NCBI GenBank assembly: GCA_025617375.2
Contig: JAMYGW020000013.1
Location: 496,001-560,000, forward strand
Length of the DNA stretch: 64,000 nt
Direction: 5' to 3'
Origin: Acarospora socialis
Lineage: Eukaryota > Ascomycota > Lecanoromycetes > Acarosporales > Acarosporaceae
How positions within the stretch are numbered: position 1 is the stretch's first letter; each line of letters opens with the position of its first letter. The notes beneath the pieces are model-generated. The model worked only from the letters and a program-made list of their open reading frames with translations, was not told the origin of the DNA and searched no databases. Made by a program: the position numbers and the translations under genes. This document shows positions 1 to 64,000 of the stretch, piece after piece.

Positions 1-2
1 AC

Positions 3-230
3 CTACACTTCTCAGATTCCGCATTGCCAGGACCTGAATACGATATCCCACGTGATATGTTCTCGCGGCAGGCTCCTCGAGAAGGTCCAACGCGGAGATT
101 GTGGGAGCGCTCATATGAGAAATTTCGAGACTTGAGGATGGAGGTTTGTGGACTGGATCTAGAGCCGATGCCCAGGGATGCAGTAAAGCCGCCAGATGTG
201 TTGGAGGCGGATGGACATGAACGGGGATGA
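3..230 (+). CDS. C-terminal end of a gene entering from the left, function unknown
   Basis: The frame is open from the first bases of the window to a TGA at 228-230, giving about 75 residues with no start of its own. The fragment is polar and rich in Arg, Asp, Glu and Pro, with segments such as PGPEYDIPRDMF and LWERSYEKFRDLRMEV. I recognise no domain. It reads as the last exon of a gene whose body lies to the left. The alternative is a chance open frame, which the steady codon use and the natural end make less likely. Confidence 0.5.
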   Translation, partial: LHFSDSALPGPEYDIPRDMFSRQAPREGPTRRLWERSYEKFRDLRMEVCGLDLEPMPRDAVKPPDVLEADGHERG

Positions 231-1300
231 GGCACCGGGAGAGTTGTAACGCGATCTAATGACTACATGAACGAAAAACACTTCATCCAAGATCTCATGG
301 GCTGCACCTTGAGGTTCGGAGCCTTGCAACGGACCAAAACCAACTGCTGACCCCCTCATATGAAGCACGTAAGGCTGCCCTAAGGGGCTATCACTGATAT
401 CGAGCTCAACAGGAAGATGCAAGCCGGTTGCGACATGAAAACGCCACAGTCGGGTTGTGTGATAGGATAGACGCTGCAGGCTCATATTACAGAGCCTGGT
501 GGACAGCCAAGGATAATATCCTTTAAGATACCATGCACTCACTCAAACTACAGCTCATTAACGCACAGTAGAGAGAGTCAGTTTAGAAGCCATTTGAATG
601 AAAGTGCTGATCGGTGTAATGCTGAACTTGTAATGCTCAAGAGCACTCGGCCTTAGTCATGCCTAAATTACAATAGATGATGCGGTTTGAAGACATCTAT
701 ATAGCGTGCAAGAAGAGGACTGCGTGTTCGTTGTGGTTCGGGCGCCTCATGCTTGCGCTACTACTGTAAAGCATCTGGGGCCCCAACCCCTTTGATCGTG
801 CATCTCTCAGCCGTCCACTTGACAACAGCGTATAAGAACTCGATGATATAGAGATGGCTGAAGTACCTCATGTCGAAGCATTCATAGCTTTGTATTCGTA
901 TCACTGCTTCATGTATGCTCTACAATTGTTCAGAGATTGGTTCAAATTTGTGTGCTACGGCTAGCAAACAAACGGCTTGACAATTTGTCTGCTTGTTGAG
1001 CCGACCGCAACAGGGCAAGTCAAAGGTCAGCTCTAGTAGTATCCAGCTCTGTAGAGCGTCGATTGCTTCTCAAGGAGTAATATATTGCTCTTCATCTTAG
1101 GGGTGTTCCACCCTTTTCACCCTACTACACCATAGCATTAGGCAACGATGTAATCACCTACCTACCTTGGCGTCCCGCCCGCCGTTCTCGGCGTCCTCCC
1201 AATATTTTTTACACGTAGCAAGGCACTGTTCACATTACGTAGCATCCAGCGCGAGCTCAAGCGCAGCGGCCTCGATTACGCAGTCACACGATGCAGCCTG
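231..1300. other. Intergenic, no gene seen
   Basis: No frame longer than about 130 codons and no spliceable coding pattern was found. The minus-strand frame at 159-542 has no ATG start and overlaps the partial gene. Short CTACC runs near 1160, common in promoters of this type of genome, are the only notable feature. Confidence 0.5.
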
Positions 1301-1685
1301 ATGTCCGAATCATCGAGGTCGAGATCCCGCGATGCAGCATCACGCTCGCACGAACGGCACGATGCGGACTATTGGAAAGTGGCTAGATCGCCGTCGACAG
1401 TCCGGGAGCATCCTCAACTGGAACCGGACCGTTACGGGACAGCGGTCACTATGGGCTGCAATACGCGGATGACTTGCGCGAGCTGCAGGCGGAAGTAGAA
1501 TTCGAAGAGGTCTTGTCGTTCCTGTCGGATCGTGGAGCAGTTCTTGACAACAAGGGCGTGCATAAGCTTTGAACGTCGGCCCTCGCAGGACTCCAGTTGG
1601 GACTAGTTTGCTGCTTTCGCCGGACGGTACGGATGGTGTGCTCAAGGTTGCTCTGCTGGATGATTCCGATGGCATTTTGCAGTGA
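1301..1685 (+). pseudogene. Possible decayed gene, three coding-like frames in a row
   Basis: An ATG at 1301 opens 65 codons rich in Ser, Arg and His (MSESSRSRSRDAASRSHERH). Around 1440 another frame becomes protein-like (YADDLRELQAEVEFEEVLSF, then LSDRGAVLDNKG) up to a TGA at 1570-1572. A third frame from about 1583 reads like protein (TPVGTSLLLSPDGTDGVLKV) to a TGA near 1682. No GT...AG pair joins these pieces in phase, so I infer a host gene that has lost its frame rather than a spliced one. It lies tail to tail with the DUF2439 gene. The product is not recognised. Confidence 0.3.
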
Positions 1686-1807
1686 GCTTTAACGTGGGAC
1701 AGGCGGGGATACGAGTCCCTTCCTGCACTCAATGCAAATGCCCTTGTGCGACGGTACAAAACTGCACTGATAATACTCCCCTTCCCCTTTATTGCCCATC
1801 AATTCAT

Positions 1808-3724
1808 CTACGCCGTCAAAGCAGAACCAGAACCAGAAGCAGTCGCAGAAGCAATAGAAGGAGGTCGCCACGCAAACAGATCCGCCGCCTCTCGACTCCA
1901 TGGGCCCGTATCCTGATCCACTTCCGTACCTTTCTTCCCATTTACGCACCCGGAACCAACTACTTCCCTAAGCCCCACGCCATTCACGTTCTCCGTCGTT
2001 TTTATCAGGCTGATTCGTCTCGTGGGTAGGGGTAGAGGAAGGGAGGCCCATTTCTTGAGAGGGGCTTTAGCTTTACTCGGGAAGGTAGCGGGTCGATGAC
2101 CGTTTAGAACGGGTAAGTCCTGATCTGTGGTCAGAGGACCATGGCGAATATTGATGGGCTGCGCTGGTGCTGGGAGTGATACTGGGTTGATACTAGATGT
2201 ATTGGGCGCCGAGTCACTGCGGCGGAGGAAAGCGACAGAATGGCGAATTGATGGCGCGAGGAGGTGTGGAGGAGGCCTTGTTGCGACATTGGGTATTGGT
2301 TGTGGAATGATGGGCCTGGTGGTATCAATGGCTAGCTGTGCGATAGGCCTTGAAGCTGCTGGTCTTAGTGGCTGTGGAGCTGCTGGTCGTGGGGGACGAG
2401 GAAGAGCTATGGCGTTTACCGTGTTGTTGGGACCGTCTCGAAAGTGAAGGCGCTCATCGCTGTCGGATATCCTGTGTGGATTCGAGTCCGAGGGTTGTTG
2501 CTGCCTACGCATACGAGCGTCTAGGCGCTTCTGCTGCGCCTGGTGGAACGTGCTCAGTTCATCAGGTGGTGCAGGAGGCGCAGGAGGCGCAGGAGGATCG
2601 TGGGAAGCCCCTCCGCGAGCCGTCTGCCCTGTTGGTGATGTGTTGTCTGACTTGTTGGTAGATGGCGGCCGCTTGGGTGGTAGGAGGTCCTTGTACATGA
2701 GCTTTTTGCGCGGTCTCCGTGCTGCAGGACGGAGTGGGTTTACTGGGACCGAGTCGTCGGACAGGGCAAGTTCATGGGCTGCGGAGGGTTCGGTGGGTGC
2801 GTGTGGGATGCTGGTAACCGGATTCGCTGGTGGGAGATGGTTGGTGATGCTGACTGGTGGTGATGAGGAGCAGAATAGAGGGGATGCGGGGCGATTTTGA
2901 TCTGCGATTGCTCGTTTCGAGGTTGGGGCGTGAGAGGGCCGGACCAAGTTGTGCCCGGGCTCGGGAGGGTCTTCGTTACTGGAAACGACTTCTATAGCGT
3001 CAATGTGTTCGGGATCCTGCCGCCGCCCTGCGGACTTGGCCAGTTTTGCTGTAGGTTCTGGAAGTGGTCTTCTGTCTAGTAGGCTTGGCCTTCCTGTAGC
3101 GATTAAGGGTGATTGCTGGGATGTTGTGTTTAATGGACGCACATTTATCTTCTGTCTTTTGACACTGCGGCCTTCTTCTGGGTCACTAGGATTTTTGGCC
3201 TGATGACGTTCCTCGTAAGGCGATAACGTAGGCAATATCGCTCGTCCGTATCGGCCACGAGGCGTGCCAAGGAGTGCATTGAGAGACTTTGGTCGTAGCT
3301 GGGTAAACGGAGTTGCCGCATTGTTTCCTGAACTGGGACATGGGGTGGGTAACGGCATGGCCTTCTTTGGCCGTGGCGACTTATTCGGAACCCTCCTCTT
3401 CTCGAACAGCTCTGCCAAATCCTGTTCCATGCTCCCTACAGCTTCCCCGACCTGCACCAAGACGCCCTTCTCCAACTCAAGCTCGTCCCCATCCTCCACC
3501 GCTCCACCTCTCCTCCAGTGCATATCGCCAATAAAGTTTCGCGGAACGTCGTACACCATGACCCGCTTGTTGAAGGTGTGGAAGCGGAGAAAGCCATCTT
3601 GCCAACGTTTCGATTTGCGCCGAAGGTCATGGGTGTACAAGCAGCGAAACTCGAGAACTGGTGCGGTGTTTCGGGTGGATGGAACGGTCAGATTCGGAGT
3701 ACTTCCTATGGTGGCCGAGGTCAT
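1808..3724 (-). CDS. DUF2439 protein, Mte1/Dbl2/ZGRF1 N-terminal family
   Basis: A single exon encodes 638 residues from the first ATG at 3724; the frame extends 15 codons upstream but only to a GTG. Residues about 20-95 form a DUF2439 domain, with VLEFRCLYTHDLRRKSKRWQ and a following VYD...IGDMHW stretch. Yeast Mte1 and fission yeast Dbl2 use this domain when working with the Mph1/Fml1 DNA helicase at stalled forks, D-loops and telomeres; the same domain begins human ZGRF1. The remaining 500 residues are Pro/Ser/Arg-rich and look disordered. The end has GPWSREAADLFAWRPP, which I recall as a conserved tail in fungal members. There is no helicase domain, so this is the short Mte1 type. The role in fork or telomere repair is inferred from the family. 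Confidence 0.8.
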   Translation of the reverse strand: MTSATIGSTPNLTVPSTRNTAPVLEFRCLYTHDLRRKSKRWQDGFLRFHTFNKRVMVYDVPRNFIGDMHWRRGGAVEDGDELELEKGVLVQVGEAVGSMEQDLAELFEKRRVPNKSPRPKKAMPLPTPCPSSGNNAATPFTQLRPKSLNALLGTPRGRYGRAILPTLSPYEERHQAKNPSDPEEGRSVKRQKINVRPLNTTSQQSPLIATGRPSLLDRRPLPEPTAKLAKSAGRRQDPEHIDAIEVVSSNEDPPEPGHNLVRPSHAPTSKRAIADQNRPASPLFCSSSPPVSITNHLPPANPVTSIPHAPTEPSAAHELALSDDSVPVNPLRPAARRPRKKLMYKDLLPPKRPPSTNKSDNTSPTGQTARGGASHDPPAPPAPPAPPDELSTFHQAQQKRLDARMRRQQQPSDSNPHRISDSDERLHFRDGPNNTVNAIALPRPPRPAAPQPLRPAASRPIAQLAIDTTRPIIPQPIPNVATRPPPHLLAPSIRHSVAFLRRSDSAPNTSSINPVSLPAPAQPINIRHGPLTTDQDLPVLNGHRPATFPSKAKAPLKKWASLPLPLPTRRISLIKTTENVNGVGLREVVGSGCVNGKKGTEVDQDTGPWSREAADLFAWRPPSIASATASGSGSALTA

Positions 3725-4222
3725 GCTAGCTCGTTGGGCTGAGATAATGAGAAGGTCGAGAGTCTTCACCGTGGGGCAGCGCCGCAGCGGGAGGGAAGAC
3801 GTGTCTCGCTTCTCTCAGTAAGCGCGTCCGACGCGCGGGAGCATGTGATATGACCGTCTTAGCCACTCAAACCTTCGACTGAACTCGACTTCTATCTACG
3901 TACTTTACCTTGAGTGGGCTCTGAGTTGTGCTGACTTGCCTTGGAGACGATTAAATCATTTGATACAAAGCCAACGGTCCACAAAATGAACTAACTGAGT
4001 GTGTCTAGGTCATGTTTCAGCCTTGCGGAGGCGCGGGGCTTAGCGGTAGAGCATCCCAGTCGGGGAATCCGCTGAAAGCTGACGTTTGCTGACTTTCAGA
4101 TAGCGAGGTTGGAGGGGGATTCTTGGTGAGAGGGAGATTTGATGATAAGGAGCAGATCATCTCTGCAGTTACAGCTTCTATATGCCTGAACACGATACAA
4201 TTGTTGTCAGGCGCAATACAAA
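3725..4222. promoter_or_regulatory. Divergent promoter region, DUF2439 gene and BAR-SH3 gene
   Basis: About 500 bp separates two outward-facing start codons, so it must hold both promoters. No clear TATA box or known operator was identified. A tRNA A-box-like string near 4038 has no matching B box and is not a tRNA. Confidence 0.4.
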
Positions 4223-5787
4223 ATGCAGAGTGTGCAACGGCGGTTTGGGAAGCTCCTGTCAAGGAGCGCTGACGGGGCAGAGGTCTCAGTCTTACTCAAA
4301 GACTTTGAAGATGCAGATAAAATGCTCACCAAGGTACTAGATTCGATCCTGCTTAGGGCATGGGCAACATCTTGCTAAGGCGTAAACAGATTATCGAGGG
4401 TTCCAAGGCCTGGCGAGATTCGTGGACTGCGATCCTGGGTACCCAGCACAGGCTGATTGACGAATTCAACAACATGTTTACCCCTATTCTTGGCGGGGGA
4501 GAGTCCTACAATGGCCATGAGCCCGTGTCAACCCCAGAAAGTACCATGCGAAGAACTACAAAGCTAAGAGACGAATATGAGGCCCTAAAGACTGATCTGC
4601 TAGAGGAGGTCAATTTGATCGACTCCAGAATGATCAGACCGGCCATGGATGCCAAAGATTATGTTCAACCCATGAAAAAAACGATCAAAAAGCGGGAGGA
4701 TAGAAAGGTAGATATGACAAGCATGAGAAGAAGGCAGTAGACTGATGTCTTATAGCTTGACTATGAGAGGTATCAGGGCCGAGTCGATAGCGCTCGGAAA
4801 AAGACCAAGCGTTCAGACAGGGAAAATGCCGCGTTGGCGAAAGGTGAAACTGACTTGGCCAAAGCCAGTGAAGTATGCTTGTCCTGTCAGATGCTGGGCA
4901 GAAGCATTGCCGTAGTTGGCAATGACTAACACCTCAGCCAGGAGTACAACGCTGCAGACGCGCATCTCAAATCCACACTTCCTCCAATCATAACTGCCAT
5001 ATATTCAATTCTGCCGCATCTTCTTGCGACCCAGATCATGACCCAATACGCTATGCTTGCTCAGTACTACACCACGCTTCACAACTATTGCCAAGATGAA
5101 CACTTCCCTTCACCTCCACCACCTATGGAAGAAATCATCTCCGCCTGGAGCGGGGATTTCAAGACCGTGCAACATGAACTCGAAGCGGGGATCGGCTGCA
5201 TCGCAAAGGGCAAAGCAGTCCGCCAACCTATGAGGTTGGAGGATCAAGTCCAAGGCGGTACGATGACTGGCCTCAACATTCGTAACAGTTTCGCCCAACG
5301 ACGCGCCAGTGGTCAGATGCCGCCGCAGAGGCCGCCATCGCGAAGTCCATCCATCAGCCCGCCTTCACCTACACTGAGCGCAAACCCCAGGATCGGTTCA
5401 CTGCCTTCACCATCAGGGTCCAACTCATCTGCCGTGACAAGTCCGTCCCCAACCGCTTATCACACTCCTCAAGCGTACTCACCGGCGGCACCTCGTTCTG
5501 ACTACTTCCAACATAGTCGTCAGCTCTCAAGCTCTTCTTTCACGTCCGGTGCAGCAGCCAAGAAGAAACCTCCCCCTCCTCCACCAGCAAAACGGATACC
5601 CTCAACTCAGGGAATCTGGGTAACTGCATTATACGACTTTGACGGACAAGGAAGTGGCGACCTTATTTTCAAAGAGGGTGACAAAATCAGGGTAACTAAG
5701 AAGACTGCAAGTACTGATGATTGGTGGGAAGGAGAGCTCAGGGGTGTGAATGGAAGCTTTCCCGCAAACTATTGTCAGACTGCGTGA
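4223..5787 (+). CDS. BAR-SH3 domain protein, Rvs167/Hob1 amphiphysin family
   Basis: Four exons (4223-4333, 4390-4707, 4756-4872, 4942-5787) join in phase to a 463-residue protein; the introns are 48-69 nt, and two carry CTAAG or CTAAC branch sites. Residues about 10-250 form a BAR domain, a helical dimer that senses or bends membranes (VSVLLKDFEDADKML, AILGTQHRLIDEFN, KKREDRKLDYERYQGRVDSA). A Pro/Ser-rich linker with PPPPPPAKR follows. Residues about 403-462 form an SH3 domain with ALYDF, the DDWWEGE tryptophan pair and GSFPANY. Yeast Rvs167 acts in endocytic vesicle scission at cortical actin patches with Rvs161, and Hob1 is the fission yeast counterpart. Length and order fit the family (466-482 residues). 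The ATG at 4223 opens the first BAR helix. Confidence 0.92.
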
Positions 5788-6556
5788 CTTAGGAAAAAGG
5801 CCTGGCGTTGCCGTTACAACATACCGTCACAATGCACCGTTACGCCTTAGGAAAGGGTTTGGTATGTTGATTCTCAAGGTGACTTCTGTCTGCGGAGCGA
5901 TGAAGGTGCTGCTAGGGAAGATTGTTTTGTCATCCCACCATCTAAGAATTTCTCAACGTCCATATAAGCATCATACGATTCATCTTCTAGTTGCATTCTT
6001 AGCGGTTCATATTCAAGCAGGTGGCATCGCACCAAGCTGTCGGGCATCTGGACCGACGTTGATGTGGCTAACCTTCTGCACGGCATAGTGACACTAGCTT
6101 AAGGTGGTGAACTCGTGCATTCTGGAATGCTTGCCGGGTTTGAACGGCACACAGTGAGGCTGTTGCCAGTAAGTAAGGCGGTGTTAGTGCCTTATGCGTG
6201 CCATCTCGTATTGAATGTGCATGCATCCTGGTTATCTTCACATTACTCAGACACGTGCAGGGCCAGATCCTTTGACCTTTTCAATATTTTGACAAATCCT
6301 GCAAGCTGGTTCAGCTTTGCTATGCTATGTGTCTTGAAATTGCCTCCATGATGACTCCATTCGGTCTCACCGCTCGTTCTCGTTGCTCAATGTGGGTGAA
6401 GAGGATGGGGTCGCTCAGGCTCGTCGGCGCCATGAAGGCCAAGGAGACCATATAATGCTCCTAGTTCCTCATGAGCATGTCCTTTTCAAGTTCCAGTCTC
6501 ACTACTGTTACCATCCTGCTTTCTTAATATCACTGTGTCCGTTCATATCGCTCTAT
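5788..6556. other. Intergenic, promoter of the secreted protein gene
   Basis: About 770 bp between two plus-strand genes. Short open frames here have no splice support or protein character. It should hold the terminator of the BAR-SH3 gene and the promoter of the next gene; no specific element was recognised. Confidence 0.4.
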
Positions 6557-9268
6557 ATGATGGCTTCGTTCAGAAATTTTCTTCCTCTTCTTGCTATCAT
6601 CATTTCGACGGTCATACCTGCCACCTACGCATTTGATACACCTTGTTTTGAAACAGAGTGTGGAGGAAGTTGCCCTAGCGGCAGCACCAAACTAACGACA
6701 AAGCTCTCCGATGCCAACAGCCGGAACAACTGCAGTCCTTCGAACCCTCGCACGTACTGTTGCCCTTCGGCTGTGGCACCAGATCCCAAACGCTGCCGCT
6801 GGGCTGCCAATGATCCGAGTGGGTTTCCAAGAACTATCTATCAATGTTTTGGAAAATGTGGGATAGACGAGGTCCTCATGACTCGGGATACATGTAAGCC
6901 ATCTATGATAGTGTAGTTCACAATCAAAAGAAGTACTCATGTGTATACCAGATGGAGACGGATCACTTCAAGACGGCTTAGGTCATGCTGTGACCTGTAC
7001 ATACGACACACAGGCTTTCTGCTGTGGTGGAATCGTTCCGCATGGAGCATCCACCGCCAATTGTGCATGGTATGGATCTGTGCCTAAGTGCGATGACAAC
7101 AGATGCCCGGATAACAAGATCAACGTCAAGAACGATCACTTTGGCGACTCTTCCACTTCCTGCAACGCTGCGATTCTTCGGGCCCAATGTTGTGATCATC
7201 CCTCGAATTTACCCTTCTACCAGGCCCACACGCCGTCTCAATCGAGCTCAAAGTCATCTGGTCCAGTATCGCGATCTTCGACTCGGACTACGAAATCGCC
7301 GTCCACCCCAACATCGTCGAGGGGCGTTAGTACCAGCAGCAAGACATCATCCCGTATTAGTGCGCATTCAACGTCGCCGTCAAAGAGCTCAAGTATCAGT
7401 AGCAAGACATCATCCCGTACTAGTGCGCATTCAACCTCACCGTCAAAGAGTTCAAGTACCAGCAGCAAGACATCGTCCCACAGCAGTCGGCCGTCAACAG
7501 TACAGTCAGTCACTTCAACGAAAAGTCGTTCTCAAACAACTTCACAAATTCCTACCGCGACACCAACAGCAAACCCCCAGGACCTGACGGATGAGGCACA
7601 AAAGCTTGTGAATGAAGCCAATGACAAAGCGAAGGCTTACTCCAATAACCCCGACGAGAGCTCTGCGAAGGACCTCCAGAGCGCAGTGAAGAAAGCCGCA
7701 AAAGGTGCGTCCCACCGGAACTTTGTCGATGCGAATTGTGCAGTCACTGATAGCCTTCTTTAGCTGCGAAGACTGCCCAAGATGCAGCGGACACTGCCAA
7801 GGACATGGCTGACTTGGCCAAATCTTTGAGGAATTTGGTTGATTCTCTGGCCAAGGCAGAAACCGCTGCAAATGCAGCAGTTGCTGCCCCGTCAGCTGCC
7901 ACAGCAGCGGCTGCTGCGAGCGCGATGGCTGCTGCAGCTGCAGCCGCCGAAGCTGCTCATCAAGCAGCCAAGCCAACAGCGGGACCTTCGAAGCCTGCCA
8001 CGACAGCGCCTCCAACAACTATGAGTACCAAGTCTACGCGCACATCGTCGTCGAGTTCCAGCTCTTCGTCCGGTTGTCCTTATTGCGTTTCTTGTGCGGA
8101 TGACACCCTACAGATCGAACAAGATCCGAGTGCTGACTCAGGCGATTCTCCTGCTGACGCTCCTGACGACCCGACTCCCAATGAAGGGTCCAACCCGGAA
8201 GACGCCGGACCATCCACTGCGCCTAATTCAACAGTTTCGGTGTCTTCCCACTTGCAGAAGTGGGCTTCAAGAGTCCGTAAGCAAGTGTTCGTCTGCGACT
8301 CAAAAAAGCCGATCAATGGTCCGCTCTATACTCAGGGCAGCAGCGGCAAAAATTTCCGTTCTTACGGGTATACTTATAATTCCGGGCATTGCTCCCAATG
8401 GAAATTCGAGTTAGTCCAAGGGGCTGCAGGTGCAACGTCTCCCCGAACCGTGGGTGGGTCCTACGCAAGTAAGCCGACTCTATAATCTGGATATGTTATT
8501 ACTTGAATGAACTGACCATACCCCCAGCGGAGCATGTCTACGAGGCACAATTAGTGAGACTTCCTTTATTTCCAATTTAGCAATAAAAATGCTAATCACG
8601 TACGGTGTGCTGCAGATCGATACTTTCTTGCGGCAAATTGCCGAGAAGAAAGTTGAAAAATTCGCTTCGAAGCCCGTACCAAAAGCTTGCAAAGATGTAA
8701 TAGGTGGCACGGTGCTGCTGAACGGCAGGTTTCCGGGAGTTAGTACAAAGGGAAATCCTGGGGTCTTTGATGGGAAGAAGAGACCCATTGTGGAACTGGC
8801 TGAGAACCTCTCTGGCGACGACCGGTTGCTAAACGGGCAGTCAGAAATGGTTTTCTTAGCTGAGAACCTCAATGGAATCAAATTGCAGGTAAGTTGTAGG
8901 CATGTCGAGCACCAGCTCCGCACCCCGTATTGACCTGCGTCAGCATCCTGAGTTTGACAGACAGTATGCTGCGACTTTGATCGTTGTACTGGGCGTGGAG
9001 AATACATGCCAAGTGCTGACCAATCTCTCTACTACAGATCTTCAATAGAAAAAATCTCAATGGTACAGGAATTGCCCAGGCGACTCAAGAGTTCGAACTC
9101 CATTCTTTGCTCAGCAATCGGAGCAGTAAGCTAGTTCCATGGCGTCCGCTACCTCAATTATCTCGAGGTCCTCGATGTAATTGGGTAGTACATGCTTTTC
9201 AAAGTTTTCAACTTCACTGGAAATCTGGCTTTGGTGGGCCGGGGAAGTCGTGGGTGAGGAACGGATGA
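6557..9268 (+). CDS. Secreted Cys-rich, Ser/Ala-rich protein, chitinase-tail-like, no GH18 domain
   Basis: Six exons fit in phase: 6557-6893, 6952-7704, 7764-8468, 8528-8553 (26 nt), 8616-8888 and 9038 onward, giving up to 774 residues. Residues 1-25 are a signal peptide. Residues 26-205 hold about 20 cysteines, including CRWAANDPSGFP and CAWYGSVPKCDDNRCP, a CxW...P.C layout like the killer-toxin-like regions of large fungal chitinases. A Ser/Thr-rich segment (207-330) with a tandem repeat follows, then an Ala-rich likely coiled coil (364-435) and an acidic linker. The C-terminal part from about 539 (HVYEAQLIDTFLRQ) resembles, from memory, the region after the catalytic domain of subgroup C GH18 chitinases. 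No DxxDxDxE motif is present, so it is probably a wall or adhesion protein rather than an enzyme. The 3' end is uncertain: the frame runs to 9268 and would overlap the convergent gene by 111 bp. Confidence 0.75.
7329..7480 (+). repeat. 63-bp tandem coding repeat, about 2.4 copies
   Basis: Units at 7329-7391 and 7392-7454 and a partial third at 7455-7480 differ at only a few positions. Each full unit encodes 21 residues such as SKTSSRTSAHSTSPSK, extending the Ser/Thr-rich stalk of the secreted protein. The length is a multiple of three, so copy-number change would keep the frame. Confidence 0.85.
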
Positions 9269-10312
9269 TGCCTCGTAGACATTGAGAGAAAAACCGGTAT
9301 ATCTCAGTAAGTTCAGTAGCAACGTTGAGAAATCTGCTTCTGGAGACCTATGATGATCAGTCGTCACAGACAATCTCTGAATGGCAGGACCATAAAATAC
9401 CTTCGCTTTGTTGCTAATTTTGGCGAATTGATAGCTTCCTCCATCAGTGAGACAACCAAAGACAGTCACATTGCTCTTCTGAGATGCTTCTCGACGTGTC
9501 TTGATGATGGCTAGGCAAGGATCAGTACTAAGAGATAAACAAAAGACTGTAGACAGACCTAAATAGCAAAGCAACTGTGCCCAAGCCTGATTGTCTAATT
9601 TCCCAACTGCTTTAGCTTCAAACACAGCGAAAAAGGTATCCAGCGCGTTTGGTGCTGCATATGAGATTCCGAAATCGATGAACCCGCGAACAGTGATTCT
9701 CCGGTTGCTGCTGTCAATTACTTCGGCAGATGCTGGAACTTCCGTATATGCCTTTAGAGTTATTGGGGTATTCGGAACAGCTGATGATTGATTGCTACTT
9801 TGAGGTGGCGGTGGAGTGACCGGCAGTTGTGCTGTCGGAGAAGGAGCAAGACAACTAGAGTTCGAGGAGGGAGGGTTGTTAGATGACGACTGGCCGGCTG
9901 CTCTTTCGGTGTTGATTTGATGAACAGCATAATGGATAATCATCGATATGAAGACTCGAACATTCGACTCATTGTTGAGAGGCCATGTTTCTGCGATGCT
10001 TCTTAGAAGTTCTATCGATCCTGGCGGTAAACTGAGGTTAGATGAAGGAAGTTTTGCCTTCATTTCGCGATAGTGATATGTTCTGATGGTTCCAAAGTCG
10101 GTGTATGTGTTTGACAGCCCAAATAGCTGGAAGACATCGCGCTCGTTCACTTCGCCTGCAGTCACAGTAGGAGCCCGAGTTACTTTGGCCGTCACTGACT
10201 TCTCTATCTTCTGGACAAGAGTCCGCAGCGAAACCGCGTCTGTTTGATCGAGGTCTTTCAGAGCCTTTAGAATCGAGGCTGTCGATATGGCTGGGGTCGT
10301 CTTAGAAGTCAT
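9158..10312 (-). CDS. Orphan protein with PD-(D/E)XK nuclease-like core
   Basis: The first ATG is at 10312; the frame upstream starts only with TTG. A 48-nt intron at 9511-9558 (GTCTGT...CCTAG) keeps the frame. Removing it gives 368 residues and restores QLLCYLAIIKTRREAS. The C-terminal half shows the order expected of a PD-(D/E)XK fold: Asp213 in RGFIDFGIS, Glu232-x-Lys234 in FFAVFEAK, then a helix with Gln242 and Gln246, followed by VFGCLTDGGSYQFAKI. The N-terminal half is a helical region and a Pro/Ser-rich linker without a known domain. Similar cores occur in fungal proteins of unclear role and in Crinkler-type effectors. There is no signal peptide. It converges on the secreted protein gene. 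Nuclease activity is an inference from motif order. Confidence 0.65.
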   Translation of the reverse strand: MTSKTTPAISTASILKALKDLDQTDAVSLRTLVQKIEKSVTAKVTRAPTVTAGEVNERDVFQLFGLSNTYTDFGTIRTYHYREMKAKLPSSNLSLPPGSIELLRSIAETWPLNNESNVRVFISMIIHYAVHQINTERAAGQSSSNNPPSSNSSCLAPSPTAQLPVTPPPPQSSNQSSAVPNTPITLKAYTEVPASAEVIDSSNRRITVRGFIDFGISYAAPNALDTFFAVFEAKAVGKLDNQAWAQLLCYLGLSTVFCLSLSTDPCLAIIKTRREASQKSNVTVFGCLTDGGSYQFAKISNKAKVFYGPAIQRLSVTTDHHRSPEADFSTLLLNLLRYTGFSLNVYEASSVPHPRLPRPTKARFPVKLKTLKSMYYPITSRTSR

Positions 10313-10772
10313 GTTGTGGCATACAAGTGAGAACAATAGATGTCATGAATAATGAGACAGGACTGAGGACTCAAGCTCCTGCGCACTCTTTAGAGACAAT
10401 TACCTAGGAGCCAGCTTATGTAAGCAACAAGCTATCCCCCAATGGGAATGTGACTAAACCGGAGGCCAATTTCTGGTGAACAAGATTATGTTTTTTAGAG
10501 TTGTTATACTGTTTAGCGTCAAGGTACTGAACACATAACAAAAGTCCTACAAGTCTATGAGCCTCTACCGACCAAAAAATAAAGAACCATGTACGCACTC
10601 AGTCTTGACAGTGTAAACATTGCTTTGCTCTCGCGTAGGGGAAAATAGTAGAACCGAGGCAGATGCGGCTCAACCGCGGGGCTCTGCTCCTCAAGGTTCC
10701 GTCCACCTCGCCGTAGCTTCGCCTCCGATAAGGGCTTGCGCTTTCAATTGAAACTGAAAGTCACTTCCTACA
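10313..10772. promoter_or_regulatory. Divergent promoter region, nuclease-like gene and ETF-beta
   Basis: A 460-bp gap lies between outward-facing start codons. It is AT-rich near the nuclease side and GC-rich toward the ETF gene. No clear operator was seen. Confidence 0.4.
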
Positions 10773-11707
10773 ATGTCCACGTCACTGCGGATTCTGGTGC
10801 CCGTCAAGCGGGTCATCGACTATGCAGTACGTATCCCCGTCCGGCGCATTACTGCACCTGGACCTTTGCGATTTAGACCGCCCAAACGCTCTCTGCCCGA
10901 AACAGTCGACGGTCGACACTGACTTCGGACTAGGTCCGGCCGCGCGTCAACAAAGCGCAGACGGCCATCGAGACGCAAGGCGTCAAGCACTCGATGAACC
11001 CCTTCGACGAGCTCTCCATCGAAGAAGCGGTGCGGATCCGCGAGCGCAAAGTGCCCGTCGAAGACATCCTGGCCGTGTCGGCGGGGGTGGCGAAATCGCA
11101 AGACGTGCTGCGGACGGCCATGGCGATGGGCGCGGATCGGAGCATCCTGGTCGAGGTCAACACGGAGAAGGAAGGGGACCTCGAGCCCCTCGGCGTGGCC
11201 AAGCTGCTGAAGGCCGTGGTCGAGAAGGAGGATCGGAATCTGGTGATACTGGGGAAGCAGTCGATTGATGACGACGCGAATCAGACGGGGCAGATGTTGG
11301 CGGGCCTGCTGAATTGGCCGCAGGCGACGTCGGCGTCGAAGGTGGAGTTTGAGGGGGAGCAGGTGACGGTTACGAGGGAGGTGGATGGCGGGGTGGAGAC
11401 GCTGAAGGCGAAATTGCCGATGGTGATCACGACGGATTTGAGGCTGAATGAGCCGCGGTATGCGAGTTTGCCGAATATCATGAAGGCGAAGAAGAAGAAG
11501 TTGGAGAGGAAGACGATGCAGGATTATGGGGTGGATCCGACGCGGCGGATGAAGATAATAAAGGTTACGGGTGAGTGTCTTTGATGAAGTAGGACTGATG
11601 GAAGGTTTACTGATGAGTCTCTAGAACCTCCACCGCGGAAGGGCGGCGGTAAGGTTGAGGACGTGGACGGCATGATTTCGAAACTCAAGGAATTGGGTGC
11701 TTTGTAG
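10773..11707 (+). CDS. Electron transfer flavoprotein, beta subunit
   Basis: Three exons (10773-10826, 10934-11570, 11625-11707) give 257 residues, the usual ETF-beta length. The start MSTSLRILVPVKRVIDYA is the classic N-terminus. The second exon carries KHSMNPFDELSIEEAVRIRE and VILGKQSIDDDANQTGQMLA, which form the FAD/AMP-binding fold, then LPMVITTDLRLNEPRY, the ETF-beta signature, and a KKKK-rich loop. With the alpha subunit it takes electrons in the mitochondrial matrix from acyl-CoA and amino-acid dehydrogenases and passes them to ETF-ubiquinone oxidoreductase. The first intron is 107 nt and sits after codon 18. This would be the CIR1/ETFB ortholog. Two fatty-acid auxiliary enzymes lie elsewhere in the window, but nothing shows co-regulation. 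Confidence 0.95.
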
Positions 11708-12171
11708 ATATACAGTTTCCACAAGCCATTGTGTCCCATCTGTAAAAATGTTCTCTAGGTAATAAGGAGGTAGGCTGGGGTTTCAGTGCAACAGAGTGTG
11801 CACTACGAACTTACAGATCACTGTGTAAAGTTAATGGAATGTGGGTTGTTGGCGTTCATATGGCTCGACTACCTACTCTTGACCGATCAATCGCCAGTCC
11901 CATGCAACCTCTTCAACACAACATCTGTTTCGTCCTCACCATATTTCTACTATCAGCGAAAACAGTCATGCTATAGTGACATAGAGAATTGATCACAATA
12001 TAAGCAATACTAGTTGATAATATAAGGGTGATTGTGTTGAGCTAGGGAGAACGGAATTTCTCTTCTACTTATACATGCATACTATAACTATATCCGACAG
12101 GAAACACAGAGAAAGAAACTGTGCAAATGCACTGACACAGCAGAGAGCGGAAAGATACTGAACTAGACGGA
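11708..12171. other. Intergenic between convergent genes
   Basis: A 464-bp AT-rich gap between two 3' ends; it should hold both terminators. No coding pattern or repeat was seen. Confidence 0.4.
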
Positions 12172-13254
12172 CTACTTCGCCTCTACTTCCTTCACTACCC
12201 TCCGCACAACCTCATCCAGGTCCTCCTCCTTCAGGCCCAGTTTCTCATTTGCCACTTCCCGGCCATGGAATTGATCTCCAAGGCCCCGTTTGAACGTGCA
12301 CCCGCACAGAACATCAATCATGCCCAACCAGTCGCCCTTGGCGAACTTGTCCCACCCTTCCTGTATATACTGATTGACGGGGATGTGCGTGAAGGTCCAG
12401 TCGGACGGTTTTGTGCCGGTGGCGCGCTGCACGGCGGCCAGCATGTCGTTTTGACTGACGGAGAACGAGGTAACGTATACGTACTTGTTCTTGTAATCCG
12501 AGAGAGATGGTGACGAGGGAGAGGAAAGGGTGTGCACCGGTAGACTCAGGAGTCGTGCGACGGCACGGCCGGTGTGGGCGACGGTGGTCGTGGTGAGGGC
12601 GGTGGTGCCGTCGTCGATGATTTGCGCTTTGCGCGCTAGGATGTCGATGCCGTACCATCCACCTTTCAGGCACTATAAGCACGATATAGATTAGCTAATA
12701 GACTCTGTCTGTGACGGGACTGGAGGCGAGGTCGTCATACGTAGTCGAACCAGAGGTTACAAGCTATACCGATCCAGCTGCTCCGTCCTAGCTCTTCTAT
12801 CTCCTTTCGGTACTTTGCTTTCACTTCCAGGTAGGGCACCGCCTTCGAGACCTCTGCGTTGGCACCGTCCTGCCCATATTCATTGGGCAGAATCCATGGG
12901 ACGCCGGCCTTGGCGGCGGCTCTGATGAGATCAGATTGAACTTCCGGAGTCGTCGTCACGGCCAAAGTAATGATGAGCACATCCTGACCTTCCAAGGCGG
13001 ATTCCAGGAACTCGGAGGACTTGTAGTCACCCTTCTTCACTGTGACACCAGGCGCAAAGGTGGCGGTAGAGTCTTGACGTGAAAGAGCCGTCACATTAAA
13101 GGTGCCGCATTCCAGTAAGCTCTTCACTATCTCACTGCCTACCAAACCGCCTGCCTGAATGTGGATGAGCTTCTCCTTCCTTTATGGAACTCGCTGTTCA
13201 GGTCATACTCACTCCAACGACTGCAATATTCCTAACATGGTCTTTCAAAGACAT
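12172..13254 (-). CDS. NmrA-like NAD(P)-binding protein, isoflavone-reductase-like
   Basis: Three exons (13213-13254, 12741-13154, 12172-12672) give 318 residues. The first intron interrupts the dinucleotide-binding loop; joined, it reads NIAVVGAGGLVGSEIVKSLL, a GxxGxxG Rossmann motif of the NmrA/isoflavone reductase type. It continues with VTALSR, VLIITLAVTT and WILPNEYGQD. The tail has GWYGIDILARKA and TTVAHTGRAVARLL, usual in fungal members. These atypical short-chain dehydrogenases act either as small-molecule reductases or as redox-sensing regulators that bind NAD(P) without catalysis. There is no Tyr-x-x-x-Lys pair, so I cannot tell which. The long 5' gap holds a MITE and is shared with the CPA1 leader. 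Confidence 0.85.
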
Positions 13255-13665
13255 TTCAGATATAGAGAATATAATAGAACGCAGTTGTCAGCTAAGAACT
13301 ATGCTCCCTATATACCAAACCAGAGAGCACAGTATGGCTATCTAGCTGATATTTGTTTTCTGGAAAGAGGAGAGCGTTAAATCCGATGTTGTCGCCGGTA
13401 ATTCCGATGCGGTCTACCAGTAATTCTGAGCCAGCGACTCTCCATTCAAAGACAACAAAATAGTGCAGCAAGTACGGAGTCTTCCAGCACAAACGCCGGA
13501 CACCACAAGACATGTTTCACCCTGTAGTCTGGTATGCCTCAGATATCTATCTCAAGCATCCACACTCGTAGGGCAACCTATCGATGGGCAAGACAAAGGA
13601 GAGAATGACTGAGACATGCGTGCTGACATTGTCGAACAGCTGGCTTGTATATAAAACTGATAGAG

Positions 13666-13871
13666 TACGAAGGAACTAGTATTTAGTGTCCGGACGTACT
13701 GTAAGCGGCGACACAGATAACCCTACTATATCCTTATGCTTAACATCCCTATATAGGACCGGAATATGTGATAAGGAGTTGGTTTCTCAGAAGTTTGGTA
13801 ATTGATGTTGTGGTATTCAAATATGCTGCCGCTTATGGTACGTCCGGACACTAAATACTAGTTCCTTCGTA
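13666..13871. mobile_element. MITE, 206 bp, 44-bp terminal inverted repeats, TA target
   Basis: Positions 13666-13709 and 13828-13871 are inverted copies over 44 bp with two mismatches. The outermost dinucleotide is TA on both sides and can be read as the duplicated target, leaving an element at 13668-13869 whose ends begin CGAAGGAACTAGTATTTAGT. The 118-bp interior has no coding frame. TA duplication, long inverted ends and small size fit a non-autonomous Tc1/mariner or pogo/Fot1-type element; the superfamily is inferred. The near-identical arms suggest recent insertion. It sits between the NmrA-like gene and the CPA1 leader, 283 bp upstream of the attenuator-peptide start. Confidence 0.85.
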
Positions 13872-14153
13872 TATTTCCTCTCACTTCAACATGAATGATA
13901 TCATAATGCTCATTCCCGAAGATTTGGTTGTAGAAAACTCCTCAGGGAGGTCCACGCCCTTTCACACTAACGTAATCAGGCTAGGTCATCTTCACCCGCA
14001 CCAACTTCCTTTTAATCAGACTCTTATCCCAACTGACCCTCTAACTTAACCCCCACCACTGCAATCAAGCAAAAATACGGTGAAGAATCTGGCGACAATC
14101 AACACGTCTCAATTATCCAACACAAACGACAGTGCTAGGGCACCGTTGCGCTG

Positions 14154-14404
14154 ATGCGTGTGTCTCCATCAGTCTATACCTCGCAGGTAATGTCAATTCC
14201 TCGTCTGAATTCAATTCCAAGTCATTGCCGCCAGATTAATGGATGGGCTATGTTCTACCATCTCGGTCGTTATGAGATTTGAGGACTTGGCTAATAGCTT
14301 CTCAACAGGATTATATTTCAGGTACGATGAGCCGAACAGGGCTGCTGTTGCTGCTCGCTCACTGCGTCGCGATAGATCACCTCTGGAAAGCTTCTGTGAA
14401 CTGA
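14154..14404 (+). promoter_or_regulatory. Arginine attenuator peptide uORF in the CPA1 leader, spliced
   Basis: Three exons join in phase: 14154-14186, 14309-14321 (13 nt) and 14376-14404. Their introns are 122 and 54 nt, the first with a GGCTAATAG branch region. The product is 24 residues, with PSVYTSQDYISDHLWKA in its core. This matches the fungal arginine attenuator peptide, 24 residues in Neurospora arg-2 and 25 in yeast CPA1, with the key Asp12 in the same place. In those fungi the nascent peptide stalls the ribosome at its stop codon when arginine is high, which lowers translation of the synthase and triggers mRNA decay. Here the stop is 55 nt before the CPA1 start codon. The micro-exon carries Asp12, so correct splicing is needed for regulation. 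Confidence 0.93.
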
Positions 14405-14459
14405 AACGTCATACTTGAACAAACCAACCAAATTACACCATAACTACCAAGAGCACAAG

Positions 14460-15994
14460 ATGTTTCGTCACGTACTCAAGCAATGCCCGCTAGGGTATCA
14501 GAAGGCCTTTGGTCTGCAACTCAAGACTGGATCTCAATCACGCATGCTGGCCACAGTCCAGCAGAATACGCCCCGCCAGATGCCCGTGTCCAGGGCAAGG
14601 GCCACGCCAGTGTCTCATGACAGAGCTACTTTCACCATTCGAGTAAGGCTTACCCGTCTCGGTGCTCTGGTTGTCCTGTCCTGGGTATCTCGTAGCAGTT
14701 GCTGATCCTCATGTTTTAGGATGGTCCGGTTTTCCACGGCAAATCTTTTGGTGCCAAGTCGAACATTTCAGGAGAAGCAGTGTTCACCACTTCACTCGTT
14801 GGATACCCTGAATCTCTGACCGACCCTTCCTATCGGGGCCAAATTTTAGTCTTTACTCAACCCCTAATCGGTAATTACGGGGTTCCATCAGACGCTCGCG
14901 ACGAGCACGGTCTGCTCAAGTACTTCGAGTCCCCTAACCTCCAGGCGGTTGGTGTAGTAGTGGCGGATGTGGCAGAGCAGTATAGCCACTGGACAGCTGT
15001 GGAAAGTCTCAGCCAATGGTGTGCCCGAGAAGGCGTCCCAGCCATATCTGGTGTCGACACCCGAGCCATTGTGACATATCTGAGGGAGCAAGGATCCTCG
15101 CTGGCTCGTATCACCATTGGAGAAGAATACGATGCCGATCAAGACGAAGCCTTTGTTGACCCGGAGCAAATCAACCTTGTTGGCAAGGTCAGCACGAAAG
15201 CACCATTCCACGTTAGCTCCAACAACGGTGACCTTCATGTGGCTGTCATCGATTGTGGGGTAAAAGAAAATATTCTGAGGAGCTTGGTTGGGCGTGGGGC
15301 GAGCGTTACGGCTTTCCCATACGATTACCCGATCCATAAAGTTGCGCATCATTTTGATGGTGTCTTCATCTCCAATGGTCCCGGAGACCCTACCCACTGT
15401 CAACAGACGGTGTATCACCTCCAAAAGCTTATGGAGTCCTCTCAAATCCCAGTAATGGGTATCTGTCTAGGTCACCAATTGCTTGCTCTTGCAGCGGGCG
15501 CTCGCACCATCAAGCTCAAATACGGCAATCGTGCGCACAACATCCCGGCGTTGGACCTCACAACGGGACGTTGCCATATTACCAGTCAGAACCATGGTTA
15601 CGCGGTCGATGCCGCAACTCTTCCAAGCGAATGGAAGGAGTATTTTGTCAACCTTAATGACTCTAGTAACGAAGGTTGGTCCAGTTGATCGTGGATTTTA
15701 CGCTTTACGTGTACTGACATGTCACTTACAGGTATGATCCACAAGTCTCGACCCATCTTCAGTACCCAATTCCACCCTGAAGCCAAAGGCGGTCCACTTG
15801 ACTCCTCTTACCTCTTCGATGCCTACCTCGACAGCGTGTCGAAATACAAGCGTAACCAAGCTATCTTCCAGCCGAAGAGGGACAGCAGACCGAGTCCGTT
15901 ACTTGTCGATATCCTTGGTAAGGAGAGGGTTGGCGTGCAGCCTACCATCGGCATGGACAACATGACACGGGCAGCAGCAGCAGCGGCCGCTTAA
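14460..15994 (+). CDS. cpa1: Carbamoyl-phosphate synthase, arginine-specific small subunit
   Basis: Three exons (14460-14642, 14720-15674, 15732-15994) give 466 residues. The first 60 are basic and Ser/Gln-rich, fitting a mitochondrial targeting sequence, which is the location in filamentous fungi. The body starts [20 protein letters not shown], followed by the CPSase small-chain domain ([19 protein letters not shown]), then a class I glutamine amidotransferase domain. Its catalytic cysteine is C310 in GICLGHQ, with H394 and E396 in STQFHPEA. The enzyme releases ammonia from glutamine for the large subunit, the first step of arginine synthesis. Control by the attenuator peptide upstream is the main regulatory feature. 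The extreme C-terminus is a run of alanines from a CAG/GCA repeat. The frame also opens at a TTG at 14415, but 14460 is the first ATG. Confidence 0.95.
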
Positions 15995-16348
15995 AAGTTG
16001 TGCTATTCTTCTTATCGTTGGTGATTTGTCAAGATTTCGTAAAACTGTAGCCAATGTCATATGCGTATCTTCAGATGTAGTCCAAATATCCACAAGCTTG
16101 TGATTGAATGTACGGATGGTGTTTAGGGCAAGAACGTCATGATTGCGTAGCATATGATACAAATTGGCAACCCCATCCATATTCCTTCACCTGCCGGTTT
16201 CCAACATCTGTGATAACCGTTAGTTTTGAACTCCCGGCTGGTTCCACAGCGATAAGAAGTTGACCGACTAAGTGCAGAATATCTGACAATGGCGATACCG
16301 ACAAACTCGAGTCCAGCATCCCAACGCCCATACAGCCAATCCCTCACA
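15995..16348. other. Intergenic between convergent genes
   Basis: A 354-bp gap between the 3' ends of CPA1 and the enoyl-CoA hydratase/isomerase gene. Nothing but presumed terminators is visible. Confidence 0.4.
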
Positions 16349-17274
16349 TCACAACTTCGCCATCAAAATCCGATTATGCTTCTCCCACTCCTCAACCTTC
16401 GCCCGGCTCTCCGCCCCCCTCCTCCTCTCCTCCTCTTCCTCCCTCCTCTCCCTCCTCGCGCCCCCCTCCCCACCCGCGCTCTCCAACAAGCCCACCGTCT
16501 CCCCCCACATCTCCCTCTTCAGCCTCCCATAAACCCCACTTCCCCCCTTCTGCCCCAACTTCATCTCCTCCACAAACGCCAGCGCCTCCTCCAAATCGCC
16601 CAGGCCGTCCACGATCCCCTCCTTCAGCGCCTCGAGCGCGTTGAGCCGCTTCGCCTCCAGCACCAGCGTGCGATACGTCGCGGGCGAGGGCAGCTTCTGG
16701 CGGAAGATGGACGCCATGGGCGGTTTCAGCGGGGCGCCGAAGTCCAGCTCGTTCAGGCACAGGTAGCCCCGGTGCGGGTTGAAGAGCCGGTAGTCGTGCA
16801 TCATGGCGGTCATCAGGCCGGCGGCGAAGGCGTGCCCGTTCAGGAGGGCGAGGGTCGGCATTGGGTAGCTTTGCTCCCTCGACGGGACGTCATCAGTGGA
16901 CGAACGTCGGAAGAAGGAGTGGAAATACTGTAAACGGGAGGGTAGGAGGGAGGTGCAAGTGCGTACGTCAACAGCCGTCTCCACAACGGATACAAGCTTT
17001 CGGCGAAAAAGGTCTTGCTCTTGATCGCGGACTCGTAGTTCAGGCCGTTGCTGTAGAATTTCGGGATCGCGGACGTGGTGATGACGACGCCTTTCGGGAA
17101 GCGGACCTCGAGGATGTCGAGGGCGAGCAGGAAGGCGGAGCAGAAGGATGGCGTGAGCCGGTTGTCGGGCGGGGAGAGGAAGGTCAGAACGTAGATTTTG
17201 GAGCCGCGTTGGGTGCAGGTGATGCTGCCGGACGGAGGGATGGGGATGGTGAAGAGAGGAGGGAGGGGAGGCAT
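16349..17274 (-). CDS. Enoyl-CoA hydratase/isomerase family, peroxisomal tail -AKL
   Basis: Two exons (16967-17274 and 16349-16868) with a 98-nt intron give 275 residues. The crotonase fold is visible as VLTFLSPPDNRLTPSF near the start, the oxyanion-hole strand (KFYSNGLNYE) and LALLNGHAFAAGLMTAMMHD, followed by RGYLCLNELDFGAPL. The last three residues, AKL, are an accepted type 1 peroxisomal signal. Fungal relatives are annotated as delta3,delta2-enoyl-CoA isomerases or hydratases that prepare unsaturated acyl-CoAs for beta-oxidation. I cannot choose the reaction because the catalytic acid is not obvious. A long Glu/Arg-rich helix precedes the tail. The coding strand is very GC-rich, which creates open frames on the other strand. 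Confidence 0.85.
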
Positions 17275-17613
17275 GGTTGTTGATGTTCTGTATGGAACGG
17301 TTGTGGGACCTTGGGATTGGATTGTCTAGTGATGTCTGAAGAATTGGGCTGGGTGGTGAGGAGAGAGAGATTGAGAGCTCGACGTAAGCAGAGCTGGGGA
17401 TGTATGAGTAATATATAAAGCCACGATCCCGGGTTATATCTCGACGATGAGGTGCAAGCGATAAGGGATGTTTAGTTGCGATTGTCGTCCGGCAGAGCTC
17501 CCTGTAGCTCCGCCGGAGGGATCGCCGATGGATAATCGGTAAGTTCCGTTAGCGGTCCGTACTCCAAAGCTGCATGTGTCTCTGTCCTTAGCTACTGGAA
17601 CGCGACATACACG
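17275..17613. promoter_or_regulatory. Divergent promoter region
   Basis: A 339-bp gap separates the start codons of the enoyl-CoA hydratase/isomerase gene and the HTH gene. An AGTAATATATAAAG string near 17407 could be a TATA element for the minus-strand gene. This is a guess from base composition. Confidence 0.3.
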
Positions 17614-18102
17614 ATGGCTACGGACAGCTCCACACCCAGGATGCCGACTCCATCATCGACAGACGGTGCCAATCCTCCACCACCGACCCCCAACCCTCTG
17701 CTTCTGAGGAAACCCCGAAGAGCCCGACTAACGCGCGACGAGCGACTCCGCATCCGCACCCTACGCGACGTCGGCTGGTCCTACCAGGCCATCGTCGACA
17801 AGTACGGCTTCACCCACTCCGGCGTCCAATACGCCTGCACGCACGGCGAAACCCCGGGCAAGCATACTGGGCGCCCCCCCATGCTCTCCGAGGAGCAGGT
17901 CGAGGCTCTCGTGGACTTTGTGACGGCTTCGAGGAACAACCGTCGTCTGACGTACGCGCGAATCCTCGCCGCAATGGGGTTTGATTGTGGGGTCGATTCG
18001 ATTCGTTATGCGCTGCAGAAACGGGGGTTTACGAACTGTCCCGCGAGGGTTAGAGCCCCGGTCTCGGAGAAAGGTGGGCAGGTGGATTCTAAGGCCGGGT
18101 AG
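17614..18102 (+). CDS. Transposase-like helix-turn-helix protein without catalytic domain
   Basis: One exon encodes 162 residues. After a Pro/Ser/Thr-rich start, residues 35-80 form a homeodomain-like helix-turn-helix (TRDERLRIRTLRDVGWSYQA, HSGVQYACTHGE). A GRPPMLSEEQ linker follows, then residues 90-145 form a second helix-turn-helix (NNRRLTYARILAAMGFDCG, RYALQKRGFTNC). This pair is the DNA-binding half of Tc1/mariner-type transposases. In a full transposase a DDE/D catalytic domain of about 200 residues would follow the SEK motif; here the protein ends after SEKGGQVDSKAG and no catalytic motif is seen in any frame downstream. It is either a truncated relic or a host protein that kept only DNA binding. 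The open frame, clean ATG and own promoter gap favour the second, but this is inference. Confidence 0.7.
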   Translation: MATDSSTPRMPTPSSTDGANPPPPTPNPLLLRKPRRARLTRDERLRIRTLRDVGWSYQAIVDKYGFTHSGVQYACTHGETPGKHTGRPPMLSEEQVEALVDFVTASRNNRRLTYARILAAMGFDCGVDSIRYALQKRGFTNCPARVRAPVSEKGGQVDSKAG

Positions 18103-21100
18103 AGGTACAGTTCGATGGTGCTTGAACGGGAAATCAAGTCTCTTCGAACATGTGAGGACGAGTCCCGGAAGGTTGAATCTCAATCTCCGAACAAGCTCCA
18201 AGCGGTAGCTAATACGTCCCTACCCGGATACGATGGGCATTTGTTGAGGGAAGTTGTTGCATAAGGCTTTGGTGCAACTCGAAGTTGCTGATGGCCCCCT
18301 CATGTTGATCCTGCAGCTTCTAGAACTGTAAGTAACCTTTCTCTAATTTGTTTGGTGAGTTCGGCCACAGCGCAGTATCGGGAGAGAACAATGGACCTCT
18401 CTTCGTCCAGGCGCTTCCAGATGTGGATGGATTGCCCAGAGGGAGCATGTAAGAGGTTTATATTTCAGAGCAGGATAGATACATGATGAGGGTGTTGCAG
18501 TATACTGATAAGTCTTTAGATGTCTGGCGCTACCTTTGTGAACATCACTCCAAAGTATTTCGGTGGCCCACGGTCTCATAGCTCAGGACGTCTCCGCTGT
18601 ATAGGGTGCAGTGTGCGATGTCCAGTCGACCATTATTGCTATCAACGCCAGACTGGCCCGTAGCTCAGCAGGACCCGAAGATCCAGCCAGGGTAAAGCAG
18701 GATCAAAACGTCTCTGCGAGCTTGGTGAAGAGAGTAAGGGATCTTTGTATGGAATTATATACCAGGCCGACCATCGAATGGTTCATCGAGCATTCGGGAG
18801 GTTTCCCACCTCGCCAAACACAAGATCGTTATGGACTCTTGCCGTTCTGGGAGCCGCGAATTTCAGACTAGGCCGAATATCAATCGACATCTCACATTTG
18901 TCTGAACTCGAGCCTGCCCGCGTTATTTGGTAGTCGAGCTTTCTCGTCGAATCCAACCCTCGGCAATATGCTATGTTTTGGACCAGTCTATCCTTCATGC
19001 ACGGTGTTATTGCCGTCAACAATGTCATCCGTAGAAAGATGAATGATTAGTAAAGGAGAAGTAGGTAAACAGTAATGTATGGTGGGTGTGGAAGAGGATT
19101 TCCTCAGGACTGCGGGCTGGGCCCGAGATGAGTCTGATACTATTATACGATTAGATAGTTGACATGGCGGAGTCTTGGTTTGCTCCCTTGGGTGAATTTA
19201 TATATCTGTTGCCCATGATGGAATTCGATACACCCTGTGAGGGCTTTTCAATTTATCGAACAATTTCGTCTCAAATCGAGTCTGCCAACTCAAGCAGAGG
19301 ACAGAAGTGACCCGCTCAAAGCGACGTACTTAATCATCATGCAATCGAACACTGATGCCCCAAAGTCAGGTCTTGCCTGAATGTTGCGATGTCGACCACA
19401 CATCGCACAACTATTCGATACTCGTGACTCTCCTTCCAATCTTTCCGGCAGGCAGCAAAGAGCGAGGGAGATCTCCAGGATTCATTTCCCCCTCTAGCGG
19501 AAAACCAGAACACTACACAGAAACCCTCTACCAGTCAGCTTCTACAACTCCCCTCTGACCAGTGTTTCAAAGGTTACTACCCCGTACAAGACAGGCCTCC
19601 TCGTATTCACCGCAAGTAAAGACTGCCCACAGCGGGGCTAGGCAGACAATAGAGTTCACTTGCACTACACCGAACGGTGCAAATCTGCTGGGCGTTGTTT
19701 ATCGGATCGGCCGGTAGTTGACTTCTTTCCCGGATATGGTTAGCTGTGCCCTGTCCAGTCTGTGGGTTGAAAGAGCCATGTGTCCCGGTCATGGCTTGGG
19801 ACGCCCTCCAGGGCAGCGCGAGAGACGGATGGGCCCCTTCATTATAGTAGCAACGGAGACACTGCCGTTTGGATGCGGATAGAGGGCAGCAGATGAGGTA
19901 GTTGTATATCCGGTGGAAGGGTTGGAATCCACGTAGGACTGGTCCTTTGTGGCTCGGGTTGCCATTCTCTCCTTCTCAGCTGTTCATTACTCGATTGACA
20001 CTGCTCAACGGGTCCATTGGTAGATAGGGTCCAAGCCCTCACTCCTCAGCCCGACTCTTCTGGACACTGCAACGACGCTCCCCCATCCTCGTGCATCGGC
20101 AAGTAAAAATAGCACATGGCCTTCATCGACGCATCGGAGACTTCCAATGAGCTGGTCAGGAGGTGCCAAGTGGGATTGACAGACGCCTCTGCCGCTAGAA
20201 GACATCCCGCTGTCGGGATTGGTCCATCTGTTTTTGGGTTCGGAGGCGTTGCCTCTTTAATTTCCGGGCGGCACGTTTCTATGGGTATTCCGAATTAGGA
20301 TTGACATGACCAAGGCAGTGGCGGTGTTTTGCTGCTTGGGAAAAAGCTTCTGGCCCGTTTCGTTGATTTCTCAAAGGAATGTCCTACACGTGCGGGTAAA
20401 AGATGGGATGCCTTGCGCGTAAAGAGGCCGTGGTGTTATTATTTATTGTTGTGAGAGTGTGATCGCTCCATTCGGATCGCTGAGCTACAACTAAGCTTTC
20501 GTTCGGCAAAGCGCCCGCAGATCATCGGACCCAATCAGGAGAGCCAGCCCATCTGTTACGGTTCTTTCTGCCGAGGAGCTTTGCTTCACTACCCATTCGG
20601 TTGAAGGGCCTTTGTGGTTCTCTGTTCATCTGAGGTTGCGCTTATGAGACTTTTCTGTTTCGAGGACATCGTATTATGGAGGAGAAGGATCATGGTTTCA
20701 ACTCTCGAATATGAAGATAAGTTGATGGAGAAAGCGGAAGTGGCTTCTGATTGACTGGTTGTTGCTTCCGGTCTTGATGTCTTATCGCCCCGCTCAGTCG
20801 GTTCTGCTTTACAAGTACATAGAGTAATCACCTCATGTATCACGAATGATTGTTAGACGTGGCGTGGTGGTGCTGGTCTTCTTCGAAGTTAGGTGGTACA
20901 TATACTTTATTCTAGGGTAAGATGAGCGATTTGCAAAAAGACTGCCGTGCAGATCCGTTCTTATGATACGAACCCTTTGCTTGTGTTCGGTTCTTCAGTC
21001 TTCTAAGATCAATGATAGAGTATATAGATCCTTGAAACTCATCAATGACAGCAGGAACCCGTAGAGTATAGGGAAGACTGCACCACCGGCAACTGCCTTC

Positions 21101-22300
21101 TTCAACCTCAACCGGCAATCTGTATCACTCGGATTGATTGACCTTGTTGTTGTAGTGCAATCTCCGACAGCACTCCCTGGTATGACGATGACAGAACTGG
21201 ACTGGTCAAGGTGATAGCTGGTGTCGACTAACCCAGATCTGTTTAGTAGTGTCGACGGATTTGCATTCTGGTGTGTCTTACACTTTGGCGGTTCCACAAG
21301 CCGTAGTCCTAGTCCGGTAAGGCGTTTGTTGCCGTCGGTAAAGACCTGTAATTGTTTCATCAATTGATCTTCCTCCTCCTCCCGACCAGCTTCATTCCCC
21401 ATTGTGCCTCGTCATTACTTTCTCCTCATCTTCGCCGTCTTGCAGGTCATCAAGACGACGATGTCCATCGTCCGCTGAGGTCACACAGCGTGTCGAGAGA
21501 GTCCAATGTATTATCGTTAGCCATCTGGGGAGGATAACCGGTCGTTGTTAGAATCTGGGGAGAGGCGGTAGTGGGTCCGTTGAAAAAGTGGTGCAGAAGT
21601 CCAGACGATTGCCAAGATATACCACAGAGGACTGTGGGCGACCTCACCGTGTTGTTCTCGACTCGACGACTAAGCATTGACGGCCGCACGAACTACAATT
21701 GCGAGATTGCTAGAGCCTCTACTTCCCCAGGCTTGGTAACCGCTTCAACACAGAACTATCAACCACCCACATTCGCTTTATAACCACCCCTCGACAGAGC
21801 ATTCGAGCTTCAGGTGCAGCCAAGGATAGCTTGATAGTGAATACCCCGGTCATTTCACATGAACCCCTCTTGCTGAAGTGTTCGGCTTGCAACTCGAGGC
21901 CCAACCTGCCAACCTCGTCCGGCGTTACCGTTCGACGAGTGACAGCACATCTCACCTGACTGATCTGATCTTCGAGAACTTTGTTTTACTCCTACCAATA
22001 CAGAGGTACGTTAGCCTTGACCTTGACCTTGACCGCACGCCTACCTTTCTTGCCAGAGGTAAGTACATGGTCCACTTAACGCACAGTCGGGCCTAAACAA
22101 GACCGACTGAATTGTCGCCAACCTCGCAGTGGGCCAGTGCACAATCACAAATGGCAAAATTCATGATGTCTGAATCTCTTTACTGATGTCACCGTTGACA
22201 CAGGGCTTGATAAATACACTGCGCAGCATCAACTCTTCCTGAGTCGACCAATCTACATCGAGGTCAAGCTTCCGACCAGACCGCTGACGCCAGATTCAAC
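18103..22300. other. Gene-poor 4.2 kb, weak coding-like patches only
   Basis: No gene model could be built. Plus-strand frames at 18611-18933 and minus-strand frames at 20995-21402 and 21719-21955 are protein-like in composition (for example EEEEDQLMKQLQVFTDGNKR near 21350) but share no recognised domain and do not join by consistent splice sites. They may be exons of an unrecognised gene or relics. The last 300 bp should hold the promoter of the WSC gene. Confidence 0.4.
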
Positions 22301-24103
22301 ATGACCTTCTCGATTCAGGCCGCACTGGTCTCCACAACCACCCTGCCCCTCTTTCTGTTGTTGATAATGGCGGTCGGACACAGCAACGCTGCTCTCAGTC
22401 TTGCGTACTGTTCCAGTGAGAATACTGGCTCTACTTCTAGCCCAGGTGACTAAGTCCACTGACGCAATTGATTTCAATATGCGTAAGCTGATGACCTTTT
22501 CGTTTAGTCACCAGCCTGTACCAGTCCAACGGAGCCTGCTTTGAGACCTGCAAAGCTAACTACGCGCTCGCCGTCGTCCAAGGGAGCACGTGTTGGTGCT
22601 CGAACTATTTGCCAGCGGATACCGTGTCGGTCGATTCTTGCGACGAAGCGTGCCCAGGTTTCGGTCCGGAGCGTTGTGGTTCTTCTTCGAAAGGTCTTTT
22701 TGGCTACATAGCTCTTGACAAGAGTCCATCCGGCACAGCAGGAGGCAGAAGTAGTACACAGCCCAGCAGCAGCCCGAGTACGGACCCAGACAGCGCTCAA
22801 GGTTCTAGCATGGTGGTTAGTAACCGATCTTCCACAGGAATTCCTCCAGCCTCGTCCTCACCTCCGATCCTTGTTGCAACTCCATCTCCTTTCCTTCCGT
22901 CTACTCTTGGACCTTTCTCGTCTTTTGGCCCTTTCTCGTCTCTTAGGCGTTCATCTTCTCTTCGACCCTTCCCTTCAGGACCTTCAACGTTTTCTTCACA
23001 ATCTTCTCCGTCACCATCTACTTCGACATCCATTCGTTCAACGTTCAGTTCTTTAACGACTTCTGTGCAGACCTCTTCCGCCGATCCGAGCCCTGTAACC
23101 GTCGTCCAGACGATTACAGCCTCGCCCGTGGTTAGAACTTCTATTATTTCCATAGTACGCGCACACCTTCCTATGCCTTGTATCTCGATCGGCCGCTCAG
23201 GCAATGAGTTACAAGTATATGCAACGTGCTGACGAACAGCCTAGGAACCTTCAACATCCGCAGCTGCAATGACGACCTCTCAACAAAGTTCCACATCCTC
23301 CACATCCTCCACATCCTCCACACCAGCCAGGTCCTCCACAACCCCCACAACCTCTGTGATTCCTACGGTTCCCGCGGTTCCTATCTCCGTGACGCACCCA
23401 ACGACGTCTTCCACAACCTCCACCTCTTCACCGCCTTCCATGGCAGACACCTCATCATGGTATCCTACTCCTGTTACCTCCCTTTTGACAGTGACTGGTC
23501 AAGTCAAAACCATCACAATCACACCCACGCAGCCTCCAAAAGCTACAAACACAGCACAGCCGGCCAACTCCGATGGTGGTTTCCTCACTCATCCTGGAAG
23601 GGTGGCTGGTCTCTTTGTTGGACTGGGGCTTTTGATATTCTTTGTCACCGCCGGGTCAATCCTCTACTGCGTTCGCCGTTATCATCGTAGGCCAGTTTCT
23701 CCAGCAGTCGAATCCGAACCCGACGATGACGTCCCTCAACGACGGCCCAGCAGGATGAGTCAAATGGGTCTGATCGCTGGGGGACGCGGTCCGCTTGGCG
23801 AAAAGGTCATATCTCCGATCCAGACTAGTGATTGGGGTCCTGCAAGCTCCACCAGAAGCCCCGACACCACCTCCAGTCCACTCGACAAGAGACGAAGCTT
23901 TCCCCTCATTGTCGACCAAAGATTGGATCCCGGAACGCTTTGGAGTCCTCACCATGACAACGATAGTCGGATCAGCATCAGGAGTCTTCAGGATGACCAA
24001 GATTACTCGAGGCGTATGTTGCGTGTAAGTGTCGATCTGAAATATCATGTCCACACAGGTACCTTATAACTGAATCCCACAGGTTGCAAACCCGGACCAC
24101 TAG
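22301..24103 (+). CDS. WSC-domain cell-wall stress sensor
   Basis: Four exons (22301-22445, 22508-23154, 23245-24024, 24083-24103) give 530 residues. The signal peptide covers residues 1-30. The WSC domain spans about 37-128 and starts AYCSSENTG; it has cysteines in NGACFETCKANYALAVVQ, STCWCSNYLPA and CPGFGPERCG and ends GLFGYIAL. A Ser/Thr/Pro-rich extracellular stalk of about 250 residues follows, probably heavily mannosylated. One membrane helix lies at about 383-405 (VAGLFVGLGLLIFFVTAGSI), with a basic stop (RRYHRR) and a 125-residue cytoplasmic tail. This is the build of yeast Wsc1-type sensors, which report wall stress to Rho1 and the cell-integrity kinase pathway. The last exon has only six codons plus the stop. 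Part of the stalk is coded by a TCCACA-type short repeat near 23290. Confidence 0.9.
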
Positions 24104-25080
24104 CTCTCTCCGTTGGATCTATCATGACCTCTTCACATACACGACTTCAGTTCTCTCGTTTCACTGCACTACCTTTGATCTGGTGCTATTTCTGCGGCTT
24201 AGCGTTCATCTACCATTACGGGATTCGAAAAGCTCGAAGATCTGAAGTCCGGTCCACGATGTTGCAGATGAGCTATCTAGTCATCCTCATCTGCCGAGTC
24301 GCCAATCTCGACTCGATTCCACGTATGTTTCCCGGCTCACATCACTGCATGCCTTTCTCAGGCTTCCACGGCGTTCCTGAGGTCGTCTATCATGAGGCGA
24401 TCACAATCCCACCGATCTCTTCGATGTACAATACTGCTCCACCCAGGACATCATCACCATTTCCATTTACTTACTAAAGAATTTCCCGTATATGCTTTCA
24501 GGTGGACTCGTCACTATCGCCGCTGTTTGTGCCAACGCAGGACAGCCAGACAGGTAATGTCTTTTCATGACCGTGTCACAGACGGGGCACAGGGGGGTTT
24601 CGGAGGGAGGGAGGGAATGAATGATCAAGGCGTTTGTGTATGGGACGGTTTAATGGCATTATTCAACGGACCGGGCTGAAAAGTCGGTATACGCTATGTA
24701 GACGATTTCTCCCGAATACATAACATGACGAACATCACACTAGATCCAGAGTGGAGCTACAAGTCTTTCATGCAGTTGTATCGCACACAGTCTCGATCTT
24801 CTTGGAAGACTGACAATTGTAGCGGTCACTACCCTCATCCCGCACCGTCCCAGCACAGCATCTGCCAGCACTCTACACCGCCGAAATCATCATCCAGAGT
24901 ACGCACTGTGGATAGTAAACTCCGTACCACCACGTTATGTAAGAAGCAGACGATATTCCTAAGACCCTATATCACGAACGTCCCAATGAACATGCCAGTC
25001 TCTTACAGAAACTATGATATCATGACCGGAGGGGCCCTTTACTCTACTGATCAAAGTAGCGAGGAGCACGGACACATTTC

Positions 25081-25115
25081 CCTTCCTTCCTTCCTTCCTT
25101 CCTTTCTTTCTTTCC
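25081..25115. repeat. TTCC/TTTC simple repeat
   Basis: About six TTCC units run into three TTTC units in non-coding DNA between two convergent genes. Confidence 0.95.
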
Positions 25116-25330
25116 TATGTGGTGTGGAGGTGAGGAAGGGAAGGTAAGGTAAAAGGTAGGGGAGGGGACAGCTATGGATCAATAGCTTCCGGGCGAGGAG
25201 GGGAAGTTCGATTTGTTTCGTTCCGTTCGGTCCGATGGCGTGAGGTCTGGTGTCGAGGTTGGGGATTGGTGAGTGATGAGTGTTGACTGGTGATAGTCGA
25301 CGTCTTGGGCTATGGATTGGATTGCGGATA

Positions 25331-25347
25331 GGGTAGGGTAGGGTAGA
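25331..25347. repeat. GGGTA simple repeat
   Basis: Three GGGTA units in tandem. It is too short and too isolated to be telomeric; the unit also differs from the fungal TTAGGG telomere repeat. Confidence 0.8.
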
Positions 25348-25585
25348 TGTCTAAAAGGGGCTTTAAAGTACTGTGGGCGGGATTATTACTATTAAGGGGG
25401 TCTATGTAGGTACTGGTAAGGTGCGTTTAATAAAAAAGTCCGATGATTCCGAGGCCTGAAGGATCCCATTCCATCCCGTCCGCCTTGGCTGTGGGCCATC
25501 CGCGTCCTCCTGACCGTAACCCCCAGCATGCCTGACGTTGTAACAGAAATGAATCCGGTGATGCCGGAGTGAGAAAGTTCTATAC

Positions 25586-25605
25586 TGTCCTGTCCTGTCC
25601 TGTCC
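25586..25605. repeat. TGTCC simple repeat
   Basis: Four TGTCC units in tandem in non-coding DNA, about 190 bp from the 3' end of the Ysc84-domain gene. Confidence 0.85.
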
Positions 25606-25790
25606 AATCCAATCGTCAACGATGAAAAAGAAGAGTTCGTGACTGGCGTTTTCTTGCAGGCGTGGTGAAGATGTCTTACTCCAGTTACCATTCCATCACC
25701 GTCGCGCGTTCGTTCACGACAACGTGAGCTCGTTCATCGTTCGGCGCTCCATCCGCCTGGTACGCTGTCGCGGTTGTTGATCGGTCACCC

Positions 25791-27898
25791 TTACCATGCG
25801 CCTGGGATGCCGCGACCGCCGCTGACGGCTTCGCTTGGCGTGTTGGGGACGGAGTGGAATTCTTCTTTATCTCTTTCTTTTTCGCGTTCGCGTTCTTTGA
25901 GTTCGGTTTCGAGGGCGACGTTTGGTGGTAGGGGTGAGGTTGCAGGTTTTCGTTCTGTTTCGGTTGCGGTGCTGTCGAGCTTGAGATATGGAGAATGGGT
26001 GTAGTCGTAGTCGTGGTCGTGTTCATGGTTTCGGTCGTGATTGTCTGTGCTGGTGTCGTTGTGGGTGGTGGTATCGTGCGACGAGGAAGCGTTGGCGTTC
26101 GTATCGGGCGGATATTGAAGATGCCCGTCCGGGCCGTTGAGTACGACGTCGTCAAATCCATCCAGATGCTGCCGGTCACTCGGTACTGGCGACGTAAGTG
26201 GTATTTTATGGCCCTTATCAGTATCCTCGTAATCGCTACTGCCATTAATACTCCCCTCGTCACGACGTAGGGCTGCCATATCTCCGTTTTCAACATCATT
26301 GCTAGATAGTCGGTCACGGTTCGGGTTTCGAGGCGGAAGGGCCGGAGGGATGCGTTTTGGGATCGTGACGAGACGAGGACGGAAAGAGAGGCGTTTGGGT
26401 GCTGCTTGGGCGGCTGCTGCTTCGTGGATGTCTTCGTCGTGTAGGGTTTCGGTGTCGGTTTCATGTCCATGCGGATGTTCATCATCGTGAAGGCCGTCAG
26501 TACCGGTTTGATCGTTGTCGTTGTGGTAATTGTGGTTGTCGATATTGTTGACGAATCCGTTCGGACTGCCGCTAAGTGTGGAGTGATGATCGTGTGCATA
26601 GTCCATAGGTTCCTCAAAAAGTGTTTGGGTGCCCGTGTCCTCAGTCTGAGTTGCCCGATCCGTGCTCACTAGACTGTGCTTGCTGTTCCGCCAACTATCT
26701 CGTCTAATTGCGCTGTCTACGCTATTTCGACCGAAGCTGGTATATATCGGACTTGTTGAACTGGGCTTGTACTCGAACGCGGCGCTGCTAGGTCTACTAC
26801 CAGTACCGGCCTCTCGGATCTCGAACCCTTCTTGTTGGAGGGCGAGGACTCCAAAGGGGTCCGGATCTCCTGAAATACTGTGTTAGTCATGGACTCGAAA
26901 TCCCTCACTTTGACGAAGTTGACGAACCCTCGGCGGGTAACCCGAATGAGCTCACACTGCCTCTTCCTTGGACTTCCATATCTCCCGGTGTTGGCGCCGA
27001 ATTCGGTAGCACATCTTCATCAACATCTCGATCGCCTTGGGCAGCCTTGATAGTTTCCATGAGCGTCTTGATCTCGTATGGTGCATGCCTCACTTTCCCA
27101 GCCAGTATATCGGCAACGGGTACGCGCTGGTGGTAGAATCGCTCATTCTCATCTGTTCGCTCGATAATCACCGTCCCATCGACCTGGACACCTGCGTAGA
27201 AGCCTCTGCTTTTCAAGTACGTCCATACGGGAGCTTGCCGTTTGTGCAGTTCCGTTTCCATGATACCTCCTATACCAACCGGACCGGCCACGGCACTGAT
27301 TTCTCCGCCGAGAGTACATCGAACTTTTATAAATGCTTCCAAAGCCTTCGTCGTGTTGATGACGACCACACAGTCATATATGTCCACACCGACCAAGAAC
27401 CCCAAGCCGGCGGTGTGCAGAAGGATGCCGGATGGTGGTGACCAAGCACCAGACTCGGTCCGGGCAACGAGGATACCGCTACCACCGGCACCTGATACCC
27501 ATAATCCTGAGCGCATCGTAGTGAAGATCGCCAGACCTTTGGCATTCGCAATGACCTACCATCCCGTTGGCACAGTCTTGCAACTCCATACACATCGATC
27601 GAGAGGACCATACCTGACTCGGTATCTTCTTCAATACCTTTTGTTTCGCCTTCGGGCCATCGCCATTCCTCGTCGCCCTCTCGTCAATCTCGTCGTAGAA
27701 GCCATCTTTACAGAAACTCCGCAGTATCCTGGCAGCCTTGTCGCACTCTTTGTCCAGGCTTGTCGGCCAGAACGCTTCCGCTCCGAGTTTGTTGGAGAGC
27801 TTGTTGACCGGCGCGCCAAGCTTATCGGCCCAACCCCAGACCTTGTCAAATCCAGCTTTGCTGTTGTGTTTGGCCTTTTCCCATGTCGTGTCTGGCAT
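25791..27898 (-). CDS. Ysc84/SYLF-domain actin-patch protein without SH3
   Basis: Three exons (27614-27898, 26928-27555, 25791-26869) with two 58-nt introns give 663 residues. The SYLF (DUF500) domain covers about residues 45-265: CDKAARILRSF, VIANAKGLAIFTTMRSGLWV, GAGGSGILVARTESGAWSPP, then a GLGFLVGVDIYDCVVVIN core and RGFYAGVQVDGTVIIER. In yeast Ysc84/Lsb3 and human SH3YL1 this domain binds phosphoinositides and actin at endocytic sites, with an SH3 domain at the end. Here the SH3 is missing. Instead the last 330 residues are disordered, rich in His, Asp and Asn (NHDRNHEHDHDYDY), with poly-Pro (PPALPPRNP) and a charged helix KEREREKERDKEE. The second intron has a GTTCGT donor, chosen because it restores GDPDPFGVLALQQEGFEIRE in phase. 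Confidence 0.85.
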
Positions 27899-29953
27899 GG
27901 TGGGTGGGTGCTATATCGGAGCTTTCCGCGAGACGATGACGCGGTACCTTTGCGACAAGTGAGAGTGGTCAGTCCATGCAGCGCGGGAAGCCTGAGGCCC
28001 AACTGGCAAGCAGCTTACCGGCTTGCGGCCTGTGAAGCAGTCGTTCATCTGCAATTTCCCGTCGGCGGCAGCAGATGACCGGCCGCGAGTCAGTTGAAGT
28101 GCGAAGAGTGAGCTCATTACTAAGGTCAGAGACCAGCTTCGGAACGGGCCGGCGGCTGAGATCCATATCCACTCCACCTGCACCTTCGACCTTGTGCCAC
28201 TCATGCTTATATCCATATTACCGAATTACACAATGGCTCGCTGATTTATGCAGTGATGTAGGCCCTCTGATGTAAGCACCGAGTATGAGATGGCCGTTTC
28301 CATTCCTTGACGGATTTGTCACGGACAAGAAAGACTAAGGCAAGGGAATCCTCCTTCGCCTTGGGCAACCTTAGGTAAACACGTCATTGGTCCGTGCTCG
28401 AGATGTATCAACAATGTTTTAGAATCAGTCTCAACGGCAACATGAATGTGGTGGATTTTCATCATCGTGCAAATCCTGAGGAATCACCTAGGGGAGCTCT
28501 AACCTAGGTCCCTGATATACAGACGCAGTGATACCGGTAAAGTGGCAGCCAAAGCGCAGCCGCAGGACCGTGGACTCGAACAGATAGGTAACTGACTGGC
28601 ATCCATCCCGGTGCTACACGAAACAGATTAGGGGATTGCGACATCAAGTCAGAGCCGTGATACGACCGCTCCATAGCATGTAACGCCGAAGATGCCTTCG
28701 TCCTGAGTGAATCCAGTCATTGATCAGTCGCACATGCACAGGGGAGGGGCTTGCTCATGGTACGTTGGAAGCTTTTGGTAAGCTCATATACTGTGTAATG
28801 TTGGGAGAATTGAAGTGCTCTTGATGGACATCTTTGATCTCCATTAACGTTAGGTAATCGTGTGGTCTGGGCTATTTCTTATCTTAGCTTCGGAATCAGA
28901 TAAGCCGTAACGACCCCGTAACCCCGCAAATATAAAAACTCTCGCTAAGGTGGCTTTGGTGCACTTAACGTTAGCTCCGTACCGTACTGACACCCTTCCT
29001 TGGGCACTCTCTCCCCGTACTACCTTACCTTAAGGGATTTCCCTCGCTACCTTACAATCATCAGTTCATCTCAAGTCTGGACCCGCAGCGGCAGTAAGAG
29101 TGCTGTGTAAGAGCAGTACGTCAAGCGTGGCAGAGATCGACGAACGGATATGTACCTGTCGTGTCATGGAAACACAACAACTGCCAGAGCCGTCTGGGGT
29201 TGACAACGGAGAGCCGAGTCTGGGGACACATTTACTCGATCGAGGCAAGGAAGCGGGCGCCTTACCGCGAGAGGCGAAGAATTACGGATACTTGCGGCGA
29301 GCAATTCCAGTCTGTCCCGCATAAAAGTAAAGGTATGGTAAGGTCAGCTAACTGACTTCCAAGGAAAGGTAAAGGTAAATGTTTGATCGATACTTGACCA
29401 ATCCCTACATAGACACTCTTTCCGCTTCATTCATCGCTACTGTATTATTATAGTTATATGATTCTAACAATATTCATTGTTCATATATCTAACCTTCACG
29501 CTCTCGCTCACGCTCACTTATCACGGATAAGGGTGGATTCTGTGCTTCTTGCGTGACGTTGTTCCTGAACTCCTTCCTGACCTGCTTTTGTCAATGGAAT
29601 TTTTATTTGAATGCGAAACTTGCGACTACTGACCCTTTGCCTCTCGCGTCAAACTCACCTAGCCCTACCTCCGTACCTTAAGCCCAAATCAGGTACATTA
29701 CGACTGGCAGTAATTGAGACCACCTCAATGCCCCCTTATAAGAGGATCTGTACTCTGGTCAAATAAGGACACTCGACCGAAATTATCCGCGGCACAAACG
29801 AAAGGTGTTCATTCATTGATTGGAGATGTTCGTCTGATGTTCCTACAAACATTCACCACGCTCAGTTGATAACACTTGCGCCTACCTACTTATACTGCCC
29901 CTCGCTCCTACAACCGACCTCACCTTATCACCTAACCATACATTCTGGCAATT
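27899..29953. promoter_or_regulatory. Divergent 2-kb intergenic region
   Basis: The gap lies between the start codons of the Ysc84-domain gene and the DUF3445 gene. No coding model is supported. Runs of TACCTTACCTTAAG near 29017 and AAGGTAAAGGTAAA near 29366 resemble the CCTTA/ACCTT motifs frequent in promoters of this genome. The last 90 bp before 29954 are pyrimidine-rich, typical of a fungal leader. Confidence 0.4.
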
Positions 29954-31574
29954 ATGTCGGACATCCTCCTCCTCCTGCTTGGCATCAGCTTCATCATCAG
30001 CTCAGTCGCCTATCTAGCCCTAAGCAAACGACAACGAGATGTGATCTTCAGTCGCTTTCACTTTCGCGGCCGTCGCGCATCGACCTCAAAAACCCCACCT
30101 CGATCCCTCTCGCCGGAGAGGAAACTGCCGAACAATGTACCTCCGGCGATTGACTATAAGGATATCTTTCCTCCATCTGGCCGGGAAGCTCTCCTGAAGG
30201 TGGCGGAGAGCCTACCTGCACACCGGCAGCAGAAAGTGGGCGGTCTGGAGTTCAACGAAGACGAGCTTCGAAAGTCCCTCATACCTCTCACGGCACATTA
30301 CGAGACATGCGGAGACGCCACGTATACCCCGACAGGCTTCTCCATTGGTGAGGTCAAAGCTCTTGGCGATTTTCCAAATTACGCCGAGCTCAGCGGTGTG
30401 CCACTTCCGGAGCCATACCATGAGTGTGACGTCCAGAGGGCTCTTCCCAGACCATACCGACCGTTCCGTTGGTCGTACCATCAGACTATGTGTGCGTAGC
30501 CTCCCAGTGCTTACTCGCTCCGAGATACGTTGCTGATATCATCCCAGCCCTTACGAAGATGGAGACAGATTGGTGGCTCGAACTCGAGAGTGATTATACC
30601 TCCCGTATTGCTGAACGCGAGGGTCTCTTCAAGAAACACGGGAACCTTATGCTCGATTACCTCCCTGGCTCCGAGCTAGCTTGCAAAGAGCTCATGGAAA
30701 TGGCATTGCAGTTCTACTGTGCGCGCTATCCACAATACTTCTCCCTCTCAAGCGACAAGAGGGTCTTCCATAACTCCATCCTCAAGACCGAGACCAACCT
30801 CAAGTCTCTACATCCACTGCATGTCTTACTTCACAACGTACCCGAAGACTTTGCGGTCATGCTTCGCAACCCCGAGGATGGCTATTATTACTTTAGAGCA
30901 GGCGTCATCTGCTCCTCTTTAGGTTGGAGTGTCGGTACGAAGCTCGGTCTCCAGCTGAAGGAGATTCACGCTCCCATTCCAGACTACAGAGAAAAGATGG
31001 AGTTTTCCATGGATAGGTATGCAAAGCCGATCTTCCCTCGATAGTATCTATTCCATACTAAATTCAACACATGTGCAGGTACTTCTCGAAACTCCCGCCG
31101 TCGCGCCCAATCCAACGTGGATCCTGGGGTCTCGAAGTAGATAAACCCCTTTTCATGCCGCCCGGCGACCCTCACGAAGCCCACCGTCTGACCCAGTCTC
31201 CCACTCTCGGCTTGGAACGAATCCATCTACGCGTTGACTGGCAGACTCTCCGCCGCCTCCCCATCAGTGCGGCCATCATCTTCAACTTCAAAGCGCTCTT
31301 CACGCCCGTCACCGAGTTCAGAGATGAAGCGTACATTCCCTCGCTCTGCAACCAAGTGCTCAAAGGGGGCAAGAAGAACCTGATGCAGTACAAAGGCACG
31401 TGGCACGTGGAGCATGTGGTTGGGCCGGCACTAGAGCAGTGGGAGAGGGAGCAGATCGAGAAAGGGGTGATTCCGGACAATTGGGATGTGCACACCTTAG
31501 ACGAGAGTCCATGGTACCCGGGCTGGGAGGATAAATGGCGCCGGCGGCAAGGATTTGGATCATTCCAGGCGTAA
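29954..31574 (+). CDS. DUF3445 protein, heme-dependent oxidative N-demethylase-like, membrane-anchored
   Basis: Three exons (29954-30491, 30548-31016, 31079-31574) with introns of 56 and 62 nt give 500 residues. Residues 3-24 are a hydrophobic anchor (ILLLLLGISFIISSVAYLAL), followed by a basic Ser-rich stretch. From about residue 130 the protein follows DUF3445: GDFPNYAELSGVPLPEPYHE, METDWWLELESDYTSRIAER, NVPEDFAVMLRNPEDGYYYF, GAGVICSSLGWS-like (here AGVICSSLGWSVGTKLG) and IPDYREKMEFSMDRYFSKLP, then ERIHLRVDWQTLRRLP. Bacterial relatives are the alpha subunit of heme-dependent oxidative N-demethylases. Fungal members are widespread but their substrates are not known to me. The N-terminal anchor suggests the ER or another membrane, with the catalytic part on one side. 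Confidence 0.85.
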
Positions 31575-32186
31575 GGCTGATGCCCCGGTCACAATTGAAC
31601 TCCTTGGGGCCGACTTGGGCTGCATGAGGTTGGTGCGGCACACTGGGTAGGCTTTTTGACTACATTCCTGTCCATAAGGGTAGAGCACGGAGTACTACTT
31701 GCAATGGTTAGTCAGTAATCTAGATGATTGAAATACAAATGTCGATCAGTCCTTGTTCTGCGAAGAGCCCTTTAGCAATGGAGAGAAACTGGATGAAGGA
31801 GGCTTTGGAATCTACTCCCGTCAATCTGCGCTATCGCAATATTTTCGTACAACGTTCGTGTTAAGACCACCGTTGAGGTACCAGGTAAAGACGTTTGCTG
31901 TCGTGACGCAAAGCCAAAGGTAACTGAGGTGGAGTTTGAAGTGATTTCAATACCACGTGCCGACGTGTCATCTTCGCATTTCGCTTCGATGATCAAGCGC
32001 GCTGCCTAGGGCTGAGCCGCGCCTGCTGCCTTACGCTAACGGAGGTCGCACTTCAAAGCTCCGACATCTTTAAAAGGGAGCTCTCAAACCCGACCCCTTA
32101 CTCAATTCACTTTACAGTAATACAAAGTTTCTATTCCTTCTCCAGAGCTTTCCTTCAAACTCCCTTCAGGATTGGAGGACTTCAAC
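31575..32186. other. Intergenic, PARP promoter
   Basis: About 610 bp between two plus-strand genes. TTTAAAAGG near 32069 lies about 118 bp before the PARP start codon and may be a TATA-like element. Nothing else was recognised. Confidence 0.4.
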
Positions 32187-34845
32187 ATGGCTCCACTACT
32201 CGAAGGCCAGACCATTGCCCTAAGTGGCAGTCATCCCGACTACAAGCAAGGTAAACAAACTTCTGGCAGCGCAGGAAAGCTCTCAGTAACGTCTTTGGTA
32301 GCGGACCTCAGCTCGATGATCAAGCAGAATGGTGGAAGTGTGGTTGCAAAGGTCACTGATGCTTGCACGCATCTCGTCACCACACAGAAGGACCATACGG
32401 CTCAGTCTAGCAAAGGTGAGATAGCTTACGTTCATCATCGAAGTGGTCTGGAGATGGCTGTTGATCTCAAGATCGTACATCTTTGCTTTACCCTCAACAC
32501 ATACATTGCAGGAATTATTATCCTCCTTAAATCGATTCGCTATCATACCTCTCCTTCTTTTAGTAAAACCTTAAGCTTTGCAAGATTTCAGGTCGCCCTC
32601 AGCTCAATACCATGCAGTCGTTATCTTCACGTATCGAATCTCGTCTGAGTTTGCTAGATTCTGGCGCGTCATCATCCCTGAATATCCTTTACACTACTGA
32701 CTGGGCTGTGTTGGTTGTCTTGGCAGTGGCTCAAGCTCAGAAGCTTCCGGATATCAAGATTGTCAGTCTAGACTGGTTACTTGAGTCCGTGAACGAAGGG
32801 AAGGTCCTAGATGAAGCCCAATATTCCTTCACGAACCCGAAGACGGACAAATCTGCTCCTAACTCCCAGCCAGCCACGGGCAAGAAGAGAGCCCGAGCGG
32901 CGACACCGGACGAAAATGAAACTTCACAAATCGCACAACCGGATGAAGATAAAGAGCCTCCTGTTAAACGACAGAAGGACGGGCAGAAGGCCAAGTCCGG
33001 TTCGGCCCTTACCGTGCCCGTTGATGAGGGCTGTAACCTTGCATGTAAGGGGCCGATACTATAACTACTCAGTCATACCCCTAGCTTACCGAACAGATTC
33101 GCACCGCGTTTACATCGACGCCGATGGCACGATCTTCGACGCTGCGCTCAACCAAACTAACGTAGGGCACAACAATAACAAGGTACGGTTCTGATATATT
33201 GCAAGAGATTACGCACTCCTAGTACTCATTTATCCTAGTTCTATAGGATCCAACTTCTTTGCTCCGCACAGGGTAACGACTATCGAACATGGACACGTTG
33301 GGGTCGGGTCGGGGAGCATGGACAGAGCGCTTTGCTGGGTGCTGGTGCTCTACAAGATGCGATCAAGCAATTCGAGAAGAAGTTCAAGGACAAATCTGGT
33401 CATTCCTGGGACAATCGACTGGATCCACCGAAGAAGGGAAAGTACACTTTTATTGAGCGCAACTATGAAGAGTCGAGTGATGAAGAAGACGATCTACCAG
33501 GTGCAAATAGCAGGCGGGGTTCCAAGGCTAGTCTTGCATCGCAAGGCAATACCAAGCCCGTGGAAAGTGGACTAGCTCCGGCCGTGCAACAGCTTATGGC
33601 GCTCATCTTTAACCAAGACTACTTTGCTTCCACGATGTTGGAGTTGTCGTACGACGCTAACAAGTTGCCTTTGGGAAAACTGAGCAAGCGGACCTTGTCT
33701 GCTGGTTTCCAGAAGCTCAAGGACCTGGCAGAGATCATAGCTGACCCTTCTGTGGCCCCTGAAAAACATAATATGACGATGGCCGAAGCTGTGGCGACGT
33801 TGACAAATGCATACTACACCACTATTCCGCACTCCTTTGGACGTAACCGGCCACCGATGATCAGCAACGATCACACGCTCAAACGAGAGATCGATCTTTT
33901 GGAGTCTCTCAGTGACATGGAAATCGCAAATGAGATTATGAAGGACGCCAAGGCTCCGACGGGAGAAAACGCGGTGCATCCACTGGACAGACAGTACGCA
34001 GGCTTGAATATGGAAGAGATGACACCTTGTAAGTGTTTTCCACAATGAGATATCAGTCACTAACTTTTATTCAGTGGAGAGCGCGTCGGATGAATTCAAG
34101 CACCTGCAAGACTATCTGATCAAATCTCATGGTCATACTCACTACTTGCAACTCAAAGTAAATACCCTGCTTCCCACTACACAACGATACGAGCTCAATC
34201 GTAGATCAGGTCCAAGATATATTCCGCATCGAGCGTAACGGCGAGAGAGACCGCTTCGCAAAGTCACCGTACGCCAAGCTCAAGCAGAGCGATCGCCGAC
34301 TCCTCTGGCATGGCTCTCGCTGCACAAATTTTGGTGGAATACTGTCTCAGGGCCTCCGTATTGCCCCGCCAGAAGCCCCGGTGAGCGGATACATGTTCGG
34401 AAAAGGTGTCTACCTCGCAGACATATCCTCGAAAAGCGCAAACTATTGCGTCCCCAGCATCTCAGGAAATATCGGTTTACTGCTGCTATGCGAGGCTGAA
34501 CTCGGTCAGCCGATGCTGGAGCTTCAGAATGCCGACTCCAATGCCGGTGACGTTGCCAAGTCCAAGGGGTGTATAGCAACGTGGGGCCAGGGTACCACTG
34601 CACCGCAAGGCTGGAAAGATGCGTCGTGTGTTCATCAAGACCTTCAAGGCGTGAAGATGGTGAGCTCTTCAAGTACACGGTATTGTGTGACTACTCCTGC
34701 TGACAATCGCATCTTCCAGCCCGACACGACAGAGCCTCCCGGACCGACGGGCATCCCTAACGCCTGGCTCCAGTATAACGAGTATATCGCCTACGATGTC
34801 GCTCAGCTCCGTTTGCGGTACCTCTTGCGCGTGGAGATGAAGTAG
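32187..34845 (+). CDS. Poly(ADP-ribose) polymerase, BRCT-WGR-regulatory-catalytic
   Basis: Eight exons fit in phase: 32187-32250, 32302-32415, 32727-33044, 33097-33182, 33239-34028, 34075-34157, 34210-34659 and 34720-34845, for 676 residues. A BRCT domain covers about 1-95 (ADLSSMIKQNGGSVVAKVTD, IKIVSLDWLLESV). A Lys/Arg-rich stretch like a nuclear signal follows (KKRARAATPDE, PPVKRQKDGQK). The WGR domain covers about 158-270 (RVYIDADGTIFDAALNQTNV, RTWTRWGRVGEHG). The helical regulatory domain spans about 300-440. The catalytic domain runs from about 445 and keeps the H-Y-E triad: H519 in LWHGSR, Y564 in SSKSANYC and E656 in YNEYIAYD. The Glu predicts polymer synthesis. It is the ortholog type of Aspergillus PrpA and Neurospora NPO, linked to DNA damage and ageing. 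The 311-nt second intron is unusually long; the 51-nt first intron keeps the frame. Confidence 0.93.
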
Positions 34846-35978
34846 GGTTCCAGGACGTTCAATTTCTGGGCAAGTCCCACGCTTGCCTTCTGGCTTTTGG
34901 CCTTTCGCTCGGACAGTACGTTTTGCAGTTGAGCGCCTTTCTCTCTATTTGCTGCAATCTCTTCTTGCATCGCATCTCATGATCTCCTTCTTCCATCTGG
35001 CCTTTTAGATAGGTTCATAGCTACGACCATGAGAAGCCATTAGGCTCGTACTGGGAAGAGACCTTGCAATGACTTCGCCGCCTGGCAATTGAACCTTCGA
35101 ATATTCGTGCCGAAGCTGATGATTGCGTGGCATCTCTCCACGACCAGGCTGTCATGTAGGGCGCTCCCAATTATCCTGCTCTGGCTGGGTGACGTTCTAC
35201 AGTGTCAAAGGATCAAACTTTCACACAGCAACGAGTATCAAAGCACGATTCCTTGAGAGTGTCCTTACGGACGTTATGTAAACAAGATCATGTTGGCATG
35301 TTGTGTCACCAATCAGCAACTCATCCTTCAAGGCATCTAAGGTACTCGAGTAAAGCTACCCTGCATCACCTTCTCCATCTAGGTTAGGCGCTGCTGCACA
35401 GACTAGGTTGTGGCGTGAGACGTAGCCCATCAAATCGCGACAATGATGGACCAGATCCCCCGGCTCGGCCGTTCGCGGTAGCGCAGCCATGAAGCTTGAC
35501 TGATATGGTGCCGTTCGCCGTGATCACTTCATGTATCTCCATCCTTCAGCGTCCGCCATATATGCAAGGTCAGGCAATTGAACCTACAACTACGTGTACG
35601 GGCCTTGGTCCTTCACAGTACCTACCTTAGGTAGTCATGGAAGGTCGTACGGCAGAACTGGATATTTTCATCCAATGGTCTTGCGGCTTTAACTCGGTTG
35701 GAACAAGTGCCCGAAATAGATGTTGGACACGGGAAATGAGCCTGGTCCCTGATCTGCCCTCACTCCGGCCTTGCATACCACATGCAGTCATCGTACATTG
35801 GGCTTCCGTACTCATTCCGAATGGCGAGGCGGGGTTGGAGGGACGACATGCATCCCGCATTCTTTATCAACCTTGTTGTCCCATCTCTATGCTTGTTGTT
35901 ATGTTGCCTTCCTTGCCTTCCTATCTGTTGGTCTCGCACCTCTGCTTCGATTGCTGGTAATTCCTGTTACATCACACA
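34846..35978. other. Intergenic 1.1 kb, no gene seen
   Basis: It lies between the PARP 3' end and the carboxypeptidase start. Short frames near 35640-35980 overlap each other in several phases and have no conserved motif. The last part should hold the carboxypeptidase promoter. Confidence 0.4.
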
Positions 35979-38207
35979 ATGAGAGGTCTCTCTCCATTTG
36001 CATATGCCTTCAGTTTGCTTGCTGTAGCTACTGCTCAGTACTTTCCTCCCATACCTGAAAATGTGACTACCTTCCAGTCGAAATTTGGGAATGGGGTTTC
36101 TATTTCATACAAAGAGGTACGTGCCAGTTGAAGCTCTTCGAGAGATCCATTACTCACCTGTGCAACACTAGCCTGGAGTCTGCGAAACCACGCCTGGAGT
36201 CAAGTCGTACGCTGGATATGTTCATCTACCGCCGGGCATCCTTTCCGATGTCAACGAGACTCAAAACTACCCGATCAACACCTTCTTCTGGTTCTTCGAG
36301 TCGCGGAAAGACCCTGCCAACGCACCGCTGTCCATATGGATGAATGGAGGGCCTGGATCATCTTCCCTTATCGGTCTTCTTCAAGAGAATGGCCCCTGCA
36401 ATATAAACGATGACTCGAACTCCACAACTCTGAACCCTTGGTCATGGAACAATGAAGTCAATATGCTGTACATTGACCAACCGAACCAGGTCGGCTTCTC
36501 ATACGATGTGCCAACAAACGGTACGAGAGATCTGACGACAGGCAACACAACAAGCGTGGATTTCTCTACTACGCCAGTGCCGGAGCAAAACAACACTTTC
36601 TACGTTGGGACTTTCTCGAGTGGGAACCAGAACACCACGGCGAACGATACCCAGAATGCTGCCAAGGCTATGTGGCATTTTGCGCAAGCTTGGTTTCAAG
36701 AGTTCCCGGCTTACAAGCCTAACGACAATAGGATAAGTATCTGGACCGAGTCTGTAGGTCCAAGAACTGCCGTGCACCTTTTTGATAATTTAATGCTGAT
36801 GATCTTTCTTAGTATGGAGGTCGTTATGGCCCAGCGTTCACCGCTTTCTTCGAAGAGCAAAATGAACGGATCTCCAACGGAACTATCAGCTCGCCAGGTG
36901 ACACCTACTACATCCACCTCGACACCCTGGGTATCATCAACGGCTGCGTCGATCTTCTCACTCAAGAACTCTCCTACCCCGAAATGGCATACAACAACAC
37001 ATACGGAATCCAAGCAATCAATCAGACCTCCTATCAAGGTGCCGTCGACGCCTTCAACAAGCCCGGCGGCTGCCGTGACCGCATTATCAAGTGTAACGAC
37101 CTTGCCGCAGTCGGCGACCCCAACTTCATCGGGGACAACACCACCGTCAACGAGGCCTGCCAAGACGCCGACTCCTACTGCTCCAACAACGTTGAAGGCC
37201 CCTACATAATTGAGTCGGGCCGAAACTACTACGACATCGCCGCTATCGACCCGGACCCCTTCCCGTACCCATATTTCCTCGGCTTCCTCTCTCAGCACTG
37301 GGTGCAAGCGGCGCTCGGCGTCCCCGTCAACTACACCGAGTCCGTCGACAGCGTATACTACGCCTTCTCCACCGTCGGCGACTACCCCCGCCGGGACATC
37401 CGCGGCGGCTATCTGGCCGACATCGCCTACCTTCTCGACTCCGGCATCAAAGTAGCCCTCATGTACGGGGACCGGGACTACGCGTGCAACTGGCTGGGCG
37501 GCGAGGCCGTGTCCCTGGCCATCAACTACTCCTCGACCGCGGCCTTCCACGCCGCCGGTTACGCCGATATCCAAGTCAACGCGTCCTACGTCGGCGGCCA
37601 GGTCCGGCAGCACGGCAACTTCTCCTTCAGCCGCGTCTACGAGGCCGGCCACGAGGTCCCTTCTTACCAGCCCGAAACCGCCTTCCGCATCTTCCAGCGC
37701 TCCCTCTTCAACACGGACATCGCGACCGGCAGCGTCTCGACGGCTCAGAATGCCGATTACAGCACCCAGGGCTCGCCCACTACCTTCCAGGTCAAGAACA
37801 CGGTCCCCGAAAGTCCTGCACCGACGTGCTATGTGCTGGCGTTTCAGAGTACTTGCACTGAAGACGCGCAGGCTGCTGTGTTGAATGGCACGGCGCTCGT
37901 GCATGATTATATAGTCATCGACGAGAATACGACGAGTCTGTTCCCGGGCGTGGGCGGTAATGGGAGTGGTGGCTATGGGAGTGGTAGTGGGAGTGGGAGT
38001 GGAAACGGAAGTTCGTCGAGTGGTGAGGGTCCGTACGGCAATGGAACGGGTTATAGAGGCGGGAATGCGACGTCGACGATGTCTGGTGGCCCGGTTATGA
38101 GTACCAGTATGAGTCTGGCGGTCGGAACATCGTATCCGACTCTGCTGGTCTGGGCCGTCCTGACGCTCACGATGACACTGGCAATGGGCACGTTGAGCGT
38201 TTTGTGA
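35979..38207 (+). CDS. GPI-anchored serine carboxypeptidase, family S10
   Basis: Three exons (35979-36116, 36172-36753, 36813-38207) give 704 residues. Residues 1-19 are a signal peptide. The S10 fold shows [20 protein letters not shown] (oxyanion hole), [12 protein letters not shown], the nucleophile Ser240 in TESYGGRYGP (split by the second intron right after Ser), [13 protein letters not shown] with the catalytic Asp, and [11 protein letters not shown] with the catalytic His. Many Asn-x-Ser/Thr sites fit a secreted glycoprotein. After the domain comes a Gly/Ser/Asn-rich linker (about residues 605-660) and a hydrophobic end ([20 protein letters not shown]), which together form a GPI-anchor signal. 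The enzyme would remove C-terminal residues from peptides at the cell surface or in the wall. The 542-codon minus-strand frame over this gene is a composition shadow. Confidence 0.93.
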
Positions 38208-38613
38208 GGGGTGATAGGACCGTGGTAATGGTGGGAGGTAGTTGCATTGGGTAGTAATAGTTGTTAGTGGTATATATACTACGATTAAGGAGAATGAGAA
38301 ATATAAAGAAGTAAATGTATTAGAGTCAGGAGTTGGCAAACCACCCTAGTAGCATACACGAAGCCTGTACAAAGGTAGACCTTGAACTCAAGAGTAGAGG
38401 ATCGATGAATCTGTACAGTTGAATGCGACAAGTATAAACCTGTCAAGAAAGACCAAGCCATAGCATTCTCTGCCATTGCTGTACCCATCAGCACTAGAAC
38501 CCAAGCCCTAAATCACATCCCGTCCCGATTCGCCCAAACTTACAAAGAGCCATCTCCACCGCGCCGTACGCTCACGACTCCTCCCCCTCGTCCACAACCC
38601 TTCATATTCCGAC
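38208..38613. other. Intergenic between convergent genes
   Basis: A 406-bp gap between the carboxypeptidase and dienoyl-CoA reductase 3' ends. No coding pattern or repeat was seen beyond presumed terminators. Confidence 0.4.
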
Positions 38614-39902
38614 CTACAACTTCGCCTTCTTCCCCCCCTTCACGCCCGTCACCGCCGTATCCGACAGTAAGAAATCCGGGTACCGAAACCCGGACCCGGG
38701 ATCCGCGCCATGTGTCCTCCAGGCGCCCCCATCAACTACCCCCCACCACCACCGTCGTTAGCCCCAACCCTAAGTTACACCCCCCCACCACTCCCCACCC
38801 TCACCGCCAGGGAATCGCAAAAACACTCACCCACGACCGTCGCGGCATTCACGAAGTTCCCCGCATCCGAAAACAAATACACCGTCGCGTCCGCAATCTC
38901 CTTGACGGAGCCGTACCTCCCCGACGGCACGCGGCGCATGGCGGCGGGGACGTCCTCTTTCCGCGCCAGCCGCTCCATCCCCTCGGTGCCGGCGATGGGG
39001 CCGGGCGCGATGACGTTGGAGGTCAGGCCGCGGGGGCCGAGCTCGATGGCGAGGGAGGCGGAGAGGGCGTCGACGCCGGCTTTGGCGACGGAGACGTGCG
39101 TTTGTAAGGGGTGGCTCCTGTAGTGGATCGTGGCGCTGACGAAGATGATGCGGCCGCCGGTGCCGGTGGCGGGTGGCGGGGCTGTGGGATGGGGGGGTGG
39201 GTTAGTGTGGGAGGAGGGAGGGAGGAGGAGAGAGGAGAGAAGGGGGGACTGACGCGTCATGCCGTCGCTCTTGTGTTTGTCGGCGGACTCGAGGAGGTAG
39301 GGCAGGGTTGCCTTGGCGGTGTTGTAGGATCCTAGCACGTCGATGTCGATGACGCTTTTGAAGGCGTTGGTGCTGAGTTGCATGATGGAGGCGAGGAAGT
39401 TGCCGGCTGCTCCGGCGCTGTGGCCGGTGGGGTGGTGGTTAGCTTTCCGAGACTTGCAATTGTCTCTCTCTCTCTCTCTTTTCTCCGCTGTAAGGTAGGT
39501 AGGGGAACATGGTGATCGGCCGTCCTACATCACGAAGTCCAGACTCCCAAGCTCCTTGACGCATCTCTCCACCGCCTTCTGCAAGCTCTCGACCTGCCGC
39601 ACGTCGACAGACCCGATACCTAGGACTTTGGCGCCTTCTTTGGCCGTCGCGATGTCGTCGGCCATGGCTTCGGTCTTCGCAACATTGCGGCCGACGATGC
39701 ACGCGTTTGCGCCGAGGTGGACGAGTGCTCGGACTTGGGCGCTGCAGATTGTGCCGGCGCCGCCGGTGCAGAAGACGACTTTGTTTTCTGTGGAATTGTT
39801 GTTAGGTTGGGATCAATGGCGGGTGTACAAGTAGGCTTAGGGTTTACCAAAGATGCCGTCTCTCCAGACGTCGCTAATGAAGTCGGATTTTGCTAGAGGC
39901 AT
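38614..39902 (-). CDS. Peroxisomal 2,4-dienoyl-CoA reductase, tail -AKL
   Basis: Five exons (39848-39902, 39529-39787, 39254-39417, 38831-39181, 38614-38735) give 316 residues. The Rossmann start is VVFCTGGAGTICSAQVRALV, followed by DFVIAGAAGNFLASI, joined across a 111-nt intron that holds a CT repeat. Further on come DIDVLGSYNTAKATLPYLLE, GGRIIFVSATIHYR and VSVAKAGVDALSASLAIELG. The active-site Tyr of classical short-chain dehydrogenases is replaced in this subfamily, and here only the Lys of SVAKAG remains. The C-terminus VKGGKKAKL is a type 1 peroxisomal signal. Yeast Sps19 and human DECR2 are the relatives; they reduce 2,4-dienoyl-CoA with NADPH so that polyunsaturated fatty acids can enter beta-oxidation. 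The final exon model is needed to reach the targeting tail. Confidence 0.92.
39463..39482. repeat. CT microsatellite inside an intron
   Basis: A run of about nine CT units lies in the second intron of the dienoyl-CoA reductase gene. On the coding strand it reads GA and is not the acceptor pyrimidine tract. Confidence 0.9.
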
Positions 39903-40384
39903 GGTGGGAGTATGCAATGGTTGACTTGTCAATTTGCTGCGACACTACGGAGGAATAAGCCGAAGAAGAAATGAGGGAGGAGAAATACTGTCTCCTTACG
40001 TTACTGAGGTTTTGGTGCAGTGTATACGGCCGTTAGCAAAGACGCAACACGGAATATGCGCATGAGGTAAACATGCCGAGGCATCACGGCGGGTTAGTTC
40101 ATAAAACGAATATCAAGCTGCTGGCACTTTTCCATCGTGACGCGATAGACTTGCCACTGTAGATGGAATATATATGAGAGTGAAAGAATTCAAATTCTGT
40201 ACGCCTCGATGTCTCAGAAAGGTAAAGGGGCGTGTTTACACTGATTCCAGCGATGACGATCAGATCTCGACGATGATTGGTGGGGCATGCTCCGCCCATC
40301 CAAGAAGACCCATCGCGCCAAACACCAGCCAACATCCACTTCTCCTCACAGCAGTCTTGAGAATTATCTAAACAAGCCCACACC
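39903..40384. promoter_or_regulatory. Divergent promoter region
   Basis: 482 bp between the start codons of the dienoyl-CoA reductase and the small membrane protein. No recognised operator. Short frames here are not supported. Confidence 0.4.
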
Positions 40385-40960
40385 ATGTCTCGCTCGACAA
40401 TAGCAATCTGCAAGTTCGTCGGCTCCATAAGCTTGGGCCTTTTGACAGTATGTCATTCCAGCATCCTCCCCTTCTCCCTCGCACAAAATAACCCCCTCCA
40501 CTATCCCACCAACAATAGCTAACCCCCCTTCCCTCTGTCGCAGGGCGTCTCATACACCCTCTCAACCCTCACCCTCCCCTCCCTCCTCTCCCTCCCCTCC
40601 GCCACAACCGCCCACACCACCTTCCTGCACCTTCAAACCCTTGCGAAAACGCACCTCCGCTCCCTCAGCGCCCTCTCGACCACCACGCTGGTCCTCGCAT
40701 ACGCCCTCGCGCCGCGCCGCGGCCGCCATCCCTATCTACTCTGGACGGCCCTGACGGTGGCGTTGAGTGGGGGCGTGGATTTCGCGCTGAGACACGCTGA
40801 GGAGGAGTTAAGGCATACGGAGGAGGGGGAAGGGGGTGTTAATGGGGAGATGGTGAGAAGGTCGATGGAGAGGTTTCGTGTGGCGCAAGCGGTTAGGGCC
40901 GGCGTTGCGGGGTGCGGGTTTCTGATGAGTGCTGTGGGGATTTGGGGGGATGGGTTTTAG
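40385..40960 (+). CDS. Small four-helix membrane protein, Atg33-like
   Basis: Two exons (40385-40447 and 40544-40960) with a 96-nt intron give 159 residues. Four hydrophobic segments are visible: CKFVGSISLGLLTGVSYTLS, LSALSTTTLVLAYALA, YLLWTALTVALSGGVDFAL and VRAGVAGCGFLMSAVGIWG, with a charged loop between the last two. The start resembles fungal Atg33-like proteins, a family named after a yeast mitochondrial outer-membrane protein needed for mitophagy. Similarity is recalled, not computed, and DUF1772-type membrane proteins are an alternative. The small size and helix count fit either. Confidence 0.6.
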
Positions 40961-41530
40961 GGGGTTGTGGGAGGAGCGGTGGAGAGGAGAATGACTTGGA
41001 CGTAACGCGTGCGGCGACGTTTGGGGGGTTGAATGGGTTGTTGGGGAGGGCGTTCTAGGGATCATGGGTCGTTGTCTCAGCTCTGGTTGTAGCGTTACTT
41101 GCAAGCATATCTGCGGTGATATTGGAAGCTCGAGTTCACATTTTAATGGTGTCGAAAGCTGGATGGCAGAGTATGGTTGTATGTCCGGTGCGACTGGCTG
41201 TCTCAGGAGGGTTGCTGTAGTGGTTTGGTTCCGAAAGACTGCGACTAAAAAAGGTCTCTCATCTCGACAAACTTCTACCATCCCATGAGAACACTTCATA
41301 TTCAGGCCATAAGTGACCGAGCCACAACCACAGAAGGAGCCATCCGTAAGAACGAACACAGTACAGGCCTCAAGGTCCCATGAAATTTGTAATCAGACGA
41401 TTGGTGCTGTAAGGGTTTCAGCCCCAAGCAAAAGTGAGAGGACGGACTTTGCCGGCTAACCGCAGGATTCCCACTCTTCTTCTCCCTGAAGGGTACTCAA
41501 GCACACGTTGACCTTCAAGATGAACATGCA
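40961..41530. other. Intergenic, no gene seen
   Basis: 570 bp between two plus-strand genes. The minus-strand frame over 40808-41359 is Pro/His-rich, overlaps the upstream gene and is a composition shadow. Confidence 0.4.
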
Positions 41531-43625
41531 ATGTCTGACCACGACGGGGGAGCTGCCTCTGCCATTGGGAGCGATTCCGCACCGAAAGTGACCCGCAAGT
41601 ATCGTACGACGCTCACCTCGCCTGTCGAATGTAGTTCACTTGAAGACTTGCAAAATCGACTTCGTCGGGTTCTCGAGACAACATCCCTGGCTTTGATCCC
41701 GCCGTTGGTATCTACTGACTTATACCTGAATTCCAATGCAACGTTCAGTCTCAGGGGTGCCGTCAAGAAATCAGTGCCAAATCAGCAAGAAAGCTCCCAA
41801 GTTGAGGGCGTCCGACCGGAGAGCTTGAATCATGGAGTGGCCCTAGAATTTGAAACGAACACTTTCAACGAGATATCCATGACCGAGGTTCTGAAAGCCA
41901 CTGATGATCCTAAAATGAGGATCAAGTTGCAGGCTGTCGTTGCCAGGCAAATCGTGACGGCAATAAGAGACGTGGACGGGTTTGGTTATGGTGTTCAGAG
42001 CGACTTTGATAGCAAGAAAAACGGACACCGTTTTACTTTCGGATGTCATGATTCGAGCTGGAATAAAGAACGCAGAAGGCGTGCTAGGGGACTCGGAAAG
42101 TCACAAGAAGAGTCAGGGTCGAGCTGTGGGTCTACGGGTGTACAGGTATAGAGAGCAGCGAGAGCTGACGTCGAACGGAAATAGTGTCCATGCGTCCTAC
42201 CTTCAACTGCGGTGGGGAAGTAGCTATTCGATTTCAGAGGAGCCTTTCCAGGATCGATGTTAGCTATGCTCATATGGCGATCCATCGCAACATCGCTTCG
42301 AGACGGTCACAGGCGCGCTCGAGGCCGCGCCGATCTCGCAATACCTCCGGACTACATTCGCTCACCGGTCGTGGTGCTCTTGACGTGGCTAAGGAGCCCC
42401 AAACGGATGCACAGGTGAATAACCCGCTGGTGCCCTTGAACGAGGCTGCACCTCAGGTTGCCGCTGAAAGTCAATCTTTGAGTGAGAATGATCAAGAGCA
42501 GTCTGGCATTAGGGAAGATCGACCTGTTTCTCAGTACCTAAGCTCTCCACTAAGTGATGCGGGCCCGCCCAATAAAACCCTACATAATAGACCATTGGGA
42601 ACTCGAAAATGGCAGAGAATTCCTGGTTCGGATTTTTTGATACCTTCAGAACATAAAAGAGGAGGTCTAAAAACGCTCAAAAACACAGGATATGATCAGC
42701 TTAATTTGGTTACTTCCATATCCGCGGGAGCCGTGGAGCGACAGGAAACCGCTCAGCAGTATGAGCTCCTCTCTCGTGGTCGAAGAGACTCTTCTGGTGG
42801 ATATAACGGTGCAGTTTCTCCAGAGACTACGCAGCAACCCTTACCAGACGCGGATAACTTAGGGTACATCCAGCCGATTGACCCAAAACGTATGTCAACA
42901 TCGGAGTCGCAACATATGGAATATCCGGATTGGTTGCCCAGCCCGAAACCAACCTTCAACGGTATCACACCCCGCCGAAAAGGAGTGTCCAAGCATGGTA
43001 CCAAGACCTCACGGCCTGCAGTGCCAGCTAAGAGGCGCAAGGGGCAAGGCCAAGCCGCTGTCGTCTACACGTATAATACGGCAGATTGACCAACTCCTCA
43101 TGGCATGATCAAACCTCAGACTGGATACTTGGATCGGCAAGTCTTGCTCATCTACAACTTTGAAACGTTCAGCTCAAGGCTTGTCAGAAGAGTATATCAC
43201 GAACCGGAGAGTTCATGGTAGCGGGTGATTTACCTGCTGTCAACTGGCAGTGCTAACTCAGACGGATCACTCCAATAACTTTGAGAGTGTGTGGAAAGGA
43301 CGTGGTAAGAAGTTGGTTGAAAAAACCTTGGAGGTCGCTGGAGGCGAAGATTTACGATCCAGCTCGTTAACGGTGCTATCGCTCGGAAGCCGAAGCTCTG
43401 GACGCTTCCTCAAAGGTGGGCCACTTTAAGTAACCCTACAAGTGAATGAGACTCACTGTGGCAGTTGCTTGCCGAAAGGACGATTGTTCGATGGATCAAA
43501 ATTGTTACAGGAGTGCTTTCCCTCGCTCACATTATCGTGCTTCACGAACGAACCGGCTTTCCAGTCCCGAGCATCAGTCCCCACCACCACCTATTGAACG
43601 ACTACCCTTCAACCGACTCACTTGA
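41531..43625 (+). CDS. Fungal conserved-type protein of unknown function, zinc-finger-like core
   Basis: A five-exon model fits in phase: 41531-42137, 42185-43070, 43120-43210, 43262-43415 and 43465-43625, about 632 residues. The first two junctions are firm: a 47-nt intron with a GCTGAC branch restores STVSMRPTFNCGGEVAIRFQ, and a 49-nt intron restores VVYTLDTWIGKSCSSTTLKR. The third uses a weak donor (GTTCAT). The 3' end is uncertain because two frames stay coding-like beyond 43465. The N-terminal half carries CHDSS...FNCGGE...IDVSYAHMAIHR, a Cys/His arrangement I recall from a family of uncharacterised fungal nuclear proteins. The middle is disordered with KRRKGQG. The tail has FESVWKGRGKKLVEKTLEVA. 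The function is unknown; a DNA- or chromatin-linked role is only a guess. Confidence 0.6.
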
Positions 43626-44187
43626 GCTTCCACCTTTCCTCGAGCGGAGCCTGATGAGGTTCCTACGCGGATCCGCGTCTAGCCTGTCCCTAGAGAGGAA
43701 GGGCCTGTGCTCATTATTCCATTTACAAAACCATCCAATAGCTAGAATGAGTGCCCAACCAGCAAGCAATGGAATCTGGTACAGAGCTTCTACGTTTTAC
43801 ACATCCTTTCATCTTCTACTCAGGAGGAAATGTATCTAGACTTTGAAGCTCGAATCTACTGTCATAGCGAAGGCGGCCACCACAATCTTCTGGACCCTTT
43901 CGTAAAAGTGCAGTCACAGAATATTCGCCATACTCTACCATGAGACATCAGTGATCTTACATACCTTCATATGTATATTCAGAATCGTGATTAGAAAGCG
44001 ATTGGCGTAGTTTGATTGGCCAACCAATCACGCTGACGTCGTCATCTGACAACTTGAAGAAAGCATGTGCAAAGCCCAGCGGTGAGGGTTCCAGCAATTG
44101 TACCTTACCATTGCCACGACAATGGATTATGGTGAATGCCTCAAATCACGCAGGTATCGGTGACGACCGGCCGCCTTGACAGCAAGC
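43626..44187. other. Intergenic, possible 3' remnant of the upstream gene
   Basis: One frame stays coding-like in patches (EEGPVLIIPFTKPSNS near 43700, TQEEMYLDFEARIYCHSE near 43840) but has stops between them. These may be further exons of the upstream gene or decay. The last 200 bp should be the MFS promoter. Confidence 0.35.
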
Positions 44188-45755
44188 ATGTCCACCTACG
44201 CACTCAACCACCTCACCCGGCTCGCCTCCGAGCTCGGCCTGTACTCCATCCTCTCCTCTCCCCGCGACACCAAACTCCTCTGCCTGCAACGCTTCGTCCG
44301 TCTCTTCGCCTACGGCGCCTCGACCCTCATCCTCGCGCTGTACCTTTCGAGCGTGGGCATCTCGGACGCGCGCATCGGGGCGTTTATGAGTTTGACGCTG
44401 TTGGGGGATGTGGTCATCAGTTTCGTGCTGACGCTCTTCGCGGATGGATTGGGGCGACGGAGGATACTGGTTCTGGGGGCTGGCTTGATGAGTGCTAGTG
44501 GGGTGGTATTTGCTGCTAGTGGAAATTATTGGGTGTTGGTTGCGGCATCGATTCTGGGAGTTATTAGTCCGAGGTAGGTGAGTGGATAGATCGGGGTGTG
44601 ATCTAAGGCATTGTTATGGCATATTAGGGAGATATATTGAGTTCGAGAGCTGGAGCTGATAGGGCACATAGTGGTAACGAAATCGGCCCCTTCCGAGCGA
44701 TCGAAGAGTCAACCCTAGCTCAACTCACGCCGTCAGAGATCCGCAGCGACATTTTCGCCTGGTATACCCTGATCGGCACGGCGGGGACAGCTTGCGGTAC
44801 AATTATATGTGGATGGCTAGTTCAGAGCCTTCAAAGGCTCGGCGGATGGACAGCTACAAGCTCGTACCGCGTCATCTTTGGCGTATACGCCCTACTTGGC
44901 ATCCTTAAACTCGTACTGGCCCTCATGCTGAGTGACAAGTGCGAAGTACAACAGGAGGAACAAGACCGACACGACGCCGTGGAAATGGGCGACGTCGAAG
45001 CCGAAGGCCTCCTGAGTGACGATGACAACGAGGACTCCGACCCACCCAAAGCAACACCGACGCCCGCGACCAAGCAGTCAGCGCCCGCGAAAGCAAAGAA
45101 AAGCATCTGGCCGCAGATCAGTCCCGAAAGCCGGTCCATCCTCGTCAAGCTCTGCCTGCTATTCGCCATCGACTCGATGGCCTCGGGCCTCGTGCCCGCG
45201 TCGTGGATAACGTACTTCTTCAACCGCAAGTTCGCCCTCGCCGAAGGCAAACTAGGGACGCTCTTCTTCGTCACGAACCTCATCTCCTCGGCCTCCAACC
45301 TCGTCGCCTCCTCCATCGCCAAGCGAATCGGCCTTATCAGGACTATGGTCTTCACCCACCTCCCCTCCGCCGTCTGCCTCGCTCTCATCCCCCTGCCATC
45401 GTCGGTCGGCCTCGCCATGACGTTCTTGATCTTGCGGTCTTCGACGCAGTCGATGGACCAGGCGCCCCGTCAGGCGTTCCTCGCTGCGGCGGTGCTTCCA
45501 AATGAAAGAACAGCGGTCATGGGGGTGGTCAATGTCGTTAAGACACTGAGTCAGAGCGTCGGGCCGGTGGTGACGGGCTGGTTGGCGGGGATGGGGAGGT
45601 TCTGGATCGCGTTTGTGGTGGCGGGCGCGATGAAGGCGAGTTATGATCTTTGCATGTTGAAGATGTTTTTGGGGTATAGGACGCAGGAGGAGAGGACGGA
45701 GCAGGAACGGAGGGGGAGGCCGTTGGAGAGGGGGAATAGGAGCACGAGTAGGTGA
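44188..45755 (+). CDS. Major facilitator superfamily transporter
   Basis: Two exons (44188-44573 and 44672-45755) with a 98-nt intron give 489 residues. The first half has LFAYGASTLILALYLSSVGI and the MFS loop ADGLGRRRILVLGAGLM (DGxGRRR between helices 2 and 3), then GNEIGPFRAIEESTLAQLTP. The central loop (about 219-280) is long and acidic (GDVEAEGLLSDDDNEDSD). The second half includes ITYFFNRKFALAEGKLGTLF and RTAVMGVVNVVKTLSQSVGP. About twelve hydrophobic segments can be counted. The substrate is unknown; the sequence does not match the sugar or drug:H+ signatures well. The first ATG, at 44188, is preceded in frame only by a TTG. Confidence 0.88.
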
Positions 45756-46469
45756 TGGACTTGTATTGATCAATCTATGATAGTATACCTCGTCTGAATG
45801 TACTTCTACTCCAATTGTACTTGACGTTGTTGATCATACGAACTTGAGGAAGGTTCATTCATGTACGCGCCGATGTGACCTCGAACGAGTTGCTGAGGGC
45901 AAGTGACTGCCTAACTTCTCGAAACGAGACATCAGAGGCCTGCATTGTTAGATGGAGGTAATGGTGAATACTCGAGTGAAAAACTGAGATCATTCAAAGC
46001 AGCGAACATAGCTGTCTAAGACAAGGCGAGGATTGAGTGGCTGCTCTACGAGCGAAGGAGTGTGATTTAAGGGCACGGTGAGTATTATGATACACAACTG
46101 GGGGACGCTAGCTACCTATAACCTTCTAGGATTAGCGACCGCTGATGCATGTAAACTTAAGATACCTTACGTGATACCCGTCCGGAGAGTTCGAAGAAAG
46201 TACCGTAGGTCGCCTCACTTCCATTGAAAGCCCAATAAAGCTACTCGTTCCTTACATCTTCAATGCACTCTCAAACCACTCACAGACCTATCGTTTTCAC
46301 TGATTCGGCCATGTATGGGTACCAATTGGGTGCTGTCAAGGCAAATGCTAGCCGATAACGAGCTGTTTCTGAATCCTTAGGTATATACGGAGTAGGTCTC
46401 TCGCGTGCCTGATTCAGGCTCCTAATAACATATCGTGCAGATAAATTCTCAGGGACCAAGAAAGCCAAC
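45756..46469. other. Intergenic, no gene seen
   Basis: 714 bp between two plus-strand genes with no supported frame. It should carry the MFS terminator and the promoter of the next gene. Confidence 0.4.
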
Positions 46470-47912
46470 ATGCCCTCAGATCAACAACGAACTCCTTCTA
46501 CGTCCACATACTCCACGGACCAGGGTTCAGGTAGTGAGAATGCTCCTCTAAGTAGCCCACAACAGACTTTGAACTTCGGCCAAAGTCCACCGGACAAAAA
46601 CCTCCTCTCCTCGACTGTTGTCTCGGAGAAACTTCGATCGCCTTCGACCATGTCTCCGAGCCGTCACGGTGGTGGGTTGGATTTGAATGCCGACTTACCC
46701 CTGTTGCCGTCAGTTAGCTCTGCCAGTCAATTGCCGTTACCTGTGTCGCGAACATCGTCGCTCTCTTCGTCCATTTCCTCGATGGCTGTTTTCGAGCAGT
46801 CACGGACTCTTTTAGACAAGCAGCGAAATGCCGCCGAGCACGAGAGACAGTGTTTTGCTGCCGAAAGGGCGCTATGGGATAAAGAGAGGCAAGCACTTTA
46901 CGCACGCGTGCAAGAGCTAGAGCAGGCCCTCAATATCAAGAATGGCCAGACGTTCAGCAAGCAGGGCTCAGCTTTCTCGCCAACCGAGGCAGAGTCGCAT
47001 CCTTTCAGTAGTTTCAGTACTCAGGGCGGCATCGATACTTTCGGTAACATCTCCAATAGCAATGGGTCCAGACATACAAGCATGGAAAGCAATGGCGACG
47101 AGTTTTGGAGAGGGGCTGGTGCCAGGAAAGGATCCGTTGCTACGCGTACATTCTCCGACTCTTCGACAAGATCCAGTAAAGCTGAGGATCGACGACTGCC
47201 CAGCATCGCCGAGACAGAGTCGCCAGACAAACCCAGTGGAGTGCTATCATCATCTACAAATAAGATTCCCAGTGACAGCAGCAACGAACCAATGCCGAAT
47301 AAAGATTTTGATGGGATCAGGCTCAAGTCATTGGCCCAACTTCCGGAGCACGCTGTGCTGACACCAGAGTCGCCATCCCCGAAGCAGGTAGCATCTCCGC
47401 CAGAGCACATTCAAATTCCTTCGAGCATTCTCTCCGCACCCGAAGACATCCTGACCAAAGATGCGGGACACACCCCGCTGATTCGGACTACCGACCCAAC
47501 AGACAACCTCAGCCCTGTAGCGAGCAACGGCCAAACACCTACTCAGGAAGGTCCACGTCATCCACGCCCATCCGTCGCCCATCCACCTTCGGAACGGTCT
47601 GACTCCTACTTCCCTCCGCCGGCTGAAGACGACGAAGACCCCGAGCTCAAGGGCCCTCTTGGTCTCCAGAACGACGGTCAAACCGACAAAGCCTTCTTAG
47701 ACGAGCTAGACTTAAAGCTCACGGATGCAGCTCGAACAACATCACACGAGTCGACTGACGCGAACGTCTCCGAGAATCGTCCTCCGACCCGTACCGAATC
47801 CACTCCGGTTCGCTCCAACAACAACCAGCCGGAGCACGAACCCATGCTGCGGATGAGACGGAGCTTGAACTTTGGAGCGCCCCTGGGTGTGGTCCGACCC
47901 GGAATGCTGTGA
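46470..47912 (+). CDS. Disordered Ser/Pro-rich protein with a short coiled coil, unknown function
   Basis: A single exon encodes 480 residues. The N-terminal 105 residues are Ser/Thr/Pro-rich with SRTSSLSSSISSMAVFEQ. Residues about 110-152 form a coiled coil (LDKQRNAAEHERQCFAAERA, WDKERQALYARVQELEQAL). The rest is disordered with likely phosphorylation sites (many SP and TP) and two ordered-looking motifs: DEFWRGAGARKGSVATRTFS and DPELKGPLGLQNDGQTDKAF plus LDELDLKL. The end is LRMRRSLNFGAPLGVVRPGM, basic then hydrophobic, which looks like a conserved tail. I recognise no named family. The short coiled coil plus SP/TP sites suggest a scaffold under kinase control, which is only a guess. Confidence 0.8.
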   Translation: MPSDQQRTPSTSTYSTDQGSGSENAPLSSPQQTLNFGQSPPDKNLLSSTVVSEKLRSPSTMSPSRHGGGLDLNADLPLLPSVSSASQLPLPVSRTSSLSSSISSMAVFEQSRTLLDKQRNAAEHERQCFAAERALWDKERQALYARVQELEQALNIKNGQTFSKQGSAFSPTEAESHPFSSFSTQGGIDTFGNISNSNGSRHTSMESNGDEFWRGAGARKGSVATRTFSDSSTRSSKAEDRRLPSIAETESPDKPSGVLSSSTNKIPSDSSNEPMPNKDFDGIRLKSLAQLPEHAVLTPESPSPKQVASPPEHIQIPSSILSAPEDILTKDAGHTPLIRTTDPTDNLSPVASNGQTPTQEGPRHPRPSVAHPPSERSDSYFPPPAEDDEDPELKGPLGLQNDGQTDKAFLDELDLKLTDAARTTSHESTDANVSENRPPTRTESTPVRSNNNQPEHEPMLRMRRSLNFGAPLGVVRPGML

Positions 47913-48492
47913 GACATGTGAATGGACAGACAAGCGGAGGGAGTTTTGTATTATATATATATGGAGGTAACTCATATGACTTTAGAGATGACATCGCAAA
48001 AGGAGGCGCACGACCGCTAGGAAGCAAGGCGTGGAGGATACGGTTACCCAATCGGCGGCACAGTCAGTTCCTTCAGCATAGACGGCGAGGGTGAGAGGCT
48101 ATCGGTCACCTGCCATTTTACTCTTGTGTACATATTACGAATTGCATGATAGAAGTCTCACGACGTTCATGCGAGACTGACGTTTGGGGCTCCTGGCTTG
48201 GTGCACCGTGCATAGGTAGCTACATTCCGGCCGTCCGATCGACGAGTTCTTAGGAATGTACGTTTCATGGTGCTACGAATCGGGCCAGACCCCAACGGCT
48301 CCCTGAAGCAAGCGGCTGGAGATTCATCCAGGCCTTTACATCTCATTCCCCAATCTGGGGAGCTTTTGCGACGTCCTGTACCCTCTCTCCTCCCTGCCTC
48401 TCCTTCACCCTTTAAGATATATAGCCTTCCAATTCTGCACCGTTCTTCCATATACCTCGACACCTCCCTCTCGCTCTACGCACCAACGAGCC
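47913..48492. other. Intergenic, no gene seen
   Basis: 580 bp between plus-strand genes. A TATATATATATGG run at about 47953 lies just downstream of the disordered-protein gene and belongs to its 3' end. A pyrimidine-rich leader precedes the next start codon. Confidence 0.4.
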
Positions 48493-49259
48493 ATGATGGC
48501 GCGCCCCACCATCCCATCTCTTATCTCCTTCTTGCTTTTCTCTTCCCTCATCCTAACCCTAGCCACTACCTCCCCAACGCGCTTCACCTCCGCGCAGTTC
48601 GTGGAAATCGAGAAGCTGCGCGCCAGAGGCGTGCCCGAGGTACGATAGCTCGCCCCTCCACTTCCTCTTCTCTGATATCCTATGTCGTTCTCTTATCTCA
48701 CGTCGTTCTTTCTTTCCATCTCTCTCCCCTTTGTCCCTCTCCCTCCTTTCCTTCCCTTCCCACCCCAACAAAACCAATTTAAAGGAAATTCCGCTAACTC
48801 CCTCTCCTCTTGGGTCCGATGGACCCACAGGCCAAAATCTACACGCACGTCACGCATTCCCCCTCCCCCTCCAAGCGCGCCAAGAACCTTGCGTTCGCGA
48901 GCCTGGAGTGGAAGGTTTTGGCGCGGGTCGGGTTGGCGGCGGATGTGATTGAGAGCTTCGTTGCGGGGACGGAGGCGAAGGTGAAGAGGGTGGTTGCTGG
49001 GGTGGGGTGGAGAGAGGGGAGGACGGGAGAGGCGGAGGGAGATGGAGAGGAGGTGGGGATTGAGGTTAGGGGGAGGATGGGAAGGGGGGGTTTGAAAGGT
49101 TCGTTCTCTTTCTCCTGTCTGGTGTGGTTGGATTGGGGTTGGGGTGAGAGAGTACGGGAAGAGGGAAGGTGAGGGGTTGAGGAGGGAAGGGGAAGAAAGA
49201 GAGAGAGAAGAGCTAGAGTGGAGGCTGACTTGAGATTTGTCTTAGTGAGACGAGTCTGA
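48493..49259 (+). CDS. Small secreted or ER-entering protein, unknown function
   Basis: Exons 48493-48639, 48831-49098 and a 14-nt last exon 49246-49259 fit in phase and give 142 residues. Residues 1-27 are a good signal peptide (IPSLISFLLFSSLILTLATT). The mature part is FVEIEKLRARGVPEAKIYTH, then LAFASLEWKVLARVGLAADV and a Gly/Arg/Glu-rich end. It has no cysteine, so it is not a classical Cys-rich effector. The first intron is 191 nt and the last 147 nt, long for this window. Without the last splice the frame simply runs to 49172, giving a longer low-complexity tail. I do not recognise the family. Confidence 0.6.
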
Positions 49260-49754
49260 AGAGCTAGCGTCTTGGAAGGGCGGTTGCGTTGGGATCGGGA
49301 TCGGGATCGGGATCGGGATCAGGACGCAGGCAACAAATGCACGGAAGGTGGAGTAGGGTTAGGACTTGCGGGACGAACGGAGGTATGGGATCCTTGCGGG
49401 AGAAGGCTGCTTTGGAGAAGTCATGCAGTGCTGCTGGCGGCAAGGAAGCGCCGGATACCGCTGGTTCGGATTTCAATGTGGTGTGGGTTTCGGTTTCGAG
49501 TTCTGTGGTTTTGTAGCCCGATATATAGCACGGCGGAGGTTCTGTGTTTGTGCGTTTCAAACCAGATGCACGGAGAGACATCGTCGATTTCTGCCATTCA
49601 AGTTAAGCATTACAGTAGTCCGAAGAAACAGATGCAGAATACTACCGCCTTCCGCCTAGAGACCGCTACTCCCTGCCCGTTGGACGCCGAGAACAGCGCC
49701 TGACAGATAACTGAGAAAGCACGTAACTCGTCGAATCATCATACGTACGACAAC
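49260..49754. other. Intergenic between convergent genes
   Basis: 495 bp between the small secreted protein and ATG3 3' ends. It holds the GGGATC repeat. Plus-strand frames here are short and unsupported. Confidence 0.4.
49291..49320. repeat. GGGATC tandem repeat, five units
   Basis: Five perfect 6-bp units lie about 30 bp after the predicted end of the small secreted protein gene. Confidence 0.95.
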
Positions 49755-50852
49755 TCAAACGCCCATAGTAAAGTCATGCTCGATGCCCGGCGTCACACTA
49801 GCCATGAACTTCAAAAACACCACCAGATACTGATCGACCCGAATCGCCACCTCGTCCTCATCCGCCCCCGCCTCATGTTGCAACACCTCCCACTCATCCC
49901 CGCCCGCCCCACCCGCAGCCGCGACGCCGCCCGCGAACCCCTTCCTCTCGACCCCTCCCACACTCATATTCCTCGTATCATCAATCAGCCCCTCCATCCC
50001 GCTCTCCACCTTCCCACTCCCCGCATTCCCCCCCCTCTTCAGCTTCTGCAGCCGGATCTTCAGCGCGGCATCGGCGCGGTCGAGCAGCACTTTCATCACG
50101 GACGCGTGCTTGCACGGATGCACAGACGCCATCTTCAGCCCGCCCTCGAAGAACGGGAAATCCTCCAACGTCACCGTCTTGTCCTTATAGTCGCCCACGA
50201 TATCCTCCATCATCGCCTTGGGCGGCAGCGGTTCCGACTGCGAGATATACCCCGACAAATAAAGCCGCGGGGTGCGGTAATACGACGTGTACGTGATGTA
50301 GAGCGTATACGTGCGCAGCGGCGCCGTGGTGCCGGCTGCTCCACCCGCGTGGTCTCTGATGATCGCCTCCGCGTCATCCTCCTCGTCCTCCATGTCCGGG
50401 ATCTCCTCCTCCTCGTCGTCCGACTCCCGCTCGCCCATGTTCCCGCTCTCGTCCACCGTCCGCACGTCGCGCGCCTTCGCCTCCTGGCTCGCGGCCAGCC
50501 CGCCCGTCCGCAGCCAGCCGTCGTCGCCCGCCCCGCCTTCGCCCGCCGCGAAGCCGTCGTGCTCCATCGCTTCGTCCTGCCCCGCGTCGCCCGCGAAGTT
50601 CTCGTCCAGCCGCCGGTGGCACGGCACGCCCCGCGTCACGAGGAACTGTTTGCCGTCCGGGAGGTAGGAGACGCGTTTGCTGGGCGTCGCGGCGTCGGAC
50701 CAGGACCAGGTCGGGAATTTGTAGACGAGGTAGTCGCCGGCTAGGACGAACTCTTCTGGCGTGATTTGGCCGGTGTTGCGGAAGGTCGAGGTGTGGGAGA
50801 TGGGGGCCCATTTGTCGCGCAGGGAGGATAGGGTGGAGTGGAGGACGTTCAT
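49755..50852 (-). CDS. ATG3: Autophagy E2-like enzyme Atg3
   Basis: One exon encodes 365 residues. The start ([40 protein letters not shown]) and [20 protein letters not shown] are the Atg3 N-terminal region. A flexible acidic insert ([18 protein letters not shown]) follows. The E2 fold has [19 protein letters not shown] and the catalytic Cys247 in [11 protein letters not shown]. The C-terminus is [20 protein letters not shown], the family signature. Atg3 accepts Atg8 from Atg7 and passes it to phosphatidylethanolamine on the forming autophagosome, stimulated by Atg12-Atg5. Length (310 in yeast, about 350 in fungi) and domain order are normal. The GC-rich coding region produces a 322-codon open frame on the opposite strand, which is a shadow. 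Confidence 0.97.
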
Positions 50853-52017
50853 GATGACGTTTGAAGGTTTATGTTATGATCATCAATAGAGACTGATGAA
50901 GTTGCTAGGTGATGTTAGAGGATCACTGATGGCGGGAGGGCTATGTCTTAGTAAGCAGTTGCCTGCAGACGTTGTTCTGTGACTTCTTTGTCCTCGTGAC
51001 TTGACCTTAACCCGTAACTGTCCTTCAGCGATTATATACTTTCAAGTCGAGCACGTGGCACTGGAGTTTAGCTAAGGTCTCTACGAGGAATAGAACAAGA
51101 TCATCTACTGTGGAAGAGATTGAGTCCTGATCTACCCTTGACCCTCCGTCCACAATTAACCTCCTTCCTCCCTATCAAGCCCCATTCCGAGCCTAAAAAA
51201 CAACCTAATCAGGCTTGACGTAAGTCCATACTCCGCTCGTCCGCAGGACAACAAGCTTTGATTGCTGCTATGACCATGGGACACCCCTGCGTCTGCGATG
51301 CCTTTCACAGAACATTGCCGCCACACCTACAAGGCGTAGTGTACATGGTACATGACTTGCCCTTACTCGGAGGCCCACCGTCACATCAGCTCGTTAGGGT
51401 TGTGTTCCCTTGCCCTGCTGCACGGGCCACCAAACATGCCTAAGTAACACGTTATGAGTAGCGTTGCGTGTCGAGTTTGGACGAGTCTAGCTGCGGCCTC
51501 CCAAGCCCGGTTGGCTGGCTCCACCGGTGCTGTTAGGTACCGGTTAATATCCCTTGATCAACCAAATTTCCGCACTATCCTTCCCGGAGTCTGGATCGGA
51601 TGTCCCGGTCTTGCTTCGAATTATCACACCAGAAACTGGTCGTAAAGCGTCTTAAACTGATAGCTCACGACATGTGAAACTCTGATGCGGAAGTGGATGT
51701 CGATTGCAAACAATAGGGTCTTCTAATGCTGATAACTTTCGCCTTCTCAGAGAGAGTCTTTTCAAACCTTTAGTGATGGTCCTTCTGTTAATTAGGTAGC
51801 CACCAGCTCAAGTATTTCGCACGGCTGCACCGGGTCAGCATCAAGCTAGAAGTTCGAAAGAACAATGTCCTTTGCTGGGCAGTCAGCAGGACTAAGTTGC
51901 TTCATCTAGTGCCCAAGCTGTACTGCGTAGAAGTGCATTCTGCTGCACCCCTCAACACCTTTGGCGGGTGCTAAAGGTATGCCCTCAGTCCCTTCGGGTG
52001 CTAAGAGAATATCTTCC
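50853..52017. other. Intergenic 1.2 kb, no gene seen
   Basis: It lies between the ATG3 start and the 3' end of the cyclin gene, so it holds the ATG3 promoter. No supported frame. The plus-strand frames at 51258 and 51454 have no motif. Confidence 0.4.
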
Positions 52018-52972
52018 TCACTCGCCAATTTCGAGCATTTTCATCCTCTCGCACTCTGACTCGACCTCCTCGGCCGTCATTGGTATCTTCTTTTTGCCCC
52101 ACTTCCTTGCCTCCTCTTTGGCCCATTCGTACATGCTCTGCAAAGCCACGACCAAGAATCCCAACTCTTCCCTTTCAACATCAAAGACCTCCCACCACTC
52201 GACTTCCGGCAGCTTGACACCAGTCTCTCTAGCAGCGAGATAGATTGCTGCCACAGCTAGCGCCGGTGGCTGATGCGTAAGATATAGCAGCTGTGGAGAG
52301 AGTAACGCCGTATTGAGTTGCTGGAACACTCGCCGCGCAAGAGCTTGAAACGATGAATGTGAAGAGGGAACAAGAGCTTGCAGATAATTGATAGAAAGTG
52401 TGTATGGCAGCGAGACATGTGTTTGAAAGCCAAGAGTTCGGAGGATCTGGGACTCTGTTTTGAGCAGCATGTTGCGCTGATTATGATAGTCGCCCTCAGA
52501 GAGATAGTACAAATCTGGCTCGGGTTGACTGATTATTGCGGTGGGATTCCTAGAGAGCGATGCACTAGAGAGCAAGTAGGCATAGACATTGAGTACGCTT
52601 CTAGGCGACTGCGGGTGCGCGGAGAGTTTTGCCATCAGATACAGAGATGCGGCGGATACGTCCTGGGAGAATCAATATTTCAGCCATTGCTAGATTTTTG
52701 GTGGTACAGCTTCAACGTACCTTTGCCCCATGTACCATCATACTTCCCCCTTCACTTCCAACCCAAAACCTCAGGAATATTACAACCGCCTGTGCGATGA
52801 TATCCTGCGGCAGCCGGAGCAGTATGCCAGCTGCTTGTGTGAGCTTGGCCCCTGCATAGCGGACTGAAACCTCCAAGTCGGTAGGAACACCGTCAAGTTG
52901 CGAAGGGGACGTCGAGAGTTGGGATGGTGTTGCGAGAGGATTGGAGAGGGTTGTCAGCGAGACTGGAGACAT
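52018..52972 (-). CDS. Cyclin-L-like cyclin box protein
   Basis: Two exons (52721-52972 and 52018-52662) with a 58-nt intron give 298 residues. After a Ser/Thr/Pro-rich start, the first cyclin box shows GAKLTQAAGILLRLPQDIIA, the joined GAKDVSAASLYLMAKLSAHP and SVLNVYAYLL. A conserved linker, LLKTESQILRTLGFQTHVSL, and a second box (VFQQLNTALLSPQLLYLTHQ, AVAAIYLAARETGVKLPEV) follow. The GILLRLPQ and LGF...HVSLP signatures match transcription/splicing cyclins of the L/K group, which partner CDK11/12-type kinases, rather than cell-cycle cyclins. There is no Arg/Ser tail as in animal cyclin L. The partner kinase is not in this window. Confidence 0.87.
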
Positions 52973-54273
52973 GCTTTGCCGCTACAGTACGAGGACGTTG
53001 GATCTGTAATAGAATTACGTAGGCATTTCTCTTCGAGGAAAATTTGAGAACCAGAAGTTGGGATTTAAGAGCTATCCTTCAAATGTGCCGACAAGCTCCT
53101 GGGTAGGTTACGTAGAAAATGTGTCGATATTTGAGTCGGAGGAGGATGGAGGCGGAGATGGGACCAATCACCTACCTACCTTAGATATCGAGAAGATCTC
53201 TACCCCAGTTGGGATAGAGCTGTGAGTTGGATGATAAACGTGAATCGGAGACGGTTGACGATATCTCACGGAAACCGCTCAATCCGGTTAGCGAGGTTGC
53301 AGCTAAGTTGGCAGCCCTACGAGTATATACTCTCCCACAGAGATATAATTAGCCTTGAATCATCTATTGTCTTCTGCAGAGAATTGAAGCGTCATTAACT
53401 TCCAGTACTCCAGCAATTGAAATATATATCGTTGAGTACCTTGAGTAAGATACTGGGCAATGGGCGGGCTGAGATGCAATTCAGAGAGTAAGTTCCGGCG
53501 AATTACTAGAATCACCCCCGGCTTGAGGATTCCTTTCTTGATTCACCCCTAAATCAAGGGTTTTTCACAATTCTCCCCCATCCATTTCTCCCTACATTTT
53601 GGCACCTATTATTTAGGCCCTCTACGTCTAGACTCATGCCCTAAAATCATGCCTAAAGTTGAGCCTAAAGTCACACCTAAAGCCATGCCTCATGCCTAAG
53701 TCATGCCTAAGTCAAATCCAAAGGTGAGTCTAAACTCATGTACTAAGTCTGTGCAAAATCTCTTACCAAATGTTACGGTCGCGTTCGCACAACCTGCACA
53801 TTCACTAAATATTCACTTAGGGCCTGACCTCGCGGTCGGGCAGGCCTTTTGCTTAATATAAGAGCCTTATCAAAGGGCTTCTCTAGAACATAATAGTAGT
53901 AATGTGTAGTGATATTTGCTTCGAAAGCAAGGTACCTAGTTGAGCAACGATAGATCGGGGTACTCGTACAAGGCACCGATGCGTGCTGTATGTTGGTTCG
54001 TCCAGCTCGATGTTACTGTAGATGAAGCGGCTTAGCACTTCTTCGGGCAAGGGCTGTTCGTATAGGTGCAGTCTCTGACTTAAGACAAACCGAGAGCTTC
54101 TGGGTAATCTCCGCAGTCTGAAGCTCTGAGTTGTAACCTACGGCAGTGGCCTTTGAGGACGTCGATGCGTAGGTGTAAGCCGGATTCGAAGCAAGGCTAC
54201 TTATAAGCAGCTGATCTACCTTTTCGGTCCTGGCCCAGCTTATGGCCATACCATCTCTGCACAAGACAGTACA
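52973..54273. other. Intergenic 1.3 kb with a degenerate minisatellite
   Basis: It holds the cyclin promoter at its left end. A CAATCACCTACCTACC string lies near 53165. No coding model is supported. The minus-strand frame at 53773-53976 has no motif. Confidence 0.4.
53635..53712. repeat. Degenerate CATGCCTAAAG minisatellite
   Basis: About seven imperfect units of 7-14 bp (CATGCCTAAAGT, GAGCCTAAAGT, CACACCTAAAGC, CATGCCTAAGT) follow one another. Divergence between units suggests an old array. No coding frame crosses it. Confidence 0.75.
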
Positions 54274-55181
54274 TCAACTGTTCCGCAACCATGCACAATC
54301 TTCTTCCCACTCAAGTGTGTTCGAGCCATTGATGAAAATCTTCACTCTCCCGTGACCTCTCGTGCTCTTCGGTCCCCTATTGCCATAACCATCACACTCA
54401 ACGTCCTGTAGATGCCGGTAGTCGAAGTGGAGTTCCTTTCTAGCGTTGAGAAAGTCTTCACAGATACTATCCGTATCCGCACCGCCGTTCAAATGCCCTT
54501 CAGCTCGAGGTATCTGAGGATATCGCGCCGAACCAATCCGTCTAGGCAAGTTGTACGGTTGACCGCGTGGAACCTGACCTGCAAATGCTTAACGAAGTGC
54601 ATGCGTCTTATCGTCCATATAATCTCCTGTCCGAATTCCATGATTCTCGCAGAGTCCTCTGGTGCGAGCAGGAATGGGTCAATGTGGTCGAAGCGTACAT
54701 TTGTGATAGCGTTGAAAAGGGGTTGCGAAGGGTGATAGCAAAAACGTTTAAGAAAACTGAGACGAAAGAAGACGAATGTATTGCGCACGTAGACTATAGC
54801 CGTTGCTTCGAGGTAAAATCGGTTGCAAGCACGCAGAAGAGCCGTTGATGGCGGATCAGAACATGCGTTGATCGCGTGCAACACGCCAGGTTTGCTGACA
54901 CGGCGGTGGTAACTGTCTGTGAGCTTATTGCCTGGAACATTTTGCACATCCTGCCAAGAAAAGGAAGATGTTCCTCTAGACTCTGCGGCAGTATCGGCCC
55001 CTGCCTGGGCGGAGGATCCATACTCATATGGGTACACTTCAGGGCGCAGTAGCGCATACTCGTAGATGATGTTACGAATCTCCGGAGGTAACAGCGTGAA
55101 GAAATTAGACATTGTGGACAGTCCCATATATATATTGCTGGTATAAGCCGATGAGACTCGAGTTGCTGTAGCAAAACACAT
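54274..55181 (-). pseudogene. F-box-like domain gene, reading frame shifted near its middle
   Basis: The frame from the ATG at 55181 (or a later ATG, 23 codons in) gives MSNFFTLLPPEIRNIIYEYA, the LPxEIRNxIY signature of the fungal F-box-like family, then HAINACSDPPSTALLRACNR, LEATAIVYVRNTFVF and MHFVKHLQVRF. It stops at 54489. A second minus-strand frame overlapping the end stays protein-like (GHLNGGADTDSICEDFLNAR, KELHFDYRHLQ) down to 54274. No GT...AG intron joins the two, so a single-base frame change near 54495-54510 is the simplest reading. These genes form large, fast-decaying families in ascomycetes. It could also be a real 230-residue protein with the second frame as debris. Confidence 0.6.
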
Positions 55182-55365
55182 GACGGGACGCTTCGTACTC
55201 CTTAAAGGTCACGTGTTTAACAAACGGTGCGGAATATATCAAGCAGACAAAATGAAGCGTATAGGAGTCAACTTGGAATAGTAACACCTACATCTTGTTT
55301 GAATGATGTTGGCGTGTGAAAAAAGGGTTAATTTCAACGCGTTCACTGTACTTATACAGTGATAT

Positions 55366-56861
55366 CTATGACCGTCTATAAACACCAAAGGCCCAGGCAG
55401 CTCTCAAGATTGCCAACCCAAACGCCATACCAAGGCTGTCCCAGATAACATTCAATTTACTACCCTTGACCTCCTTCCATCCAATTGGCACTTCAACAAC
55501 CGGGATGTTGGCGGACTCAGCAAGCATGAGCATCTCAACATCAAAGATCCATCCTTCAGAGTGCATGTAGGGTATTATATATGGCAACGATGGACGCGAG
55601 AACAGCTTGAAGCCGCATTGGGTGTCCTTTACCGCAGCGGTTGCAGGAGGCGTGAGAAGTCGAAGGAGAAAATGAAAGGAATGCATGAGAAGGTTACGAA
55701 GGAAAGAACGCTATAGTAAATGTATCTTAGCACACCCAAACATATAGATCCAGATAAAGGACAGCGTACTTTGACTACAGCTTCACTCCCAACTAAATGG
55801 GCTCTCGACCCAACAGCAACACCACGCCCCTCGGCATCCTCAACCTCTTGACAAGCTTGAATAAGTCTTCCGAGGTCCTCAAACCTTGATGCGCCGTCTG
55901 CATCTGCGAAGACGACATATTTACCTCTAACATGCCTCATACCGTGTACAACCGCCCCTCCTTTTCCTCTGTTCTCCCGCAGGGAGATCAGTCGTAGTGT
56001 ACAATGCTGTCTCCCATGCCGTTGACCTAAGCCTGGAGCTTGGGAGTCTAGCTTCTCTTCCGGATATTCATAGAGCTGATGATCTCGTGCAAACGCTAGT
56101 GCAGTCTCCGCCGTCCTGTCCGTAGAACCGTCTGATACGATCAACACTTCCCAGCCCTTCGGCATTGGACTTGAGGCTAGATCGCTTGCCTGACCATTCG
56201 TGGCTTTTCGCCTGCCCGTCGTTGTTCTTCCTACGCTGATACTTTTCGGCGCGGCAGCACCATTTTCAAGCCCACGTCCACTGTAGTGCCGTCGCAGGTA
56301 ATCCACTGCCTCTTCCAGCATACCATTCAACCGATCTTGTTCGTTGTAGGCGGGTACTACCAAGGACAGAAAAATGTCCGCCTCTTCGATATCAATGCCT
56401 TCGTTCGAGAAATCTCCTCTCCGTAACGCTGCGTTTCGCCGGGCATCGAACTTGTCCTGCCAGCAGGGCAACGGGGCCGCCTCATTAACCTTCCCGCTTG
56501 GTCCTATTGACTTGTAGACTTTCTCTGAAGCTAAAGGTTTTCGAGGTATTGGTGCGGTAACGAAGACAGCGAGATAGGTCTGGTGCAAGTCAGCGTATCG
56601 AACAGTACAATCACCGGCACAGAGACATACCACTACGGCTAGAAAGAAAATGGTGGTGAACACGAACAGTACAAGTAGTGGCAGAGGGACCCTCTGAAAC
56701 AGACCGGTGAGCCCATTGAGGAGTCCCCTTACCGAACTGAAGCTCATCCTAACAGTCGCAATGGATAACCGCACGTGGAGGAAAGCGTTCGAGATCGCCC
56801 AATATACATCAACGGCTCGAAACAGCTGGAGGAAGCGATGTTGATACGCGCGATTGCGCAT
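55366..56861 (-). CDS. ALG5: Dolichyl-phosphate beta-glucosyltransferase
   Basis: Three exons (56631-56861, 55770-56579, 55366-55710) give 461 residues from the ATG at 56861, or 423 from the later ATG at 56747, which fits the family better. A membrane helix near the start (LPLLVLFVFTTIFFLAVV, then TYLAVFV) is intact only when a 51-nt intron (56580-56630) is removed. The GT2 domain shows FLSLVVPAYNEQDRL, WEVLIVSDGSTDRTAE, SLRENRGKGGAVVHGMRHVR, YVVFADADGAS with the metal-binding DxD, and AVGSRAHL. After the second intron, KRSFLRNLLMHSFHFLL and DTQCGFKLFSRP complete the ALG5 signature. It makes dolichyl-P-glucose from UDP-glucose on the ER, the donor for the three terminal glucoses of the N-glycan precursor. 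Two inserts of low complexity lengthen it relative to yeast (334 residues). Confidence 0.94.
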
Positions 56862-58298
56862 ATTCTCACGGACCCTTCCCGCAGCCTCCTTTCTACATTG
56901 GGGAAGGCTGCCGCCGTAGGGCTGTCAAACCGTCTACGGTGACCGGTGCAGTGCAAAGCGCAGGTGATATTTGAACGCTTCGTTCGCCACCAGGTAAATC
57001 GCAGTTCACTTAAATTCAACTGTTGATGGACTACGTTTCGTGCTCAGGGTGGCTTAAGGACCGGAATTTCTCTGCTTTTTCCATGAAATCGTGCTAGCGT
57101 GGGACCGCAACAACAGGACATCGTCGGAAACACCTCATAAGGGCGGAAATGCAATCTAGGCCAGGACTTGGACCACTTGTTCGACGTTCGTCAACTCCAG
57201 CTTTTCCACGACAGTACCATGCAGTACAGTTCGCGGTCACGGACAAGGCATCATAAGCCTTCGCCTTAGACTCTCAATCATTCTGAATGAGTGCGCGCTA
57301 CACTACGATTGATAGACACTTTGTCGAGCTCTTCTGATGTATATTGCGATCGAATCTCCGAACTCTTCGTTCGAAAAATCTGTTATGGTCGGTTTCCTAC
57401 CACTACCTTCGATGGAGATCTTCAAATAATCCCTTCGTTATTTCTAGTGTGTATATCTAGATTACTATACTTGGAATTTCTTTGCGATCATTCGGTTTGT
57501 CACAATTTCTGAGCTCTATCGCCACTTGTGTTTGATTTTTTTGTTCCCGTCGGTTTCGGCATTTGCCATCGATGGTTTTTTCTTGCGAATGCAATACACC
57601 ATGCCCTAGTTTGAGATCATGCGGATATCGGACTTCGCCAATGCTGAAATATCGTTTTGCCACTTTTATTAGTTGTCCATCAATTGATTTAATGTCGTGA
57701 TGATCGGCATGGGTTGGTCCTCCTGGATATGCTACTTGTACACCAGGGTCAAGACCCCTGTCTAATGCATGGATTTGCCACTGTTCCGTGGAAAACGTGC
57801 CTGATGATCAATCAGATCATGGAAGCTTCTGGAAGACATTTTCAAGTTCTATTTCAAGATCTTTCTTACTACTGTCTCAAGAGGCCTTGGAAGTAATTAG
57901 GTACTCCAGCAGAATAATGTAATCCGGATATCGGGAGACATCGGTTGGCCACATCCGTTGCTGAAAATTCACGACTCAACTTGGAACAGGGTTCAAAGAC
58001 CGTCGACTGCGGCGAAGCACGTCTTCTTAACCGAAGGAAACTTTTGATTGGCAGAAAGCATAAGCGCGGATTGACCAAGCTCGAGCCACCACAACCGTCA
58101 CAGGCAGAGCTTGCTTTCGATGACAGCTTCTGTTACCGATGAGTCATGTCATTCGCTGTCGTATCGGTCCTGGGAAGTCATGCCTCCCTGGTATTGCTAC
58201 CTAACATGGACAACGCGTGGCTTCTAACTCCTGGAGGCTGGTCATTCCTTCGAAATCCAATCATCGTACGTTTAGACTGGCAACGGCATTCGTTGTGA

Positions 58299-58330
58299 TA
58301 CCGCCATACCGCCATACCGCCTCACCGCCT
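58299..58330. repeat. ATACCGCC short tandem repeat
   Basis: Three to four 8-bp units, the last one altered, in non-coding DNA. Confidence 0.75.
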
Positions 58331-59950
58331 GTCTTTAGCTTTCTTCTTGATGTTAGCGTGGTGACGCTACCGCATGTGCTCCCAGAGGCTTTCAAGGCGT
58401 ATGGGTTACATCCTCGTCGGGCTTGTTCCTGTGCTCCCTATTGACGTTGTTTTTGTTGCCTTGTTTGCTTGAGCAGCGGTCCGACATTGAATGTTACAAC
58501 GGACTCGCCGACATTGCCAGGTGCCTGCACCTTCGTGTCGACGGTATCGCTTTTAATTCGCCTGATGGAAGAGACCACTTTAGCAGGCGTCCCAAAGCGG
58601 CTCCATCACCGCTTAGTCGCTGTCACGGACGCCAAATAGGACAAGGCAACTGAAACCTCGAACTTCCTGTCGTCTCGTCTTATAGTGCAGAGCACTGTCC
58701 TCTCCACAGTTGGTAGAGGTGAGGACAGAAACGGCTTTAAGCATACCGAGGCGTAGTAAGAGGCGTCCGTAGGAGCATACGGTCTACCGGGATTACGCAG
58801 GTGTTGGCAGTTGTACAGATGGGTCTCTGGGGCCAACAAGCTCGAAAGGAAGCCCCGGTGAACTACTTGGCTTGCCTAGTCACAGGTCTCTGCATTCATA
58901 CGCCTCGTCTTTGATTGTTGAGTCGGCGTTGTACGTTCCTCATTCGTGTGAAAGGCTTATATCTCAGCTTGGCACAGGATTACTCCCGGCTGGAAGTGCG
59001 CATTAGACTACGCCAGGAGTTCCGCGTCACCTGAACGCGTCGGGTAGCGTAGAGCTTCACGAAGGCCTCATGGACTACCGGTTCTCCGTCAGAATGGGCA
59101 TTGTGTTCAGAAAAACCTGCTTCGAGCTGCGTACTGGACGGAATCACCATACCCGGGCCGGATGGCTCCAGCTCTGTACGATGGGTAATACAGCTCCTTC
59201 GTATGACCAGCATCTGCCTTCCACAATTCTCAGCCACTCAAAAGTAGAGCTCAGGGGCAGTGACAGTCACGTAATACTGGTCTATTTTAGGCAAAGCCCA
59301 GCTACGGACTTCACAGCGGCAAATAGGCCGCGTTGATGAGCTATGTCGATTCGTTACATGTAAGCTGCGAGTTCAGCCAGCCCTGGGACTTAATTGCCGT
59401 TAAAGGGATCTGTGGCCAGAAATTTTTTTTCATCCTCGGCGAAGACCGGCTTTTGCCTCACGTTGTGGCTGTGTGGCCGGGAATAACTCGGATACTAAAC
59501 TGGATTACGTAAGGCCCGACTTCACTCTCCTGAAGGGATGAAATGGTTGGACAGATTTGTACTACAGGAGGACATCTTTCTCTCTGTGTTCAATGGCGAT
59601 TTCGATATCGGCGCTTACGACATGTATCGGTCCGAAGTCGGTCCGTCGCGATATACAAGCCTCCTCGATTTGCGTGTTATATGCACTAGAATTGCTTGGA
59701 TTAGTCACACCGTCTACCTGGACTTAGCATTGAGTAATAACGTGCTGTAGCTGGTTGCCTTACATTTTGGGCCAAGATTGAGTTGTCAAAACGTGCCGCA
59801 GAGTCAAGGTTATTGTGTTTCGGAGCTCGTGTTCTTCCTTCAAATGGGCACAGTTCAGGGCTGCGATAAGCAGCCGAGAATCATTGAGACAGCTTGTTCT
59901 CGTTCTCGGTGCTGTTCATGGCTTAGTGGAGGTTGCCTTGCGATGAGTGC

Positions 59951-59980
59951 AGTGCAGAGCAGTGCAGAGCAGTGCAGAGC
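59951..59980. repeat. AGTGCAGAGC tandem repeat, three units
   Basis: Three perfect 10-bp units plus a partial fourth, in non-coding DNA. Confidence 0.9.
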
Positions 59981-62900
59981 AGTGCGTCAGTGGGAACTCA
60001 TTTGACAATAGCCCTTCGCGTGGCTATCATCTCCATTTCCGTCCTCCACGTGCACGGTAGAGTAAGCCACAATGCGCTCACCCTCTTTGGTGTTTTTGTT
60101 ATTGTGGGCCTACCGCTGTTTCAGGCAGTTGATAGTCTTGTGGCTTAATGGTGAAGCAGCCTCGTGATGAAATATTCAAATGAAGAGTATAGGCTGTTAG
60201 CATGGTCGATGCCCTAGTTGAGCCGGGTAGGGCCTTGCCCTGTTGTCCATTCTGTGCCCATCCTCACTGTGAGTTTTGCAAAGTCTTGGTATATCTTCAA
60301 TGGGGGTTTTCTCTTCTCTTTTGTGTATGTGAACGAAAGAGGTGCAGCTAGACATAGAACCTTCATATAACTCAAGCCGTGTGTGTCCACTTATTCTACG
60401 GCCTTTTCAAGGAAAGCTTGCGTAGATTTGGTAGTATACATACTCCCTCAAGCCTAATCTGAACTTGAGAGTCAACAGCGGGCTGCCTTGAACATACCCC
60501 CATGTAAGATACCGTTTAGATTGCATGAAAATTTGAAAACCGTCTCAGATACTATCCCTCCAACCCTAGCAATGGATAATGGCACCCCTACGCCGAGTTC
60601 ACAGCCTAAAATTCAATGTCAGCAGTCAGTATGTACCACGGACAGAAATGGTCCATCCTCCAGACACATCCACCCTCTTCCCAGCAGTGATGGGCTCAGT
60701 CTGGCTTCCAATTCTCACAAGCCAGACACACGCTCCCTCTCTCACCACCATTACTCAGAACTGACCCATCTATTACCCAGATCAAGTACTCTCATTAAAC
60801 ATCTTCCCTTCACAGACCCACGATTGGAATCCTTTGTCTTCCAGCTACGTGCCACCTCAACAACACTGCACTAGATCAGGCCCACAGTCCCAACAGCGTC
60901 ACCACTGCCCTAACCTCGCGTATCTCCCTTCTTTCCCTGCATCACTCTCCTTCTTTCAAGCTACCTTGCAGAGCAGACTCCGACCCGAACTCCAGATCAA
61001 GAGCCGTCATCGAAATCAATGCTCGCCGCAAAGGCTTTCACCCAAAACCTCGGTGAATATATCATGTCCCAATCCTGAGTCAACGAAAGTGTGACAGAAA
61101 CGAGAGAAGGTGAATGATGGATATCGACAACGTGTGCAGAGAACCGATCCGTCATAAGATCGAGCTCCGAAACAACAACTCCACAGCACCCTTGTGCCTC
61201 ACAGAACCACGTAAATGCCACCGCCCATGACGATGAGGAGACCGGATGGGGTTCGGCCTTGTAAGCGATTGAAAATGGAAGAACGACCGATAGAGGGGAA
61301 CCAAAGAAATCAGAAAGAAGATACTGTTCTCCGACTCCTGCTCCCTTCGACACTCCATTGCTCTATTTCCTGGCAGTCACTAGCGATAGACATCACCTCT
61401 ATCCCCAATTCCCTCTCTCGAATACTATACTCTCCTATATTTGCAAAGCCCCACCTAACCCTAATCAGATACCAAATACAAAACTCCCCCACGCCCCACA
61501 TCTTCCTGGCCCCCACTTCTCGCCCCCTCACTCCACCAATCACCCAGCAACCCCAACGCAGTCCATCCCATCGGTCCTCCGCGACCTCACAATCTACCTA
61601 CGACACTGACCACGCTACGCACCACGTGCCCCACCTTCCAGAACGGGCGTCATACCTATCGCGTGGCAAGCATCGACCACTAGGTACTGACCACTAGTCA
61701 CAACACTGGTGACGAAACAATACCCCTCCTCCGAACGAAGCTAACGGCTACCGTAGCCGTAGCCACGAAGGGCGGGGATGATTCGAAGCAGGCGTCCTCG
61801 TTACCAACGATGACACGGGGTGGTGGTCATCTGCTGCCGTTCGCTGAGATGAGGTAAGGTAAGGTGATCGTTGCGTTTAGTTTAGTCACGTCATCCCAAC
61901 CGTATCCGCCGTACATGTGACGGTCATTATATCAACTGGATGAGGGCTTCGTTGGGGAGCTTGCGGGGTCGCGCGGAAGGGTGCCGACCCCGTCTAGAGG
62001 CCCGGTTCTGACCTCATCTGCATGGGATGCTGGAGTCTACGCTCATGTGAGACTCGTACGTCTGGGTAATGAGTGAGGGTAGGGTTGTGTGGTGTAACAT
62101 CCGACCGTCTGGTATACGAAATATCCGAGTCCGTCCGGTAAAAGCTACTAATGTTCTGGGAAGCGGGGAGAGAAGTATGTCACCGACGAAGGTAGATTCG
62201 ATGGCGTGATGATTGCTTTTTCTGGAAGTGTTCTACGTTTATCTGTATCTGAGGAGTGGGTGTGCTGGTTGCCTTGTTTACGTTGTCAGCCTGGAGCGAA
62301 AGTAGGAAGAGAAAAGCATGGTGTGGCATTTGATCACACGCATGGAGAGCGTGTGCAGGATTTCTGGGTTATTCCGTGTATTGTCTGATAGACTGGTACG
62401 ATGATAAGTGCGTGTGTGCTATTGGTAGAGTATGTATGTATGATGGTAAAGAGCAGGTTTACCAGACCATGATCTGGGACGAGAAGGTATTGCGAACGGG
62501 TGACGAAGGTGAAAGATAAAAGAGCATAGTGAGGGGCTTGTTTCCTCAATTTAAGCCGTGGAACCATGGTCGCGAAACTTGCGCCCATCAGTCAAGATGT
62601 GCGCCGACGAAAATGCGCGCAGAGGATGATCGCTGTAGATGGTAGCGAATGGAGAGATGCGAGAGATAATCGGGTAGGCTGCTGCGTTGCAAGCGAAAGA
62701 AAGCCGAAAAGAAGTGTAACGCCGTAATGGACTAGGTACTGGAACAGACGTCAAAGCGAGCGAGAGAAGACGAGCCGATACGTTAATCCGGCACGACAGG
62801 TAGGAAGGTAAGAATTCCCTCTTAGAAACGTATAGTAAGAGTTGGGACGAAAGAGCGATGATATGTCGCTCTTGCGAGATTGGTAGAGAAGGTACGAAGG

Positions 62901-63086
62901 TATCCGAAATCCGTTTTTGATCAATTTGCAGCCTCGTGTATTGGAATAAAACAGTATCTGCTGCGTGCTTCTTAGCGGAAGGTCTTTACAGGGGGCGTAA
63001 TAAACCTACCTAAATATATAGTCTACATTTGTCAACATGGCTCATCGACACGAAACAAGTACGTGCTTTGAGCTGACTGGTCGTTG

Positions 63087-64000
63087 TCACTCTTCGTCGG
63101 TCTGCAGACTCCTGAATACAGAAGGTGAAACCGAGTAAATCCCGTAAGCACTGGCCTTGAGGTGCAGTGCTCGATCGTCGGTTACTAAAACGGCCGATTT
63201 CGCGTCATAGCCATCGAAATCAGAAGGGAGGTGGAGCTCTTGGTGTTTGGAAAGTTCTTGATCCTTGATAACATCAATAATATCGTTATCAATGTTCATA
63301 GGCTCTGTGGAGTTCAACAACAAGTCTTGTTGAGCCCGGGGCAGCATTGCGGATCTGGTAATGTCGGCGCCTTCGGAGGATATGATAGAGATCGTAGCTG
63401 CGGTGTTGATGCTGGTACGAATTGCCTGAAGAGCTTCTTGTGCAGAGCTTCCGGGGTCAGTGTCCTTGGCCGAAATCCTGATCAGTTCTCTCAAGACACT
63501 TTCCGGTATAAGAATACCCCACCTGCCTCCTTGTAGTAAGCTCTTGAGGTCCTCGAAATGCTCAAGAAAACAACTCGTATCCGGTACCAATTTCTGCAGG
63601 GCTAATGAGCATCAAACTTGCAAAAACTGCGGAGTAGCAAGAACGAACTGTGAAGTATGGTCGCAGTAGTTGGCTGATCCTGACTGCAGGTTTGGATTTC
63701 AGCTTATCTGAATTTTGGTGTTCTTTGCCCGGTTGTAGTTGATACTCTAGTGGGGCATCCTCTGGTTCAGGCTTATGCTTCATGAAGGAATGCTTCTTGA
63801 AGGAATCATCATCGAGTAATGCTTTTGCATCTTGTGTTCCAGACATTTTGGTATCCACGGTTCTTTCCACTGACAAGGTTCGTGATCGAGTACCGGTCGA
63901 GTTTTCTTTCAATGTACGCTGGATTTCTAGGGCGTACGGAGTGACCGAGAATTTTTTGAAACGGCTGTCATATCGTAGATATCGCTCATGCTAAAAGATC
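63087..64000 (-). CDS. 3' part of a PIN-domain ribonuclease-like gene, runs off the right edge
   Basis: The last exon is 63087-63593 and the preceding one covers 63685 to beyond the window end, joined across a 91-nt intron. The visible 270 or so residues begin HERYLRYDSRFKKFSV and pass through a disordered, charged stretch (KHSFMKHKPEPEDAPLEY) into a PIN domain: KLVPDTSCFLEHFEDLKSLL (first Asp), WGILIPESVLRELIRISAKD (Glu), and SAVLVTDDRALHLKASAYGI with the later Asp pair. PIN domains of this LVPDTxxFxxH type cut single-stranded RNA, as in Smg6/Est1A (nonsense-mediated decay) or Swt1 (nuclear RNA surveillance). The N-terminus that would decide between them is outside the window. Confidence 0.82.

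Follow-up and report, generated by a model that had tools for sequence, protein, structure and literature searches.

A Probable Arginine Attenuator Peptide Joined from Three Exons, One of Them of 13 nt, in the CPA1 Leader of Acarospora socialis

Introduction

Does the leader of CPA1, the gene for the small subunit of the arginine-type carbamoyl-phosphate synthase (CPS), encode in Acarospora socialis an arginine attenuator peptide (AAP) that becomes readable only when three short exons are joined, and does the splicing of a 13-nt exon within it serve as a regulatory switch? AAPs belong to the textbook examples of metabolite sensing by a nascent peptide. The residue Asp12 of the peptide considered here presumably corresponds to Asp13 of the yeast peptide. 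In the yeast CPA1 upstream open reading frame (uORF), the replacement of Asp13 by Asn abolishes the arginine response (PMC7969011). The known AAPs are described to halt ribosomes at the stop of the uORF when arginine is high, to be bypassed at low arginine by leaky scanning beyond a weak upstream ATG, or uATG, and to promote mRNA decay (PMC11550727, PMC7969011, PMC7049704). The genome comprises 31.1 Mb in 38 contigs, and the window, i.e., the whole stretch of 64,000 nucleotides that was analysed, covers the positions 496001-560000 of one contig; the coordinates below are those of the window.

The Predicted Spliced uORF and Its Peptide

The spliced product MRVSPSVYTSQDYISDHLWKASVN, of 24 residues, is obtained by joining 14154-14186, 14309-14321 and 14376-14404 of the forward strand, on which all parts of the uORF lie. 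Exon 1 (14154-14186, 33 nt) begins with an ATG whose context is weak, with C at -3, and carries the codons 1-11, MRVSPSVYTSQ, of which the residues 5-11, PSVYTSQ, pair with PSVFTSQ of the PDB sequence 2xl1_A. Intron 1 (14187-14308, 122 nt, phase 0) has the donor CAG/GTAATG, the branch motif GGCTAAT 15 nt from its end and the acceptor CTCAACAG, and is followed by the micro-exon (14309-14321, 13 nt, GATTATATTTCAG). Intron 2 (14322-14375, 54 nt, phase 1), a stop-free multiple of three, combines the best donor of the leader with a weak branch motif, CGCTCAC, and a weak acceptor, while exon 3 (14376-14404, 29 nt) supplies the remainder of Asp16, HLWKASVN and the stop TGA at 14402-14404. The coordinates, the five lengths, the GT-AG borders, the frame, the 24-residue product and the stop had been given exactly in the initial annotation, which had also correctly placed the critical Asp12 in the 13-nt exon; it may be added that Tyr13, Ile14 and Ser15 are encoded by the same exon, which also contributes the first base of Asp16.

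Among the PDB sequences, the spliced product matches the AAP 2xl1_A, a peptide which is taken here to be from Neurospora, with E 2.2e-7 and 14 of the 19 aligned residues identical, and this is the sole distinct PDB sequence matching at E up to 10. The AAP core residues Asp12, Tyr13 and Trp19 are present and occupy the same positions in the spliced uORF and in 2xl1_A, and the 24 codons, with the stop soon past the core, agree with the length of about 24 codons characteristic of AAPs. In the review PMC3130931, Lys14 is named as a critical AAP residue in addition to Asp12, Tyr13 and Trp19; the uORF has Ile and 2xl1_A has Leu at position 14, so that Lys14 is absent from both and may be a misprint.

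For an estimate of chance, the products possible in 14001-14459, when no more than two GT-AG introns, each of 45-160 nt, and an upper limit of 42 codons are allowed, were enumerated and scored against the 19 residues of the 2xl1 peptide, with the products devoid of any of DY, HLW, SQ, SD and TS left unscored in the nulls. The three-exon product, with the score 86, is the unique top among 351 leader products; the next-best ones, scoring 61, have exons 2-3 in common with it and miss the AAP residues of exon 1, and none of the eleven runner-up splice solutions printed has PSVYTSQ of exon 1 directly before the core. The maximum was 33 in 200 dinucleotide shuffles and 38 in 418 overlapping 459-nt tiles taken elsewhere in the window on both strands (452,599 products). 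Genome-wide, on both strands, a degenerate micro-exon pattern occurs 228 times (124 for the reversed-pattern control) and an exon-3 pattern 28 times, one of them being the leader copy (19 for the control); either pattern alone is uninformative, and it is their order within the leader that is telling. The match to the AAP proposed initially is, therefore, confirmed, with the chance scores far below 86. The proposal of a spliced AAP uORF ahead of CPA1, unreadable in unspliced DNA, is likewise supported by the product, the PDB match and the chance tests, and the spliced uORF is very likely an arginine attenuator peptide, its three exons being probably joined by default.

The CPA1 Gene and Its Surroundings

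CPA1 occupies 14460-15994 of the forward strand and is interrupted by two introns (77 and 57 nt), and its ATG at 14460, which aligns with residue 1 of three homologues, stands 55 nt past the uORF stop. The Pfam domains CPSase_sm_chain and GATase of the encoded protein are those of a stand-alone CPS small subunit, and, assuming that one mRNA carries both, the uORF belongs to the leader of a gene for the small subunit of an arginine-type CPS. A second strong CPS match of the genome, the only other one, sits in an open frame of 2029 aa, as would presumably be the case for the fused pyrimidine enzyme. For the 302-aa fragment searched, the named best homologues belong to Pleopsidium, Acarospora and Bachmanniomyces (95% identity), and one further homologue reaches 97%; Pleopsidium is of Acarosporales and Bachmanniomyces of Ostropomycetidae, both within Lecanoromycetes, a class of largely lichen-forming fungi. 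The context of the uATG 14154 is weak, with C at -3 against A at -3 for 14460, and A at -3 was also found in all four other genes compared, actin and calmodulin having been dropped from the initial six because their aligned start was not an ATG.

No exact TGASTCA, which is assumed here to be the Gcn4/CPC1-type site, was found near CPA1, which counts against the reading preferred here, and the whole window contains five against 11.6 expected. A motif search for AAP fragments possibly fused by a gene predictor into CPA1-like proteins revealed none among the 120 listed of 8000 scored, and a contig scan for the leader in relatives, in which the fungal DNA reached was that of this genome, returned one bacterial locus with 47% identity, and none in viral contigs. 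Upstream, 282 bp before the uORF start, a MITE-like element was observed at 13666-13871, with 44-nt terminal inverted repeats that are 95% complementary; it has related copies in the genome (39 matches, itself and inverted-arm hits counted) and may be the source of a part of the promoter region of CPA1. A fragment of an NmrA-like protein lies farther upstream of CPA1 on the opposite strand (12735-13145, reverse).

The Leader Introns Against the Introns of the Genome

The splice sites were scored with a matrix derived from 57 training introns, obtained with a spliced aligner from 15 genes or paralogues of this genome by means of actin, tubulin, CDC42, ARF1 and calmodulin references and one CPA1 homologue. 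The gene labels other than CPA1 come from identity to the references, those of the alpha- and gamma-tubulin-like rows being less certain owing to a divergent reference; some misplacement is possible among the training donors, a few of which have low scores. The training introns are 42-157 nt long, with the median of 59, and five of the 57 attain the 122 nt of intron 1 or more. Among the 19 GTs in 14100-14459, the donors 14322 (7.76, with 43 of the 57 training donors lower) and 14187 (5.09, with 14 of 57 lower) rank first and second, and among the 17 AGs of the same interval the acceptors 14308 (5.58, with 45 of 57 lower) and 14375 (3.09, with 10 of 57 lower) are fourth and ninth, with 14321, 14186 and 14339 scoring above 14308, a ranking that counts against the three-exon reading. 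Both branch motifs lie 15 nt before the acceptor, within the training range of 8-24 nt, and, on the hand-set scale used for the branch motifs, only three of the 57 training introns are lower than intron 2.

In the GT-AG borders, branch distance and length, both introns conform to the spliceosomal introns of the genome, intron 2 being weak in branch and acceptor. Judged by sequence alone, both are very probably removed; a partial retention of intron 2 is possible because of its weak branch site and weak acceptor. There are 16 multiples of three among the 57 training introns, and just one of these, in a doubtful row, is stop-free, the class to which intron 2 belongs. In Yarrowia, stop-free introns of such length are reported to be under-represented in the coding regions, the few 5' UTR introns showing no length bias (PMC2911113).

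A Possible Second Acceptor and Hypothetical Alternative Forms of the Leader

The end of the micro-exon, ATATTTCAG, missed by the initial annotation, is the best of the 17 leader AGs (7.56 against 5.58 at 14308) and directly abuts the donor of intron 2, forming AG/GT at 14320-14323 of the forward strand, a possible alternative acceptor whose use would drop the micro-exon. Since CAG closes exon 1 as well as the micro-exon, joining at 14321 would rebuild the same donor, and a form devoid of the micro-exon could arise via an ordinary choice of alternative acceptor instead of exon skipping. However, the distance of AG 14321 to the best branch site, 28 nt, exceeds all those of the 57 training introns, and the candidate TTCTCAA, nearer at 18 nt, has the score 6.5, just below the training minimum of 7.

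The skipped form would contain an 18-aa uORF without the AAP core, and the form retaining intron 2 a 42-aa uORF with the same stop, in which the AAP is split by 18 residues. Five uATGs are located in intron 1 and one in intron 2, and the fully spliced leader from 14140 would keep one (14154) compared to six if intron 1 is retained. Each of the four alternative forms listed, as well as the unspliced form, has at least one uORF.

Does Splicing Switch the Arginine Response?

The initial annotation had supposed that the attenuator is lost when the micro-exon is skipped or an intron is kept, and that splicing could, thereby, switch CPA1 between arginine-repressible and constitutive translation. Only the skipped or the intron-2-retained form would plausibly be arginine-blind, and both keep a uORF. 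The notion that retention of intron 1 makes CPA1 constitutive was rejected: with the added uATGs, six instead of one, repression is predicted, and such retention would likely lower CPA1, the opposite of constitutive expression. The switch as a whole is not supported, and a 13-nt exon was discarded as a mark of regulation by itself, because other tiny internal exons occur in the genome, namely, one of 16 nt in the calmodulin gene, two of 24 and 26 nt in that of beta-tubulin, 28 nt in a Rho-type gene and 31 nt in actin, besides 27 and 28 nt in the less certain alpha-tubulin-like row. In the training genes, internal exons of at most 31 nt account for seven of 42, and 13 nt would be the smallest; the 16-nt exon at the calmodulin locus lies between introns after the residues 20 and 25 of the reference.

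Splicing in fungi is regarded as proceeding mainly by intron definition, with alternative splicing mostly as intron retention, and, in Trichoderma longibrachiatum, the latter makes up 93.4% of the events, against 302 alternative acceptors and 167 alternative donors of 10,034 (PMC4324775). Small exons that are either kept or skipped are reported for filamentous fungi, namely, a 15-nt exon of rtnA in Aspergillus niger, a 33-nt one in Neurospora (PMC6616335) and one of 20 nt in Trichoderma Xlr2 (PMC11121469), and, therefore, regulation is possible, if unlikely, here too. The splicing of the leader is probably mostly constitutive.

Alternative Explanations

An attenuator gated by splicing, in which a regulated inclusion of the micro-exon or removal of intron 2 would set the arginine response of CPA1, is regarded as unlikely. 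The micro-exon would be lost mainly via the acceptor 14321, 13 nt downstream of 14308, with the donor CAG/GTACGA rebuilt and intron 2 removed next, and such a route is favoured by the top score of 14321 in the leader, by CAG at the ends of both exons, by intron 2 as weak in branch and acceptor and stop-free in a multiple of three (one in 57 introns), and by the small-exon precedents cited above; it is opposed by the branch distance of 28 nt, with the nearer candidate below the training minimum, and by the uORF that each listed alternative form and the unspliced one retain. That the choice between 14308 and 14321, together with the stop-free retention of intron 2, sets the fraction of CPA1 mRNAs sensing arginine is decidedly unlikely. 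If the gating were true, the fungus would tune the strength of the feedback by splicing a 13-nt exon. The abutting AG/GT and the rebuilt donor bear also on a nested intron, stwintron-like or recursive, in which 14187-14375 would normally be removed whole in two steps, leaving the AAP to a minority of transcripts, and stwintrons are known in Pezizomycotina (PMC6616335); this is scarcely credible, given the same distance of 28 nt to the branch site and an intact AAP frame across three exons, which would be unexpected of a rare product. Moreover, a stwintron proper, with an inner intron that breaks up a splice motif of the outer one, is not seen here: each of the two introns has its own uninterrupted donor, branch site and acceptor, and only AG/GT abuts.

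The AAP-like product might also come from an arbitrary combination of GT and AG, or belong to a dead uORF that has lost its splicing, a very improbable reading to which the predicted status of the introns, the 351 products possible in the leader and the weakness of both the acceptor 14375 and the intron-2 branch lend some room, and against which stand the score of 86 versus at most 33 and 38 in the two nulls, the donors ranking as the top two, the intact start, frame and stop, and the critical residues kept.

Proposed Working of the Leader and Comparison with Known Systems

With the three exons joined by default, as preferred here, splicing would take out the two introns and, along with them, six other upstream ATGs, so as to leave, from 14140 on, 14154 as the single uATG, in its weak context. 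With arginine low, this uATG would be bypassed by the majority of the scanning ribosomes, which would start at the stronger ATG of CPA1; at high arginine, by analogy with the known AAPs, a stall at the uORF stop would result in the repression of CPA1 and mRNA decay, the same arginine feedback loop being expected by homology. An AAP with its core in a 13-nt exon illustrates how real regulatory peptides can escape uORF surveys that read the genomic DNA unspliced, and the leader offers a clean natural test of whether peptide-based feedback can be tuned by splicing.

No description of an AAP split by introns, or containing a micro-exon, was met in the portions of the CC-licensed PMC literature covered, and its absence from print is not claimed; the three-exon layout may be new. 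The tiny exon itself has counterparts in filamentous ascomycetes, such as Trichoderma Xlr2 (20 nt) and exon II of A. niger rtnA (15 nt); however, those exons (PMC11121469, PMC6616335) are part of transcripts that code for proteins, do not lie in a uORF and were observed to be lost, whereas here the exon is of a regulatory uORF and its skipping is hypothetical. The leaders of the Neurospora SAM decarboxylase (SDC) and of the fungal TPP-riboswitch genes (PMC5640933) are similar in that the leader introns decide which uORFs are carried by the mRNA, and the SDC leader is spliced into the forms with and without two uORFs, both observed, in contrast to the isoforms considered here, predicted from sequence. 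The closest likeness in the peptide is to the AAPs of the Neurospora arg-2 and yeast CPA1 uORFs, with which the core, the length, the positions of Asp12, Tyr13 and Trp19, the leader of a CPS small-subunit gene and the weak uATG are shared. The best reading is an AAP of the known kind, probably spliced by default, in an unusual exon layout, which differs from those of Neurospora and yeast by three exons encoding the peptide and by its core in an exon of 13 nt.
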